Origin: Betaproteobacteria bacterium
GTDB lineage: Bacteria > Pseudomonadota > Gammaproteobacteria > Burkholderiales > JAEUOS01
Length of the DNA stretch: 64,000 bases
Reading direction: 5' to 3'
Assembly (NCBI GenBank): GCA_028292405.1
Contig: JAQGMJ010000040.1
Span: 124,001-188,000, forward strand
Shown in pieces: positions 1 to 64,000 of the stretch (position 1 is its first letter; each line of letters opens with the position of its first letter). The translations under genes and the position numbers were made by a program. Under the pieces are notes generated by a model. It saw nothing but the letters and a program-made list of their open reading frames with translations. It did not search any database and had not been told where the DNA came from.

Positions 1-3000
1 GTGCCGGAGGCCGCCATCGAGGCGGAGATGGCCAGTGCCTTCTCCCAGGCGCTCGATACCACCACCGAGCGTGCGCCCTTCGACACCACGGTGGTGATCG
101 GCGACATCCGCGTCAGCGCGGGGCTGTACAACATTTTCGTCGAAGAGTCGGACCTGCACCTGAACGCCATGCGGCGCGAGCTGGTGACCCTGGCCGACGA
201 GCCGCAGCCGCCGCGCGACGAACTGATCCGCGCGGTGCACACCCTGGCCGGCATTGCCGGCACCGTCAACTTCGCCAAGCTCAACGAACTGGGGCGCGCC
301 TTCGAGCGCATGCTGATTGCCGCGCGCGCGCGCGGCGCGGTATTTGGCGCGCCGGAACTGGGCCTGTCGCGCGAAACCGTCGATGCGTTCGCCGCCATGG
401 TCGGCGCGGTGAAGGAGCTGCGGCCGCCGGCGGCCGCCGATCATCTGCTCGGGCAGCTGGAGGCGTATCGCGCCGAGTGGGCGGCCCAAGGCAGCGAAGC
501 GCACGCCGCCGACGCGCCGCGCGACGCTGTCGCCCTGCTGGCCGACGACATCACCATCGAGCCGGTGCCGCTGGACGCCGCGCCGGCGCTGGATATCGAA
601 TCCCTCACCATGGGAATCGAGGAAATCAACTTCGCCGAGCCGGTCGCTCCGGCCGAGCCGGAGGCACCTGCGGTCGAGTTGCCGACGGCAGAAGTGCCGA
701 TCGATTTCAGTGAACTGAGCGCAGAGATCATGCCGCTGGACGCGCCGCAGGAAACTGCGGAAGATGCGGCGCCGGCGCTCGACATCTCTTTCGATGAAAT
801 TGCCGCTCCCGCCGCCGAATCGGCGCATACGTCGGTGGCCGAATCGCCGTCGATCGAGGTCGATTTCGCCGCGCTGACGGTAGAGACCTTTGCACCGGGG
901 GCGCCGGTCGGGGCCGCCGCGCCGCACGCGCCGATGGACATCGATTTCGGCGCGCTGGAAGGCGAGTCGCCGGCTCTTGAAGAGCCAGCGGCCGGGGAAC
1001 CGGCCTTCGAGCCGGCACTGGACATGAATTTCGACAGCCCCGCCTATGCAGTGCCGGCGGCCGCCGAGGTGACGGATGAAGCACCGGTGGAGATCGACAT
1101 GGCCGCCCTGGCCTCGTTCTCCGCCGAACCGGCGCCCGAGGCGCCTGCCATAACGCAGGCGGCGGAGGAAATTTCGTTTGACGCGCCTGTGCCGGCAGCC
1201 GAAGCGCCGGTGGCAAGCCCGGACTTTACTTTTCATATCGAAGACATCACCCTGCCGCCGCAACAGGTGGCCGAGGCGCTGCAGCCGCAGGATGATGGCG
1301 ACCTGACCCGTTTTATCTCCTCCACCGATGTGCAGGCGGCGGCAGTACCGGCGCCCGTGGCCGAACTGCCCGAACTGGGCGAGCGCACCGTACTGGTGGC
1401 CGCCAGCGGCGCGCTGGACGCGGCTGCGTTCGAGCAGTCGCGCCCGCGCCCCGTGATCGAGCCGATCGACTCCATGGGGCAGACTGCTACGCACGCGATC
1501 CTGCAGATCGAACCGCTGGGCCTGACCGCCACGCACGCGGCGCTGCAAGGGATGACCGACGAAGAGCTGCGCGAACGCGGCTTCGACCCTTCCGAGCGCC
1601 GCACCGAGCGCATCGAGGACGAGATCGACGAGCAGCTGCTGCCGATTTTCGTCGAAGAAGGCAACGAACTGGTGCCGCAGATCGGCGAGCAGTTGCGCGC
1701 CTTTGCCGCAGACGGCAAGGGCGGCCCCACCGTGCCCGCGCAGGCGTTGCAGCGTTCGCTGCATACGCTCAAGGGCAGCGCGCGGATGGCCGGCGCCATG
1801 GCCCTGGGCCAGCTCACCCACAGCATGGAAACACGGGTGGAAAACGCGCTGCAGTTGCCGATCATCCCGCCGGCGATCTTCGAGGGCCTGATGTCCTCGT
1901 TCGACCGCCTGACCATGCTGATGGACCGGCTGCGCACTTACGACCCGTCGAAAAAGGCCGAAATGGCCGCGATCGTGCAGCAGTTGCTGGACGACGACCG
2001 CACCCGCCGCATCGAAACCGGTGCCGTGGCCGTGCCGGCCTCCGCGGTGGAAGCGCTGCAGGTGGCCGCCGCGAATGTGGCCACCGCCACCGCGGCGCCC
2101 AAGGAAGACATGCGCGCCATGCTGCGGGTGCGCGCCGACGTGATCGACCGCCTGGTCAACGAGGCCGGTGAGGTGGCGATCGCGCGCTCCCGTATCGAAG
2201 GTGAAATGCGCGCCATCAAGGCGAGCATGAAGGAGCTGACAGAAAACGCTTCGCGCCTGAAGACGCAGTTGCGCGAAATCGAAATCGCGGCGGAAACGCA
2301 GATGCAGTCGCGCATCCGCGAGGCGGAGGAAAAGCACACCTCCTTCGACCCGCTGGAGTTCGACCGTTTCACCCGCTTCCAGGAAATCACCCGCATGATG
2401 GCCGAGTCGGTGAACGACGTCGGCACGGTGCAGATCAACCTGCTGAAAAACCTCGACGACGCCGACGCCGCGCTGCTGGCGCAGGGCCGCCTGAACCGCG
2501 ACCTGCAGAACGACCTGATGCGCGTGCGCATGGTGCCGTTCAACAACGTCGCCGAGCGCCTCTACCGCGTGGTGCGCCAGACCGCCAAGGAAGTCGGCAA
2601 GCGCGCCAACCTGGACATTCGCGGTACGCAGACTGAAATCGACCGCTCGGTGCTGGAACGCATGACCGGCCCGTTCGAGCACCTGCTGCGTAACGCCATC
2701 GCCCACGGCCTGGAAGACCCGGCCGGGCGCGCCGCCACGGGCAAGAGCGACATCGGCCAGATCCTGCTCACCGCGCGCCAGGAAGGCAATGAATTCAAGC
2801 TGGTGTTCGAGGACGACGGCGCCGGCTTGAACATCGCCCGCATCCGCGCCAAGGCGATCACCAACGGCCTGATGACCGAAGACGAGCCGCTGTCGGACGC
2901 GCAGATCTCCGAGTTCATTTTCGCCGCCGGCTTTTCTACTGCAGCGCAGGTCAGCGAAGTATCGGGCCGGGGCGTCGGCATGGACGTGGTGCGCGCCGAA

Positions 3001-3990
3001 GTGATCGCCCTGGGCGGCCGGGTCGAAGTGGTATCGACGCCGGGCAAGGGCACGCGCTTCACCATCTCGCTGCCGCTGACCCTGGCGGTGACGCAGGTCG
3101 TGCTGGTGCGCGCCGGCCACCGCATGTTCGCCTTCCCCTCGGCGATGGTCGAGCAGGTGCGCCAGGTCAAGGCCACCGAGCTGGCGGGCGCCTATGCCGC
3201 CCAGGCGTTCGAGTGGCAGGACCGGCAGTACCCGCTGTTCTACCTGCCTCGCTTGCTGGGCGATGCCGAGCAGGCGTCGGAAGCGCAGCGTTTCACTCCG
3301 ATCCTGCTGCTGCGCTCCGGCGCGCAGCGCGCTGCGGTGCACGTCGACGAAATGATAGGCAACCAGGAAGTGGTGGTGAAGAACATCGGGCCGCAACTGG
3401 CGCGGGTCTCCGGCATTGCCGGGGCCACCGTGCTGGGTACCGGGCAGATCGTGCTGATCCTGAATCCGGTGCCGCTCGCGCTGCAGATTTCCGCGGCAGT
3501 GGCGGCGCAGTCCGAGCAGCAGCGCCTGGACGCGCCGGAACTGGCCGCGCAGTCGGCGGCGCCGACCATGGGACTGGCCAACTCCGCCGGTCCGGCCTCG
3601 ACCGCGCCGCTGGTGATGGTGGTCGACGATTCGCTCACCGTGCGCAAGATCACCACGCGCCTGCTGGCGCGCGAAAAGTACGAAGTGCTGACCGCCAAGG
3701 ACGGCGTCGATGCCCTCGAGCAGTTGCAGGAAGTGATGCCCGACGTGATGCTGGTGGACATCGAAATGCCGCGCATGGACGGCTTCGACCTGACGCGCAA
3801 TATCCGCGGCGACGCCAAACTCAGGCACATCCCGATCATCATGATCACTTCGCGCACCGCGGAGAAGCACCGCAACTACGCGGTGGAAATCGGCGTCAAC
3901 GTGTTCCTCGGCAAGCCGTATCAGGAAGAGGAACTGCTGGAGCACATCGGCCTGTTGCTGAAGGAAGCAAAATCTGCCGTCGTGGCTTGA
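1..3990 (+). CDS. chpA: Hybrid chemotaxis-type histidine kinase (Hpt/HATPase/CheW/REC; ChpA/PilL-like), 5' end outside window
   Basis: Hpt motif LHTLKGSARMAGA, CheA-like HATPase (EHLLRNAIAHGLEDPAGR, GRGVGMDVV), CheW-like region, C-terminal receiver (VMVVDDSLTVRKI...LVDIEMPRMDGFDL). ORF is open at window start. Confidence 0.9.
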   Translation: MPEAAIEAEMASAFSQALDTTTERAPFDTTVVIGDIRVSAGLYNIFVEESDLHLNAMRRELVTLADEPQPPRDELIRAVHTLAGIAGTVNFAKLNELGRAFERMLIAARARGAVFGAPELGLSRETVDAFAAMVGAVKELRPPAAADHLLGQLEAYRAEWAAQGSEAHAADAPRDAVALLADDITIEPVPLDAAPALDIESLTMGIEEINFAEPVAPAEPEAPAVELPTAEVPIDFSELSAEIMPLDAPQETAEDAAPALDISFDEIAAPAAESAHTSVAESPSIEVDFAALTVETFAPGAPVGAAAPHAPMDIDFGALEGESPALEEPAAGEPAFEPALDMNFDSPAYAVPAAAEVTDEAPVEIDMAALASFSAEPAPEAPAITQAAEEISFDAPVPAAEAPVASPDFTFHIEDITLPPQQVAEALQPQDDGDLTRFISSTDVQAAAVPAPVAELPELGERTVLVAASGALDAAAFEQSRPRPVIEPIDSMGQTATHAILQIEPLGLTATHAALQGMTDEELRERGFDPSERRTERIEDEIDEQLLPIFVEEGNELVPQIGEQLRAFAADGKGGPTVPAQALQRSLHTLKGSARMAGAMALGQLTHSMETRVENALQLPIIPPAIFEGLMSSFDRLTMLMDRLRTYDPSKKAEMAAIVQQLLDDDRTRRIETGAVAVPASAVEALQVAAANVATATAAPKEDMRAMLRVRADVIDRLVNEAGEVAIARSRIEGEMRAIKASMKELTENASRLKTQLREIEIAAETQMQSRIREAEEKHTSFDPLEFDRFTRFQEITRMMAESVNDVGTVQINLLKNLDDADAALLAQGRLNRDLQNDLMRVRMVPFNNVAERLYRVVRQTAKEVGKRANLDIRGTQTEIDRSVLERMTGPFEHLLRNAIAHGLEDPAGRAATGKSDIGQILLTARQEGNEFKLVFEDDGAGLNIARIRAKAITNGLMTEDEPLSDAQISEFIFAAGFSTAAQVSEVSGRGVGMDVVRAEVIALGGRVEVVSTPGKGTRFTISLPLTLAVTQVVLVRAGHRMFAFPSAMVEQVRQVKATELAGAYAAQAFEWQDRQYPLFYLPRLLGDAEQASEAQRFTPILLLRSGAQRAAVHVDEMIGNQEVVVKNIGPQLARVSGIAGATVLGTGQIVLILNPVPLALQISAAVAAQSEQQRLDAPELAAQSAAPTMGLANSAGPASTAPLVMVVDDSLTVRKITTRLLAREKYEVLTAKDGVDALEQLQEVMPDVMLVDIEMPRMDGFDLTRNIRGDAKLRHIPIIMITSRTAEKHRNYAVEIGVNVFLGKPYQEEELLEHIGLLLKEAKSAVVA

Positions 3991-4032
3991 GCGCAGGCAG
4001 GCAGAGTCCTGCTGGCGGAGATCGAAGGCAAC

Positions 4033-4063
4033 AAAAAGCGCCCACGGGCGCTTTTTGTTTTTT
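4033..4063 (+). terminator. Rho-independent terminator after chpA-like gene
   Basis: AAAAAGCGCCCACGGGCGCTTTTTGTTTTTT: GC stem followed by a T tract. Confidence 0.8.
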
Positions 4064-4084
4064 GTGGCGCCGGGTACGCCTCGC

Positions 4085-4957
4085 TTACAACGAATACTTC
4101 CTGTCGAATTCGGCGATCGCCTCGAAGCCCATCAGCTTGCTGAAGGACTGGAAGTCGTATAGCGGCACGTCGAGGCCGGTGCTGGAGCGCTTTTGCTTCA
4201 GGCCGGTATAGGCCTTCTCCAGGGCGGCACCGGCGGAGAGAAAGCCCAGGGCGGGAAAGATCGCCAGGCGATAGCCGATACGCTGCAATTCGTCGGCGGG
4301 CAGCACCGGGGTGCGGCCGCCCTCGACCATGTTGGCCACCAGCGGCAGGTCGAAGCTCTTGCCGATGCGCTCCATCTCCGCCACGCTCTCGGGACTTTCG
4401 ATGAACAGCATGTCGGCGCCGGCGCGGGCATAGGCCTCGGCGCGGCGCAGGGCTTCATCCAGGCCGAGCGTGGTGCGGGCGTCGGTGCGCGCGATGATCA
4501 TGAAGTCCGGGTCGCTGCGCGCTTCCACCGCGACGCGGATCTTTGTCGCCATGTCCTCGATCGGCACCACGCGCCGGCCCAGCATGTGGCCGCATTTTTT
4601 TGGAAATTCCTGGTCTTCGAGCTGGATCGCGCAGGCGCCGGCGGCCTCGTAGCCGCGCACTGTGTGGGCGACGTTGAGCAGGCCGCCGTAGCCGGTGTCG
4701 CCGTCGCAGATCAGCGGCGTGGAAGTGACCAGGCCGAACTGGGTGACGCGGTTCACCATGTCGGTGTAGGTGGCGATACCGGCATCGGGCAGGCCGAGGT
4801 AGGAGGCGACCACGCCGTAGCCGGTCATATAGAGGGCCTCGAAGCCCATGCGGTCGGCGATTTTCGCCGAAATCATGTCGTAGATGCCGGGGGCGGCGAT
4901 CTGCCGGCCGGAAGAAATGTGCGTTTTCAGCGCGGCGCGGCGGGTGGCGGTTTGCAT
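4085..4957 (-). CDS. Isocitrate lyase/PEP mutase superfamily protein (oxaloacetate decarboxylase / 2-methylisocitrate lyase-like)
   Basis: MQTATRRAALKTHISSGRQIAAPGIYDMISAKIADRMGFEALYMTGYG...DGDTGYGG...QLEDQEFPKKCGHM; start at 4957, inside the longer ORF. Confidence 0.85.
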   Translation of the reverse strand: MQTATRRAALKTHISSGRQIAAPGIYDMISAKIADRMGFEALYMTGYGVVASYLGLPDAGIATYTDMVNRVTQFGLVTSTPLICDGDTGYGGLLNVAHTVRGYEAAGACAIQLEDQEFPKKCGHMLGRRVVPIEDMATKIRVAVEARSDPDFMIIARTDARTTLGLDEALRRAEAYARAGADMLFIESPESVAEMERIGKSFDLPLVANMVEGGRTPVLPADELQRIGYRLAIFPALGFLSAGAALEKAYTGLKQKRSSTGLDVPLYDFQSFSKLMGFEAIAEFDRKYSL

Positions 4958-5262
4958 GCTGGTCTCCTTTGTCTTGCACCTGGGTGGGGCTTGAGCGCGG
5001 TGTCTTTTCCTATGGTAGTCGAAGGGGCAGCCGCCGGCACGCCGGCTATTTTTCTGGGCATGAGACGGGACCGGAAATGGCTGGTTTTGGGAACGACAAG
5101 CGTTAAAAGATGTTTCCTGGGGCGTAAAGAGCATAAATTGCGTTCTAATATAGCTTGTGGGAGCGGTACGAGGCGCCCCCGCCGATAACGATTTCCAACT
5201 AAACGCTGAATATTCCTTCCCGCCCCCTTCTTCCTTGGTGTCCGCTGGCCGGGCCGGCGCGG

Positions 5263-7002
5263 GTGCGGCTGCGCGCGGCCTGGCGCCGCGCGCTGAGCGT
5301 ATGTGTTTACCCACTTTTCGTGCTACTCGCCGGGCTGGCCTTGCCCGCCGGCGCGGCTGACGCCCAGCGCCAGAGCGTGGCCCTCACCCTGCAACTGAAC
5401 TGGAAACACCAGTTCCAGTTCGCCGGCTATTACGCGGCGATCGAAAAGGGCTTTTACCGCGACGCCGGTTTCGGCGTGGCGCTCAAGGAATACCAGGACG
5501 GCGTCGATCCGGTCGACAGCGTGCTCACGGGCGATGCCGACTACGGCGTCGGTGCGTCCGAATTGGTGCTGCGCTATGCCAAGGGTGCGCCTATCGTCGC
5601 GGTGGCGGCGATCCTGCAGCACTCGCCGCTGGTGCTGATCGCGCGCGGCTCCGAGGTGCAGACGGTGCAGGAACTGATCGGCAAGCGCGTCGAGCTGACG
5701 CAGCACGAGGCCGAGCTGTATGCCTACCTGCGCCGCGAAGGGGTGGCGCGCGACCGCATCATCGAGCAGCCCGCCAGTTTCGGCATCCAGCGCCTGATCG
5801 ACGGCCAGACCGACGCGATCGCCGGCTATTCGACCGACGAGCCCTACGCCCTGCAGCAGGCGCATTTCCGCTACAGCATCTTTTCGCCGCGCGCCACCGG
5901 CATCGATTTCTACGGCGACACCCTGTTCACCAGCGCCAAGGCGGCGCGCGCCAGCCCGCAGCAGGTGGCGGCGTTCCGTGCCGCCTCGCTGCGCGGCTGG
6001 CAATACGCGCTCGACCATCCGGAAGAGATGGCCGACCTGATCCTGGCGAAATACAGCACCCGCCACAGCCGCGAGCACCTGCTGTTCGAGGCCGCCGAAA
6101 TGCGCCGCCTGATGCAGCCGCAGCTCATCGAATTAGGGCACCTCAACCCCGGGCGCTGGCTGCACATCGCCGCGGTCTACGCCGAGGTCGGGCTGCTGCC
6201 GGAAGACTACGAACTGCACGGCTTCATTTTCGACCCCAACCTGCGGCCCGACCTTTCCTGGGCCTACCGCGGCCTGATGGCCGCGCTGCTACTAACGCTC
6301 TTCATGGGCGTGCTGGCCCTGCGCGAGGCGCACAACAATCGCCGGCTGCGCAGTGAAATTGCCAAGCGCGAGGAGATGGAAACGCAGTTGCGCGAGACCA
6401 ACGAGCGCCTCGGCCTGCAGCTCGACGAAGTGCGCACGCTGCAGTCGCGGCTGGAGGAGCAGGCGGTGCGCGACAGCCTCACCGGCCTGTACAACCGCCG
6501 CTATCTGGACGACGCCCTGCCGCGCGAGCTGCAGCGCGCGCAGCGCGAGAACTATCCCGTGGCCGTGGTGCTGGCCGACATCGACCGCTTCAAGCGGGTC
6601 AACGACACCTACGGCCACCAGGCCGGCGACGTGGTGCTGCAGGCGCTGGCCAACCTGCTGAAAGACAATGTGCGCGGCGGCGACCTGCCGTGCCGCTGGG
6701 GCGGCGAGGAGTTCGTGCTGGTGCTACCGCGCATGCCGCTGGAAAGCGCGCTGGCGCGTGCCGATGCGCTGCGCAAGTCGTTCAATGCGCTGCAGCTCGA
6801 ACTCGGCGGCGAGAAGGTCAGGCTGACCCTGTCGGCCGGCGTGGCGGTGTTTCCGCAGCATGGCGACGGCGCCACCGCGCTGGTGCACGCCGCCGACGAC
6901 GCTCTCTACGAAGCGAAGAACGGCGGCCGCGACCAGGTGCGGCCGGCCGTCGGCGCGGCGGGCGAGCGCGCGGGCTTCGCCGACAGCCAGCCGCAAGCCT
7001 GA
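5263..7002 (+). CDS. NMT1/THI5-like periplasmic binding domain fused via TM segment to GGDEF diguanylate cyclase
   Basis: LNWKHQFQFAGYYAAIEKGFYRDAGFGV (NMT1-like), TM helix, then RDSLTGLYNRRYLDD...RGGDLPCRWGGEEFVLVLPR. Confidence 0.9.
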   Translation: MRLRAAWRRALSVCVYPLFVLLAGLALPAGAADAQRQSVALTLQLNWKHQFQFAGYYAAIEKGFYRDAGFGVALKEYQDGVDPVDSVLTGDADYGVGASELVLRYAKGAPIVAVAAILQHSPLVLIARGSEVQTVQELIGKRVELTQHEAELYAYLRREGVARDRIIEQPASFGIQRLIDGQTDAIAGYSTDEPYALQQAHFRYSIFSPRATGIDFYGDTLFTSAKAARASPQQVAAFRAASLRGWQYALDHPEEMADLILAKYSTRHSREHLLFEAAEMRRLMQPQLIELGHLNPGRWLHIAAVYAEVGLLPEDYELHGFIFDPNLRPDLSWAYRGLMAALLLTLFMGVLALREAHNNRRLRSEIAKREEMETQLRETNERLGLQLDEVRTLQSRLEEQAVRDSLTGLYNRRYLDDALPRELQRAQRENYPVAVVLADIDRFKRVNDTYGHQAGDVVLQALANLLKDNVRGGDLPCRWGGEEFVLVLPRMPLESALARADALRKSFNALQLELGGEKVRLTLSAGVAVFPQHGDGATALVHAADDALYEAKNGGRDQVRPAVGAAGERAGFADSQPQA

Positions 7003-7043
7003 CCCGCCGGCATCCGGCGCGAACGCGCTTACCCGCTACGGGC

Positions 7044-8777
7044 TTATGCGTGCGGCGCCGCGTCGCCGGCGACTATTCGTTCCAGTATGTGACCGGCCAT
7101 GCCATTGGCCAGCTCATGTTCGCCGATGAAGACGCGGCCGGCCTGTTCGCGGCGCAGCAGTTCCGCCTCCTCTTCGCTATGGGTGCGCACCACTGTCTCG
7201 ATGCCCGGGTTCAGCAACCGCGCGGTCTCGAGCATGCGCCGTGCGGCGAAGGCATCAGGCGTTGCGATCACCAGCATGCGGGCGCGCGCGATGTGCGCCT
7301 GGACCAGCACAGCCGGCTCGGCGGCATCGCCGCGCACCGCGGCGATGCCGCGCCGGCGCAGGTCTTCGACCAGCTCGCGGTTTTGTTCGGCCACGACGAA
7401 GGGTACGCCGCGCGCCAGCAGGGCTTCGCCGATGCGCCCGCCGACGCGGCCGTAGCCCACCAGCACCACCTGCCCGTTGAGGCGCTCGGGTTCCACCGTC
7501 GCCGGCAATTCGGCCAGCGGATCGTCGCGGCGTTCCAGGCGCCGCGCCAGGTCGGAGCGCGCGCGGATCCAGCGCTGCGCCGGCTCGATGGCGGAGAACA
7601 CCAGCGGGTTGAGCGCGATGGAAATGATCGCACCGGCGAGAATCAGGCTTTGCCCGGCCGGCGGCAGCAGGCCGAGCGAGACGCCCAGGCCCGCCAGGAT
7701 GAAAGAGAACTCGCCGATCTGCGCCAGCCCGGCCGACACCGTCAGCGCGGTGTTCAGCGGGTAGCGCAGCAGCAGCACCAGGGCCATCGCCGCCAGCGAC
7801 TTGCCGATGATGATGATCGCCACCACCGACAGCAATTGCAGCGGCTGCTCGAACAGGATGCGCGGATCGAACAGCATGCCGACGGAGACGAAAAACAGCA
7901 CCGAGAAGGCGTCCTGCAGCGGCAACGAATCCTCGGCCGCCCGGTGGCTGAGTTCGGACTCGCGCATCACCATGCCGGCGAAAAAAGCGCCGAGGGCGAA
8001 GGAGACGCCGAACAGTTCCGAGGAGGCATAGGCGATGCTGATGGCCGCAGCGATCACGCACAGGGTGAACAGCTCGCGCGAGCCGGTGCGCGCCACCTGC
8101 CACAGCAGCCAGGGAAACAGGCGCCGGCCGACCACCAGCATCAGCGCGACGAACAGGGCGACGCTGCCGAGGGCGAAAAACAGGGTGTGCCAGAGGTTGC
8201 CGGGAACGGCCTCGGCATGCCCGGCATCGCCACCGGCCGGCGCGTGGCCGCCGAGCCAGCCCGCCAGCGGCGGCAGCAATACCAATACCAGCACCATCAC
8301 AAGATCTTCGACCACCAGCCAGCCGACGGCGATGCGGCCGTTGATCGACTCCAGCACGCCGCGCGCCTCCAGCGCCTTGAGCAGCACCACCGTGCTGGCC
8401 ACCGACAGCGCCAGGCCGAACACCAGGCCCGCGCCCAGGCTCCAGCCCCACAGCGAGGAAAGGCCGATGCCCATCAAGGTGGCAACGGCAATCTGCAAAA
8501 TGGCGCCGGGAAGGGCGATGCGCTTGACCGCCATCAGGTCGTCGATCGAAAAGTGCAGGCCGACGCCGAACATCAGCAGCATCACGCCGATTTCCGCCAG
8601 CTGGGCCGAAAGCGCGGCATCGGCGACAAAGCCCGGCGTCGCCGGCCCGACCAGGATGCCGGCCACCAGGTATCCCACCAGCGCCGGCAGCTTCAGGCGC
8701 ACGGCGATGAAGCCCATCACCAGCGCCAGGCCGAAGCCGGCGGCGATGGTGGTGATCAGGGGGAGGCTGTGGTGCAT
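7044..8777 (-). CDS. ybaL: CPA2 family cation:proton antiporter with TrkA-N domain (YbaL/KefB-like)
   Basis: Multi-TM Na/H exchanger domain (LPALVGYLVAGILVGP) plus VVLVGYGRVGGRIGEALL Rossmann domain. Confidence 0.85.
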   Translation of the reverse strand: MHHSLPLITTIAAGFGLALVMGFIAVRLKLPALVGYLVAGILVGPATPGFVADAALSAQLAEIGVMLLMFGVGLHFSIDDLMAVKRIALPGAILQIAVATLMGIGLSSLWGWSLGAGLVFGLALSVASTVVLLKALEARGVLESINGRIAVGWLVVEDLVMVLVLVLLPPLAGWLGGHAPAGGDAGHAEAVPGNLWHTLFFALGSVALFVALMLVVGRRLFPWLLWQVARTGSRELFTLCVIAAAISIAYASSELFGVSFALGAFFAGMVMRESELSHRAAEDSLPLQDAFSVLFFVSVGMLFDPRILFEQPLQLLSVVAIIIIGKSLAAMALVLLLRYPLNTALTVSAGLAQIGEFSFILAGLGVSLGLLPPAGQSLILAGAIISIALNPLVFSAIEPAQRWIRARSDLARRLERRDDPLAELPATVEPERLNGQVVLVGYGRVGGRIGEALLARGVPFVVAEQNRELVEDLRRRGIAAVRGDAAEPAVLVQAHIARARMLVIATPDAFAARRMLETARLLNPGIETVVRTHSEEEAELLRREQAGRVFIGEHELANGMAGHILERIVAGDAAPHA

Positions 8778-9003
8778 GCGCGGGTCCGGAGGGGCGGATC
8801 AGGATAGCCAAAAAGTGCGGATCGCGACAGTGGCGGACTTGCTGCGCGCATCCCTTAGAATCGGTATTGCAGCGACAGCATACGCCGCCGGTCGCGGCGG
8901 ATTGCGCAACAGGGCCGGCCGATGCGGTAATCTCGTGGCTGGGTCAAACATACAATAGGCGTATTGCCGCGGGCGGCAGTGCGCGCGACAACGAGCAGAG
9001 ACA

Positions 9004-9972
9004 ATGCAACTCACACGATTGATGGGCGTACTGCTGCTGGCCGCGGCCGGCGCAAACACACATGCGCAAAGCGCCTATCCCGACCATCCGGTCAAGCTGG
9101 TGGTGCCGTTTGCCGCCGGCACCACCACTGACATTGTCGGCCGCGAAGTCGGCCATGCGATGTCGCGCGGCCTGGGGCAGCCCTTCATTATCGACAACGT
9201 CGCCGGCGCCGGCGGCAACGTCGGCACCGAGCGCATCGCCAAGGGACCGAAAGACGGCTACAGCCTGGTGCTGGGCACGGTGGGTACGCATGCGATCAAC
9301 AGCGCCTTGTATTCCAATCCCGGTTTCGATCCGCTGAAAGATTTCGCTCCCATCGGCTTCGTCGGCTACACACCGATGCTGGTGGTCGCCGCGCCCGCCT
9401 TTCCCGCCAACAATATCGCCGAGCTGATCGCGCTGGCCAAACGCACGCCCGGCAAGGTTACCTTCGCCTCCGCCGGCAACGGCACCTCCAACCACCTGGC
9501 GGGCGAACTGCTCAAGGTGATGGCCGGCGCCGACATGCAGCACGTGCCCTACAAGAGCGGCGCCCAGGCGCTGACCGACGTGATGGGCGGGCAGGTCGGC
9601 ATCATGTTCTATCACATCCCCGCGGTGATGCAGAACATCAAGGCCGGCAAACTGAAGGTGCTGGCAATCGCCAGCATCAAGCGCAGCCCGGCCATGGAAA
9701 ACGCGGTGCCGATCGCGGAGCAAGGATTCACCGGCTTTGACATGACCCCTTGGTGGGTGCTGTACGCGCCAGCCGGCACGCCGGCGCCGGTGCTGTCACG
9801 CTTGCGCAGCGAATTTGTCGCGGTCAACAAGCAGCCCGAATACCTCGCACGCCTCGGAGCACAGGGGATGGAATTCCGCGCCATGAATCCGGAGGAGCTC
9901 TCGGCCTTCCTGCGCGCCGAGTTGCCGAAGTGGGCCAAGCTGGTGAAGGACTCGGGCGCGCGCATCGACTGA
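9004..9972 (+). CDS. Bug/TctC family tripartite tricarboxylate transporter substrate-binding protein
   Basis: Signal peptide; YPDHPVKLVVPFAAGTTTDIVGR...VAGAGGNVGTERIAKGPKDGYSL. Confidence 0.9.
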   Translation: MQLTRLMGVLLLAAAGANTHAQSAYPDHPVKLVVPFAAGTTTDIVGREVGHAMSRGLGQPFIIDNVAGAGGNVGTERIAKGPKDGYSLVLGTVGTHAINSALYSNPGFDPLKDFAPIGFVGYTPMLVVAAPAFPANNIAELIALAKRTPGKVTFASAGNGTSNHLAGELLKVMAGADMQHVPYKSGAQALTDVMGGQVGIMFYHIPAVMQNIKAGKLKVLAIASIKRSPAMENAVPIAEQGFTGFDMTPWWVLYAPAGTPAPVLSRLRSEFVAVNKQPEYLARLGAQGMEFRAMNPEELSAFLRAELPKWAKLVKDSGARID

Positions 9973-10101
9973 ACATGTAGCGTAGGCGCAAACTGGATTT
10001 GTGCCGGCGCAAATGCCCATTGGCTGTGCATCGTCGCGGCCACAAGCGCCCAAGCAGGTGCATCGCCCGCCATTTTGCGCGGAAAAAAGTGTATACAAAC
10101 C

Positions 10102-10117
10102 TGGCATAGCGCCTGCT
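10102..10117 (+). promoter_or_regulatory. Candidate sigma-54 (-24/-12) promoter
   Basis: TGGCATAGCGCCTGCT: GG and GC at the canonical spacing; palindrome TGTATACA just upstream (10090-10097). Confidence 0.45.
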
Positions 10118-10166
10118 TTAGCCCTGGGTAAGCAGCCGCCTTCGCGGCTTTTTACTCGGGGGTTTC

Positions 10167-11234
10167 ATGAAAAGACGTACCTTCCTTACGGCCGCCGCCG
10201 CGGCCGCCGTCGCGCCGCACATCTCGGCTGCTGAACCGCTGAAAATCGGCTTCATCTACTCCGGCCCGATTTCCGACGGCGGCTGGACCTACCAGCACGA
10301 ACTGGCGCGCAAGTCGATCGAAGCCGAGTTCGGCGACAAGATCAAGACCTTCTACGTCGAGAGCGTGCCCGAGAGTGCCGAGGCCGAGCGCTTCATCCGC
10401 CAGTTCGCGATGGACGGCTGCAAGCTGATCTTCACCACTTCCTTCGGCTTCATGGACCCGACCATCAAGGTGGCCAAGCAGTTTCCGAAAGTGATTTTCG
10501 AGCACGCCACCGGCTACAAGCAGGCGCCCAACGTGGGGATTTATCAAACCCGTTTTTACGACGGCGCCTACATGATGGGCGTGCTCGCCGGCAAGATGAC
10601 CAAGACCAACGTGCTGGGCTTCGTCGCCTCCTTCCCGATCCCCGAGGTGCTGCGCAATATCGACGCCTTCACCATCGGCGCGAAAAGCGTCAACCCGGCG
10701 ATCAAGACCAAGGTGGTCTGGGTCAGCACCTGGTTCAACCCGGCGAAGGAACGACAGGCCGCCGAAGCCCTGATCGGCGAAAAAGCAGACGTGCTCTACC
10801 AGAACACCGACTCCCCCGCCGTCATCCAGATCGCGCAGGAAAAGGGCCTGTACGCCTTCGGCCAGGACTCCGACATGTCGAAGTACGGCCCCAAGTCCCA
10901 GCTCTCCGCCAACACCGTCAACTGGGGCGTCTACTACAAGAAGAAGGTTGCCGACGTTCTCGCCGGCAAGTGGAAGTCCGAAGACACCAAATGGGGCATG
11001 AAGGAAGGCATGATCGAACTGGTGGCGCTGAACCCCGCCGTGCCGGCCGACGTCGCCAAGCTCTACGAGACCAAGAAAAAGGCCCTGCTCGATGGCACGC
11101 TGCACACCTTCGGTGGCCCGGTGAAGGACAATACGGGCGCCATCAAGGTCGCCGCCGGGCAAGTGCTGCCGGAGAAGGACCTGTGGTCGCTCACCTGGTA
11201 TGTCGATGGCGTCGAGGGCAGCGTTCCAAAGTAA
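10167..11234 (+). CDS. BMP family ABC transporter substrate-binding protein
   Basis: KIGFIYSGPISDGGWTYQHELARKSIEAEFGDKIKT...IFEHATGYKQAPNVGIYQTRFYDGAYMMGVLAGKMTK. Confidence 0.9.
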   Translation: MKRRTFLTAAAAAAVAPHISAAEPLKIGFIYSGPISDGGWTYQHELARKSIEAEFGDKIKTFYVESVPESAEAERFIRQFAMDGCKLIFTTSFGFMDPTIKVAKQFPKVIFEHATGYKQAPNVGIYQTRFYDGAYMMGVLAGKMTKTNVLGFVASFPIPEVLRNIDAFTIGAKSVNPAIKTKVVWVSTWFNPAKERQAAEALIGEKADVLYQNTDSPAVIQIAQEKGLYAFGQDSDMSKYGPKSQLSANTVNWGVYYKKKVADVLAGKWKSEDTKWGMKEGMIELVALNPAVPADVAKLYETKKKALLDGTLHTFGGPVKDNTGAIKVAAGQVLPEKDLWSLTWYVDGVEGSVPK

Positions 11235-11268
11235 CCCAAGTAAAAACCACCACCGTAACGGAGGCCGC

Positions 11269-11730
11269 ATGACAGCCGAAGACGACGCACGCTATATGCG
11301 CATGGCCATCGATGCTTCGCATGAGGCCTTGCACGAAGGCAACATGCCCTACGGCGCGGTCATGGTGAGCGCCGATGGTGAACTGGTGCATGTGTCACGC
11401 AACAACCAGGTCACCAGCGGCGACTGCACCGGCCACGCCGAAACCGTGCTGATCCGCGAAGTCTGCGCCGCCCATGGCGCAGACAAGCTCGCCGGCGCCA
11501 CCGTCTACGCCAGCGGCGAGCCCTGCGCCATGTGCGCGGGCGCTATCTTCTGGGCGAAGGTGGCGCGGGTGGTGTTCGGCGCCAGCAACGAGAGCATCAT
11601 GTCTGTCTGCGGGCCGCCCACGCTTAGTCTCAACACCGCGGCCGTGCTGGCCGCCGGTTCGCACGCCATCAAGGTCGAAGGGCCGCTGCTGGAAGAAGAA
11701 GCGGTGGCCGTGCTGCGCGAAAAAGCCTGA
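11269..11730 (+). CDS. Nucleoside deaminase (CDA/guanine deaminase-like)
   Basis: Zn motifs GHAETVLIREV and PCAMCAGAIFWA; start ATG at 11269. Confidence 0.9.
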   Translation: MTAEDDARYMRMAIDASHEALHEGNMPYGAVMVSADGELVHVSRNNQVTSGDCTGHAETVLIREVCAAHGADKLAGATVYASGEPCAMCAGAIFWAKVARVVFGASNESIMSVCGPPTLSLNTAAVLAAGSHAIKVEGPLLEEEAVAVLREKA

Positions 11731-11983
11731 CCTGAACGGCAGCGCGAGCCGCAGCAGCACCGCGATGCAACGCCGTCCGAGACGCGCAATTCGTCCAGGT
11801 GAGTAAGACGCCTCCTACGAGGTTATAGGCAACTTCCCGGTACAAGCGGTCGCCAGCCTTCGGCAAACTGTGGTTCATCGCGGTGTTCCCCCAAGTAAGC
11901 ACCGCAAGGTCATCCGGCATGGTCCCCCCCGTGCCGGAATGACCTCGAGTTTGCTAACCTCCCCGGTGAATTCGACTTCATAG

Positions 11984-12018
11984 CGCGGCTGACCTTCGGG
12001 TCCGCCGCGTTTTTTTTC
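11984..12018 (+). terminator. Rho-independent terminator, UUCG tetraloop
   Basis: CGCGGCTGACCTTCGGGTCCGCCGCGTTTTTTTT. Confidence 0.8.
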
Positions 12019-12026
12019 GTCCGGGC

Positions 12027-12932
12027 TTATTCCAGAAACTTCTTGATCGCCACGATGGTCGGCCCCGGTGCTTCTTCCATCAGCCAGTGCCCCGCCTCCG
12101 GCACCACCAGCTCGGTGACATTCGTCGCCGCATTGCGCATCACGATCGCCTCGTTCGCCCCGAACGACTTGGCCCCGCCGATCGCCAGCACCGGCATGGT
12201 CAGCTTGTTGCCCATCACCTTCTGGTTCTGCTCCGCGTCCTGGTTCAGCACCAGGAATTGCGCAAAGGCAGAATGCATCGCCCCCGGGCGCGCATAAAGC
12301 CTGGTGTAGTGCCGCCGCATCCCCTCGTCGAACTTCTTCGGGTCCCCCGCGAACTCGTTCCAGAAGCGGTCCAGGTAAATCCGCTCGCGGCCCGCCACCA
12401 GGCGCTCCGCATCCTTGCCGCCGAAGTTGAAATGCCACAGCGCCGGCAGGCGCACGATCTGGTCCCACGGCGCAATGCCCGGCACCGGCGCATCCATCAC
12501 CACCAGGCGCTCGGTCTTCTCCGGATAGCGCGCCGCCTAAGCGTAGGCCACCATGGTGCCGATGTCGTGGCCCACCACCGCGGCCTGGTCGATCTTCAGC
12601 GCGGTCAGCACCGCGCGCATATCCGCCGCCTGGTTCCACTTGTCATAGCCGCCCTCCGGGTGCGAAGACAACCCCATCCCGCGCAAATCCGGCACCACCA
12701 CCGTACGCGTCTTCGCCAGCTCGGAGGCCAGTGGCGACCACATGTCGCCACTGTCCCCGAAGCCATGAATCAGCAACACCGCCGGCCCCTGGCCGCCGCT
12801 CACCACATGCAGGGTCGCCCCCTGGGCCTCGATCTTCTGGGTCTTGAACGACTTGGGGAACGGCTTCACCTGCGCCACCGCCGGCAAGGCCAGAGCCAAG
12901 GCGACGGCAAACGCGGCTATGTTCTTTATCAT
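12027..12932 (-). pseudogene. Alpha/beta hydrolase (epoxide hydrolase/dehalogenase-like) interrupted by in-frame TAG at 12537-12539
   Basis: MIKNIAAFAVALALALPAVAQ...LLIHGFGDSGDMW...VVGHDIGTMVAYA*AARYPEKTERLVVMDAPVPG...AGHWLMEEAP, same frame on both sides of the stop. Confidence 0.85.
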
Positions 12933-13210
12933 TATTGACTCCTGACCCGGTTGGGGGACGGTCCCTGCGGCCATCGCGACTTGCGCGTGGGAATGCGCCA
13001 GTATGGCAGACCGCGAAAGCGGTGGTTGCAGAATCAGGGTGCCGACGCCAATTTATCTCGTGGCCGCGATCCGGCGGAAATATTCCGGGCAAATGCGGCA
13101 GTTCAAATTGGATTGCGCTTCACGAACGCTCCCCGGTCATCGGACTCAACATGTTGCCGGCCCGAAGATAAGGTCTTGTCTGGGCGCCGCCCGCGGTTTC
13201 TGCTATGACA

Positions 13211-13873
13211 TCAGTGGCAGGTAGCCTGCGTCGAGTCCTCGTCGTCGTCCGGCACCAAGGCAGGCGAGTCGGGCGAGCCGATGGCGTTGAAGACCTTCAA
13301 CGCCGCGAAAGCGTCGTTGGCCGCATAAATCAATTGTTCCGGGCGAAGCTGCCTTGCAGCCCAATTCGACAACGTCACCCGCTTCGACTTGCTCAGCCGC
13401 TGATGGAGCACCACGGCAACGGCCGCCTTGATACCCAACTCGTCCTTGTGCCCGAGGGTTCGCAGCGCATGCGAAAGATCAACGCCCCCACGCAGTTGGA
13501 TGCCAAGGTTGCGAGACAAGGGAAGGCGATCAGAGCGCAATCCAAATCCGACCTTGACGATCTCTTCGGATTCGAGAATCGCCTTCAGGAACGCCAACGC
13601 ATGCGGGTGCTGCACCTGCACGATATAAGCGCTCCCCTGCAGTGCAAACTGGATCACGTGCGGTCCCAGACGAACAACGTCTTTGGCAAACGTAGGTTTT
13701 GATTCGGTATCGAATCCGACGAACCTTTCCCTTTCGATTGCCCGGCGCGCCGCTTCGAAGTCCGCCGCCAGGTCCAGCGTATGGATTTGCTCCAGCTTGA
13801 GGCCCTGAAACAGGGGAAGCAGCAACACCTCCTCGCGGCTGGGGCGAAGCCTGAACGATTTTAGTTGTGTCAT
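13211..13873 (-). CDS. 3'-5' exonuclease, RNase D-like DEDD fold
   Basis: FVGFDTESKPTF, IVKVGFGLRSD, YAANDAFAALKVF. Confidence 0.75.
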   Translation of the reverse strand: MTQLKSFRLRPSREEVLLLPLFQGLKLEQIHTLDLAADFEAARRAIERERFVGFDTESKPTFAKDVVRLGPHVIQFALQGSAYIVQVQHPHALAFLKAILESEEIVKVGFGLRSDRLPLSRNLGIQLRGGVDLSHALRTLGHKDELGIKAAVAVVLHQRLSKSKRVTLSNWAARQLRPEQLIYAANDAFAALKVFNAIGSPDSPALVPDDDEDSTQATCH

Positions 13874-13900
13874 TTTTAGACTAGATGGAGCCGGTAGAAG

Positions 13901-14596
13901 CTATTTATGCTTCTCCATAAATTCCTTGACCGCCTTTTCGGCGCGCGCCACCTGTTCGGAAACGCCCTTGAAAATGAACTGGTAATCGTCGCGGCCAACC
14001 GTGCTCACGGAAAACGTTTCGGCGCCGAACAAATCGCAATAGCGATTGAAAACGTTTCGGGCGCGCTCCAGCAGGGCCTCCATCTCCGAATCTGAAAAAG
14101 GCGCCGGGCCGGACGCAACATCCAGTGCAGTTTTCGCGCTGCGGTGTCCAAGCGCGCCACCCCGAAACTGAACAAGCCTGCGCACCAACGGGTCTTTATG
14201 CTCGCAGGCATGAATGTCGTTATCCAAAGTCGTCGCGTCAAGCATGCCAGGCGTACTTGCCGGACTGTCCTCAAAAGGATTTACCGGCGAGCGATTTTTG
14301 GATGCGGTCTTCTCAAAAGCCTGCAAATTGTCCTTGATCGCTTCCAGCCATCCCAGAAGGTGCAGTGATTTGCCGTCCTTATCGTAGGCCCGGCACAAAT
14401 GCAGCACGGCTGATTCCGCATGCGCATTGAGCGTCAAATACCAGAAGGTATTCGATTGCTGCCCCACGGCTGGCTGCGCCTGCAAGGCCGCCAGAAGGTC
14501 GCAATACAGCTTCCAGTGAACATGCGCATCGGCAATCTCCCTGGAGAGCGCATTGATGAGGCGCCTGAATTCTTCCGGGCTTTTGGAGCGTGCCAT
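13901..14596 (-). CDS. Hypothetical protein, HEPN-like (AbiU2-type resemblance)
   Basis: Helical protein MARSKSPEEFRRLINALSREIADAHVHWKLYCDLLAAL...NTFWYLTLNAHAESAVLHLCRAYDKD with RGGALGH (R-x5-H). Confidence 0.45.
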   Translation of the reverse strand: MARSKSPEEFRRLINALSREIADAHVHWKLYCDLLAALQAQPAVGQQSNTFWYLTLNAHAESAVLHLCRAYDKDGKSLHLLGWLEAIKDNLQAFEKTASKNRSPVNPFEDSPASTPGMLDATTLDNDIHACEHKDPLVRRLVQFRGGALGHRSAKTALDVASGPAPFSDSEMEALLERARNVFNRYCDLFGAETFSVSTVGRDDYQFIFKGVSEQVARAEKAVKEFMEKHK

Positions 14597-14806
14597 GTTT
14601 ATCTGTTCCGAGGAGCGCGATTGGGCGGGTTGCAATCCGCGAGCGATGATCGTAGCACTGCGGGTCTATTCGCGCCGAATGCGTGCTTGAGAGGACTTGC
14701 AGTAACTTTGGGCGATATTCGAAGGTAACTTAGTCAACGCGGCCAAGCTATGTGCTGGATAGCGCTTCGCTGTTCATGGTTCCAAGTTCGAATAATCTTT
14801 GTGATT

Positions 14807-14858
14807 GGTTGCGCCGACGCGATTTGTAAATTGGAGGTAGATTCGCCTGCGCTAACGG
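14807..14858. repeat. Array repeat copy A
   Basis: GGTTGCGCCGACGCGATTTGTAAATTGGAGGTAGATTCGCCTGCGCTAACGG. Confidence 0.85.
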
Positions 14859-15194
14859 TTATGTGAATTGGGACAACTCTAAACCAAGGCCCAGCCGACC
14901 AGCCTCCCCAACCAGCGCCGCAGGAAATCGGTCGAACTGCACAGCCGCATCTCGCCTTTCAATGGCAAAGTCCAAAACGCCGCCGCCGCTTGCGGCGTTC
15001 ATCATCATCCTGATGTCCTCAGCATGGCGTTTGAGGAAAGTAATCGCGTCCTCAACCTGCTTCGACAAATCGCCGACTTCTGCACCGCTAACCTCGAAAT
15101 GCGCGGTGCCGTTCTCGATGCGATATGGCTTCAATGAAACTTGCGGAACCCTGATATCAGAAGGCAGGGTGGATATTCGGAGAATGCAGCTCAT
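14859..15194 (-). CDS. Cassette ORF 1, hypothetical protein
   Basis: 111 aa MSCILRISTLPSDIRVPQVSLKPYRIENGTAHFEVS...LDFAIERRDAAVQFDRFPAALVGEAGRLGLGLELSQF; between repeat copies A and B. Confidence 0.7.
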   Translation of the reverse strand: MSCILRISTLPSDIRVPQVSLKPYRIENGTAHFEVSGAEVGDLSKQVEDAITFLKRHAEDIRMMMNAASGGGVLDFAIERRDAAVQFDRFPAALVGEAGRLGLGLELSQFT

Positions 15195-15230
15195 GAAGGA
15201 CCTTTTCGTAGCGTCTTACGGTGAGGCTAT

Positions 15231-15282
15231 GGTTGCGGTGACCCGCTTACTGAATTGGAGAACAATTCGCCTGCACTAATCG
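15231..15282. repeat. Array repeat copy B
   Basis: GGTTGCGGTGACCCGCTTACTGAATTGGAGAACAATTCGCCTGCACTAATCG. Confidence 0.9.
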
Positions 15283-15653
15283 GCGTTGCGGAAAACGTCC
15301 AGGGCCTCGCGCTGTCTCACTTCAGGCTTCGTTTCGCCAAACGCCACCACTCCGACATCGATGCCATAGATTTCCTCGAGCTCTTTGGAAGAGCTCTCGA
15401 GGTGCAGAATTTCCTCCAGGTCGTGGAGTCCTATTCCCCGATATGTCGTCACATCTCCTGGTCCGTCGTGAATAGCGTCTCCAAAGCCGTCTACCCAGAG
15501 TATTGCTTTTGCATACGCTGCCTCCGCATTTTCCGCAACAAATAATTGCGCGTGCACGAAGTACTTAAAGTGCGTGCGACGACCGGCCTCGACCGTCAAA
15601 TCGATCCATTGGTCTTCTATTTCGACTACGAAGTGGGCTACATAGAGCGGCAT
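15276..15653 (-). CDS. Cassette ORF 2, hypothetical protein
   Basis: 125 aa MPLYVAHFVVEIEDQWIDLTVEAGRRTHFKYFVHAQLFVAENAEAAYAKAI...; stop codon lies inside repeat B. Confidence 0.65.
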   Translation of the reverse strand: MPLYVAHFVVEIEDQWIDLTVEAGRRTHFKYFVHAQLFVAENAEAAYAKAILWVDGFGDAIHDGPGDVTTYRGIGLHDLEEILHLESSSKELEEIYGIDVGVVAFGETKPEVRQREALDVFRNAD

Positions 15654-15682
15654 GACTGTCTTGATCTCGCCTATGGCTGTAT

Positions 15683-15734
15683 GGTTGCGGTGACACGATT
15701 TGGTAACTGTAGAAAGATTCTACTTCGCTAATTG
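15683..15734. repeat. Array repeat copy C
   Basis: GGTTGCGGTGACACGATTTGGTAACTGTAGAAAGATTCTACTTCGCTAATTG. Confidence 0.85.
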
Positions 15735-16015
15735 TCCCGAGTGACGAACTCATCTAACACAGTAAACATTTGGTTTGCAACCGGCGCGAACTTCGGATCA
15801 TCATGTGAGAATGGGTTTGAGTCGATCCATTCAATAAGTACCGCGTCCGGCTTGAGTACCTTATCTCTATTGATCCAGTCAAGCGTGTCTGGGTCCACAT
15901 CAAGATGCTCGTAAGTATCGCCGAGCATCACGATGCGCGCTTTTGCCGATCCGCTCGGGACGGGCACTGTAACGCGATCGCCTAAGCAGACTTCCTGGCC
16001 GTCATGATATTTCAT
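15728..16015 (-). CDS. Cassette ORF 3, hypothetical protein
   Basis: MKYHDGQEVCLGDRVTVPVPSGSAKARIVMLGDTYEHLDVDPDTLDWINRDKVLKPDAVLIEW...; stop inside repeat C. Confidence 0.65.
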   Translation of the reverse strand: MKYHDGQEVCLGDRVTVPVPSGSAKARIVMLGDTYEHLDVDPDTLDWINRDKVLKPDAVLIEWIDSNPFSHDDPKFAPVANQMFTVLDEFVTRDN

Positions 16016-16040
16016 CGTATCTGGCGTCTTGAGATACTTT

Positions 16041-16092
16041 GGTTGCGTTGACCCGCTTACTGCGTTGGAGAACAATTCGACTGCGTTAGTGC
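16041..16092. repeat. Array repeat copy D
   Basis: GGTTGCGTTGACCCGCTTACTGCGTTGGAGAACAATTCGACTGCGTTAGTGC. Confidence 0.9.
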
Positions 16093-16589
16093 CCGGTCTT
16101 TTTCTGCTGGGCTAAGTCTTGAAACCGACGGGCTACTTGATTGCCGGAATCAATAGCCATTGCGGCATCCAGATCCGGAATAGCATGGTCATAGTCGCCT
16201 TTTAAGTAATAGGCGACGCCTCGATCTGTTAACAAAGCGGATGCTCTCAAGCTTTGCGTATTGTCCTTTAGTACCGTGTTTACCCTTAGCGCCTCGCTAA
16301 TATCCAATATGGCACGATCATAATCACGTTTTTTTAACCAGGCTTGCGCGCGGTGCTTCAAAGCATAGATTAATTCTTCGGGGGACGGGCGGGATGCAAT
16401 ATATCTTGTGCATACATCTATCCTTCTATCGGCCTCAAATTGTGAATCAACTACTGCGCACGCGTCAGCGTCGCTACTTTGAGGATAGCCAGGCGTCATT
16501 CCGGCGCAAAGCAAAGCGAGAACAAAAAGGCCTGTCCGGCGATTCGGGATGAAACGCGAGAATCTCCCATTGGCCGGGTCCATTTTCAT
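16086..16589 (-). CDS. Cassette ORF 4, secreted TPR-repeat protein
   Basis: N-terminal hydrophobic segment; AQAWLKKRDYDRAILDISEALR and GVAYYLKGDYDHAIPDLDAAMAID TPR units; stop inside repeat D. Confidence 0.7.
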   Translation of the reverse strand: MKMDPANGRFSRFIPNRRTGLFVLALLCAGMTPGYPQSSDADACAVVDSQFEADRRIDVCTRYIASRPSPEELIYALKHRAQAWLKKRDYDRAILDISEALRVNTVLKDNTQSLRASALLTDRGVAYYLKGDYDHAIPDLDAAMAIDSGNQVARRFQDLAQQKKTGH

Positions 16590-16637
16590 TGCGCTCTCTC
16601 CCTCTGAGATTCATGGCTTATCGAGCATTGATTGACT

Positions 16638-16689
16638 GGTTGCGTAGACCCGCTTTGTTAGTTGGAGACAGATTCGACTTCGATAGTGA
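16638..16689. repeat. Array repeat copy E
   Basis: GGTTGCGTAGACCCGCTTTGTTAGTTGGAGACAGATTCGACTTCGATAGTGA. Confidence 0.9.
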
Positions 16690-16700
16690 CTAGGCGGCCT

Positions 16701-16967
16701 TTATTCAGGCACTTTTCTTTTTAGATTGGAGATCGTCACATCGACCAGCCGCGTATTCCTATTTACGCGTGCCGTACTAATTATTATCGCGTCAGATGGC
16801 CGCTCAGTAGCGACATAGAGTTGGAAAATCCTGTGCTCGTCATCGGGGAAAAATGTGCCTAAGGTGAGGTTTTCCTTCCACTCTTTTGGTACCGATTCAT
16901 AGTCCAGAAGAGCGTCTTGCGTAGCAGAGCGCGCGAGTTCCTGAAGTTCGTCGAGTTCCTTCGACAT
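16701..16967 (-). CDS. Cassette ORF 5, hypothetical protein
   Basis: 88 aa MSKELDELQELARSATQDALLDYESVPKEWKENLTLGTFFPDDEHRIFQLYVATERPSDAIIISTARVNRNTRLVDVTISNLKRKVPE, between repeats E and F. Confidence 0.65.
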   Translation of the reverse strand: MSKELDELQELARSATQDALLDYESVPKEWKENLTLGTFFPDDEHRIFQLYVATERPSDAIIISTARVNRNTRLVDVTISNLKRKVPE

Positions 16968-16980
16968 CCTTAACCTCTCT

Positions 16981-17002
16981 GGTTGCGGAGACCCGCTTTG
17001 AA
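16981..17002. repeat. Array repeat copy F, truncated (first ~20 bp only)
   Basis: GGTTGCGGAGACCCGCTTTGAA, then divergent sequence. Confidence 0.75.
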
Positions 17003-17223
17003 CCTGTCACGCGCATTATATTGATACGGCGGAACAAGCCTCGGCAAATATCTTAAGCCCGTCCCGGCCGATTGCTTATCTTGCCCGGCGCTGCAAGCAA
17101 AAAAACGTCGATCTGATTGTTTTTATTAAGTTTTATGAGTGCCTCGCGCTGTTGAAAATCAACCACACTTAGTTCATCGACCTGCGTATCTTTGGTTCTC
17201 AGTGATCTATTACTGGAGCCGCC

Positions 17224-18075
17224 ATGGACACCCAACTCACCTCCCGCCAGGAACGCTTCGTCTTCGAATACCTGAAGGACCAGAACGCGAGCGCCGCCGC
17301 GGCGCGCGCCGGCTACACCGCCAAGAACATGGCCGCGCAGGGCAATGAATTAATGAGCAACCCGGCCGTGCGCGAGCGGGCACGGCTGGAGATGCAAAGC
17401 TTGCTTGCGGAGATACGCTGCTCGGCGCTGGAGTTGATGAAGCAGCGCATGCGCGCGGCGTTTTTTGATCCGGGGAAGTTGCTCAAGGGCTGGGAGCCGA
17501 TCCGGCCGGAAGACCTTGATGAGGAGACGCGGCGGGCGGTGGAGGTGAGCACCGTCATGCGCAAGAGCGGGCCTGAGATAAGGGTGAAGCAGCCGGACAG
17601 GCACAAGGCGCTGCGGGCGCTGGAGAAGATGCATGAGCGGCTGGATGTGCTCAACGAGAAGTATTACGCTCAGCTTGAGAGGGCGGGGGAAATTCCTAGC
17701 CTGGAAGAGATCGAGCGGCGCGCCGATGAGGCGGAGCGGGCCGAGACGGAAGCGGCGGCCGGCGAGATTTCGGAAGAACCTATGGTTTTGTCAGGTTTGG
17801 AGGCGGCCGGGGAAATCCGGGCCTCGCAAATTTACGAAGAACCTAGGGTTTTGCCAGGTTTGGCGCCGAGCGCGGGCGAAACGCAGGCCGCAGCATTTTC
17901 GGAAAAACATCAGGATTTGTCAGGTTGCCCCTCAGCGCCCTTTTTGATGGGGCCACCGCTTCCGGAGAATTATGCTTTTCCCGACGCGGTGTCCTTTGAG
18001 GACGTTTTGTTAAGCCCGGCGGCGCGGGCGGCGCGAGCGCGAGGGGCGGCATTTGCGGAGACGCCGCGACTTTAG
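17224..18075 (+). CDS. Phage terminase small subunit-like protein with repeat-derived C-terminus
   Basis: LTSRQERFVFEYLKDQNASAAAARAGYTAKNMAAQGNELMSNPAVRERARLEMQ...KALRALEKMHERLDVL. Confidence 0.75.
   Translation: MDTQLTSRQERFVFEYLKDQNASAAAARAGYTAKNMAAQGNELMSNPAVRERARLEMQSLLAEIRCSALELMKQRMRAAFFDPGKLLKGWEPIRPEDLDEETRRAVEVSTVMRKSGPEIRVKQPDRHKALRALEKMHERLDVLNEKYYAQLERAGEIPSLEEIERRADEAERAETEAAAGEISEEPMVLSGLEAAGEIRASQIYEEPRVLPGLAPSAGETQAAAFSEKHQDLSGCPSAPFLMGPPLPENYAFPDAVSFEDVLLSPAARAARARGAAFAETPRL
17761..17800 (-). repeat. Dispersed ~40-bp repeat, copy 1
   Basis: rc: CCAAACCTGACAAAACCATAGGTTCTTCCGAAATCTCGCC. Confidence 0.75.
17823..17863 (-). repeat. Dispersed ~40-bp repeat, copy 2
   Basis: rc: CCAAACCTGGCAAAACCCTAGGTTCTTCGTAAATTTGCGAG. 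Confidence 0.75.
17887..17929 (-). repeat. Dispersed ~40-bp repeat, copy 3
   Basis: rc: GGCAACCTGACAAATCCTGATGTTTTTCCGAAAATGCTGCGGC. Confidence 0.7.
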
Positions 18076-18144
18076 GCGGGCGCCGTCTGCAAATGCAAAC
18101 GGCGCTTCCCTTGTGGGGAGGCGCCGCTGGCATTTTTACGAATT

Positions 18145-18220
18145 TGGTAGGCCGTGCGGGATTCGAACCTGCGACCAACGGATTAAAAGTCCGCTGCTCT
18201 ACCAGCTGAGCTAACGACCC
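18145..18220 (-). tRNA. tRNA-Lys (anticodon TTT)
   Basis: rc: GGGTCGTTAGCTCAGCTGGTAGAGCAGCGGACTTTTAATCCGTTGGTCGCAGGTTCGAATCCCGCACGGCCTACCA; D-arm, CTTTTAA anticodon loop, GGTTCGAATCC T-arm. Confidence 0.97.
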
Positions 18221-18306
18221 GTAAAAGCCCGCCATTATAGCTGGGAAGGGCCTAAAGGGTCAATTTCGGGGTGGTTTTGCCGCCTTTTGGCGCCCGAAAA
18301 GAGGTC

Positions 18307-19437
18307 TCAGCCGGCGCGCCAATACTGGTATTTGAAGGCGCCGATGGCGCCGACGATGATCGCCGCCACGGTGACGAAGGAGCCCAGCGCGAGGGTGGAG
18401 ACGCCGCTGATGCCCTGGCCGATGGTGCAGCCCAGGGCGGTGACGCCGCCGAAGCCCATCAGCACGCCGCCGACCAGGTGGTTGGCGGTGTCCTCCGCAT
18501 CGCGAAAGCCTTCCCAGCGAAAGGTTCTGGTGGCGATGGAGTAGACGAAGGAGCCGGCCACCATGCCGGCGGCGGCGGCGATGCCGAAGCTGACGACGCG
18601 GCTTTTGTCGCTCCAGAACATCAGCAGTTCCAGCGTGTAGGCGATGGGGGCGACGAAGCTGAAGGACTCCATCCGCCCGGAGTTGGTGCCGGCAAAGGCT
18701 TCCTGCAGGGTATTCGGGTCTTCGGCCAGGTGGCCGATGTGGCCGGAGACGTACCAGCCGCCGACGATGGTCAGGCCGATGATGCTGCTCATGATCACGG
18801 TATCGGCATTGCGGAAGTCGCGCGATTTGAAGGCGAAGCCGATCAGGCCGCAGGCGACGATGAGGGAGAGGGCGATCTGCCAGGTCTGCTTGGCCCCGCC
18901 GGCCGCGCGGGCGGCGAGCGAGGGCAAATCCTGCGTGCCGGCGAGGGTGACGGCAACGGGGTCGAGAAAGGCGACGCGGCCGACGGCGAACAGGCCCTTG
19001 AGCGTCATGTAGGCGGCAATGCCTAGCGCCAGGGCCACCACGACCGACTTCAGGTTGCCGCCGCCGATGCGAATCAGGGTTTTGCTGCCGCAGCCGCTCG
19101 CCAGCGGCATGCCGAAGCCGAAGGCCAGGCCGCCGACGATGTAGGAAAGCCAGGTGAAGTTGGGCGTCTGGTACAGCGACTTGGAAAGGTCGATCAGCCC
19201 GGCCAGGTGCAGGGCGTTGGCGCCGAGAATAGCCACGGCCATCGCCATCAGCCACATGCGCATGCGCGTCCAGTCGCCCATGTTGAAGGCGTCCGACACC
19301 GCGCCCATGGTGCAGAAATTCGAGCGTTGCGCGGCGGCGCCGAAAATGAAGGCGAGGATGAATGCGCCCCAGGCGACGGTGGGGACAAGACTTGCGGCGG
19401 TGACTTCGTTCACGGGAAAAGGGCGGACGGCCGGCAA
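18307..19437 (-). CDS. YeeE/YedE family inner-membrane (sulfur-compound transport-type) protein
   Basis: GAAAQRSNFCTMGAVSDAF, GMPLASGCGSKTLIRIGGGNLKS, GVTALGCTIGQGISG. Confidence 0.85.
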   Translation of the reverse strand: MPAVRPFPVNEVTAASLVPTVAWGAFILAFIFGAAAQRSNFCTMGAVSDAFNMGDWTRMRMWLMAMAVAILGANALHLAGLIDLSKSLYQTPNFTWLSYIVGGLAFGFGMPLASGCGSKTLIRIGGGNLKSVVVALALGIAAYMTLKGLFAVGRVAFLDPVAVTLAGTQDLPSLAARAAGGAKQTWQIALSLIVACGLIGFAFKSRDFRNADTVIMSSIIGLTIVGGWYVSGHIGHLAEDPNTLQEAFAGTNSGRMESFSFVAPIAYTLELLMFWSDKSRVVSFGIAAAAGMVAGSFVYSIATRTFRWEGFRDAEDTANHLVGGVLMGFGGVTALGCTIGQGISGVSTLALGSFVTVAAIIVGAIGAFKYQYWRAG

Positions 19438-19566
19438 ACCGGCCGATGTTTATTAGATATGCCTAATTTTATCGCATGCCGGGGGCGGGCCGGCTTCATG
19501 CCCCGGCGGTGCGAGCCGGGTTTGCTGCATGGTGTGCAGCAAGGGGCGCGTTTTACGTACGCCGCG

Positions 19567-20274
19567 TCACGTGCGTGCCTGGTAGCGCGTAGGATCGGCC
19601 AGGCCCGCCGCCTCGAAGCCGGCGCGGCGCAGCCGGCAGGAGTCGCACAGGCCGCAGGCGCGGCCTTGCGCATCGGCCTGGTAGCAGGAGACGGTGCGTT
19701 CGTAGTCGACCCCCAGCGCATGGCCGCGCGCGGCGATTTGCGCTTTCGACAGGGTGATGATCGGCACGTGGATGGTCAGCTTCGCGCCCTCGACGGCGGC
19801 CTTGGTGGCGCGATTGGCCATCGCCTCGAAGGCGGCGACGTACTCGGGCCGGCAGTCCGGGTAGCCGGAATAGTCGACCGCGTTGGCGCCGAAAAAAATG
19901 TCGTTCGCGCCCAGGGTTTCGGCTTTGGCCAGGGCGAGGGAGAGCATGATGGTGTTGCGCGCCGGCACGTAGGTGACGGGGATCACGTGTTCCGTGCCGT
20001 GGCTTGCGCTGATGGCCGCGCCGTCGGTGGGCACGGCAATCGCCGCGTCGGTCAGGGCGGAGCCGCCGAACAGGGTGAGGTCGAGCTTGACCATGCTGTG
20101 GCTGGCCGCCCCCAGCAGTGGCGACAGTGCGGCGGCGGCGTCGAGCTCGCTGCGGTGGCGCTGGCCGTAGTCCAGCGACAGGGTATGGCACTCGTAGCCG
20201 TCCTGGCGCGCGATGGCCAGCACGGTGGCGGAGTCCAGCCCGCCGGAGAGCAGGACGACGGCGCGCCGGGTCAT
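19567..20274 (-). CDS. queC: 7-cyano-7-deazaguanine synthase
   Basis: [40 protein letters not shown]...[14 protein letters not shown]. Confidence 0.95.
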
Positions 20275-20306
20275 GGCACCCACGCGGCGGGCAAAGCAGG
20301 CCGCAC

Positions 20307-21074
20307 CTAGCGCAGGCGCTTGATGCGTTCCGGCGCCAGCTTGGCGGCGTCGCTGGTCGGGTAGCGCTTCACCAGGTCTTCCAGGGTGGCGCGGGCGGCG
20401 CGGTTGTCCTTCAGCTCGGCCTGGGCGGAGGAGATGTTGAGCATCGCGTCTGGCGCCTTGATGTCCTGCGGCCAAAGTTCGATCACGCGCGTTTGCGCGG
20501 CGATGGCACCCTTGAAGTCGCGCAGGGCGAACAGAGAGTTGCCGAGCCAGTATTGGGCGGCGGGGGCAAGCTGGCTGCTTGGATAGGTGCGCAGGAACTG
20601 GGCGAAGGTCTCGGCGGCGCTCTTGTAGTTGCTGGTTTTCACCAGGTTAAGGCCGCTGTCGTAGGCGCGTTGCTCGTCGGCGGTGGGCGGCGGCGCGGGC
20701 TTGCCGGGCTCGGGCGGGGGCGGCGGCTCGACCTTGCGCAGGCGGCCGTCCAAGTCGACGTAAAAGTCCTTTTGCCGCTTTTGCGCGTTTTCCAGGTCGT
20801 TGGTCAGCACCTCGATCTGCCCGCGCAGGCGCGCCATGTCGGCCTTGAGCTGCTCCAGCTGGGCATTCATGTCGACCTGGACGCGGGTCTGGTTTTCCAG
20901 GCGCGAGTTCAGGTCGTCGATGCGCCGGGCGTCGGCGGCGCGCTGGGTTTGCAGGTCCTGCACCCCCTTGCGCGCTTCGTCGTCGCCGAACAGGGCGGCG
21001 TGGGCAGGCGCCAGGAACAGGCAGGCGGCCGCGGCTGCGGCAAGGCGGGCAAACTGGAGTTTCATCATGGGCAT
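20307..21074 (-). CDS. cpoB: Cell division coordinator CpoB (YbgF, Tol-Pal associated)
   Basis: Signal peptide, coiled coil, TPR C-terminus; next to pal/tolB. Confidence 0.9.
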
Positions 21075-21249
21075 CGTCAGGCGTTGAACAGGAGCGTACG
21101 GGCCGCGCCGGCGGGCGCTCGCGCGCGACAGGCTAAAAAGCGGAGTCAACAGCGAACTCAAAAGCAAAGTAAAAACGGGGCAAAACGCGCGCCGGCCTGC
21201 CGGCCAGCAAACGCATTGTGCCCCATTTCACTGCGCCTGCGCAGCCGGC

Positions 21250-21777
21250 CTACTTGATCGGGTAGACGATGTCGGCGCGGCGGTTTTCAGCCCAGGCGGA
21301 CTCGTCGTGCCCGGTGGACTTCGGACGCTCTTCGCCATAGCTGACGGCTTCGAGCTGGGTTTCGCCTACGCCCATCACCCGCAGCATGCTTTTCACCGCT
21401 TCGGCGCGCTTCTGGCCCAGGGCCAGGTTGTACTCGCGGCTGCCGCGCTCGTCGGTATTGCCTTCGATCATCACCTTGCGGCCCTGGTTGCGCTTCATGA
21501 AGGCCGAGTGGGCCTCGACGATCGGGCGGAACTCTTCCTTGACGACGAAGCTGTCTAGGTCGAAATAGATGCTGCGCTTGGCCAGCTGGCCCTGCATCAG
21601 CTCTTCGTCCGGGGTCATCGCCTGGACCTGCTGGATGTTGCCGGTGCTGGGGCCGGTATTGCCGGAGGAGGGCGGCGCGCCGCCGCCGGCTTCGGTGATC
21701 GGCACCTGGTTCTTGGGCGTGGAAGAGCAGGCGGCCAGGATGGCGGTGCAGGCAAGGAGTAGAGCGAGGCGTTTCAT
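21250..21777 (-). CDS. pal: Peptidoglycan-associated lipoprotein
   Basis: Lipobox LAACSS; IYFDLDSFVVKEEFRPIVEAH...IEGNTDERGSREYNLALGQKRAEAV. Confidence 0.95.
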   Translation of the reverse strand: MKRLALLLACTAILAACSSTPKNQVPITEAGGGAPPSSGNTGPSTGNIQQVQAMTPDEELMQGQLAKRSIYFDLDSFVVKEEFRPIVEAHSAFMKRNQGRKVMIEGNTDERGSREYNLALGQKRAEAVKSMLRVMGVGETQLEAVSYGEERPKSTGHDESAWAENRRADIVYPIK

Positions 21778-21824
21778 GTTGTTACCTCCGGTCAGGATGA
21801 AGTTGAGTTGGTGTTGTTGTGGAA

Positions 21825-23105
21825 TTACTTGCCTTGGGGACCCCAGGCCGGCTCGCGGATGTCGGCGCCGCCGACGGACAGGCGCTGCTTGATCTGGCCG
21901 TCGGAGGAAACCATCGCCAGGACACCGCGGCCGCCGACGTTGGTGGCGTAGAGGATCATTTTGCTGTTGGGCGCGAAGCTGGGGCTCTCATCTTTGTCAG
22001 TATCCGTGAGCTTTTGTTCCTGGCCGCCCGCCGCCAGATCGAGAATCGCTACGCGGAACTGGCCGCCTTCGCGCGAAACGTAGGCCAGGGTCTTGCCGTC
22101 CGGGCTGACTTTCGGGCTGACGTTGTAGGTGCCGCTGAAGGTGACGCGCTTGGCGTCGCCGCCGGCGGCGGAAATGCGGTAGATCTGCGGGCCGCCGCCG
22201 CGGTCGGAGGTGAAGTAGATCGAGGCGCCGTCCGGGGAGTAGGTCGGCTCGGTGTCGATGCCGCTGCTGGAGGTCAGGCGGCGCGGCTCGCCGCCGCCGG
22301 AGGGGATCGCGTATAGCTGCGACTGGCCGGAGACCGTGAGGGTGACCGCCAGGGTGCGGGAATCGGGCGCCCAGGCCGGGGCGCTGTTGCTGCCCTTGGA
22401 ATTGGAAACCAGGGTGCGCCGGCTGGTATAGATCTCATGCACCCAGACCTGCGGCTTGCGGTTTTCGAACGACACGTAGGCCAGCTTGCTGCCGTCCGGC
22501 GACCATTCGGGCGAGATGATCGGCTCGCGCGAAGTCAGGGCCGATTGTTCGTTTTGGCCGTCGTAGTCGGCGACGATCAGGTCGTAGCGCGCGCCGGATT
22601 TCTTGACGTAGGCGATCTTGGTGTTGAAAAAGCCCTTGACGCCGGTGATGCGCTCGTAGATTTCATCAGCGATCTTGTGCGCGGTGACCCGCGCCAGGGC
22701 AGGGGCAAGGGTAAAGGCGAAGGCGCCCTTTTCGCCCTGTCCATCGATGTTCATCAGGTGTACGCGAGCGGTCAGCTTACCGTCGGCCGCCGGCGTTACG
22801 CTGCCCAGCGCGAGGTACGCCGCGCCGCGCCCTTTCCAGTCGGCGAAATTGACCTGGCCCGCCTCGGTCGGAACCGGCGCCGCCGCGGAGGCGTCGACGA
22901 TCTTGAATACGCCGCTGTGCTCCAGGTCGGAGCGCACCACCTGGGCCAGCCCGACCGGCAGGGCCGCTTCACCGGGAAAAGAAGTGATCGCGATCGGGAT
23001 GAGATCCCGGCCGGAGCCGGAGAAAGTGATCGTCATTTGCGCCTGCGCAGGCAGATGCATGAGCGCAAGCAGGGCGATGGAGAGTTTGATGAAGTTTCGT
23101 AGCAT
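21825..23105 (-). CDS. tolB: Tol-Pal system beta-propeller protein
   Basis: WSPDGSKLAYVSFENRKPQVWVHE, repeated TolB propeller motifs. Confidence 0.95.
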   Translation of the reverse strand: MLRNFIKLSIALLALMHLPAQAQMTITFSGSGRDLIPIAITSFPGEAALPVGLAQVVRSDLEHSGVFKIVDASAAAPVPTEAGQVNFADWKGRGAAYLALGSVTPAADGKLTARVHLMNIDGQGEKGAFAFTLAPALARVTAHKIADEIYERITGVKGFFNTKIAYVKKSGARYDLIVADYDGQNEQSALTSREPIISPEWSPDGSKLAYVSFENRKPQVWVHEIYTSRRTLVSNSKGSNSAPAWAPDSRTLAVTLTVSGQSQLYAIPSGGGEPRRLTSSSGIDTEPTYSPDGASIYFTSDRGGGPQIYRISAAGGDAKRVTFSGTYNVSPKVSPDGKTLAYVSREGGQFRVAILDLAAGGQEQKLTDTDKDESPSFAPNSKMILYATNVGGRGVLAMVSSDGQIKQRLSVGGADIREPAWGPQGK

Positions 23106-23152
23106 GATGGTCGAATAATGAGGTGATTGAATCAAGGTCGGCCTCCTGTGGT

Positions 23153-23974
23153 TCACTTGTCTTTCGGGGTTGCTTCGTAGCGCAAAAGGCGGGGAATCTC
23201 ACCCATCCCCGGGGTTGGCGGGGGTAAAGGCGAAGTTGCCTCGATCGCATGCTGTGCCGCCTCGTCATAGGCGGGATAGCCGCTGGATTTGACCAGCTTG
23301 ACCAGCCCGACTTCCCGGCCTGGCAAAACCGTGACTTCGAAAATCGCCGTCGGATTTCCCGGGACCGCGTTGGCGATGCTGATCGGCACCTTGGCCCGCA
23401 CCAGGGCACCCACCTTGCTGGTCCAGGTATTGGACGATCCGCTGGAGCCGGGCACTGCCTTCTGTTGCCCCTCCTTCGACAGCGCTTGCTTTATGTCGTT
23501 CTGCGCTGTGTCCTTGCTGAGCTCACGCTTCATTCTCTCCATCTCGCTGGCGAGCGGATCGGGCTGCTTTTCCTCCGGCTTGGGCACCGGCCTGGGAGGC
23601 TCGGCTTTTTTCGGCGGCTCCTTCTTCGGCTCTTCCTTCTTCGGCGGCGGCTTTACCGGTTCCGGCTTTTTCTTCTCGATCTTTTGCACGATGTCGGCTT
23701 TCACCGGCGGCGGGGGCTCCGGTTTGGGCTCCTCGACCACCGGCTTGGGCGGCTCAGGCTTGACTACCGGCGGGGGCACCACGCGCGGCTGTGCCATCGG
23801 CGGCAACGAGGCCCACAGCTCGGCCTGCGCCGGCGCCGCGGGTTGGCTGGTCCAGCTGATGCCGAAATACAAAAACGCGAACAGCAGGCCGTGCACCACC
23901 GCCGCCAGCACGAAGGCGCGGATGCTGCCGCGGTCGTTGTGCGGCTGGAAGGGGAGTTCGGCGGCGGCCATCAT
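23153..23974 (-). CDS. tolA: Cell envelope integrity protein TolA
   Basis: N-terminal TM, long Pro/Lys/Glu-rich region, C-terminal TonB-like domain; genomic context. Confidence 0.9.
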   Translation of the reverse strand: MMAAAELPFQPHNDRGSIRAFVLAAVVHGLLFAFLYFGISWTSQPAAPAQAELWASLPPMAQPRVVPPPVVKPEPPKPVVEEPKPEPPPPVKADIVQKIEKKKPEPVKPPPKKEEPKKEPPKKAEPPRPVPKPEEKQPDPLASEMERMKRELSKDTAQNDIKQALSKEGQQKAVPGSSGSSNTWTSKVGALVRAKVPISIANAVPGNPTAIFEVTVLPGREVGLVKLVKSSGYPAYDEAAQHAIEATSPLPPPTPGMGEIPRLLRYEATPKDK

Positions 23975-23990
23975 GCGGATGCGCTGTGTC

Positions 23991-24425
23991 CTATTTCGCC
24001 GGCACGGGTTTGACCGTCAGGCCGATTTTCTTGATGGCGCTTTTCTGCAGGTCGTCCATCATCAGCAGCACGGCTTCGTATTTGACGTTCTTGTCGGCGG
24101 AGATCACTACCGGCAAATCGGCTTTTTCCGCCTGGCGCGACTTCACGTAGTCGATCAGCTCCTTGCGATCGAGGTCTCTCTCGAAGGTTTTGTCGCGATC
24201 GATGATGCGCAGGCTGGTGTCGGGCTTGATCACGATTTCCAGCGGCTGCACCGGCGCCTGGGTCGACTTCTGCACCGAAGGCAGCTCCACCTGCGCCGGC
24301 GTCACCAGGGGCGCGGTGACCATGAAGATCACCAGCAGCACCAGCATCACGTCGATGTAGGGCACGACGTTGATCTCGTTCATCATGCGGCGGCGGCGGC
24401 CGCGGCCGGAGCGGGAAGGGTTCAT
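23991..24425 (-). CDS. tolR: Tol-Pal protein TolR (ExbD family)
   Basis: MNEINVVPYIDVMLVLLVIFMVTAPL. Confidence 0.95.
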   Translation of the reverse strand: MNPSRSGRGRRRRMMNEINVVPYIDVMLVLLVIFMVTAPLVTPAQVELPSVQKSTQAPVQPLEIVIKPDTSLRIIDRDKTFERDLDRKELIDYVKSRQAEKADLPVVISADKNVKYEAVLLMMDDLQKSAIKKIGLTVKPVPAK

Positions 24426-25255
24426 GTCAGTTTGTAGGCCTGTTTGACGTCGGCGGCGCGCATTTCGGGCAGGCTGCCGGCGTAGAGTTCGGGCGAGCGT
24501 TCGGCGGGGATGCAGATCAGGTTCTGTGCCGCCTGGAACACGCGGTATTCAAGATGCTCAAGAAGGTAAAGCGGCAGGCTGCCGCCGTCATGCCCCCACC
24601 ATTCGACCTGCATCAGCGGGCGGCAGGCGCCCAGGGTGTACGCCGCGCCGCGCAGCACGTCTTCCTCCATGCCCTCGACGTCGAGCTTGATGAAGTCGGC
24701 GCGCTCAAGCTTCAGGCTGTCCACGGTGATGAGGGGAATCGTCTCATTCCTGTCCGCCGCGGCCCACTCGGGCGTGCCGGAGCCGAACTGCGGCGCCGGA
24801 TTTTCCTTCGCCAGGCCCATGCCGCCGAAGTTCCACGGCCTGCTGTAGTCCACCGGCGGCAGCTTGAGGGCGCCCGGTGCGCGGCCGAGCGCAACGCAAT
24901 GGCCGTGGACGTTTTCGATGCTGTTCAACGCCAGGTTGCCCATCAGCATCTGGAATACGATCCGTTGCGCCTCGAAGGCATGGACCCGGCCGCGCGGCCC
25001 GGCGAGTTCGGAAAAAAACAGCGCATGCACGCCGATGTTGGCGCCGATGTCGAGGATCACCGGATCGGCCGGGCACAGGCCGATCAGCCGGCGCAGCTCT
25101 TCCAGCTCGCCCGGCATGTATTCGCCGGTTTCCATCAGGTCGTTGCCGACGCCGCAGCGCGCCTCACCCTCGCCGGACCAGTCGTTGCGGTTGACGACCA
25201 TCATCCCGTGGCGGGTCGGGATGAGGACGTTGTAGCGCGGGCGGTGCGGATTCAT
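24422..25255 (-). CDS. FkbM family methyltransferase (copy 2)
   Basis: VILDIGANIGVHALFFSELAGPRGRVHAFEAQRIVFQMLMGNLALNSIENVH...IKLDVEGMEEDVLRGA. Confidence 0.85.
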   Translation of the reverse strand: MNPHRPRYNVLIPTRHGMMVVNRNDWSGEGEARCGVGNDLMETGEYMPGELEELRRLIGLCPADPVILDIGANIGVHALFFSELAGPRGRVHAFEAQRIVFQMLMGNLALNSIENVHGHCVALGRAPGALKLPPVDYSRPWNFGGMGLAKENPAPQFGSGTPEWAAADRNETIPLITVDSLKLERADFIKLDVEGMEEDVLRGAAYTLGACRPLMQVEWWGHDGGSLPLYLLEHLEYRVFQAAQNLICIPAERSPELYAGSLPEMRAADVKQAYKLT

Positions 25256-26079
25256 GGCAATTTGAAAACAGCTTTGACCTCGGCGGCGCGCAATTCAGGC
25301 AGGCCATGGATGACGACATCGTCCGCGCGCTCGACCGGAACACAGATCAGGTTGTGCTGCGCCTGGAACACGCGGTAATCCAGATGTTCAAGCAGGTACG
25401 TTGGCAGGCTGCCGTTGTCGCGCCCCCACCATTCGAGCTGCATCAGGGGGCGCGAAACATCGAGGGTGCGTGCCGCGCCGCGCAGGACGTCTTCTTCCAT
25501 GCCTTCGACGTCGATCTTGATGAAATCGACCCGCCCAAGCGCGAGGCTGTCCAGGGTGGTCACCGGAACCATCTCATTGCGATCGGCGGCGGCACGCTCG
25601 AGCGTGCCGTGAGCGAACTGCGGATCGGGGCTTTCTGTCGCCAGGCCCATGCCGCCGAAATTCCAGCGTTGGTTGTAATCGACCGGCGGCAGCTTCAGTT
25701 CGCCCGCCTCGCGGCCGAGCGCCACGCCGTAGCCGTGGACGTTTTCTATGCTGTTGAGCGCCAGGTTGCCCATCAGCATCTGGAAGATGATGCGTTGCGC
25801 CTCGAAGGCGTGGACCCTGCCGCGGGCGCCCGCAAGCCCGGAAAAAAACAGGCTGTGTACACCGACGTTGGCGCCAATGTCGAGGATCACCGGGTCCGGC
25901 CCGCATAGGCCGATCATGCCTGCCAGGTGGTCCAGCTCGGGCTGCGCAAATTCCCCGGTTTCCATCAATTCGTAGCCGACGCCGCAGGGAAACGCTTCAA
26001 CGCCGACGTCATTTCGGTTGACGATCATCATCCCGTAGCGGGTCGGGACGACGACGTTGTAGCGCGGGCGGTTTGCCAT
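25252..26079 (-). CDS. FkbM family methyltransferase (copy 1)
   Basis: MANRPRYNVVVPTRYGMMIVNRND...VILDIGANVGVHSLFFSGLAGARGRVHAFEAQRIIFQML; start ATG at 26079 within a longer ORF. Confidence 0.85.
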   Translation of the reverse strand: MANRPRYNVVVPTRYGMMIVNRNDVGVEAFPCGVGYELMETGEFAQPELDHLAGMIGLCGPDPVILDIGANVGVHSLFFSGLAGARGRVHAFEAQRIIFQMLMGNLALNSIENVHGYGVALGREAGELKLPPVDYNQRWNFGGMGLATESPDPQFAHGTLERAAADRNEMVPVTTLDSLALGRVDFIKIDVEGMEEDVLRGAARTLDVSRPLMQLEWWGRDNGSLPTYLLEHLDYRVFQAQHNLICVPVERADDVVIHGLPELRAAEVKAVFKLP

Positions 26080-26081
26080 GG

Positions 26082-26759
26082 TCAGCGGGTCTGGCGCTGC
26101 AGGATGTTGGAGAACTCCTCGATGAAGCTCTCGAAGCGGATCGCCAGGCGGTCGATGTCGTGGGCGTAGCGGTTGTACGCCACCACCGCGGGAATCGCGG
26201 CGAACAGGCCGATGGCGGTGGCCACCAGCGCCTCGGCGATGCCCGGGGCGACGTTGGCCAGCGTCGCCTGCTGCACGTTGGCCAGGCCGCGGAAGGAATT
26301 CATGATGCCCCATACCGTGCCGAACAGGCCGACGTAAGGAGAGACGGAACCCACCGAGGCGAGAAAAGCCAGGTGCGCTTCGAGGTAATCCATCTCGCGC
26401 TGGTAGGTGGCGCGCATGGCGCGGCGCGCGCCTTCGAGCTGCACCCCGGCGTCGGCGCGCTGCGAGGCCTTGAGCTTCATGAACTCGCGCATCCCGGCCT
26501 CGAAAATCCGCTCCAGGCTGCCGGAGCCGTGGCGGTCGTGGGCGGCGGACTGGTACAGCGCGTTCAGATCTTTGCCGGACCAGAAGTCGCGCTCGAATTC
26601 TTCGGTCTGGCGCTGGGCTTTTTTCAGCACGAACCACTTGCGGAAAATGTAGGTCCAGCTCATCAGGGAGACCACCATGAGCAATGCCATGACGGCCTGC
26701 GCCAGCACCGAGGCATTGGTGATCAGCGTGAGGAAGGATAAGTCTTGAGAGACGCTCAT
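26082..26759 (-). CDS. tolQ: Tol-Pal protein TolQ (ExbB family)
   Basis: SVSPYVGLFGTVWGIMNSFRGLANVQQATLANVAPGIAEALVATAIGLFAAIPAVVAYN. Confidence 0.95.
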   Translation of the reverse strand: MSVSQDLSFLTLITNASVLAQAVMALLMVVSLMSWTYIFRKWFVLKKAQRQTEEFERDFWSGKDLNALYQSAAHDRHGSGSLERIFEAGMREFMKLKASQRADAGVQLEGARRAMRATYQREMDYLEAHLAFLASVGSVSPYVGLFGTVWGIMNSFRGLANVQQATLANVAPGIAEALVATAIGLFAAIPAVVAYNRYAHDIDRLAIRFESFIEEFSNILQRQTR

Positions 26760-26797
26760 GCGGGGCTTTTTCTCACCTGGTTTTTACGGATCGGTTT

Positions 26798-27238
26798 TTA
26801 CGGATTTTTAACAGATGCGCCGAGCTTTTCGAGCAAAAAGCCGGGAATCGCGCGGGGCGCAAATCCTTCACAGGCCACGCACGCCACTTGGACACGGGTG
26901 CGGGCGATCGGTTCACCCTCGATGCGGGCCTCCTGCTCGAGCACGAAATGGGCGCGCTTGGCATGCGCCAGGGCAACGCTGATTTCGATCATGTCGTCCA
27001 TCCGCGCCGGCCTGAGGAAGTCGATTTCCATGTGGCGCAAGGCCATCGCCAGGCCGTGCTCGCGCTTGAGGCTTGCCGCGTCGCAACCCAGGGAGCGTAG
27101 CCACTCGGTGCGCGCGCGCTCGAAAAAACGAAGATAGTTGGCGTGATAGACGACACCGGAAAAATCCGTGTCTTCGTAGTAGACCCGCAAGGGCCAGACA
27201 AATGCGGCCTTCGCGGGGAGCGTGGCTTCCGGCGTAAT
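26798..27238 (-). CDS. ybgC: Acyl-CoA thioesterase YbgC; proposed ATT start at 27236-27238
   Basis: VWPLRVYYEDTDFSGVVYHANYLRFFERARTEWLRSLG; the track ORF starts at an internal TTG (27190). Confidence 0.85.
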   Translation of the reverse strand: MTPEATLPAKAAFVWPLRVYYEDTDFSGVVYHANYLRFFERARTEWLRSLGCDAASLKREHGLAMALRHMEIDFLRPARMDDMIEISVALAHAKRAHFVLEQEARIEGEPIARTRVQVACVACEGFAPRAIPGFLLEKLGASVKNP

Positions 27239-27274
27239 GGCTCTTCTCCTTGGAACTGGAAGGGCGATTTTACC

Positions 27275-28198
27275 CTACGAAGCTGGCGCAACAGCGTCCC
27301 CTTTCTGTCCTGCGGCGGGCAGGCCGGCGGCAGGCTGCCACTGGTGCCGGGCGCCGGGCAGCAGGCGGTCGAGCAGCGGCACCATCGGCGCCAGCAGGAA
27401 CAGCGCCCAGATCAGGCCGTTGGGCCGGTACAAATAGAACTGCCAGAGGAAGGCGGCCAGCGCCACGGCGGCGGCGTAGAACAGGCGCGCGCCGGCGCGG
27501 TTGGGAATGGTCATCGGGTCGGAGATCATGAAAAAGGCGAACAGCAGCAAGGCGCCGCTCTGGGTCTGGTGGGTCAGCAGGGTCAGCCCGCGCGCGAAGG
27601 GCACGCCGAGCCAGGCGAAGCGGGCAATGCACAGGCCGAGAAAGCAGGCCAGGAACATCCAGCTGATGTCCATGCGCCGGGCGCGCTGCACCACCAGGCC
27701 CCCGAGGGCGACGAACCACAGGGCATAGGCAAGATCGTTGCCCCATTGGCCGGGGGAAATCCAGGCGCCCGGCAGCAGGGTGATGGCGAGGATCACACCG
27801 AGGTTGGCCGGGTTGTACACGTGCTTGCCGCCCACGCGGATGAGGAACTTGGCCGAGATCGCCAGCGCGGCGATCAGCGGGTGCACCCACAAGGTGTCGG
27901 CGCGCAGCAGGATGGAGAGGCCGAAGCAGGTGATGGCGGCCGATAGCAGGCCGACGTTTTTTAAACGCAGGTGGCGCACCCATAGCCATTGGGTGGCGAG
28001 GCCGGCGGCGAAGGTGAGCGCCATCTGCTCCGGGCGCAGGCTGAAGTCGCGCAGCAGCACGCCGATGGACAGCAGGGTGGCGAGAAAGGCGATCTGGAAC
28101 AGGCGGGCGTCGAACTTCGCGATGCGCGCCGCCAGACGCCGCCCCAGGCCGGACTGGACGGAGGAGGGTGTGCCTGGGTCAGCGGAGAATGTGTGCAT
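27275..28198 (-). CDS. RnfD/NqrB-like membrane protein
   Basis: Multi-TM; VGGKHVYNPANLGVILAITLLPGAWISPGQWG resembles the NqrB/RnfD family. Confidence 0.7.
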   Translation of the reverse strand: MHTFSADPGTPSSVQSGLGRRLAARIAKFDARLFQIAFLATLLSIGVLLRDFSLRPEQMALTFAAGLATQWLWVRHLRLKNVGLLSAAITCFGLSILLRADTLWVHPLIAALAISAKFLIRVGGKHVYNPANLGVILAITLLPGAWISPGQWGNDLAYALWFVALGGLVVQRARRMDISWMFLACFLGLCIARFAWLGVPFARGLTLLTHQTQSGALLLFAFFMISDPMTIPNRAGARLFYAAAVALAAFLWQFYLYRPNGLIWALFLLAPMVPLLDRLLPGARHQWQPAAGLPAAGQKGDAVAPAS

Positions 28199-28274
28199 GG
28201 CAGGGTTCTGAAGCGCGGTGTACGGAGTGGGTCAATTTCCGAGGACGCTTGCGGCACCCCCGGGATCGGGTGCA

Positions 28275-29669
28275 TCAGTTTTGCCGCCACGGCCACCAGC
28301 CGTTGCCGCCGCCGTCCGAACCGCCCGAGGGGGTGAAGTTGCCGCCGCGCAAGTCCATGCGATTGCGGATGCTGCCCAGTTCCCAGCCGGTCAGGGTGGC
28401 AAGCTGGCGCGCCTCTTTTTCCTGGCGCACGTGCAGTTGCTGGAAGTAGCCTTGCGCTTCCGGGCAGTCGTTGACGCTGCCGTTCCAGGGGTTGCGTAGA
28501 ACGTAGCGGGCCTGGAAATTGGTGCGGTCGGCGGTTTCCTGGAAGGCCAGGTCTTCGGGGAAGGTGTCCGGCGTGTAGCGCACGTGCAGGCGGGTCAGCA
28601 TCGCCTGGCTGCCTTGCGGCGGCATCGGCACGGAGCGTTGGGGCGGCGCGAAGCTGTTGTTGCTACTGTCTTGCCCGCCCTGCCAGAACACGCCGGCCTG
28701 GCGCAACTCTTCCGGGCTTAAGGGGTTGGCGGCGCAGGGGTCGCACCAGCTCATGTCCCAGAAATACTCGGTGTAGACGGCACGGTTGCCATCCTTCTGC
28801 GCCTGGTTCTTGAACATGGCTTTGTAGAAGCCGCCGAAGTCGCTACGGATGTAGGTCGGCAGGTCCATGTCGGCCGGCAGCTTGACGGTGCGGTAGTTGG
28901 TGGTCTCGACCCGGCCGTGGCGGGTCAGCATGTAGACGATCAGGTCTTGCGGGCCGCGGGCATTGATCATCCCCAGGCGCAGGGGTAGCATGAACTTCTC
29001 GCTTTCGAAGGCGAATTGCAGCGGGCGCAGGGTCTGGACGCCGGTGGCCGCCTGCTCGCGCAGGTTCACCTTGGCGACGAAGAATTTCATGTTCTGGCGG
29101 ATGTAGGGCGCAAGCGCCCGGGCGGCGCCGCGCGGTAGGCGGTAGCCGTTTTGCGTGAGCCAGGTTTCCAGGCCGTCGGACTCCTTGGCCGAGAGGATCA
29201 CGATGTCGTATTCGCCGACGCTGTAGCTGGCTTCGATGGTGACGCCGAGGGAGCGCGAGGCTCTCGCAGCCGGTGCCGCAGCCATCGGTGCGGGAACCAT
29301 GTCACTGCGCTTGTCCCTTTCATAGCGCCGCCGGTCGCAAGGATTCTCGTCGTTGTACTCGGTCAGGCGCGGCGCCGAGTAGGCATCGAGCCGGTCGAAA
29401 ATCCTTTTGTCGCCGATGTTCACCTGGCCCTTCCTCAACACCGTCGGCACCGGCACCACCAGCGCGAATTCCCTGAGGTCGCCGCGATAGTCGTTTTGCA
29501 TCGAAATCACCGTGCGCTCACCGTCGCGCGCCACGATCACTTGGCTGGCTTCGTTGAAAAGCGTGGTGTCGGCCTTGCCGACATAAAAGCCGCAAAAGGC
29601 CTGGGCGGACAAGCTCAGCGCGGCAGCGCAGCAACCGGCGAGGGTGGACAACAATAATGAGGAGCGCAT
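28275..29669 (-). CDS. Secreted DUF2330-type protein
   Basis: Signal peptide; CGFYVGKADTTLFNEASQVIVARDGERTVISMQNDYRGDLREFALVVPVPTVL. Confidence 0.75.
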   Translation of the reverse strand: MRSSLLLSTLAGCCAAALSLSAQAFCGFYVGKADTTLFNEASQVIVARDGERTVISMQNDYRGDLREFALVVPVPTVLRKGQVNIGDKRIFDRLDAYSAPRLTEYNDENPCDRRRYERDKRSDMVPAPMAAAPAARASRSLGVTIEASYSVGEYDIVILSAKESDGLETWLTQNGYRLPRGAARALAPYIRQNMKFFVAKVNLREQAATGVQTLRPLQFAFESEKFMLPLRLGMINARGPQDLIVYMLTRHGRVETTNYRTVKLPADMDLPTYIRSDFGGFYKAMFKNQAQKDGNRAVYTEYFWDMSWCDPCAANPLSPEELRQAGVFWQGGQDSSNNSFAPPQRSVPMPPQGSQAMLTRLHVRYTPDTFPEDLAFQETADRTNFQARYVLRNPWNGSVNDCPEAQGYFQQLHVRQEKEARQLATLTGWELGSIRNRMDLRGGNFTPSGGSDGGGNGWWPWRQN

Positions 29670-29725
29670 GGCATCTCCGTGGGTGGTGATGCCAGTACAA
29701 ACGAGGGGGGTTACGAAACGGGGTT

Positions 29726-29755
29726 AAAGCGCTCGCGGGAAGTTGTGAGCGCTTT
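29726..29755. terminator. Stem-loop between ruvB and the DUF2330 gene
   Basis: AAAGCGCTC...GAGCGCTTT, 9-bp perfect stem, weak T tract. Confidence 0.35.
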
Positions 29756-29884
29756 TGCCAGGCCGAAGGCCGGCGCCTTTTCGCCGGATTTGAAACAGGT
29801 GAAATCGTCTGCCCGTTACATAACTGAGGCCAGCGATTTCAACCACTATTGAACCAGGAAAAGTAGGGGTTTACTTTTTCCTGC

Positions 29885-30940
<1,056 letters not shown>

Positions 30941-30942
30941 GA

Positions 30943-31770
30943 TTATTTTTCGAGGGACTGCGTGGCCTTGAACGTCCGGACAATCTCTAGGATTTTTGCT
31001 TCCGCTGCGCTGTAAACAGGTAGGTAGAGTGCTTCCATGCCTCCGGAAGACCTTTGCAATGCCTGCTGCGATTGCTGGAATGCGGTTGAGAGTACGGCTA
31101 TCGCCGGGCCGGTTGCGGCTTTTTGCTCGGCGGTCATCGACATTACCTGAGCCTTTTCCGCTGTCATGAGGAGTTTGGTCTGGAGCACTGTCTGCAATTC
31201 CGCAAAATGGCCGTAAAACTGCTTGCCGGCAGCGGAGTAGGGGTCGATCAGGCTGGTGTAGGCAAGCCCCATTGTCATCGCGATGCCGTGGTCCATCGCG
31301 CTGCGAAGGAATGTGAAGGCGGGCAATCGCGGTGTTTTCTCCACCAATTCCTTGTTTTCGGCAGTGACGTGCGCCCAGATCAGAGGGGCTGGTCCGGCCT
31401 TGACGAACTCTCTCGCCAAGCCGACGATCCGTTTTTTTGAATCTTGCGGGTCGGCTTTTTCGAGTTCCTGATAAGCCTGCTCCCAGAAAGAGTTGCCGCG
31501 TACCCAGTTTGCGCCCAGGCGTTCGCGATTGCCGATTTTCCGCAAGATCGCCGCCCACGGATCGATATCGGCCGCGGCCACACAAGCGTATTCGCTTTCG
31601 ACATAACCGTAGCCGCTCTTTGACTGTTCAACCAATGCGAGGGAGCAGGGCAATTCCTGCGACGCGGCCGGCGTCGCCCACAGCATCGTCAACAAGAGGA
31701 TCGTTCCGGCATGTCGCGACAGACTGACAAGGATACGCACGTTGTGAGATCTCCTTGATTGCTTTATCAC
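30943..31770 (-). CDS. Secreted hypothetical protein between ruvA and ruvB
   Basis: Signal-like N-terminus [14 protein letters not shown]; no family recognised. Confidence 0.7.
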
Positions 31771-31771
31771 G

Positions 31772-32353
31772 CTATGCCTTGGAAAGCAGGCGCAGCGCGT
31801 GGCGTATGCCTTCGGAAACGCTCAAGCCGGCTGGAATCTGCTTGATCGCCAGCAGCGCTTCCTTGTCGCTATAGCCGAGAGCCAGCAGGGCGTTGAGCAC
31901 GTCGTTGCCGGCCGGCGCCGGGCGGTTGAGATCCATCACCGCCGACATGTCGGCACCCAGCTTGCCCTTCAATTCCAGCAGCAGGCGCTCGGCGGTCTTT
32001 TTGCCGATGCCCGGCACCTTGGTCAGGCGCCCGGTTTCCTGCATGGTGATGGCCTGCGCCAGCTCGGCCACCGAAAGGCCGGAGAGCACCGAAAGGGCGG
32101 TGCGCGGGCCGACGCCGGAAATTTTGGTCAGTTGGCGAAAGGCGTCGCGTTCCTGGGTGCTGCCGAAGCCGTACAGCAGGTGCGCGTCCTCGCGCACGAT
32201 CAGCTGGGTGAACAGCGAGACCTTTTCGCCCGGGTTGGGTAGGTTGTACAGCGTGGACATCGGCACGTCGAGCTCATAGCCGACGCCGCCGCAATCCACC
32301 AGCACGTGTGGCGGGGTTTTTTCCAGCAGGGTGCCGGCGATGCGTCCTATCAT
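31772..32353 (-). CDS. ruvA: Holliday junction branch migration protein RuvA
   Basis: [34 protein letters not shown]...[15 protein letters not shown]. Confidence 0.97.
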
Positions 32354-32412
32354 GGCGCGAAGTTTAGCAGGGCGTGGCGCCCATCGGCCATTCGATGCGG
32401 CAGAGGCAGACT

Positions 32413-32949
32413 CTAGCCAACCAGGCGGCCACCGCGCACCTTCAGGCCCATGCGCGCCAACTGCCCGCCGGCGGCCGCCTTCATCGCGATGTGACTGGTG
32501 TGGCAGATCGCCGCCGCCAGGGCGTCGGCCGAGTCCGGGCTGGGGCTGCCGGAAAGCTTGAGCAGGCGCTTGACCATTTCCTGCATCGCCGACTTTTGCG
32601 CCCGGCCGTGGCCGGCCACCGCCTGCTTGATCTGCAGCGCGGTGTACTCGGACACCGGCAGGTTGGCCAGCACCAGCGCGCAAATCGCCGCCCCGCGCGC
32701 CTGCCCGAGCAGCAGAGTGGACTGCGGGTTGGTGTTGACGAACACCTTTTCAATCACCGCGATCTCCGGCCGGTAGGTGCCGATCACCTCTTCAATGCCG
32801 TCGAGTATGTGGCGCAAGCGCTCCGGCAACTCGCCGCCGGTGGGGATGCGGATGGTACCGCTGGCCACATAGGTCAGCAACGGGCCGTGGCGCTCGATCA
32901 CGCCGTAGCCGGTGAGGCGCAGACCGGGGTCGATGCCGAGGATTCTCAT
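32413..32949 (-). CDS. ruvC: Crossover junction endodeoxyribonuclease RuvC
   Basis: [19 protein letters not shown]...[12 protein letters not shown]...[12 protein letters not shown]. Confidence 0.97.
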
Positions 32950-33006
32950 GCGGGCGCGTGGATATGCATGGCCGCTATGCTACCGCGACTTCGCGCACCG
33001 CAATTT

Positions 33007-34605
33007 TCAGTGTCTGAAATGCCGGGTGCCGGTGAGCATCATGGCGATACCGTGCTCGTCCGCCGCGGCGATCACTTCGTCGTCACGCATCGAGCCGCCG
33101 GGCTGGATCACGGCCTTGGCGCCGGCCTCGGCCAGCACGTCGATGCCGTCGCGGAAGGGGAAGAAGGCGTCCGACGCAACCACCGAGCCCTTGAGCGAGA
33201 GGCCGGCATTTTGCGCCTTGATGACCGCGATGCGGGTGGAGTCGACGCGGCTCATCTGGCCGGCGCCCACGCCCAAGGTCATGCCGCCGCCGCAAAAGAC
33301 GATGGCGTTGGACTTGACGTATTTGGCGACGCGCCAGGCGAACATCAGGTCGGCCAGCTCGGACACCGAGGGGGCGCGCTTGCTGGCTTGCTTGAGTTCG
33401 CCGGCCTGCACGTTCTTTGCATCCGGCGATTGCACCAGCAGGCCGCCGCCGACGCGCTTGAAGTCGTACTCGTTGCCACCTTTGGCGAGAGGCACGGTGA
33501 GCAGGCGCACGTTCTGCTTGGCGGCGAAGATTTCGCGGGCGCGGGCGTCGTAGGCGGTGGCGATGACCACTTCGACGAACTGCCTGGCGACGGCTTCGGC
33601 GGCAGTGCCATCCAGCGGGCCGTTGAAAGCGATGATGCCGCCAAAGGCCGAGGTGGGGTCGGTCTTCAGTGCGTTGGTGTAGGCGCCGAGCGCGTTGGCG
33701 CCGATGGCCACGCCGCAGGGGTTGGCGTGCTTGACGATCACGCAGGCTGCCGTCTTTTGAGATGCGTCGAAGCTCTTGACGCATTCCCAGGCGGCATCGG
33801 CATCGGCGATGTTGTTGTACGACAGTTCCTTGCCTTGCAACTGCGTGTAGGCGGACAGCGTGCCGGCGGCCGGTGCGGTGTCGCGATAAAACGCGGCGGA
33901 CTGGTGCGGGTTTTCGCCGTAGCGCATTTCCTGCACCTTGGTGAATTGCAGGTTGAGCTTTTCCGGGAAGGCGCCGCGCTCGACCATGGCGGCCGGCGCG
34001 GCCAGTGCCGCGGGAGTGGCCAGGCTGGTGAGATAGTTGCTGATTGCACCGTCGTAGGCGGCGGTGTGGCTGTAGACCTTGGCGGCGAGGACGAAACGGG
34101 TTTCGCGGGTTGTGCCGCTGTTGCCGGCCTTCATCTCTTCCAGCACGCGGGCGTAGTCGGCGGGGTCGACCACTACGGTGACGTCTTCCCAGTTCTTCGC
34201 CGCGGCGCGGATCATCGCCGGGCCGCCGATGTCGATGTTCTCGATGGCGTCTTCCAGCGAGCAATCAGGCTTGGCGACGGTCTGGGTGAAGGGGTAGAGG
34301 TTGACGACCAGCAGGTCGATGTTCTCGATGCCCTGTTCCTTCATCTTCGCCACGTGCGCGGGCAGGCCGCGCCGGCCCAGTAGGCCGCCGTGGATTTTCG
34401 GGTGCAGGGTCTTCACCCGGCCGTCGAGCATCTCGGGAAAGCCGGTGTGGTCGCTGACCTCGGTGACCGGCACCTGGTTGTCGCGCAGCAGCTTGGCGGT
34501 GCCGCCGGTGGAGAGCAGCTTGACGCCCATGGCGTGCAAGGCGCGGGCGAAATCGAGGACGCCGGTTTTGTCCGACACCGAGAGCAGGGCTTGTTGAATG
34601 GGCAT
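33007..34605 (-). CDS. purH: Bifunctional AICAR transformylase/IMP cyclohydrolase
   Basis: [19 protein letters not shown]...[11 protein letters not shown]...[13 protein letters not shown]. Confidence 0.97.
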
Positions 34606-34677
34606 GGCGATGCGCCGGTGGGCGGCTGAATCAAACGGGTGGTGAAACCGCGCGGGCGGGGCCCGCGCCGGGCGTTG

Positions 34678-34926
34678 CTACTTGATTTTGTGCAGTTGCA
34701 TCTTCTTGCGCAGGGTGTTGCGGTTGATGCCGAGAATGTCGGCGGCCGCGGTCTGGTTGCCGCCGGCGCGCGCCAGGACGATTTCCAGCATCGGCTTTTC
34801 AATCGCGTGCAACACCATGTCGTAGATCGGATGCGGTTTGGCGCCGTCGAGGTCGGAGAAATATTTCTCCAGGTTCTTCCGGACGCATTCGGCAATTTCG
34901 CTCTGTTTATCAGTCTTGATGCTCAT
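34678..34926 (-). CDS. fis: Fis family nucleoid/transcription regulator
   Basis: MVLHAIEKPMLEIVLARAGGNQTAAADILGINRNTLRKKMQLHKIK. Confidence 0.95.
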   Translation of the reverse strand: MSIKTDKQSEIAECVRKNLEKYFSDLDGAKPHPIYDMVLHAIEKPMLEIVLARAGGNQTAAADILGINRNTLRKKMQLHKIK

Positions 34927-35978
34927 GCGGCAAGCGCCTCCCAATCTTGTTTTTCGTCATTGGCTGCGTCGCGACTGCTTGCTTGGTCTTCGTATTCGAT
35001 ACGGTCGCGTACGGCTTGCTGTTGGTCAAAAAATGCTGCTACTGCCTGCAACTGCTGCTCGACAGTGTCGAGCGTATTCATGTAAGTGCGGAACGAGGCC
35101 GAGCCGGCCAGGCCCCGGGTGTACCAGATGATGTGCTTGCGCGCGGTGCGCACGCCCAGGTATTCGCCGTAAAAAGCGTAGTGGTCGTGCAGATGCTCGA
35201 TCATGATCTCGCGCACTTCGGCGACGCGCGGCGGCGGCAGCAGCTCGCCGGTGGCCATGAAGTGCTCGATCTCGCGAAACAGCCAGGGGCGGCCCTGCGC
35301 GGCGCGGCCGATCATCAGCGCGTCGGCGCCGGTAATCGCCAGCACTTGCTTGGCTTTTTGCGGCGTGGTGATGTCGCCGTTGGCCGTCAGCGGAATGTCC
35401 AGGTGTTGGCGCACTTCGCGGATGGTGTCGTACTCGGCATTGCCCTTGTAGCCACAGGCGCGGGTGCGGCCGTGCATGGTCAGCATCCGGATGCCGGCGG
35501 ACTGCGCCATTTTGGCCACGCGCACCGCATTGCGGTGCTCGGGGTCCCAGCCGGTGCGGATTTTCAGGGTCACCGGCACGTCGACGGCGCCGACCACCGC
35601 ATCCAGTATCTTCGCCACCAGCGGCTCGTCCTGTAACAATGCCGAGCCGGCCCATTTGTTACACACCTTTTTTGCCGGGCAGCCCATGTTGATGTCGATG
35701 ATCTGCGCGCCACGCTCGACGTTGAGCTTCGCCGCGTCGGCCATCATCGCCGGCTCGGCGCCGGCGATCTGCACCGCAATGGGCGCGGACTCACCAATGT
35801 GGTTCATGCGCCGCTGCGACTTCGCACTGGCATAGAGCGCCGTGTTGGAGGCGACCATTTCGGACACCGCATAGCCCGCCCCCAGCCGCTTGCACAGCTG
35901 GCGGAAAGGCCGGTCCGTCACCCCGGCCATCGGCGCGACGAACAGATTGTTGCGGAGATTGTAAGGACCGATTTGCAC
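34923..35978 (-). CDS. dusB: tRNA-dihydrouridine synthase B
   Basis: NNLFVAPMAGVTDRPFRQLCKRLGAGYAVSEMV...DINMGCPAKKVCNKWAGSALL. Confidence 0.97.
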   Translation of the reverse strand: MQIGPYNLRNNLFVAPMAGVTDRPFRQLCKRLGAGYAVSEMVASNTALYASAKSQRRMNHIGESAPIAVQIAGAEPAMMADAAKLNVERGAQIIDINMGCPAKKVCNKWAGSALLQDEPLVAKILDAVVGAVDVPVTLKIRTGWDPEHRNAVRVAKMAQSAGIRMLTMHGRTRACGYKGNAEYDTIREVRQHLDIPLTANGDITTPQKAKQVLAITGADALMIGRAAQGRPWLFREIEHFMATGELLPPPRVAEVREIMIEHLHDHYAFYGEYLGVRTARKHIIWYTRGLAGSASFRTYMNTLDTVEQQLQAVAAFFDQQQAVRDRIEYEDQASSRDAANDEKQDWEALAA

Positions 35979-36039
35979 AGGCGGGTGACAGGCGTTTCAG
36001 GTAAAAGGACGCATGCTCATTTAATGAGCAAGGGCGCGG

Positions 36040-36045
36040 ATTATA
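36040..36045 (-). promoter_or_regulatory. Consensus -10 element (TATAAT) upstream of dusB-fis
   Basis: rc of ATTATA is TATAAT, exact -10 consensus. Confidence 0.5.
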
Positions 36046-36079
36046 CGCCTAGATTTTTCTTTAAGCGTGTGCGGCGCAG

Positions 36080-36095
36080 TGTGATTTTTGTCACA
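36080..36095. promoter_or_regulatory. CRP/Vfr-type palindromic site upstream of dusB-fis
   Basis: TGTGATTTTTGTCACA = exact TGTGA-N6-TCACA core. Confidence 0.5.
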
Positions 36096-36098
36096 CGT

Positions 36099-37241
36099 TC
36101 AGCGCAGGCCGAACATCATGCGCCGGGCGACCAAACCGCGCAAGGGCGGCAACAGATTCAGTGCTGCAAGACCGATGCCACGCGCGCCGCGCAAGGGCGC
36201 GATGTCGTTGGAAAACAGGGACACGTAACGGTCGGTCAGGGCGATCATGGCGGTACGGTCGAAGCGGCGGCGGCGCGCGTAGGCGGCCAGCGTGGCGGCA
36301 TTGACGCCGCCTTCCAGCGATTCGGCCAGCTCGAAGGCGTCACGCAGGCCGAGGTTCAGACCCTGGCCTGCCACCGGGTGCAGCGTCTGCGAGGCGTTGC
36401 CCAGCGCGATCTCGCGCGCATGCGCCATTGCGCCGCGGGTCACCAGGGTCAGGGGGTAGGCGTGACGCGCCGCCACTTGCCGCCAGGTGCGGCGCGCGAA
36501 GCCGGTGGCTTCGCTGAGCGCGGCGAGAAAGCCGGCGTCGTCCAGCGCCATCAACATTTCCGCGCGCTCCGGTTTCATGCACCAGACGATGCTGTAGCCC
36601 TTCTCCAGCGGCAGCAGGGCGAGCGGGCCTTGCGTGGTAAAGCGCTCCTGCGCCAGGCCTTCATGCGGCTCGGCGCTGAAGGCTTCGGTGACGATCGCGG
36701 TCTGGCCGTAGGGCTTGCTGACCACGCCCGCGCCCGCGGGCTTGCCTTCGGCATAGACCACCAGCGCGGCTTGCAGCTCGACGCTGCCGACCTGCGCGAT
36801 CACCGTGTCGTGACCATGCGCCACATGGCCCAACGGGGCGTGAAAGCGCAGCGGGATGCCGCGCTGCTCGACCGCCTGCAACAGCACCTGGTTGAGCGGC
36901 CCCAGGCGCACCACGTAGCCCAGCGCGTCGACACCGTGGTCGGCCGCTTCGATGCGGGTCTGGCCGAAGCCGTCTTGCTGGCTGACGCGGATGTGGCGTA
37001 TTGGTGTGGCGCCGATGTCTTTCCACACGCCGAGGCGCTCGAGGATCAGGCGGCTGCCGTGCGCCAGCGCGACGGCGCGCGGGTCGTGGCCCAGCGCTTC
37101 GCGCGGCTTGGCATCGACCATTTGCACGGCGATGCCGCGCGCATGCAGGGCCAGCGCGGTGGTAAGTCCCACCGGGCCGGCACCGGCGATCAGTACAGGC
37201 GGGGTGTCGATGATGTCTGCGGGGGAGCCAGTCGCGTCCAT
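36099..37241 (-). CDS. UbiH/COQ6-family FAD-dependent hydroxylase
   Basis: VLIAGAGPVGLTTALALHARGIAVQMVDAKP...ALGNASQTLHPVAGQGLNLGLRDAFELAE. Confidence 0.9.
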   Translation of the reverse strand: MDATGSPADIIDTPPVLIAGAGPVGLTTALALHARGIAVQMVDAKPREALGHDPRAVALAHGSRLILERLGVWKDIGATPIRHIRVSQQDGFGQTRIEAADHGVDALGYVVRLGPLNQVLLQAVEQRGIPLRFHAPLGHVAHGHDTVIAQVGSVELQAALVVYAEGKPAGAGVVSKPYGQTAIVTEAFSAEPHEGLAQERFTTQGPLALLPLEKGYSIVWCMKPERAEMLMALDDAGFLAALSEATGFARRTWRQVAARHAYPLTLVTRGAMAHAREIALGNASQTLHPVAGQGLNLGLRDAFELAESLEGGVNAATLAAYARRRRFDRTAMIALTDRYVSLFSNDIAPLRGARGIGLAALNLLPPLRGLVARRMMFGLR

Positions 37242-37242
37242 C

Positions 37243-38577
37243 TCAGCCGGCCATCCAGGCTTCGATGTCGGCGACGGTCTTCGGGCATTCGCTGGTGATG
37301 ATGTCGCAGCCCTTGGCCGTGACCAGGGCGTCGTCCTCGATGCGGATGCCGATGTTCCAGAAATGCTTGGGTACGTTGCGCGCGGGACGCACGTAGATGC
37401 CTGGCTCCACCGTCACCATGTTGCCGGGCGCCAGGGGCAGCCACTTGTCGCCGTGCTTGTAGTCGCCGGCGTCGTGCACGTCGAGGCCCAGCCAGTGGCC
37501 GGTGCGGTGCATATAGAAACGGAAGTAGCCGCCCTCGCGCTTGTTGCCCTGCTCGATGGCCGCATCGACGCTGCCCTTGAGCAGGCCGACGTCGACCATT
37601 CCCTGCGCCAGCACCTTCACCGCCGCTTCGTGCGGCACGTTGAAGGGCACGCCGGGTTTGGTTTTGGCGATCGCCGCCGCCTGGGCGTCGAGCACGATCT
37701 GGTAGAGGTCGCGCTGCGGGCCGCTGAACTTGCCGTTGACCGGGAAGGTGCGGGTGATGTCGCTGGCGTAGCTGTTCAGTTCGCAGCCGGCATCGATCAA
37801 GAGCAGGTCGCCATCCTTCATCTTCTGGTCGTTGCTGACGTAGTGCAGCACGCAGGCGTTGGCGCCGGCGGCGACGATGGAGGTGTAGGCTGGATATTCG
37901 GACCCTTGGCGGCGGAACTCGTGCAGCAGCTCGGCTTCCACTTCGTATTCATAAGCGCCGGGTTTGGCGGTGCGCATGGCGCGCTTGTGCGCCTCGGTGG
38001 AAATGGCGCCGGCGCGGCGCATGGTGTCGATCTCGTGCTTGTCCTTCACCAGGCGCATGGCGTCGATCAGCGCGCGCGCGTCGCGGATCGCCTCCGGCGC
38101 GTTCATCCCGGAGCGCGCCATGCCGCGCACGGCGTTGAGCGCCTTGACCACGCGCTCGTCGAAGGCGGCATCGAAACCCATCGAGTAGAACAGATTGGGC
38201 GCGCCGCCCAGGAGACTGGGCAGGCGCGCGTCGAATTCCTCGACGGCATAGGCCTGGTCGAAAGCGAAAGTGGTGCGCGCCGCCTGCGGGCCATGGCGAA
38301 AGCCGTCCCATATCTCGCGCTCTTCATGCTTGGCACGGCAAAACAGGATGGAGGTGGCTACCTTCTTGCCGGCGATCAGCACGATCACTGCTTCCGGTTC
38401 GGTGAAGCCGGACAGGTAGTAGGAGTAGCTGTCGTGCCGGTAGGGGTAGTGGGCATCGCGGTTGCGCGGCGCTTCCGGCGAAGTGGGAATGATGGCGATG
38501 CCGCCGCCGGCGTCCTTCAGTTGCTTGAGCAGGCGCGCGCGGCGCGCGGCGTAGGGCTTGGGATTGAATGGGGTCAT
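37243..38577 (-). CDS. pepP: Xaa-Pro aminopeptidase
   Basis: DGDLLLIDAGCELNSYASDITRTFPVNGKF...HRTGHWLGLDVHDAG...TVEPGIYV. Confidence 0.95.
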   Translation of the reverse strand: MTPFNPKPYAARRARLLKQLKDAGGGIAIIPTSPEAPRNRDAHYPYRHDSYSYYLSGFTEPEAVIVLIAGKKVATSILFCRAKHEEREIWDGFRHGPQAARTTFAFDQAYAVEEFDARLPSLLGGAPNLFYSMGFDAAFDERVVKALNAVRGMARSGMNAPEAIRDARALIDAMRLVKDKHEIDTMRRAGAISTEAHKRAMRTAKPGAYEYEVEAELLHEFRRQGSEYPAYTSIVAAGANACVLHYVSNDQKMKDGDLLLIDAGCELNSYASDITRTFPVNGKFSGPQRDLYQIVLDAQAAAIAKTKPGVPFNVPHEAAVKVLAQGMVDVGLLKGSVDAAIEQGNKREGGYFRFYMHRTGHWLGLDVHDAGDYKHGDKWLPLAPGNMVTVEPGIYVRPARNVPKHFWNIGIRIEDDALVTAKGCDIITSECPKTVADIEAWMAG

Positions 38578-38586
38578 GGGGATATT

Positions 38587-39630
<1,044 letters not shown>

Positions 39631-39634
<4 letters not shown>

Positions 39635-40371
39635 GCGTTCAGGCCCGTGCGCCGGACCAGGCGCTCCAGCAGCACGCCCGCGGCCATGCCGGCAAGCGCC
39701 GCGGCGATGATGAACAGCTTGTGAGGCAGCGCAAAGGCGGCGACCGACACCACGCCGGCGGTCAGCATGGCGCCGGTGGAGGCGCGGTCTTTCAATAGCG
39801 GCACGACGATGGCGATGAAGGTGAGGGTGCCGGCGAAGTCCAGCGACCAGGCGGCCGGAATATGGCCGCCCAGCAGCACGCCGGCGATGCAGGCGAGCTG
39901 CCAGGTGGACCACAGGCCGAAGCCGCAGCCGAACAGGAACCAGTGACGGCTTTCCGGATGAACTTCGCTTTGCATTCGGCGCAGGGCGGCCGCATAGGCT
40001 TCGTCGGTCAGCAGGTAGGCAAGGAGCACTTTCCAGCGCAGCGGCAGGTGGGCCAGCTTTTCCGCCAGCGCCGCCGAGTAGAGGGCGTGGCGCAGGTTGA
40101 TCACGCCCACGGACAGGACGATGAGCAGGCCGGGCGTGGCCGCCGCTACCAGCTTGGTGATCATGAATTGCGCCGAGCCGGCGAAGACGATGCTGGAGAT
40201 GGCGATGGCCAGCAGCGGGGAAATGCCGGCCTTGACCGCCAGCGCGCCGTAGATCAGGCCGAACGGCACCGCGCCCAGGAGCATGGGGATCACCGCGACC
40301 AGCCCGCGGGCGAACTCGCGGCTCGGCGTGGCCGGGGTGGGCGGGGGCGGTGGGTCCAAAAGCGGGTTCAA
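39631..40371 (-). CDS. azlC: AzlC family branched-chain amino acid permease; likely TTG start overlapping amgK stop
   Basis: EFARGLVAVIPMLLGAVPFGLIYGALAVKAGISPLLAIAISSIVFAGSAQF. Confidence 0.85.
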
Positions 40372-41375
40372 AACGTGTAGCCGGCCTTGGTTTCGATATT
40401 TTCCACCGCCTCGAGCAGGCGCAGCAGGGGAAAGAAGACGGCGTAGCGCGCGCAGGTGCGGCGCGCATAGCGCATCACCAGCGGAATGTCGTTCAGGTAG
40501 TTGGCCTTGCCGTCGCGGTAGTTCAGGCGCGCGAAAATGCCCAGCACCTTGAGGTGGCGCTGCAGGCCCATCCATTCGAAGTCGCGGTAAAAGTCGCCGA
40601 ACTCCGCCTGTACCGGCAGCGCCGCCTTGCGCGCCGCCTCCCAGTAGCGGATGCACCAGTCGAGCACCTGCTCTTCTTCCCACTCGATATAGGCGTCTTT
40701 CAGCAGGGAGGCGAGGTCGTAGGTGATCGGCCCGTACACCGCGTCCTGGAAGTCGAGGATGCCGGGCTCGCCGGGCGCGCCCACCATCAGGTTGCGCGAG
40801 TGGTAGTCGCGATGCACATAGACCTGGGGCTGGGCGAGATTGTTCTCCAGCAGGGTCTCGAAGGCGGCGTCGAGCACCGCGCGCCGCTTCTCGTCCAGGG
40901 TGAGTTGCTTGTGGCGGGCGATGTACCAGTCCGGCAGGAGCTGCATTTCGCGCAGCAGCAGGGCGCGGTCGTAAGGCGGCAGTTCACCCGGGCGGCTGGC
41001 GGCCTGGATGCGCACCAAGGCGCCGAAGGCGTCGCGGTAGAGGGCATCGGCGCGTTTGAGGTCTTGCTGGATGGCGGCGAGGTAGGTGGTGTCGCCAAGG
41101 TCGCTGAGCAGCAAAAAGCCCTGTTCCAGGTCTTGCGCCAGGACTTCGGGCACGTGCACGCCGGCGGCGCCGAACAGGCCGGCGACGCGAATGAAGGGCT
41201 TGCAGTCCTCGTGCTCGGGCGGGGCGTCCATGACAATGCGGGTGCTGCCGTCGTCGGCGAAGCGGGCGCGCAGGTAGCGCCGGAAGCTGGCGTCGCTGGA
41301 AGCGGGAGCGAGGATGAAGGCGCGGCCGGGAAGCTGCTTTTCCAGCCAATGGGTGAGAGCGGCGGTACGGTCCAA
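40368..41375 (-). CDS. amgK: Phosphotransferase, AmgK-like (N-acetylmuramate/N-acetylglucosamine kinase)
   Basis: VYVHRDYHSRNLMVGAPGEPGILDFQDAVYGPITYDLASLLKDAYIEW. Confidence 0.85.
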   Translation of the reverse strand: MDRTAALTHWLEKQLPGRAFILAPASSDASFRRYLRARFADDGSTRIVMDAPPEHEDCKPFIRVAGLFGAAGVHVPEVLAQDLEQGFLLLSDLGDTTYLAAIQQDLKRADALYRDAFGALVRIQAASRPGELPPYDRALLLREMQLLPDWYIARHKQLTLDEKRRAVLDAAFETLLENNLAQPQVYVHRDYHSRNLMVGAPGEPGILDFQDAVYGPITYDLASLLKDAYIEWEEEQVLDWCIRYWEAARKAALPVQAEFGDFYRDFEWMGLQRHLKVLGIFARLNYRDGKANYLNDIPLVMRYARRTCARYAVFFPLLRLLEAVENIETKAGYTF

Positions 41376-41497
41376 GGGGGTGTCCTGGGCTAGGTGGGAA
41401 GGCAGGCACCGGAATTGCGCGCGCTGGCTTATAATCCGTTGAATTTTATCGGATTAACCGTTCGGGCCGGATCGGCCTCGCGGACTTTCGTGAGCCC

Positions 41498-44188
41498 ATG
41501 TATTTGCCGACCGTCTCCCGTCCGCGCTTGAAACCCCTGGCACGCATGCTGATGCTGCTAAGCGCGCTGCCGCTGACGGCCCTGGGGGCGGATCAGGAAG
41601 GGACGACGGCGCAGCCCGTGCAAGTCATTCCCCTGCTGCTGCCCAGCGTGACTTACGTGCTGGCGCAAAACAATGCGCAAGAGCCGCCTGCGCGCAAGCC
41701 CGCTGTCGAAGACCGGCCCGCGGCGGACCCGCCCGCGCCAACAGCGGCTGTGCCGGATCAGCAAGCGGAAACGGTGACTGCGCCGGCCGTGGCGCCCGCA
41801 TTCCCGGCCCCGGCAACGCCGCATGCCCCACCCACACTGCTCGCCGCGGTGTCGCCGGATAAGCCGGCCGCCGATCCGCCGGCCGCGCCCGTTGCCGCCG
41901 GCGTATCCGATGCGCCGGTGGCGCCGCCGGTGGCCGGTGGAAAAATGTCCGGTGCGCTTTCCACGCCCGAACCATCGATCACCGCGGCGCTCGAAACCCC
42001 GCCCGGCGAGCGCCTGGAGCTGAAGGCCGAAGAGCAACTCAGCCCGAATCTTTCGGGCGCCGACGAGGTGCCGATCTTCATCCAGGGCCTGAAGATCTCC
42101 GGCCAGACCGGGGTGCAGACCACGGTGGAGGGCGACGCCGAACTGCGCAAGCGCGGCAGCCTGATGAAGGCCGACACCATCATCTACTACCCGGTGCCCG
42201 ACGAGATGCTGGCCACCGGCGAAGTGCGGGCGCTGAAGGACGGCGACCTCTTCACCGGCTCGGAATTGCGTCTCAAGATGGATGCGCAGACCGGCTATTT
42301 CCTCGACGTTCACTATCTGCTGGCCGGCGAAAAGGCGCGCGGCGAGGCGCTGCGCATGGACTTTCTCGGCCAGAACGCCTATCACGCGGAGAACGCGACC
42401 TACACGACTTGCGGACCGGGCAACGACGACTGGTTTCTCAAGGTCGACAAGATGAACCTGGACTTCGGCCGCGACGTCGGCGAGGCCGAAGGCGCGAAAG
42501 TCGTTTTTCTCGGCCGCGAGATCATGGCCTTGCCGAGCCTGTCGTTTTCGCTCAACGACAAGCGCAAGTCGGGTTTTCTCGCGCCTTCCTTCGGCAGCTC
42601 GGTCCAGAGCGGGCAGGAACTGACGATTCCCTATTACTGGAATATCGCGCCCAATCGCGATGCCACCCTGACGGAGCGCTACATGTCCAAGCGCGGCCTG
42701 CAAAGCAGCGCCAGCTTCCGCTACATGGGCGACGGCTACAAGGGCCAGATCAGCGGCGAGGTGCTGCCCGACGACAACCAGACGCACACTACGCGCTCGG
42801 GATTCAGCATCCTGCATACGCAGACCCTGGCGCCGGGCCTGACCGCCAACCTGAACGTCAACAAGGTGTCGGACAACACCTATTTCACCGACCTGTCGGC
42901 AAAACTGGCGCTGACCGCGCAGACCTACCTGACGCGTGAGGGCTCGCTGAGCTACGCCGCCAACGGCTACAACCTTACGTTCCGCGCCCAGGCCTTCCAG
43001 ACCCTGCAGGATCCGCTGGCTCCGGTGGCGGTGCCGTATTTCCGCTTGCCCGAACTGTCCTTCAGCACCCTGCGCTATGACGTCAAGGGTTTTGACATCG
43101 GGCTTGACGCCGACTACACGCGCTTTTCCAATGCCACCCAGGTGATGGGTAACCGTTCTTACGTGGCGCCGTCGATCAGCTATCCCTTCGTCCGGCCGGG
43201 TTACTACATCACGCCAAAGATTTCCTTCAGCTCGACTCACTACAACCTGGAAAACCTGGCCGCTTGGCAGACCGACGTGGCGCTGCCGGCCAACGCCCGC
43301 GAGGGCATCGTGCGCAACCTGCCGATCGCCAGCGTCGACAGCGGCATGACCTTCGAGCGGCCGGCCGAGTATTTCGGCAAGAGCTATACCCAGACCCTGG
43401 AGCCGCGCCTCTACTACCTGCGGGTGCCGTATCGCGACCAGTCGAACATTCCGATTTTCGACACCGGCGCGGCCGACTTCAATTTTTCGCAAATCTTCTC
43501 CGAAAACATCTACAGCGGCTACGACCGCATTGCCGACGCCAACCAGCTCACGGCGGCGGTGTCGACGCGCCTGCTCAGCACCGACTCCGGCGCCGAACGC
43601 CTGCGCGTCTCGATCGGCCAGCGTTACTATTTCACCACCCAGCGCGTGACCCTGCCGGGGGAGAACGCGCGGGTGGACAAGGCTTCGGACTACCTGGCGG
43701 CGATTTCCGGCGACATCGTACCGAAGGTACGCTTCGACTCCGCCCTGGAATACGACCCGAACATGAAGCAGATCCAGCGTGTCACCCACGGCGTGCGCTG
43801 GTCGCCGGAGCCCGGCAACACGGTGTCGGCGGCCTACCGCTACCAGCGCGACCTGCTCGAGGAAGTCGACTTCGCCAGCCAGTGGCGGGTGACGCCGCGC
43901 TGGTACGGCGTCGGCCGGTACAATTACTCCCTGCGCGATGGACATCTCGCGGAAGCCCTGGCCGGTTTCGAGTATGACGGCGACTGCTGGGTCGGGCGGG
44001 TGGTGCTGCAGAAATACGCGCTGGCGACTCAGAGATCCAGTACCTCGATTTTTTTCCAGATCGAGCTGAACGGCTTGTCCAGGCTCGGGTCCAATCCGCT
44101 GGACGTGCTCAAGCGCAACATTCCTGGTTATACCAAGCTGTACGAGAACCAGACTGCGCAACCGCGCACCTTCAACAACTATGAGTAA
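41498..44188 (+). CDS. lptD: LPS-assembly protein LptD with Pro/Ala-rich N-terminal extension
   Basis: LptD jelly-roll and barrel segments (YTTCGPGNDDWFLKVDKMNLDFGRDVGEAEGAKVVFLG...IPYYWNIAPNRDATLTERYMSKRG). Confidence 0.95.
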   Translation: MYLPTVSRPRLKPLARMLMLLSALPLTALGADQEGTTAQPVQVIPLLLPSVTYVLAQNNAQEPPARKPAVEDRPAADPPAPTAAVPDQQAETVTAPAVAPAFPAPATPHAPPTLLAAVSPDKPAADPPAAPVAAGVSDAPVAPPVAGGKMSGALSTPEPSITAALETPPGERLELKAEEQLSPNLSGADEVPIFIQGLKISGQTGVQTTVEGDAELRKRGSLMKADTIIYYPVPDEMLATGEVRALKDGDLFTGSELRLKMDAQTGYFLDVHYLLAGEKARGEALRMDFLGQNAYHAENATYTTCGPGNDDWFLKVDKMNLDFGRDVGEAEGAKVVFLGREIMALPSLSFSLNDKRKSGFLAPSFGSSVQSGQELTIPYYWNIAPNRDATLTERYMSKRGLQSSASFRYMGDGYKGQISGEVLPDDNQTHTTRSGFSILHTQTLAPGLTANLNVNKVSDNTYFTDLSAKLALTAQTYLTREGSLSYAANGYNLTFRAQAFQTLQDPLAPVAVPYFRLPELSFSTLRYDVKGFDIGLDADYTRFSNATQVMGNRSYVAPSISYPFVRPGYYITPKISFSSTHYNLENLAAWQTDVALPANAREGIVRNLPIASVDSGMTFERPAEYFGKSYTQTLEPRLYYLRVPYRDQSNIPIFDTGAADFNFSQIFSENIYSGYDRIADANQLTAAVSTRLLSTDSGAERLRVSIGQRYYFTTQRVTLPGENARVDKASDYLAAISGDIVPKVRFDSALEYDPNMKQIQRVTHGVRWSPEPGNTVSAAYRYQRDLLEEVDFASQWRVTPRWYGVGRYNYSLRDGHLAEALAGFEYDGDCWVGRVVLQKYALATQRSSTSIFFQIELNGLSRLGSNPLDVLKRNIPGYTKLYENQTAQPRTFNNYE

Positions 44189-44194
44189 CGATTC

Positions 44195-45556
44195 ATGCAG
44201 TCACGATTTTCACGCCTGATGCTGACTGCCGCCGTGGTGGCGGCCCTGTTGCCGGCCGTCCCGGCGCGGCTTGCGCTGGCGCAAACGCAGCTTAGCCCGC
44301 AACTCTCGAGCAACCCGCGTCCGCGCGTGGTGCTGGCCGACCGTATCGTCGCGGTGGTCAACGACGAGGTCGTCACGCGGCGCGAACTGGACGAACGGGT
44401 GGGCGTGGTGACGCGCGATTTCAACCGCAACAACCGGCCCCTGCCGCCCACAGACGTGCTCGATTCCCAGGTGCTGGAGCGCCTGATCGTCGATCGCGCG
44501 CAGTTGCAGTACGCCAAGGAAAACAGCATCCGCGTCGATGACCAGGCGCTGGACCGCACCCTGGCGCGGATTGCCGAGCAGAACCAGAAGAGCCCTTCCG
44601 AGTTCCGCGACATGCTGGAAAAGCAGGGTGTGCCCTGGTCCAAGTTCCGCGACGATATCCGTAACGAAATCCTGATCACCCGGGTGCGCGAGGCGGCGGT
44701 GGAGAAGTCGGTCATGTGCACCGACGGCGAGATCGAGCAGTTCATGTCCGACAACGGCGCCCAGCAGCAGGCCCAGACCGAGGTCAATCTCGGCCACATC
44801 CTGGTGGTGGTGCCGGAAAATGCCAGCCCGGAGCAGATCGAGCTGCGCAAGAAGCGCGCCGAGGAGGCGCTGGCCCAGCTCAAGACCGGTGCCGATTTCG
44901 CCAAGGTATCGGTGAGCTTTTCCGAGGCGCCCGAAGCCCTCAAGGGCGGCGAGCTGGGCATGCGCACGGAAGATCGTCTGCCGCAACTGTTTGTCGATGC
45001 CGAAACCAAGCTGCAACCGGGCGAGGTCAGCGGCGTGCTCAGGAGCGCCAACGGTTTTCACATTCTCAAGCTGATCGAGCGCAAGCGCGGCGGCGATTCG
45101 AAAATCGCGGTCGAGCAGATCCATGCCCGTCACATCCTGATCAAGACCAATGAGCTGGTGTCGCAGGACCAGGCCAAGCGGCGCCTCGAGGACCTGCGCG
45201 AGCGCCTGGTCAACAAGGCATCCGACTTCGCCGAACTGGCGCGCCTGTATTCCAACGACGGCAGCCGCGACAAGGGCGGCGACCTCGGCTGGATCTACCC
45301 CGGCGACACCGTGCCGGAATTCGAGAAGGCGATGAACGACCTGAAGGTCGGCGAGATCAGCCAGCCGGTGCAAAGCCAGTTCGGCTGGCACCTGATCCAG
45401 GTGCTGGAGCGGCGCAACGCCGACATGAGCCCGGAGCGGGTGCGCGCGGCCGCATGCCAGACCATCCGCGAGCGCAAGTCCGACGAGGCCTACCAGGAAT
45501 GGGTGCGCCAGTTGCGCGACCGCACCTATGTCGAACTGCGTCTGGAAGAGCGCTGA
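44195..45556 (+). CDS. surA: Periplasmic peptidyl-prolyl isomerase SurA
   Basis: DRIVAVVNDEVVTRRELDERV; two parvulin domains. Confidence 0.95.
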   Translation: MQSRFSRLMLTAAVVAALLPAVPARLALAQTQLSPQLSSNPRPRVVLADRIVAVVNDEVVTRRELDERVGVVTRDFNRNNRPLPPTDVLDSQVLERLIVDRAQLQYAKENSIRVDDQALDRTLARIAEQNQKSPSEFRDMLEKQGVPWSKFRDDIRNEILITRVREAAVEKSVMCTDGEIEQFMSDNGAQQQAQTEVNLGHILVVVPENASPEQIELRKKRAEEALAQLKTGADFAKVSVSFSEAPEALKGGELGMRTEDRLPQLFVDAETKLQPGEVSGVLRSANGFHILKLIERKRGGDSKIAVEQIHARHILIKTNELVSQDQAKRRLEDLRERLVNKASDFAELARLYSNDGSRDKGGDLGWIYPGDTVPEFEKAMNDLKVGEISQPVQSQFGWHLIQVLERRNADMSPERVRAAACQTIRERKSDEAYQEWVRQLRDRTYVELRLEER

Positions 45557-45588
45557 TCCGCGCCTGCGCGCCTGATCAGCCCGGCGCG

Positions 45589-46659
45589 ATGCGCAAGTCC
45601 GTTCAGCCCCGGGCCTTGCCCCTGATCGCGCTTACAACGGGCGAGCCGGCCGGCATCGGCCCGGACCTGGCGCTGATGCTGGCGGCCCGGCCGGCGGCGC
45701 GGCGCGGCGCGCGCCTGGTGCTGGTGGGCGACGCGCAAATGCTGGCGCGCCGCGCCACCCGTTTGGGATTGAAAGTGACCCTGCGCAGCTGCGCCGGCCT
45801 TGCGGCCTGCGCCGCGCCCGGTCCGGGCGTGGCGGTGCTGCATGTGCCGCTGGCGCATCCGGCGCATCCGGGCCACCTCGACGCGCGCAATGCCGCCTAC
45901 GTGCTGGGCACGCTGGACGCGGCGCTGGCCGGCTGCGTCTCCGGCGTCTTCGCCGCCATGGTCACCGCGCCGGTGCACAAGGGGGTGATCAACGAGGCTG
46001 GCATCGCTTTCACCGGACACACCGAATACCTGGCGGAAAAGACGCACACCCTGCGGGTGGTGATGATGCTGGCCGGCGGCCGCCCGCCATTGCGCGTGGC
46101 GCTGGCCACCACCCACCTCGCGCTGAAGGACGTGCCGCGCGCTCTGACGCGTGAAGACCTGCGCACCACCCTCACCATCCTGGAAGCGGACCTGCGCGGC
46201 AAGTTCGGCATCGCCCGGCCGCGCATCGTGGTGGCGGGGCTTAATCCGCATGCCGGCGAGTCCGGCCACATGGGGCGCGAAGAGATCGAGGTGATCACTC
46301 CGGTGCTGGAGGAATTGCGCAAGCGCGGCATGCGCCTGACCGGCCCGCTGCCGGCCGACACCCTGTTCACGCCGCGCGTGCTGGCGGGCGCCGACGCGGT
46401 GCTGGCGATGTATCACGACCAAGGGCTGCCGGTACTGAAGTACGCCACTTTCGGCGAGGGCATCAACATCACGCTGGGCCTGCCGATCATCCGCACCTCG
46501 GTCGATCATGGCACCGCGCTTGATCTTGCCGCGACCCCGGCGAAAGCGAAGACCGCCGATCCCGGCAGCCTCATCACCGCCTTCAGGCTGGCAGTGGATC
46601 TTGCAACCCGCGCCGCGCCCGCCAAGCGCAAAGCGCCAGCACGCCGAAGCAAAAGCTGA
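45589..46659 (+). CDS. pdxA: 4-hydroxythreonine-4-phosphate dehydrogenase
   Basis: TTGEPAGIGPDLAL...VTAPVHKGVINEAGIAFTGHTEYLAE...YHDQGLPVLKYATFGEGINITLGLPIIRTSVDHGTALDLA. Confidence 0.95.
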   Translation: MRKSVQPRALPLIALTTGEPAGIGPDLALMLAARPAARRGARLVLVGDAQMLARRATRLGLKVTLRSCAGLAACAAPGPGVAVLHVPLAHPAHPGHLDARNAAYVLGTLDAALAGCVSGVFAAMVTAPVHKGVINEAGIAFTGHTEYLAEKTHTLRVVMMLAGGRPPLRVALATTHLALKDVPRALTREDLRTTLTILEADLRGKFGIARPRIVVAGLNPHAGESGHMGREEIEVITPVLEELRKRGMRLTGPLPADTLFTPRVLAGADAVLAMYHDQGLPVLKYATFGEGINITLGLPIIRTSVDHGTALDLAATPAKAKTADPGSLITAFRLAVDLATRAAPAKRKAPARRSKS

Positions 46660-48136
46660 CCGCCGGCCAGTTGCCCCAGCGCACGTAAGGGGTGGCGCCG
46701 CTGCGCGCCTGCACGGTGGCCTTGAGCGCGCCTTCGGTGAAATAAGGCAGCAGCGCGGTGACGCGGCCTTGCGCATCGATGGCGGCGGTGGCGCCGGTGT
46801 TGGTGGCGCGCAGCATCGGCCGCCCGGTTTCCAGCGCGCGCATGCGGCTGATCTGCAGGTGCTGCGGCACCGCCAGGCTGTCGCCGAACCAGGCGATGTT
46901 GGAGATGTTCACCAGCAGGTTGGCGCGCGGCAACTGGCGGATGATCTCCTCGCCGAACAAGTCCTCGTAGCAGACATTCAGCGCTACCCAGTGGCCGGAG
47001 AGCAGCATCGGCCGCGGCTTGGGCGACCCGCGCTCGAAGTCGCCCAGCGGAATGTTCATCATCGCCACGAACCAGCGAAAGCCGTAGGGGATGAATTCGC
47101 CGAAGGGCACCAGGTGCCGCTTGTCGTAGCTCTGCACCGGGTCCAATCCCAGGCTGATGACGCTGTTGAAATAGCGTTCGCCCGGTTCGGCACGCGGCAC
47201 GCCGACGATCAGGTTGGTTTTTTGCCTGACGGCGGCGAGCACGAGGTCCTGCAGATAGCCGCGCGGGATCTGCTCGAGAAAGCGCGGTAGCGCCGTCTCG
47301 GGCAGCACCACCAACTCGGCGGGATTGGCGTCGATCAGGCGCTTGTAGGTGGCCAGCGTATCTTCGAAACGGCCGGGGACGAACTTCAACTCCTGCGGGA
47401 TGTTGCCCTGGAGCAGGCTCACCGTCAGCGGCGCGCCTTCCGGCCTGGTCCACTCGATCTGCTGCAGGCCTAGCCCCGCCAGCAGGCTGGCGGCGACCGT
47501 GCCCAGAGGTAGCCAGGCACGGCCGGTTTTTGTCAGGCTTTGCGCCTTGTCGCGCAGCAGCGTGACGCCCAAGGCGAGCAGGGCGGCGGCGCAGGCGTTG
47601 ACGTAGTTCAGGCCGGTGATGCCGAACAGCGGGGCGTAGCCGGCGTAGGGCCCGTCGGTATGCGCATAGCCTAGCGCCGCCCAGGGAAAGCCGGTGAACA
47701 GCCAGCCGCGCAGCCACTCGGCGAAGGCCCAGGCGGCGGGCACCAGCAGCAACTGGCGCAGGTAGGGCGACGCCAGGCCGGGCGCGAGGCGCGCCTGCAG
47801 CCAGCCGGCCATCGCGGGAAAGAGCGCGAGATAGGCGGCGAAGAGCAGGGTGGCCAGGCCGGCGATCAGCGCCGGCATGCCGCCCACATCGTGCATGCTG
47901 ACATAGACCCAGGAGATGCCGGCGCAAAACCAGCCCAGGCCGAAAGCGAAGCCGAGCAGCGCGGCGCGCTTCGGCGCGGCTTCGCGCCACAGCAGCATCA
48001 GGCCGCACAGGGTCAGCGGCGGCAGCCACCACCAATTGAGCGGCGCCAGGCCGGCAACGCTGCATGCGCCCAGCGCCAGCGCGGCGGCAGGTGCCGCGAG
48101 CCGTGCTACCACGCGCCTGCCGCCCTGCTCAGGCAT
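46583..48136 (-). CDS. lnt: Apolipoprotein N-acyltransferase
   Basis: SLLQGNIPQELKFVPGRFEDTLATYKRLI...VVLPETALPRFLEQIP...LNVCYEDLFGEEI. Confidence 0.95.
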   Translation of the reverse strand: MPEQGGRRVVARLAAPAAALALGACSVAGLAPLNWWWLPPLTLCGLMLLWREAAPKRAALLGFAFGLGWFCAGISWVYVSMHDVGGMPALIAGLATLLFAAYLALFPAMAGWLQARLAPGLASPYLRQLLLVPAAWAFAEWLRGWLFTGFPWAALGYAHTDGPYAGYAPLFGITGLNYVNACAAALLALGVTLLRDKAQSLTKTGRAWLPLGTVAASLLAGLGLQQIEWTRPEGAPLTVSLLQGNIPQELKFVPGRFEDTLATYKRLIDANPAELVVLPETALPRFLEQIPRGYLQDLVLAAVRQKTNLIVGVPRAEPGERYFNSVISLGLDPVQSYDKRHLVPFGEFIPYGFRWFVAMMNIPLGDFERGSPKPRPMLLSGHWVALNVCYEDLFGEEIIRQLPRANLLVNISNIAWFGDSLAVPQHLQISRMRALETGRPMLRATNTGATAAIDAQGRVTALLPYFTEGALKATVQARSGATPYVRWGNWPAVSFCFGVLALCAWRARRGLQDPLPA

Positions 48137-48980
48137 GCGCCTCGCCGTCTTCAGGCAGGCGCTCGACGCGCAGGATATGCACCTGGCGGCTGTCGGCGCG
48201 CAGCACCTGGAACTTGAAGCCGCTGATCACCGCCACCTCGCCGCGCTTGGGCACGCGGCCGAAGCGATGGATCACCAGGCCGCCGATGGTATCGGCTTCG
48301 TCATTGGGCAGCGTGGCGCCGAAGTGTTCGTTGAAGTCGCTGATCTCAGTCAGAGCGCGTACGCGGTGGCGGCCGTCGCGGTCCGCCAGGATGTTGTCCT
48401 CGGCCTCGTCGAAGTCGAACTCGTCGTCGATCTCGCCGACGATCTGCTCCAGCACGTCCTCGATGGTCACGAGACCAGCGACGCCGCCGTACTCGTCGAC
48501 CACGATGGCAATGTGGTTGCGGTTGGCGCGGAACTGGCGCAGGAGGTCGTTTAAGCGCTTGCTCTCGGGGATGAACACCACCGGGCGCAATATCTCGCGG
48601 ATCTTCAGTTCCTCGCCGGCGTAGATGCGCAGGAGGTCCTTCGCCAGCAGGATGCCGATCACCTCGTCGCGGTTCTTGTCGATCACCGGAAAGCGGGAGT
48701 GCGCTGTTGCGATCACGCTGGCCATGAACTTGTCGAGCGGATCGTTGATGTCGATCACGTCCATCTGCGCGCGCGGCACCATGATGTCGCGGGCGGAGAG
48801 CTCGGAGGTCTGCATCACCCCTTCGATCATCGCCAGCGCTTCGGCGTCGAGCAGGTCGCGCTCGCGGGCGGAATGCAGCAGTTCGATGAGTTGCCCGCGG
48901 TCTTCGGGCTTGCGCATGATCAGCGCGGACAGGCGTTCTAGCAGGCTTGCTTTAGGCGGCGGACTAATCGCGTCGTCCAT
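48129..48980 (-). CDS. corC: CBS-domain Mg/Co efflux protein (CorC family)
   Basis: ARDIMVPRAQMDVIDINDPLDKFM...FRANRNHIAIVVDEYGGVAGLVTIEDVLEQIVGEIDDE. Confidence 0.93.
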   Translation of the reverse strand: MDDAISPPPKASLLERLSALIMRKPEDRGQLIELLHSARERDLLDAEALAMIEGVMQTSELSARDIMVPRAQMDVIDINDPLDKFMASVIATAHSRFPVIDKNRDEVIGILLAKDLLRIYAGEELKIREILRPVVFIPESKRLNDLLRQFRANRNHIAIVVDEYGGVAGLVTIEDVLEQIVGEIDDEFDFDEAEDNILADRDGRHRVRALTEISDFNEHFGATLPNDEADTIGGLVIHRFGRVPKRGEVAVISGFKFQVLRADSRQVHILRVERLPEDGEAHA

Positions 48981-49066
48981 GGTGCCTTGAGCGGCGGTAA
49001 GGAACAAGAACGTAGGATACACGTTCCGCGCCGGCCTCGTGTGACAGGCGGCGCGCCGTTGCCGCG

Positions 49067-49486
49067 TCATTCATAGGGATTTGCATAGCCCAGGCCGCGC
49101 AGGATTTTCACTTCCAGCGCTTCCATCCGCTTCGCCTCGGCGGCCTTTTCGTGGTCGTGGCCGTGGGCGTGCAGCACGCCGTGCACTACCAGGTGGGCAT
49201 AGTGGGCCTCGAGCGCCTTGCCCTGCTCGCGCGCCTCGCGGGCCACCACCTGCGCGCACAGCACGATGTCGGCCTCCGGCGGCTTGCCGCCATAGGGGAA
49301 GGTCAGCACGTTGGTGGCATAGTCGCGGCCGCGAAACTCGCCGTTGAGGGTGCGGCCCTCGGCGGCGTTGACGATGCGGATATTGAGTTGCGCGTCCGCC
49401 GCCGCGGCTGCCTTCGCCCAGCGTTTCAGGCGCGCCGGCGTCGGCAGGCCGGCCACCCGGCTGGCGTATTGCACCGTTACGCCCAT
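49067..49486 (-). CDS. ybeY: Endoribonuclease YbeY
   Basis: [13 protein letters not shown]...[30 protein letters not shown]. Confidence 0.95.
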
Positions 49487-50507
49487 CAGCGCCGCCCGGG
49501 ACCGCGTGTGTGGGCGCTGCGCAGCAGGTTGTCGGCGACGTCGCTCCTCCCTTCCAGCGCCAGCTTGGCTGAATGCGCCTCGTAGGCTTCGACGATGCGC
49601 CCCACCAGCGGGTGACGCACCACGTCGCTGGAATTGAACTGCGTGGTGGCGATGCCGCGCACGTCCTTCAGGATGTGCATGGCTTCGATCAGTCCGCTCT
49701 GGTTGCCGCGCGGCAGGTCGATCTGCGTCGGATCGCCGGTGACCACTGCCTTGGCGCCGAAGCCCATGCGCGTGAGGAACATCTTCATCTGCTCCGGCGT
49801 GGTGTTCTGCGCCTCGTCGAGGATGATGAAGGCATGGTTCAGGGTACGGCCGCGCATGTAGGCCAGCGGGGCGATCTCGATCGCGCCCTTTTCGAACATC
49901 TTGCCGACCTTGTCATGGCCCATCAGGTCGTACAGCGCATCGTACAGCGGGCGCAGGTAGGGGTCGACCTTTTGCGCCAGGTCGCCGGGCAAAAAGCCCA
50001 GGCGCTCGCCGGCTTCGACCGCCGGGCGCACGAGGACAATTCTTTTCACGGCATCACGCTCCAACGCATCCACCGCGCAGGCTACCGCGAGGTAGGTCTT
50101 GCCGGTGCCGGCCGGGCCGACGCCCAGCGTCACGTCGTGCGCCAGGATTTTTTCCAGGTATTCGCGCTGGTTCGGCGTGCGGCCGGCAAGGTCGCGGCGC
50201 CGCGTCATCAGGCGCGGCGCGTCTTCATCGGCCAGGCCGGGATTGCGGATATCGATCACGCCGAGCTGCACATCGTCGAGCTCGATGGCGCGGTCTGCCT
50301 GGGCGTAGAACTGCTCCAGCAGCGAAGCGCCGCGCTCGACATTCTCCGCGCTGCCGGTCAGCTTGATGCGGGTGCCGCGACGGGTCAGGATGATGTCCAG
50401 CGCGGCTTCGAGCTGGCGCAGGTTGGCGTCCAGCGGGCCGCACAGGTTGGCGAGCCGCTTGTTGTCGGCGGGCTCGAAACGGAGTTCTTTGTTGGTGGCT
50501 TTCATGA
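49486..50507 (-). CDS. ybeZ: PhoH family ATPase
   Basis: [21 protein letters not shown]...[33 protein letters not shown]. Confidence 0.95.
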
Positions 50508-50592
50508 CGTCTTTCAATTGGTGGCGATGCGCAGCATTGCAAGCGGAATGGCCCTGGTGCGTGGGCCGGACCGTGAGCGGCAAGCAGGCGGC

Positions 50593-51930
50593 TTACTGCA
50601 TCGTCACCACCTCGCCACGCAGGGAATGCGGCAGGGCATCCGTGATGCGCACTTCGGCAAAGCCGCCGATCAGGCGTGGGTTGCCGGCGAAATTGACCAC
50701 CCGGTTGTTCTCGGTGCGCCCCGAAAGCTCTTCGGCATTCTTTCTCGCGCGGCCTTCCACCAGCACGCGCTCGACATTGCCCACCATGCGCTCGCTGATG
50801 CCGGTCGCCTGTTTTTCGACCTGTGCCTGCAGGCGCTGCAGGCGTTCCAGTTTCAGGGTTTGCGGGGTGTCGTCCTGCAGGTCCGCCGCCGGGGTGCCGG
50901 GGCGGCGCGAATAGACGAAGCTGAAGGAAGCGTCGAAATTGACTTCCTCGATCAGTTTCATGGTCGCGTTGAAGTCGGCCTCGGTCTCGCCGGGAAAGCC
51001 GACGATGAAGTCGGACGACAAGGTCAGTTGCGGGCGCGCCGCCAGCAGCTTGCGCACGATCGACTTGAACTCCAGCACGGTGTAGCCGCGCTTCATCGCC
51101 GCCAGCACGCGGTCGCTGCCGGACTGCACCGGCAGGTGCAGGTGCGACACCAGTTGCGGCACCTGGGCGTAGACGTCGATCACGCGCTGGGTCATCTCAC
51201 GCGGATGCGAGGTGGTGTAGCGGATGCGTTCGATTCCTGGAATCTCGGCGACGTACTCGATCAGCATGGCGAAGTCGGCGATCTCGGCGCTGGCCTTGGC
51301 CATCTTGCCGCGATAGGCGTTGACGTTCTGCCCGAGCAAGGTCACTTCATGCACGCCCTGGTCGGCCAGGCCGGCGATCTCGGTCAGCACGTCGTCGAAA
51401 TTGCGCGACACTTCTTCGCCGCGCGTATAGGGCACGACGCAAAAGCTGCAATATTTGCTGCAGCCTTCCATGATGGAGACAAAGGCCGAGACGCCATCGG
51501 TGCGCGCCGGCGGCAGGTGGTCGAACTTTTCCACTTCGGGAAACGAGATGTCCACCTGCGGGCGGCCGCTGCTCTTGCGCTTAGCGATCAGCGCCGGCAG
51601 GCGGTGCAGGGTCTGCGGGCCGAACACCACGTCGACGTACGGCGCGCGCGCGACGATGGCCGCGCCTTCCTGGCTGGCGACGCAGCCGCCGACGCCGATG
51701 ATCAGGTTCGGGTTGGCGAGCTTCAATTCTCTCGCGCGTCCGAGGTCGGAGAACACTTTCTCCTGCGCTTTTTCGCGCACCGAGCAGGTGTTGAAAATAA
51801 TGATGTCGGCTTCGGCCGGGACCTGAGTCGCGATAGTCGCTTCGTCGGCATTGAGCACGTCTGCCATTTTGTCCGAGTCATACTCGTTCATCTGGCAGCC
51901 GAAGGTCTTGATGTAGAGCTTTTTCGGCAT
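50593..51930 (-). CDS. miaB: tRNA-2-methylthio-N6-dimethylallyladenosine synthase
   Basis: [22 protein letters not shown]...[24 protein letters not shown]. Confidence 0.97.
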
Positions 51931-52114
51931 GATGGGCGGGGGAACCGTTGTATAGACGGCGCCGCGGTAAAAAGAGGTGAGGGCCGCGGATTGCGGTTCG
52001 CGCGTGGGTGCGATGCGGCCAGGGCGCGATTCTACCAAAAGGGGGCTTGTCGCCACCGTGGGGCGAAACAACGGTAAACCACGGTGGTTTCCGGATTTTC
52101 GAAGCGCGGATTTT

Positions 52115-52158
52115 GCCCAACCTGATAAAACCCGATGTTTTTTCCACAATTTCGGCGC
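52115..52158 (+). repeat. Dispersed ~40-bp repeat, copy 4
   Basis: GCCCAACCTGATAAAACCCGATGTTTTTTCCACAATTTCGGCGC, similar to copies at 17.76-17.93 kb. Confidence 0.7.
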
Positions 52159-52362
52159 CTGCCCAACACAAACGTGTTTGCCGCCGGCGCGCGGTCGCGG
52201 TCGGGCGGGTTCACCCGCGGAGGCTGGGCGCCGACCCTGGTGGGGCAAGGCGCCGCGGCGCAATCGGCGGACTGTGGCGGACATGGTGTAACCAGGCATT
52301 TATCGAAGAGGAATGTTCCAAACATACGCTAGTGGAGCAACTAAGTGTGGTTGATTTGCAGT

Positions 52363-52394
52363 GGCGGTTTAACGGCGGTTTAACGGCGGTTCAG
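52363..52394. repeat. Tandem 11-bp repeat GGCGGTTTAAC (~2.8 copies)
   Basis: GGCGGTTTAACGGCGGTTTAACGGCGGTTCAG. Confidence 0.8.
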
Positions 52395-52505
52395 GGGGTT
52401 CCTCGACATGAGGGCATGCGCCCCGGTCTTGATAAGATGCGTCGCCTTGCCCGCGCGCGGGCTACGACCCAAACAACGATACAAACGAACAATATGGAGA
52501 CCTCG

Positions 52506-53465
52506 ATGAAATCCCTCTTCCGCCTCTGCCTGCTGCTGTGCTGCGCCCCCGCGCTGGCGCAGACTGCTTTTCCCAGCCGCCCCGTGACCCTGATCGTGCC
52601 GGTGGCGCCCGCAGGCATCCTCGACCAGTCGGCGCGCATGGTGGCGCCGGCGATGGGCGCGGCCCTGGGCCAGAGCGTGGTGATCGACAACCGGCCCGGC
52701 GCCAGCGGCAACATTGGGGCCACCTACGTGGCGCGCGCCAAGCCGGACGGCTATACGCTGCTGATCGGGTATTCCATGTTTCACGTCGGCAACCCGGTGA
52801 TGTTCAAGGACATGCAGTGGGACCCGGTCAAGGACTTCACCGGCGTCGGCATGATCGCCGTCGCCCCGCACGTGATTACCGTCAATCCGCAGCAACCATT
52901 CCAGAACCTGAAGGAACTGGTGGACTACGCGCGCGCCAACCCGGGCAAGCTGAACTACTCGACCTCGGGCAACGGCTCGGTGCCGCACGTGGGCATGGAA
53001 TTGTTCAAGCAGCTTTACAAGATCGACATCACGCACGTGGCCTACAAGGGCGCGGGGCCGGCGGCGCTGGACGCGATTGCCGGCAACGTGCAAATGACGG
53101 TGGCGACGCCGCCCTCGGTGATCGGCTTCATCAAGAACGGCCGCCTGCGTGCCTTGGCCACCGCGGCGAAAAGCCGGGCGGCTGTGCTGCCGGATGTGCC
53201 GACCACCGCCGAGGCCGGCTTTCCCGGTGTCGAGATGGAAGCCTGGGTGTCGATTTTCGCACCCACCGGCACGCCGCCCGAGGTGCTGGCGAAATTGAGC
53301 GGCGCGCTCAAGCAGGCGCTGGAGACGCCCGAAGCCAAGCAGTCCGGCGCCACCGCGGGCATGGACATCCGTTACCTGACGCCGGCGCAACTCGATGCGC
53401 AGGTAAAGAAGGACATCGGCTACTGGCAGCCGGTGATCCGCAGGGCGCACATCGTCATCGAATAG
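52506..53465 (+). CDS. Bug/TctC family substrate-binding protein
   Basis: Signal peptide; FPSRPVTLIVPVAPAGILDQSARMVAPAMG...IDNRPGASGNIGATYVARAKPDGYTLLIG. Confidence 0.9.
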   Translation: MKSLFRLCLLLCCAPALAQTAFPSRPVTLIVPVAPAGILDQSARMVAPAMGAALGQSVVIDNRPGASGNIGATYVARAKPDGYTLLIGYSMFHVGNPVMFKDMQWDPVKDFTGVGMIAVAPHVITVNPQQPFQNLKELVDYARANPGKLNYSTSGNGSVPHVGMELFKQLYKIDITHVAYKGAGPAALDAIAGNVQMTVATPPSVIGFIKNGRLRALATAAKSRAAVLPDVPTTAEAGFPGVEMEAWVSIFAPTGTPPEVLAKLSGALKQALETPEAKQSGATAGMDIRYLTPAQLDAQVKKDIGYWQPVIRRAHIVIE

Positions 53466-53818
53466 CGCGGTACTACGCCGCGTTGGTTTCCGGCGGTAAC
53501 GGGCCGACCGGGGTCCGTCGCCAGTTTTCCGCCCCCGGCATTGTCCCGCGAGGGCAATCACTTTAGCCGCGGGCCCCCTCCAGCTTCCCGGTGGTTGGGT
53601 TAAACATGCTGTCGTCATGTTTGGCTTGACCTCGGTACGGGCCCCGGTGTCGTGCGCAGTAAGAACCTACCTACAGCAGAACCGGCGTTTTCTGACAGAG
53701 CGGTTGTTGCCCTGCGGGGACACTTCATCCCGCAACGAGTTTCTCTTGAACGAGTGTGCCGTCGGCGCGCTGTCCGGTTGCAAGAGCTCCAAAAACTTGT
53801 AGGACATAAGGGGAAGCT

Positions 53819-56386
53819 GTGGCTGCAACAATCGCGCGTGATTCGCTCAGGCAATTTTGTGCCCTGGCATTGCTGGGGCTTGTGGTTGTGCCCGCCGCTG
53901 CAGACGAGGCGCCTCGGGAAGTGTCAGCCGCCCAGGCACGGCGGGCGCTCGCCGCCCGGCAGGGAACGCCGGCCGCGGCAGACTTCCGCGAAGGTCCGGA
54001 GGCCCAGATCGCGCCGGGGTCGCTGACGCCGGTGGAAGTCGCCGCCTATCGCGATGCCATCGAGCAAGCGCGGGCCGGACGCGCTGCGCAGGCGCTTGAC
54101 TTCCTGCAGGCGCTGGCGCAGCGCCACCCCGAGCGCCGCGACCTACAGTATGACCTGGTGGTGGTGTCAGGCTGGGCCGGCAAGGACGCCGAGGCCGTGG
54201 CGCTGGCGGACCGCGTCGATCCCGCGGACGCGCCGGCCTACGCGCTCGAAGGGCTGGCCGGTTCTGCCCGCAGGGTGAAGAATTATTCGCTCGCCGAAGC
54301 CCTGTATTTGCGCAGTACCGAACGTTTTCCCGGGCGCATCGAGCCGCAAATCGGGATGATCCTGGTCCAACTGGATGAAAAGCGCATGGACGAAGCCGCC
54401 CGCCGGGCGGGCGAGTTGCGCGCGCGTTACCCGCGCAACCGCGAGGTGCTCGAAACCTATGCCGAAGTGGCGACCGCGCGCGGCGACTATTTCGCCGCCT
54501 TGTCGGCCTATCAGGCGATCCGCGCCGATGCGCCGGACGATCCGGCTGCCTTGCGCGGCGAGGCGCGCACCTTGACGCGCCTAGGCGCGCCGCAGCTTGC
54601 CTTGCAACTGGCCAATGCCCACCCCGGGGTGCTTTCCGAAGCCGAGGTCAACGCCTTTCAGGCCGACAGCACGGCCCATCGTATCCGCTGGGGCACGGCG
54701 ATGGCCAACCAGGGCCATGGCCCGGAGCGTTTCGCCGAGCTCGACCGCGCGCTGGCCGGCAGCGACGCCGTGGAGCCGCGTGCGCTGGACAAGACCGTCT
54801 CGCTGAGCCCGGCCGAACGGCAGATGGCACTGGACCGCGTCAGCGCATTGCGCGGCCGCTATCGCATGCGCGAGGCGGCGGCGTTGTACGAGGCTCTGGC
54901 CGCACGCCCGGAGCCGGTTCCGGCATATGTGAAGGCCGACGCCGCCGCCGCTTACCTTTACCTGCATCAGCCCGAGCGCGCGCGGGACCTGTACCGCGAA
55001 GTGGTGGCGGCCGATCCTGGCAACAGCGGCGCGCAGATCGGCCTGTTCTATGCCCTGGCCGAGAGCGAGGATCACAAGGCCGCGCTGGCGCAAATCGAAC
55101 AACTGGCGGCCGCGACGCCCAAGACCATCAACGCCTACAGCGCGGCCACCACTGAGGCTAACCCGCAATACCTTCCAGTGCAGACCGCGCGCGCGATGGC
55201 GCCGCTGCTTGCGAACCGGCCCGGCGAAGCATGGCGGCGCATGCGCGTTCTCAGCGCCGAAGCGCCCTTCAATATGGAAGCCGGCGTGGGCTACGGCAGC
55301 ACCATGGCGGCGCGCGGCTGGCCACGGCTGGCCGACAAGCAACTGCGCGGCCAATTGACCCTGGACCCCTACGATAGCGGGGCGCTCGGCGAGCATGCCG
55401 AGGCGCTGCTGGAGATGCGCGACTACCGCAGCGCCGAGGCCGAACTGGCGAAAGCGCAGGCCAGCGGCGCGGAAGACGAGCGGGTGGTGCGCGCCACGTA
55501 TCTGGCGCGGGTGCATAACATGATGGAGTTGAACGTCGAAGCCGGTTATGGACGCGGCACCGATGCGCCGACGGGCAGCCGCGACTTCGAGATCGATACC
55601 CATCTATATTCCAGTCCAATCGACTATAACTATCGCGCCTTCCTGCATACCTATGACGGCATGGGCACCTTCGACACCGGTACCGGGCGGTACGATCGCG
55701 CCGGCGTCGGCCTTGAATACCGCTCGACCCACTATCTCGCCTCTGCCGAGTTGACCCAGGACCTGAACCGCGGGCGCACCGGCCTTTCCGTTGCCGGGGC
55801 CTACACGCCGGATGATTTCTGGACCCTGCGCGCGTTTGCCGAGTCGTCGAGCACTTACACACCGGTGCAGGCACGCCTGTTTGGTGTGGACGCCGGGCGC
55901 TATGGCGTCGGCGCTACCTGGCGCGGCAGCGAGTCGACCAGCGCCGGGGTGACGGCATATCGCCTGGCCTTCAGCGACGGCAATCGCCGCGATGTCGAGC
56001 AGGCGCGGGTGACCCAGCGCGTCTACGCCGGCCCGGTGTACCGGCTGGAAGCCACCGGCACGGTGGCGGCTTCGCAGGCATCGAAAAGCAACGTGGCGTA
56101 TTTCAACCCGGGGCGCGATCTGGAGTCCAGCGTGCAGCTGGCCAATGAATGGCTGCAATGGCGCCGCTACGAGCGTGCCTTCCGCCACCGGCTGACATTG
56201 GTCGCCGGCAATTACTGGGAGCAGGGCTTCGGCAGCGGCTCGCTGTACGACGCGCGTTACGAGCAGGAATGGAGCGCCGACGACCGCCTGATCCTGCGCT
56301 ACGGCATCGGCCGTTCGATTCACCCCTACGACGGCGTGCGCAGCGCGCGTAACTACGCAGTGGTTTCCGTGACCTTGAGATTTTGA
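53819..56386 (+). CDS. pgaA: Poly-beta-1,6-GlcNAc export porin PgaA (GTG start)
   Basis: TPR-rich N-terminal half, beta-barrel C-terminus ending ...RNYAVVSVTLRF; followed by pgaBCD. Confidence 0.9.
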   Translation: MAATIARDSLRQFCALALLGLVVVPAAADEAPREVSAAQARRALAARQGTPAAADFREGPEAQIAPGSLTPVEVAAYRDAIEQARAGRAAQALDFLQALAQRHPERRDLQYDLVVVSGWAGKDAEAVALADRVDPADAPAYALEGLAGSARRVKNYSLAEALYLRSTERFPGRIEPQIGMILVQLDEKRMDEAARRAGELRARYPRNREVLETYAEVATARGDYFAALSAYQAIRADAPDDPAALRGEARTLTRLGAPQLALQLANAHPGVLSEAEVNAFQADSTAHRIRWGTAMANQGHGPERFAELDRALAGSDAVEPRALDKTVSLSPAERQMALDRVSALRGRYRMREAAALYEALAARPEPVPAYVKADAAAAYLYLHQPERARDLYREVVAADPGNSGAQIGLFYALAESEDHKAALAQIEQLAAATPKTINAYSAATTEANPQYLPVQTARAMAPLLANRPGEAWRRMRVLSAEAPFNMEAGVGYGSTMAARGWPRLADKQLRGQLTLDPYDSGALGEHAEALLEMRDYRSAEAELAKAQASGAEDERVVRATYLARVHNMMELNVEAGYGRGTDAPTGSRDFEIDTHLYSSPIDYNYRAFLHTYDGMGTFDTGTGRYDRAGVGLEYRSTHYLASAELTQDLNRGRTGLSVAGAYTPDDFWTLRAFAESSSTYTPVQARLFGVDAGRYGVGATWRGSESTSAGVTAYRLAFSDGNRRDVEQARVTQRVYAGPVYRLEATGTVAASQASKSNVAYFNPGRDLESSVQLANEWLQWRRYERAFRHRLTLVAGNYWEQGFGSGSLYDARYEQEWSADDRLILRYGIGRSIHPYDGVRSARNYAVVSVTLRF

Positions 56387-58146
56387 ACATGCACGCCCTG
56401 TCAAAGATTTCGCATATCGTCGCCAGCCTGCTGGCGGCGCTCCTGGGCGGCAGTGCTCTCGGGGCCGCACCGGCGCTGAGCGCGGATCGGGCGCCGATGG
56501 CTGCGCCGGCCGGTTTTGCCGTCGTCCCGCCACCGCCGGGAAGTTTCATTGTGCTGTCGTACCATGAGGTGCGCGACGAAGTGCGTGACTATCCGGACCC
56601 CTACGCGGTGGACAGCGGCGCGCTGGTGGCGCAGTTCGCCTGGCTGCGCGGCAACGGCTATACGCCGGTCAGCCTGCAGGCGATCATCGATGCGCGCAAC
56701 GGTGGCAAGGCGCTGCCCCCGAAAGCGGTGCTGTTGACTTTCGACGACGGCTATCTTTCGTTCTACACCCGCGTCTACCCGCTGCTGCGCGGCTTCGGCT
56801 ATCCGGCGCTGCTGGCGGTGGTCGGCAAATGGATCGATGAGCCGCCGCAGGCGGATCAGCTGTATGGCGAGAAGGCGACGGTGGGTTCCGCCGCTTTCCC
56901 CACTTGGGCGCAGCTGCGCGAGATGGCCGGTTCGGGCCTTGTCGAAATGGCTTCGCATAGCTACGATCTACATCGAGGCATCCTCGCCAACCCGCAGGGC
57001 AATGTCGAGCCCGCCGCCACCGCGCGCCTGTACGACGCCGCCAGCGCCACTTACGAAGACGATACGCAATGGCGAGCGCGGGTTCGAGCCGACATGGAAC
57101 GCAATTCGGCATTGATCGAGCGCCACACCGGACAGCGCCCGCGCGCCATGGTCTGGCCCTACGGCAGCTATAACGACGAGCTGGTACGCATTGCCGGCGA
57201 GCTCGGCATGCCGGTCGACATCACGCTCAATGACGGCCTCAATACGCCGCAGGTGCCGCTGTCGGCGATGCGCCGCCTGCTCGTGATCCACAATCCGCCG
57301 TTGGCCAATTTCACCGGCGAGGTGATCGGGCCCCTGGTGCGCCCCCCGGTGCGTGTGGTCGAGGTCGGCCTCGATCAGGTTTACGATGCCGACCCGGCGC
57401 GCCAGGAGCAGAAGCTTTCGGCATTGCTCGATCGCGTGCTGGCCCTGGGGGTGACGCATGTGTTCCTGCATCCCTTCAGCGATGGCGGCGAGGGCGCGGC
57501 GCTGCAAGCCTATTTCCCCACTCAATCGATGGCGATGCGCGCCGACCTGTTCAACCGGGTGGCCTGGCAGTTGTCGACTCGCGCCGATGTCAAGGTCTGC
57601 GCCGCGATTCCGCCGTCGGTGCTGCGCCTGCCTCCGGCGGTGGGCGGGGCGATCCTGGAAGACCTGGCTCGCGGCGCCAATTTCGAGGGCTTGTATTTCA
57701 TGGCAACGGGAGCAAGTGAGGCTGCTGACAGCACCGCGATGGTCACGGCGAGCGCCCGGTTGGCGCAGGCGGCGCGCAAGTGGCGTGCGCCGCTGTTGCT
57801 GGCGCGCGGCATTGTCGCGTCCGATGTTTCCGCGCAGGCGATCGCGTCGATTTCCGCCGGCGCCGATTGGGTGGTACTGCAATCGCGCGGTGTGGCTCCT
57901 ATCATCGCCCTTGCAGGCGGGGACGCCGCGGCGCAGGTGGGCCAGCCGCGCCTGGTGGTTTTGCTCGATGGCGCGGCCGGGCCGGCGCCGCAGCGCGCCG
58001 GGGCCGAACTGGCGGAGCGCATGCGCGGGCTGCAGCGCGCGGGTGCCCTCAATTTCGGCTTTCGCGAGGACGATTTCATGCGCGATCAGCCGCCACTGGC
58101 GCAGGTCGCACCTGCATTATCCGTACGTGACACCACTTTCAGGTAG
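56383..58146 (+). CDS. pgaB: Poly-beta-1,6-GlcNAc N-deacetylase PgaB
   Basis: FIVLSYHEVRDEVRDYPDPYAVDSGALVAQFAWLRGNGY...VLLTFDDGYLSFYTRVYPLL plus C-terminal GH-like domain. Confidence 0.93.
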   Translation: MNMHALSKISHIVASLLAALLGGSALGAAPALSADRAPMAAPAGFAVVPPPPGSFIVLSYHEVRDEVRDYPDPYAVDSGALVAQFAWLRGNGYTPVSLQAIIDARNGGKALPPKAVLLTFDDGYLSFYTRVYPLLRGFGYPALLAVVGKWIDEPPQADQLYGEKATVGSAAFPTWAQLREMAGSGLVEMASHSYDLHRGILANPQGNVEPAATARLYDAASATYEDDTQWRARVRADMERNSALIERHTGQRPRAMVWPYGSYNDELVRIAGELGMPVDITLNDGLNTPQVPLSAMRRLLVIHNPPLANFTGEVIGPLVRPPVRVVEVGLDQVYDADPARQEQKLSALLDRVLALGVTHVFLHPFSDGGEGAALQAYFPTQSMAMRADLFNRVAWQLSTRADVKVCAAIPPSVLRLPPAVGGAILEDLARGANFEGLYFMATGASEAADSTAMVTASARLAQAARKWRAPLLLARGIVASDVSAQAIASISAGADWVVLQSRGVAPIIALAGGDAAAQVGQPRLVVLLDGAAGPAPQRAGAELAERMRGLQRAGALNFGFREDDFMRDQPPLAQVAPALSVRDTTFR

Positions 58147-58154
58147 GCGCATAA

Positions 58155-59447
58155 ATGTCACATTTCGGCATCACGGTCATGCAGGTTTTCATCGGATATT
58201 CCTTCTACTATCCGCTGTTCATGGCCTATCTCTGGATGGTGGGGGCGATCTTCTACTACTTCCGCTTCGAGCGGCCCGCGCTGCCGGTGCGCAAGGCGAT
58301 GAAGCGCGGCGAGCCCGAGCCGCCGCCGCAGTTGCCGGATTATCCGCTGGTGAGCATCGTCGTCCCTTGCTTTAATGAAGGGCGCGACCTGCAGGACACG
58401 GTTAAGTGGATGCTGGCCTGCGCTTACCCGAACTTCGACATCCTGCTGGTGAATGATGGAAGCACCGATAACACGCGCGACATCATGGATTCGCTGGTGG
58501 CTGAGCATCCGCGCATCCGCGCCATCCATCTGGAGAAAAACGAAGGCAAGGCGGTGGCGCTGGACACGGCGGCAGCGATGACATCGGCGCAGTATCTGGC
58601 CTGCATCGACGCAGATGCGTTGCTCGACCCCTACGCCCTGCACTGGATGATGGCGCACTTGCTCTACGGCGCGCGGGTAGGGGCGGTGACCGGCAACCCG
58701 CGGGTGCGTAACCGTTCCACCTTGCTGGGCCGCCTGCAGCTGGGGGAGTACAGCTCCATCGTCGGGCTGATCAAGCGCGCGCAGCGCACCTATGGGCGCA
58801 TTTTCACCGTCTCCGGCGTGGTCACCTGCTTTCGCAAGGCGGCGCTGCGCGATGTCGGCTACTGGAGCCGCGAGATGTTGACCGAGGATATCGACATCAG
58901 CTGGAAGCTGCAGCTCCGCCACTGGGACGTGCGCTTCGAGCCGAAGGCGCTGTGCTGGATCTTGTCGCCGGAGACTCTGGAAGGATTGTGGAAGCAGCGC
59001 CTGCGCTGGTCCACCGGCGGCATCCAGGTGCTGATCAAGAACTGGCGCATCACCGGGCACTGGAAGTCGCGCCGCATGTGGCCGGTGCTGGTGGAGTACG
59101 TCCTGAGCGTGACCTGGGCCTACACCATGCTGGTGATGCTGATTCTCTGGCTGCTGGGTCTCCTGTTTGCCATGCCGCCCGGCCTGCGGGTGGATTCCTT
59201 CCTGTCGGGCTGGAATGGCGTAGTCGTCGGCACCACCTGTCTGCTGCAGATCGGCATCTCCCTGGCTCTCGACTTGCGCTACGACAGCGGTTACATGCGC
59301 AAATTTTTCTGGATGATCTGGTACCCGCTGGCGTACTGGATGATCAACATGGCCACCACGATAGTGGCGGTACCCCGCGCGATTTCGCGCAATTCAAAGA
59401 CGAGGGCAAGATGGATAAGTCCGGACCGTGGCATCACCCCACCCTGA
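58155..59447 (+). CDS. pgaC: Poly-beta-1,6-GlcNAc synthase PgaC (GT2)
   Basis: VSIVVPCFNEGRDLQDTVKWMLACAYPNFDILLVNDGSTDNT...QRLRWSTGG. Confidence 0.95.
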   Translation: MSHFGITVMQVFIGYSFYYPLFMAYLWMVGAIFYYFRFERPALPVRKAMKRGEPEPPPQLPDYPLVSIVVPCFNEGRDLQDTVKWMLACAYPNFDILLVNDGSTDNTRDIMDSLVAEHPRIRAIHLEKNEGKAVALDTAAAMTSAQYLACIDADALLDPYALHWMMAHLLYGARVGAVTGNPRVRNRSTLLGRLQLGEYSSIVGLIKRAQRTYGRIFTVSGVVTCFRKAALRDVGYWSREMLTEDIDISWKLQLRHWDVRFEPKALCWILSPETLEGLWKQRLRWSTGGIQVLIKNWRITGHWKSRRMWPVLVEYVLSVTWAYTMLVMLILWLLGLLFAMPPGLRVDSFLSGWNGVVVGTTCLLQIGISLALDLRYDSGYMRKFFWMIWYPLAYWMINMATTIVAVPRAISRNSKTRARWISPDRGITPP

Positions 59448-59890
59448 GTTCGCCGATCATCGAGCGGCCCGACCTGCAGTCGCCACGGCAGCGTACGCTG
59501 TACGGCGTCATCACGCTGGCCTTCTGGGCCGTTTGGATCTATCTCTGGGTACCGCTGCTGGCGCTGCTCGCCTGGCTGCTCGGCTTTGAGGAGGCGTATC
59601 GTTTCATGGTGGTCTACCAGGGCTACCGCGAGGTCCAGCACGTGCTGGAGAATTACGCTTTGATCGTGGTGATCATGGGCGGCACCCTGCTGGCCTGGGC
59701 CAGCTACAACATCACGCGCTTTCGCGGCGCCGACAAGCGCAGCGCGCGGCCCGCCGTGAGCCACGCCGACATCAGCCGGGACCTCGATCACGACGAGGAA
59801 TCGGTGCTGCGCTGGCAGAAGGAGCGCATGTTGCTGGTGCGCTATGACGATGCCGGGCGCATGGCTGAGGTGCGCGGACCAGGCGTGTGA
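59411..59890 (+). CDS. pgaD: PgaD-like biosynthesis accessory protein
   Basis: MDKSGPWHHPTLSSPIIERPDLQSPRQRTLYGVITLAFWAVWIYLWVPLLALLAWLLG; position after pgaC. Confidence 0.88.
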   Translation: MDKSGPWHHPTLSSPIIERPDLQSPRQRTLYGVITLAFWAVWIYLWVPLLALLAWLLGFEEAYRFMVVYQGYREVQHVLENYALIVVIMGGTLLAWASYNITRFRGADKRSARPAVSHADISRDLDHDEESVLRWQKERMLLVRYDDAGRMAEVRGPGV

Positions 59891-61050
59891 ACGAACTTCG
59901 GGGTGGACGCCGCGCCTGGCTGCGCGCGGCAGCGGCCGGGGGCGCATGGTGCGCGTTACCGTCTTGCGCGCCGGTGCTGGCGGCCGACGACGAGGGGGAA
60001 GACCACCGCGCCTGGCAACATGGCATCGATCTGCTGCGCGTAGGGGATCGCCTATTGCTGGTCTGGGGCAGCGCGGGCAATCCGCCGCGACCCAATCTGG
60101 GTGGCGACTGGCCGCACGATGTCTACTGCGACTGGCTGGAGATGCCGGCTGCTGCCGGTGACGTGACGATCCATCCGCGGTTGCTGGTATCGCGGCCCGA
60201 GGCGCAGGAACCGCCGAGCGCGGCGATCAACAGCAAGGGCGTGATCCTGGTCACCGCGGAAGACGGCGAGGACGAGATCAACCAGCGGGCCGGCTTGTGG
60301 AATGCGCGGCTTGAACCCTTGCGCCCGTATCCTTTCATGATCCGCCGCGGCGGCCACTCCGGCCACGCGGCGGCGCTTGAGGAGCGGTTCCTGGTGGTTT
60401 ATGGCGAGGGCTGGCAGGAGGGCGGCGGTTTCATGAATCGCGGCACAGGGCGCGACGTTCATGCACGCATCGTTGATGGCGCGGGGCGGCCGGGGCCGGA
60501 AATCCACCTGGCGCGCGGCCATCGCGACGGCTGGCCGCTGGTGGCGGCTTCGGACCGCAACTGGCTGGCGGTGTGGCAGCGTTACGAGGGGCCGAGCCTG
60601 TATTGCGCTGTGATCGATGCCGGCGGCCGGGCGTCGGCGCCGCGGCTGGTGGCTGATGGCCTGCCGATCCGCTATGCCTATGACGTGGCTTATTGCGCGG
60701 CGCTTGGGCGCTACGTGGTGGCGGGCAATCGCGGCGGACAGGGCTTTGTTGCCCTGCTTGACCGCGCTGGCGCGGTTCTCAGCCTGCAGGGGGGCTTGCC
60801 GCCGCTGGCCAGCGAGAGCCGGGTGTTGATTTGCGCCGGCGGCGATGGAACCCTGGCGGTCTACCCGGTGGCGCCGCAGGGCATCGCGGTATTGCGCCTG
60901 GGGGCGGCGAGCGTGGAGTTGCTGCGGGTGGTGGCGCACCCTCAGCGTTGGGACTACATGGGAACCACGGGGTGGTTTGCGGGGGAGACGCGCGTGCTCT
61001 TCGCCACCCTGACCACGCAGGGGGTGCGCGCCTTCGCGTTTGACCTTTAG
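59887..61050 (+). CDS. Exported hypothetical protein, fifth gene of the pga cluster (GTG start overlapping pgaD stop)
   Basis: RRAWLRAAAAGGAWCALPSCAPVLA signal-like N-terminus; repetitive beta-rich sequence (LLVWGSAGNPPRPNLGGDW, FLVVYGEGW, WLAVWQRYEG). Confidence 0.75.
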   Translation: MNELRGGRRAWLRAAAAGGAWCALPSCAPVLAADDEGEDHRAWQHGIDLLRVGDRLLLVWGSAGNPPRPNLGGDWPHDVYCDWLEMPAAAGDVTIHPRLLVSRPEAQEPPSAAINSKGVILVTAEDGEDEINQRAGLWNARLEPLRPYPFMIRRGGHSGHAAALEERFLVVYGEGWQEGGGFMNRGTGRDVHARIVDGAGRPGPEIHLARGHRDGWPLVAASDRNWLAVWQRYEGPSLYCAVIDAGGRASAPRLVADGLPIRYAYDVAYCAALGRYVVAGNRGGQGFVALLDRAGAVLSLQGGLPPLASESRVLICAGGDGTLAVYPVAPQGIAVLRLGAASVELLRVVAHPQRWDYMGTTGWFAGETRVLFATLTTQGVRAFAFDL

Positions 61051-61066
61051 CGGCGGTGCGTTTTTG

Positions 61067-61594
61067 TCAGTGCCTGATGCTGTTGCCGGTGCTGGTGCCG
61101 CTGCCGGCGCTGGCGTCGATCGGTTCCGGGTCCCGCGTTTCGATCTCTTTGGGCGTGAGGATCCACACTTCGATCAGCAGGCCGGTGGTCTGCTCGCGCA
61201 GGTATTTGATGCGCGTGTAGCCCTTGAGCGCGCCGGAAACCTTGAGCATGTTGTCGGCGCCGAAAATCCGCGCGCCCGGCGCCAGTTGCTCGATCTTGCC
61301 GTTGACCTTGACGAAGTTCGTGCCATCGAATTCGGCGCGGGCGCGCCTGGCTGCGGCCGGGATGGGCACCAGGCGGTCGGGAATGGTGGCCAGTTCGGCA
61401 TCGGTATAGTCGGGTTTGCTCCACCACCACTGGTGTTTTTTGTCGGGGTCCGCCGGCGCGGTCGTCACGTTGGTGGTGCCGTTGCCCATGGCCCGCACCT
61501 GCGCCAGCACTGGGGCGGCATATAGCGAGACGCCCAGCCCGCAGACTGTCGCGCAGATCGTACGGAGTAACGAACAGGCTATTTTTGTCAGCAT
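61067..61594 (-). CDS. Secreted hypothetical protein
   Basis: MLTKIACSLLRTICATVCGLGVSLYAAPVLAQ signal peptide; IFGADNMLKVSGALKGYTRIKYLREQTTGLLIEVWILTPKE. Confidence 0.7.
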   Translation of the reverse strand: MLTKIACSLLRTICATVCGLGVSLYAAPVLAQVRAMGNGTTNVTTAPADPDKKHQWWWSKPDYTDAELATIPDRLVPIPAAARRARAEFDGTNFVKVNGKIEQLAPGARIFGADNMLKVSGALKGYTRIKYLREQTTGLLIEVWILTPKEIETRDPEPIDASAGSGTSTGNSIRH

Positions 61595-61752
61595 GGCGGC
61601 ACCGAGGATGGTTGTTTTGGGCGGCGGGTGGCCGGGACCAAGAGCCCGGTCAGGCCTCCCGGGCGATGCTCGCAATGCACTTGCAAGACTTTCGCTAAGG
61701 GCTTGACCCGGAAAGGATTCTAGCAAATCCGGGGGCGCCGTGCCTAGTCCAT

Positions 61753-61827
61753 GAAAAACCCCCTTGCGGCGCGGGTCCGCAAGGGAGTTCTCGGGTTTTC
61801 AAAAGCTTCGTGCGGCGCGGGTCCGCA
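61753..61827. terminator. Two adjacent stem-loops sharing TGCGGCGCGGGTCCGCA; likely terminator of the MCP gene
   Basis: GAAAAACCC CCCTTGCGGcgcgggtCCGCAAGGG ... GGGTTTTC, then TGCGGcgcgggtCCGCA. Confidence 0.65.
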
Positions 61828-61864
61828 AAGGGCCCTTCGGGAGTTCAAGTACCGTTGCGCCGGC

Positions 61865-63505
61865 TCAGGCTTCGACGCGAAAGCGCGAGATGTTCTGGTT
61901 CAGCTCGCTTGCCAGGGTGTTCAGGCGTCCGGCGGTGCTGGCGACCGCGCCCATGGCCTGGTTGTTCTGCTCGATCATCTGCACGATGTTTTCGACCCGG
62001 CCGGCGATGTCCTGGCTGGCGTTGGATTGTTCGCCCAGGGCGATGGCGACTTCGCCGGTGACGGTGACGACCTGTTCGGTGCCATGGTTGATGGTGTCGA
62101 TCATGGCGCCGGCGGCACGCGCCATTTCGATGCCCGCTTCGACCCGCTTGACCGAGACGTCCATGCGCGAGGTCATGGTGCCGACGCCTTCCTGCACCGA
62201 GGCGATGGTGGTGGCGATTTCCTGCGCCGAGCGGCTGGCCTGTTCGGCCAGCTTGCGCACTTCGTCGGCGACCACGGCAAAGCCGCGGCCGTGTTCGCCG
62301 GCGCGCGCCGCTTCGATGGCGGCATTCAGCGCCAGCAGGTTGGTCTGGTCGGCGACGCCCTTGATGGCGGTGGTAATGGAGGAGATCTGCTCTGAGTCGC
62401 GGCCGAGCTGCTGCGCGGTGGCGGCGGCGTCGCGGATGGCTTCGGCGATCAGGTTGATTTCGCCGACCATGGTCTTCATGGTGGTGGCGCCGGTCTTCGC
62501 CTCGCCGCCGGATTCCTGCGACAGGCGGCGCGCGTCGCCGGAGAGGGCGGCAACGTGGCTGACGCTGGTGGACATTTCTTCAAGCGCCGCGGCCATCGAG
62601 GCGGTGGCTTCGGACTGCTGCTCGGAGCCGGCCTTGACGCCATCGGAGGCGGTGGAGAGTCGCTCGGAGGCGCCGGTGAGTTCATCGGCTTGTGAACGGA
62701 TGTTGCGCAGCAGGCCGGCCAGCTCGTCGATCATGCGCATGGTGGCCAGCTGCAGGCGGGCGATCTCGTGCTTGTCGCCCGGGTTGACGTCGATGCGCAC
62801 CGAGAGGTCGCGCGCGGCAACCCGCTCCAGCGCCTGCACGGTGGCTTCCAGGGGAATGCGGATGCTGCGGGTGATCAGCCAGGCCAGCAGGGCGGAGAGC
62901 AGCAGCGAGGCGCCGGCCAGCAGCACCACCAGTTGCTCGCTGGACTCGGCGGTGGCGGAAATCTGCGCGGCGATGGTGTCGATGTTCTTGCGTTGCAGGT
63001 CAAGGAACTCTTGCAGGGTTGCCAGGTAGACCTTGGCGTGCGGCTTGAGCACTTCTTCGAGCAGGCGGGTGGACTCGGCGGCGTCGCCCTTTTTCTTCGC
63101 TTCCGAAATGGCGTCGCGGGTGACGCGGAATTTCTCGCGGAAGCCGTCCAGCTTGGCCAGCATTTCCTTTTCATCGGGCGCGGTGATCAGCGGCACGATC
63201 TGTTTTTGCAGGACGCTGTTGTCCTTGGTGGTCTGGGCGTTTTCGGCGGCGAAAAAGTCGGCCAGCGAAGGGTCGCTGCTCTTGGCCACGGCGGTGGCGC
63301 GGCGCAGGCTGACGTTGGTGTTGCGGCTCCAGTCGCTGATCAGGCGTTCCTTCATCAGCGGGATTTGCAGCACCGAGCGGCTGTCGGCGGCGACGCTGCG
63401 CAATTTCCACAGGGCGGTGCCGGTGGAAATAACCAGCAGGACGAGCAGGGAGCCGAAACCGATGGCCAGCCGCGAACCAATGCGTAAACGCGAAAATGAA
63501 AGCAT
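61865..63505 (-). CDS. Methyl-accepting chemotaxis protein
   Basis: 4HB-like sensor, HAMP, signalling tip [50 protein letters not shown]. Confidence 0.95.
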
Positions 63506-63629
63506 GTCTTCTCCTCTTTGAAGTGCCGTAAGGATAGGCAAAGGAGATAGGGCAGCATGCCCTGAAATGGGCCGGAAATCCGGTGCAATTCGGCTGATGG
63601 GGTGGCGGCAGGGCGGTCGGCCTGGGCGC

Positions 63630-64000
63630 TCAGTCGCCGGGGCCGCCGCCGTGCGCGCGGGTGCGGTAGGTTTCCGAGGGCAGTTCGCCGAAGGCCTGCT
63701 GGTAGGCCGAGGAAAACGAACCGATGTGGGTGAAGCCCCAGCGCTGCGCGATGCTGGCGATGGAGTCGCGCGAGCGGGCGTCGAGCAACTGGGCGCGCAC
63801 CGCGTTCAGGCGCAACTGGCGCAGATAGTTCATCGGCGTGCTTTCCTTGAAGCGGCGAAAGCCCGATTGCAGCGAGCGCGCACTGGCACCCGAGGCGCGC
63901 ACCACGTCGGCTAAGGCAATCGGCCGGGCGATGTTGGCGTGCATGAAGTCGATCGCGCGGCGGACGTGGCGCGGCGAGGGCTGGGTGTCGCCTGCCTTCA
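63630..64000 (-). CDS. AraC family transcriptional regulator, 5' end outside window
   Basis: [74 protein letters not shown]. Confidence 0.9.

Follow-up and report, generated by a model that had tools for sequence, protein, structure and literature searches.

Four loci of the genome analysed here carry arrays of short gene cassettes with one common architecture and sharp borders, and at least two of their genes belong to the cassette pool of integrons. One of these arrays lies in the window, that is, the whole stretch of 64,000 nucleotides that was analysed. With a probability of roughly 60%, they are integron-like cassette arrays built on a lineage-specific site other than attC and filled by site-specific recombination. 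Site-specific cassette capture is the best reading because of the layout, the cargo and the coincidence of the platform borders with the site itself. The arrays work like an integron, with cassettes that would be mobile; their building on a non-attC site suggests either an undescribed second route to stockpiling cassettes or an integron that has changed extremely.

Repeat copies and array architecture

The core pattern GGTTGCGNNGACNCGNTT was found six times in the window, as against once in total across 100 dinucleotide shuffles, and eight times in the 5.53-Mb genome, on a single strand throughout, where the reversed pattern did not occur. The five copies recognised in the initial annotation (A to E, at 14807, 15231, 15683, 16041 and 16638) were correct and aligned without gaps over 48-50 bp. 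Their spacing from A to E was 424, 452, 358 and 597 bp, with a sixth, core-only copy 343 bp further, at 16981. This copy F, which retains only the first ~22 bp, read on the + strand, closes the window array; that it is a half site with a conserved flank had been overlooked, as had three further arrays in the genome, although the window array itself had been rightly described (Table 1).

Table 1. Positions of the array, platform site and adjoining gene in the window
Feature	Position	Strand	Remarks
Full repeat copy A	14806..14855	-	after ORF1
ORF1	14859..15194	-	111 aa, no family
Full repeat copy B	15230..15279	-	after ORF2, whose stop codon it supplies
ORF2	15276..15653	-	125 aa, no Pfam family
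Full repeat copy C	15682..15731	-	after ORF3, whose stop codon it supplies
ORF3	15728..16015	-	95 aa; homologs elsewhere in canonical integron cassettes
Full repeat copy D	16040..16089	-	after ORF4, whose stop codon it supplies
ORF4	16086..16589	-	167 aa, TPR protein, N-terminus secretion-signal-like
Full repeat copy E	16637..16686	-	after ORF5
ORF5	16701..16967	-	88 aa; homolog in another genome heads the cassettes of a complete integron
attI-like half site F	16980..17008	-	gene-sense GACAGGTTCAAAGCGGGTCTCCGCAACCA; near-identical across all four arrays
TATAAT, candidate -10 box of leader promoter reading into array	17015..17020	-	not listed by consensus promoter scan
Leader of TerS-like gene	17154..17223	+	contains AATCAACCACACTTAG; conserved also at paralogs without arrays
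Terminase-small-subunit-like (TerS-like) gene, Terminase_2	17224..18075	+	head-to-head with array; one of six paralogs

A sequence-only repeat profile was built from ten copies, two copies from contig C61 being kept out of the model. Searched against the whole genome, it returned 12 full copies (E = 1.5e-16 to 3.5e-9) plus four half copies, at exactly four loci: five full copies on the window contig (C17), four on C62, two on C61 and one on C80. Window copies A to E scored between E = 5.8e-16 and 1.2e-14, values that partly reflect the construction of the profile from these same copies; the C61 copies, outside the training set, reached E = 3.9e-12 and 3.5e-9. Beyond these two, a third, incomplete copy was readable at L076 ~2207-2236. 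Information content was ~0 bits outside positions -48 to +1, counted from the last C of CGCAACC, and the element, 48-50 bp long with sharp edges, had copies ~70-75% alike. All confident copies were confined to the four arrays. REP-like single copies scattered between genes, which the initial annotation had held to be contrary evidence, were absent, since every other copy found lies in an array. A lone partial match at C20:5656 (L040 1500-1545), covering positions 15-55 at E = 0.001, precedes an ORF and may be a decayed copy or chance.

Read in gene sense, each of the arrays on C17, C61, C62 and C80 begins with the half site GACAGGTTCAAAGCGGGTCNCCGCAACCA, followed by (gene + full repeat)n, with genes always directed away from the half site. 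Such an integron-like organisation of one-gene cassettes in one orientation with a platform site at the start extends to four loci the gene-cassette-like topology proposed for the window. ORFs 1-5 do occupy the gaps between copies, all on the minus strand, without mutual similarity at E<1. The stop codons of ORFs 2, 3 and 4, correctly placed inside the repeat by the annotation, lie at exactly the same repeat base (-45), as does that of one C62 cassette, indicating that the repeat supplies the stop codon. ORF1 and ORF5 end 4 and 15 bp, respectively, before the border of their repeats, and the next start codon was located 11-49 nt past the repeat where measured. The GC content of the arrays was 0.51-0.52, compared with 0.62-0.65 in their surroundings. 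The array proteins were mutually unrelated (TPR, ankyrin, a weak zinc-ribbon-like protein and several without family), and the second C61 cassette contained just a 42-aa ORF. Genes for AbiU2, RibD_C and DUF4288 lie distal to arrays, with no recognisable repeat after them. The HEPN/AbiU2-like gene (window 13901-14635; Pfam E = 4.8e-25), directly distal to the window array and on the same strand, is perhaps an old cassette, or else a defence gene in its own right. On C62, the RibD_C (L014 16211-16852) and DUF4288 (15740-16117) genes are found past the last recognisable repeat and have none between them.

Only one draft genome (5.53 Mb, 92.9% complete) is known to carry the repeat. The profile search proposed in the annotation did reveal more copies, all in arrays, in this genome, but among 399 genomes of the order no convincing match was obtained and one weak hit was judged to be chance. 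This best outside match, in G386 (E = 1.7e-5), follows an apparent phage endolysin gene, with no array. A degenerate repeat pattern, able to recover 10 of the 12 full copies known, had no copy in 84,980 GTDB species or in IMG/VR. Among plasmid, phage and IMG/VR sequences, no match turned up for the array, the half site, the TerS-like gene or the two cassettes that were searched. Two genomes of the same family, G001 and G002 (L125, L126), were seen to carry a canonical intI and canonical attC-type cassettes, but not the repeats.

Cassette cargo and platforms

Homologs of ORF3 and ORF5 (54-67% identity) from distant Betaproteobacteria occupy ordinary integron cassettes with canonical attC, one of them beside intI. 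ORF3 homologs with 60 and 63% identity came from two of the 299 further genomes of the order; the GTDB scan gave five loci, one of which is apparently the first of these order-genome loci. Canonical attC-type borders accompanied ORF3 homologs (54-67% identity) in four of six distinct genomic contexts inspected, namely L109/L111 (textbook attCs, GCCTAAC...GTTAGGC), L110, L112 and L115; they were not clear in L113 and L114. ORF5 had homologs in three of 398 other genomes. The G070 homolog occupies the first cassette position in a complete integron, whose intI lies at L128 6603-7580, and is flanked by GTTAGAGC before the gene and by GCTCTAAC...GTTAGCC, a canonical attC, after it. The last C61 cassette gene had a single homolog among 299 other genomes, and searches of the four family members found none of these three genes. 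Conservation across the genus, which the annotation had considered as an argument against cassettes, was thus not observed: the three cassettes searched were sporadic (1-3 of 299-398 other genomes; 0/4 family members). The homologs in canonical cassettes show that at least two of the five window genes come from families carried by ordinary integrons; they belong to the integron cassette pool and are attached here to a different site. A PADLOC run on ten proteins assigned no defence family.

The platforms of C17, C61 and C62 are homologous from exactly the core of the half site through the TerS-like gene, while their cassette sides are unrelated. At these three arrays, the half site lies ~220 bp from a paralogous TerS-like gene in head-to-head orientation, which holds the place held by intI in integrons. 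Identical columns amounted to 90% in the last 40 bp (half site and TATAAT box), compared with ~50-60% in most of the leader. The TATAAT box is conserved in C17 and C61 and reads TATAGT in C62; it makes a good -10, with no good -35 at normal spacing. The C80 platform, in an unrelated context and without a TerS-like gene, shares 26 bp only, and this delimits the minimal site. Three of the six TerS-like paralogs in the genome adjoin arrays and three do not. All are intact, with dN/dS of 0.20-0.47 and dS of about 0.5-1.2, and the high dS together with these ratios indicates that the platforms are old and the TerS-like genes maintained. No similar TerS was found in IMG/VR or INPHARED at the settings used.

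Several observations were made around these paralogs. On contig C4, one of the three without an array (L103 6874-7617, -) lies head-to-head with the gene of a 1769-aa protein (7934-13243, +), a candidate defence gene; the protein has a P-loop-like motif, its AAA ATPase hit was sub-threshold only, and it is absent from PADLOC. A tRNA-Lys(TTT) gene lies a short way past the window's TerS-like gene (L019 12146-12221; window about 18145-18220, -). The motif CCTGAYAAAACC recurs in the 3' halves of TerS-like genes, where it encodes xEKPxVLSG-type peptides (window 17767-17941; L076 176, 239; L102 6805, 6895; L104 6618, 6669), possibly as a pac-like signal or as a dispersed repeat. It also occurs at window 52121, upstream of a miaB-like gene, and this copy outside the TerS-like genes weakens the idea of a pac site in them.

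Relation to attC sites and search for a recombinase

No complementary RYYYAAC/GTTRRRY pair (<=1 mismatch) was found in the four arrays on either strand; the identical R-box scan does detect the canonical attCs in L109/L111 and L128. RNAalifold gave 0 pairs and no consensus fold for the repeat copies, single-strand folding revealed no consensus on either strand, and single copies on the gene-sense strand had folding z-scores between +0.8 and -2. In the best attC-like structure drawn by hand, 60.8% of cells were paired, compared with <=37.5% when it was slid; its pairing equals the shuffle mean and its covariation remains at shuffle level. The repeat is a weakly dyadic sequence rather than a conserved fold. 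An attC-like structure suggested by copies A and C80a was discarded, its dyad being conserved but covariation absent, and a circular-cassette model, with each left arm paired to the right arm of the copy before it, brought no improvement by eye. An Rfam scan gave nothing relevant, and across 93 kb spanning loci of canonical integrons and of the homologs the repeat model had no match. XerCD dif-module (pdif) cassettes carry a 28-bp dif-like site with XerC and XerD arms; no TTATG-type XerD arm was visible on reading the core. The initial annotation had left a choice between a divergent family of attC sites and another kind of repeat that mobilises cassettes; the cassette topology and the cargo shared with canonical cassettes uphold this view in general, but its attC half failed on R boxes, fold and covariation, each of which was tested. 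For these reasons, the array cannot be called a CALIN, defined as a cluster of attC sites without an integron integrase (PMC9024848).

IntI (TIGR02249) had no match over the cut-off in the genome, at 92.9% completeness, and the earlier statement that no integrase is in view holds across the whole assembly. Three of four same-family genomes do possess IntI over the curated cut-off, with ordinary canonical integrons. The tyrosine recombinases found were a XerC-like and a XerD-like protein (C68, C19; named by reading) and a truncated integrase on C78; a single serine resolvase was found on C35. None of these is near any array, and no phage-type integrase was found within the array flanks. With an assembly 92.9% complete, a recombinase may be missing from it. 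On C78 (L079 8013-8851), a tRNA-Lys gene followed by the truncated phage-type tyrosine integrase is the remnant of an integrated element. A weak repeat-model match 0.7 kb from this tRNA-Lys integrase remnant was rejected, lying as it does in a cheB-like reading frame.

Interpretation and comparison with known systems

Under site-specific capture, the fixed platform consists of a ~29-bp attI-like half site and, at three of four arrays, a TATAAT box and a head-to-head TerS-like gene. It would receive promoter-poor cassettes, each made of one gene and a ~50-bp repeat at its 3' end, by recombination inside the shared core AAAGCGGGTCNCCGCAACCA. New cassettes would then enter beside the platform, readable from the leader, which would drive their expression. 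The preferred candidate is a recombinase that works on duplex DNA, since attI-like and cassette sites have about 20-26 bp in common and conservation of a single-strand fold is lacking; this enzyme may lie outside the assembled 93% or be a host or trans-acting one. The TerS-like protein might, from its position, serve as an accessory DNA-binding factor, a role in recombination that is a guess.

The chief competing explanation is a divergent attC system whose integrase was lost: ordinary IntI would have built a CALIN with extremely divergent attC and attI, the integrase being since lost or missing from the assembly while the sites drifted. The integron layout, the weak dyad kept in the repeat, the integron-pool genes and the canonical integrons of the relatives are all consistent with this scenario. 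It is nevertheless unlikely, given that the R-box pair, consensus fold and covariation beyond shuffles are lacking, that the canonical attCs of relatives and homologous cassettes do not match the repeat model, and that attI-like site and repeat have about 20-26 bp in common, not just the 7-bp core of integrons. Site-specific capture at a non-attC site has its own difficulties, since no recombinase was found besides XerC, XerD, the truncated tRNA-Lys integrase and one remote serine resolvase, the repeat occurs in one draft genome only and the leader -35 is poor. The second C61 cassette with its 42-aa ORF, the distal AbiU2, RibD_C and DUF4288 genes without repeat, and the three TerS-like paralogs without array also count against it. 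That the arrays form a second, IntI-independent capture system, with a lineage-specific site and a platform tied to a domesticated TerS, drawing on the integron cassette pool, is a tentative proposal, with the odds somewhat against it.

We consider it very improbable that the repeat represents an element of REP/MITE-like or regulatory type that was placed between the genes of pre-existing operons or amplified together with them. Copies ~70-75% alike with sharp ends, and a TTGGAG/CTGTAG motif that on direct reading loosely resembles a REP head tetranucleotide, would suit such an element. However, 12 of 12 full copies lie 3' of array genes in one orientation, a half copy of equal extent ends all four arrays, and the adjacent genes are unrelated, sporadic and of low GC content, with the ORF3 and ORF5 families occurring elsewhere in other contexts without repeats; no hairpin and, in gene sense, no promoter or terminator match was seen. 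There is equally little likelihood that the arrays are cargo of minimal phage-satellite-like elements, in which TerS-like proteins would redirect helper-phage packaging and the repeats would be secondary recombination scars. The adjoining TerS-like gene at three of four arrays, the six intact paralogs under purifying selection and a possible pac-like role of CCTGAYAAAACC inside these genes speak for it, but integrase, capsid and other phage genes were not seen near arrays, the motif occurs once outside a TerS-like gene, database searches at the settings used found no similar TerS, and the half-site/full-site layout is left unexplained.

Integrons are the known system for storing single genes in the form of exchangeable cassettes; to our knowledge, attC structure and IntI are the only features by which search tools detect them. 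The presence of integron-type genes on a different site means either that attC can diverge so far as to escape recognition or that integrons have a competitor for the same cassettes in another recombination system; under either reading, current searches miss cassette arrays. The same gene families with two unrelated sites (ORF3, ORF5) also make cassette origin, that is, how a gene gains its site, testable.

Among known systems, PICI/SaPI satellites with their own TerS (PMC6092414) are similar in that a TerS gene adjoins accessory cargo. They differ from the present loci, where integrase, replication and capsid-redirecting genes were not seen and the cargo is a cassette array with repeats; of a PICI-like module, the TerS-like gene alone was recognised, the flanks having been checked for phage-type integrase. 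For delta-attI-type cassettes, which have an attI-like border in place of attC, recombination has been reported (PMC12901181); their sites are attI1/attI2 fragments acted on by IntI1, and are likened to the present site by description. CALINs are likewise cassette arrays without integrase, here in a genome whose relatives have integrons, but they are defined by attC sites from a structural covariance model, and the R-box scan and fold analysis revealed no attC site here. In comparison with a complete integron, the array site is neither attC nor attI by sequence or fold, intI is absent, a TerS-like gene stands in its place at three arrays and the sites share about 20-26 bp rather than 7. With attC boxes, fold and IntI lacking, the arrays are therefore filed neither as integron nor as CALIN. 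They nonetheless resemble complete integrons in their platform site beside a divergent gene, the promoter-like box in the leader, cassettes of one gene and a 3' site, unidirectional array genes, borders tight around the ORFs and a cargo from the same gene pool.
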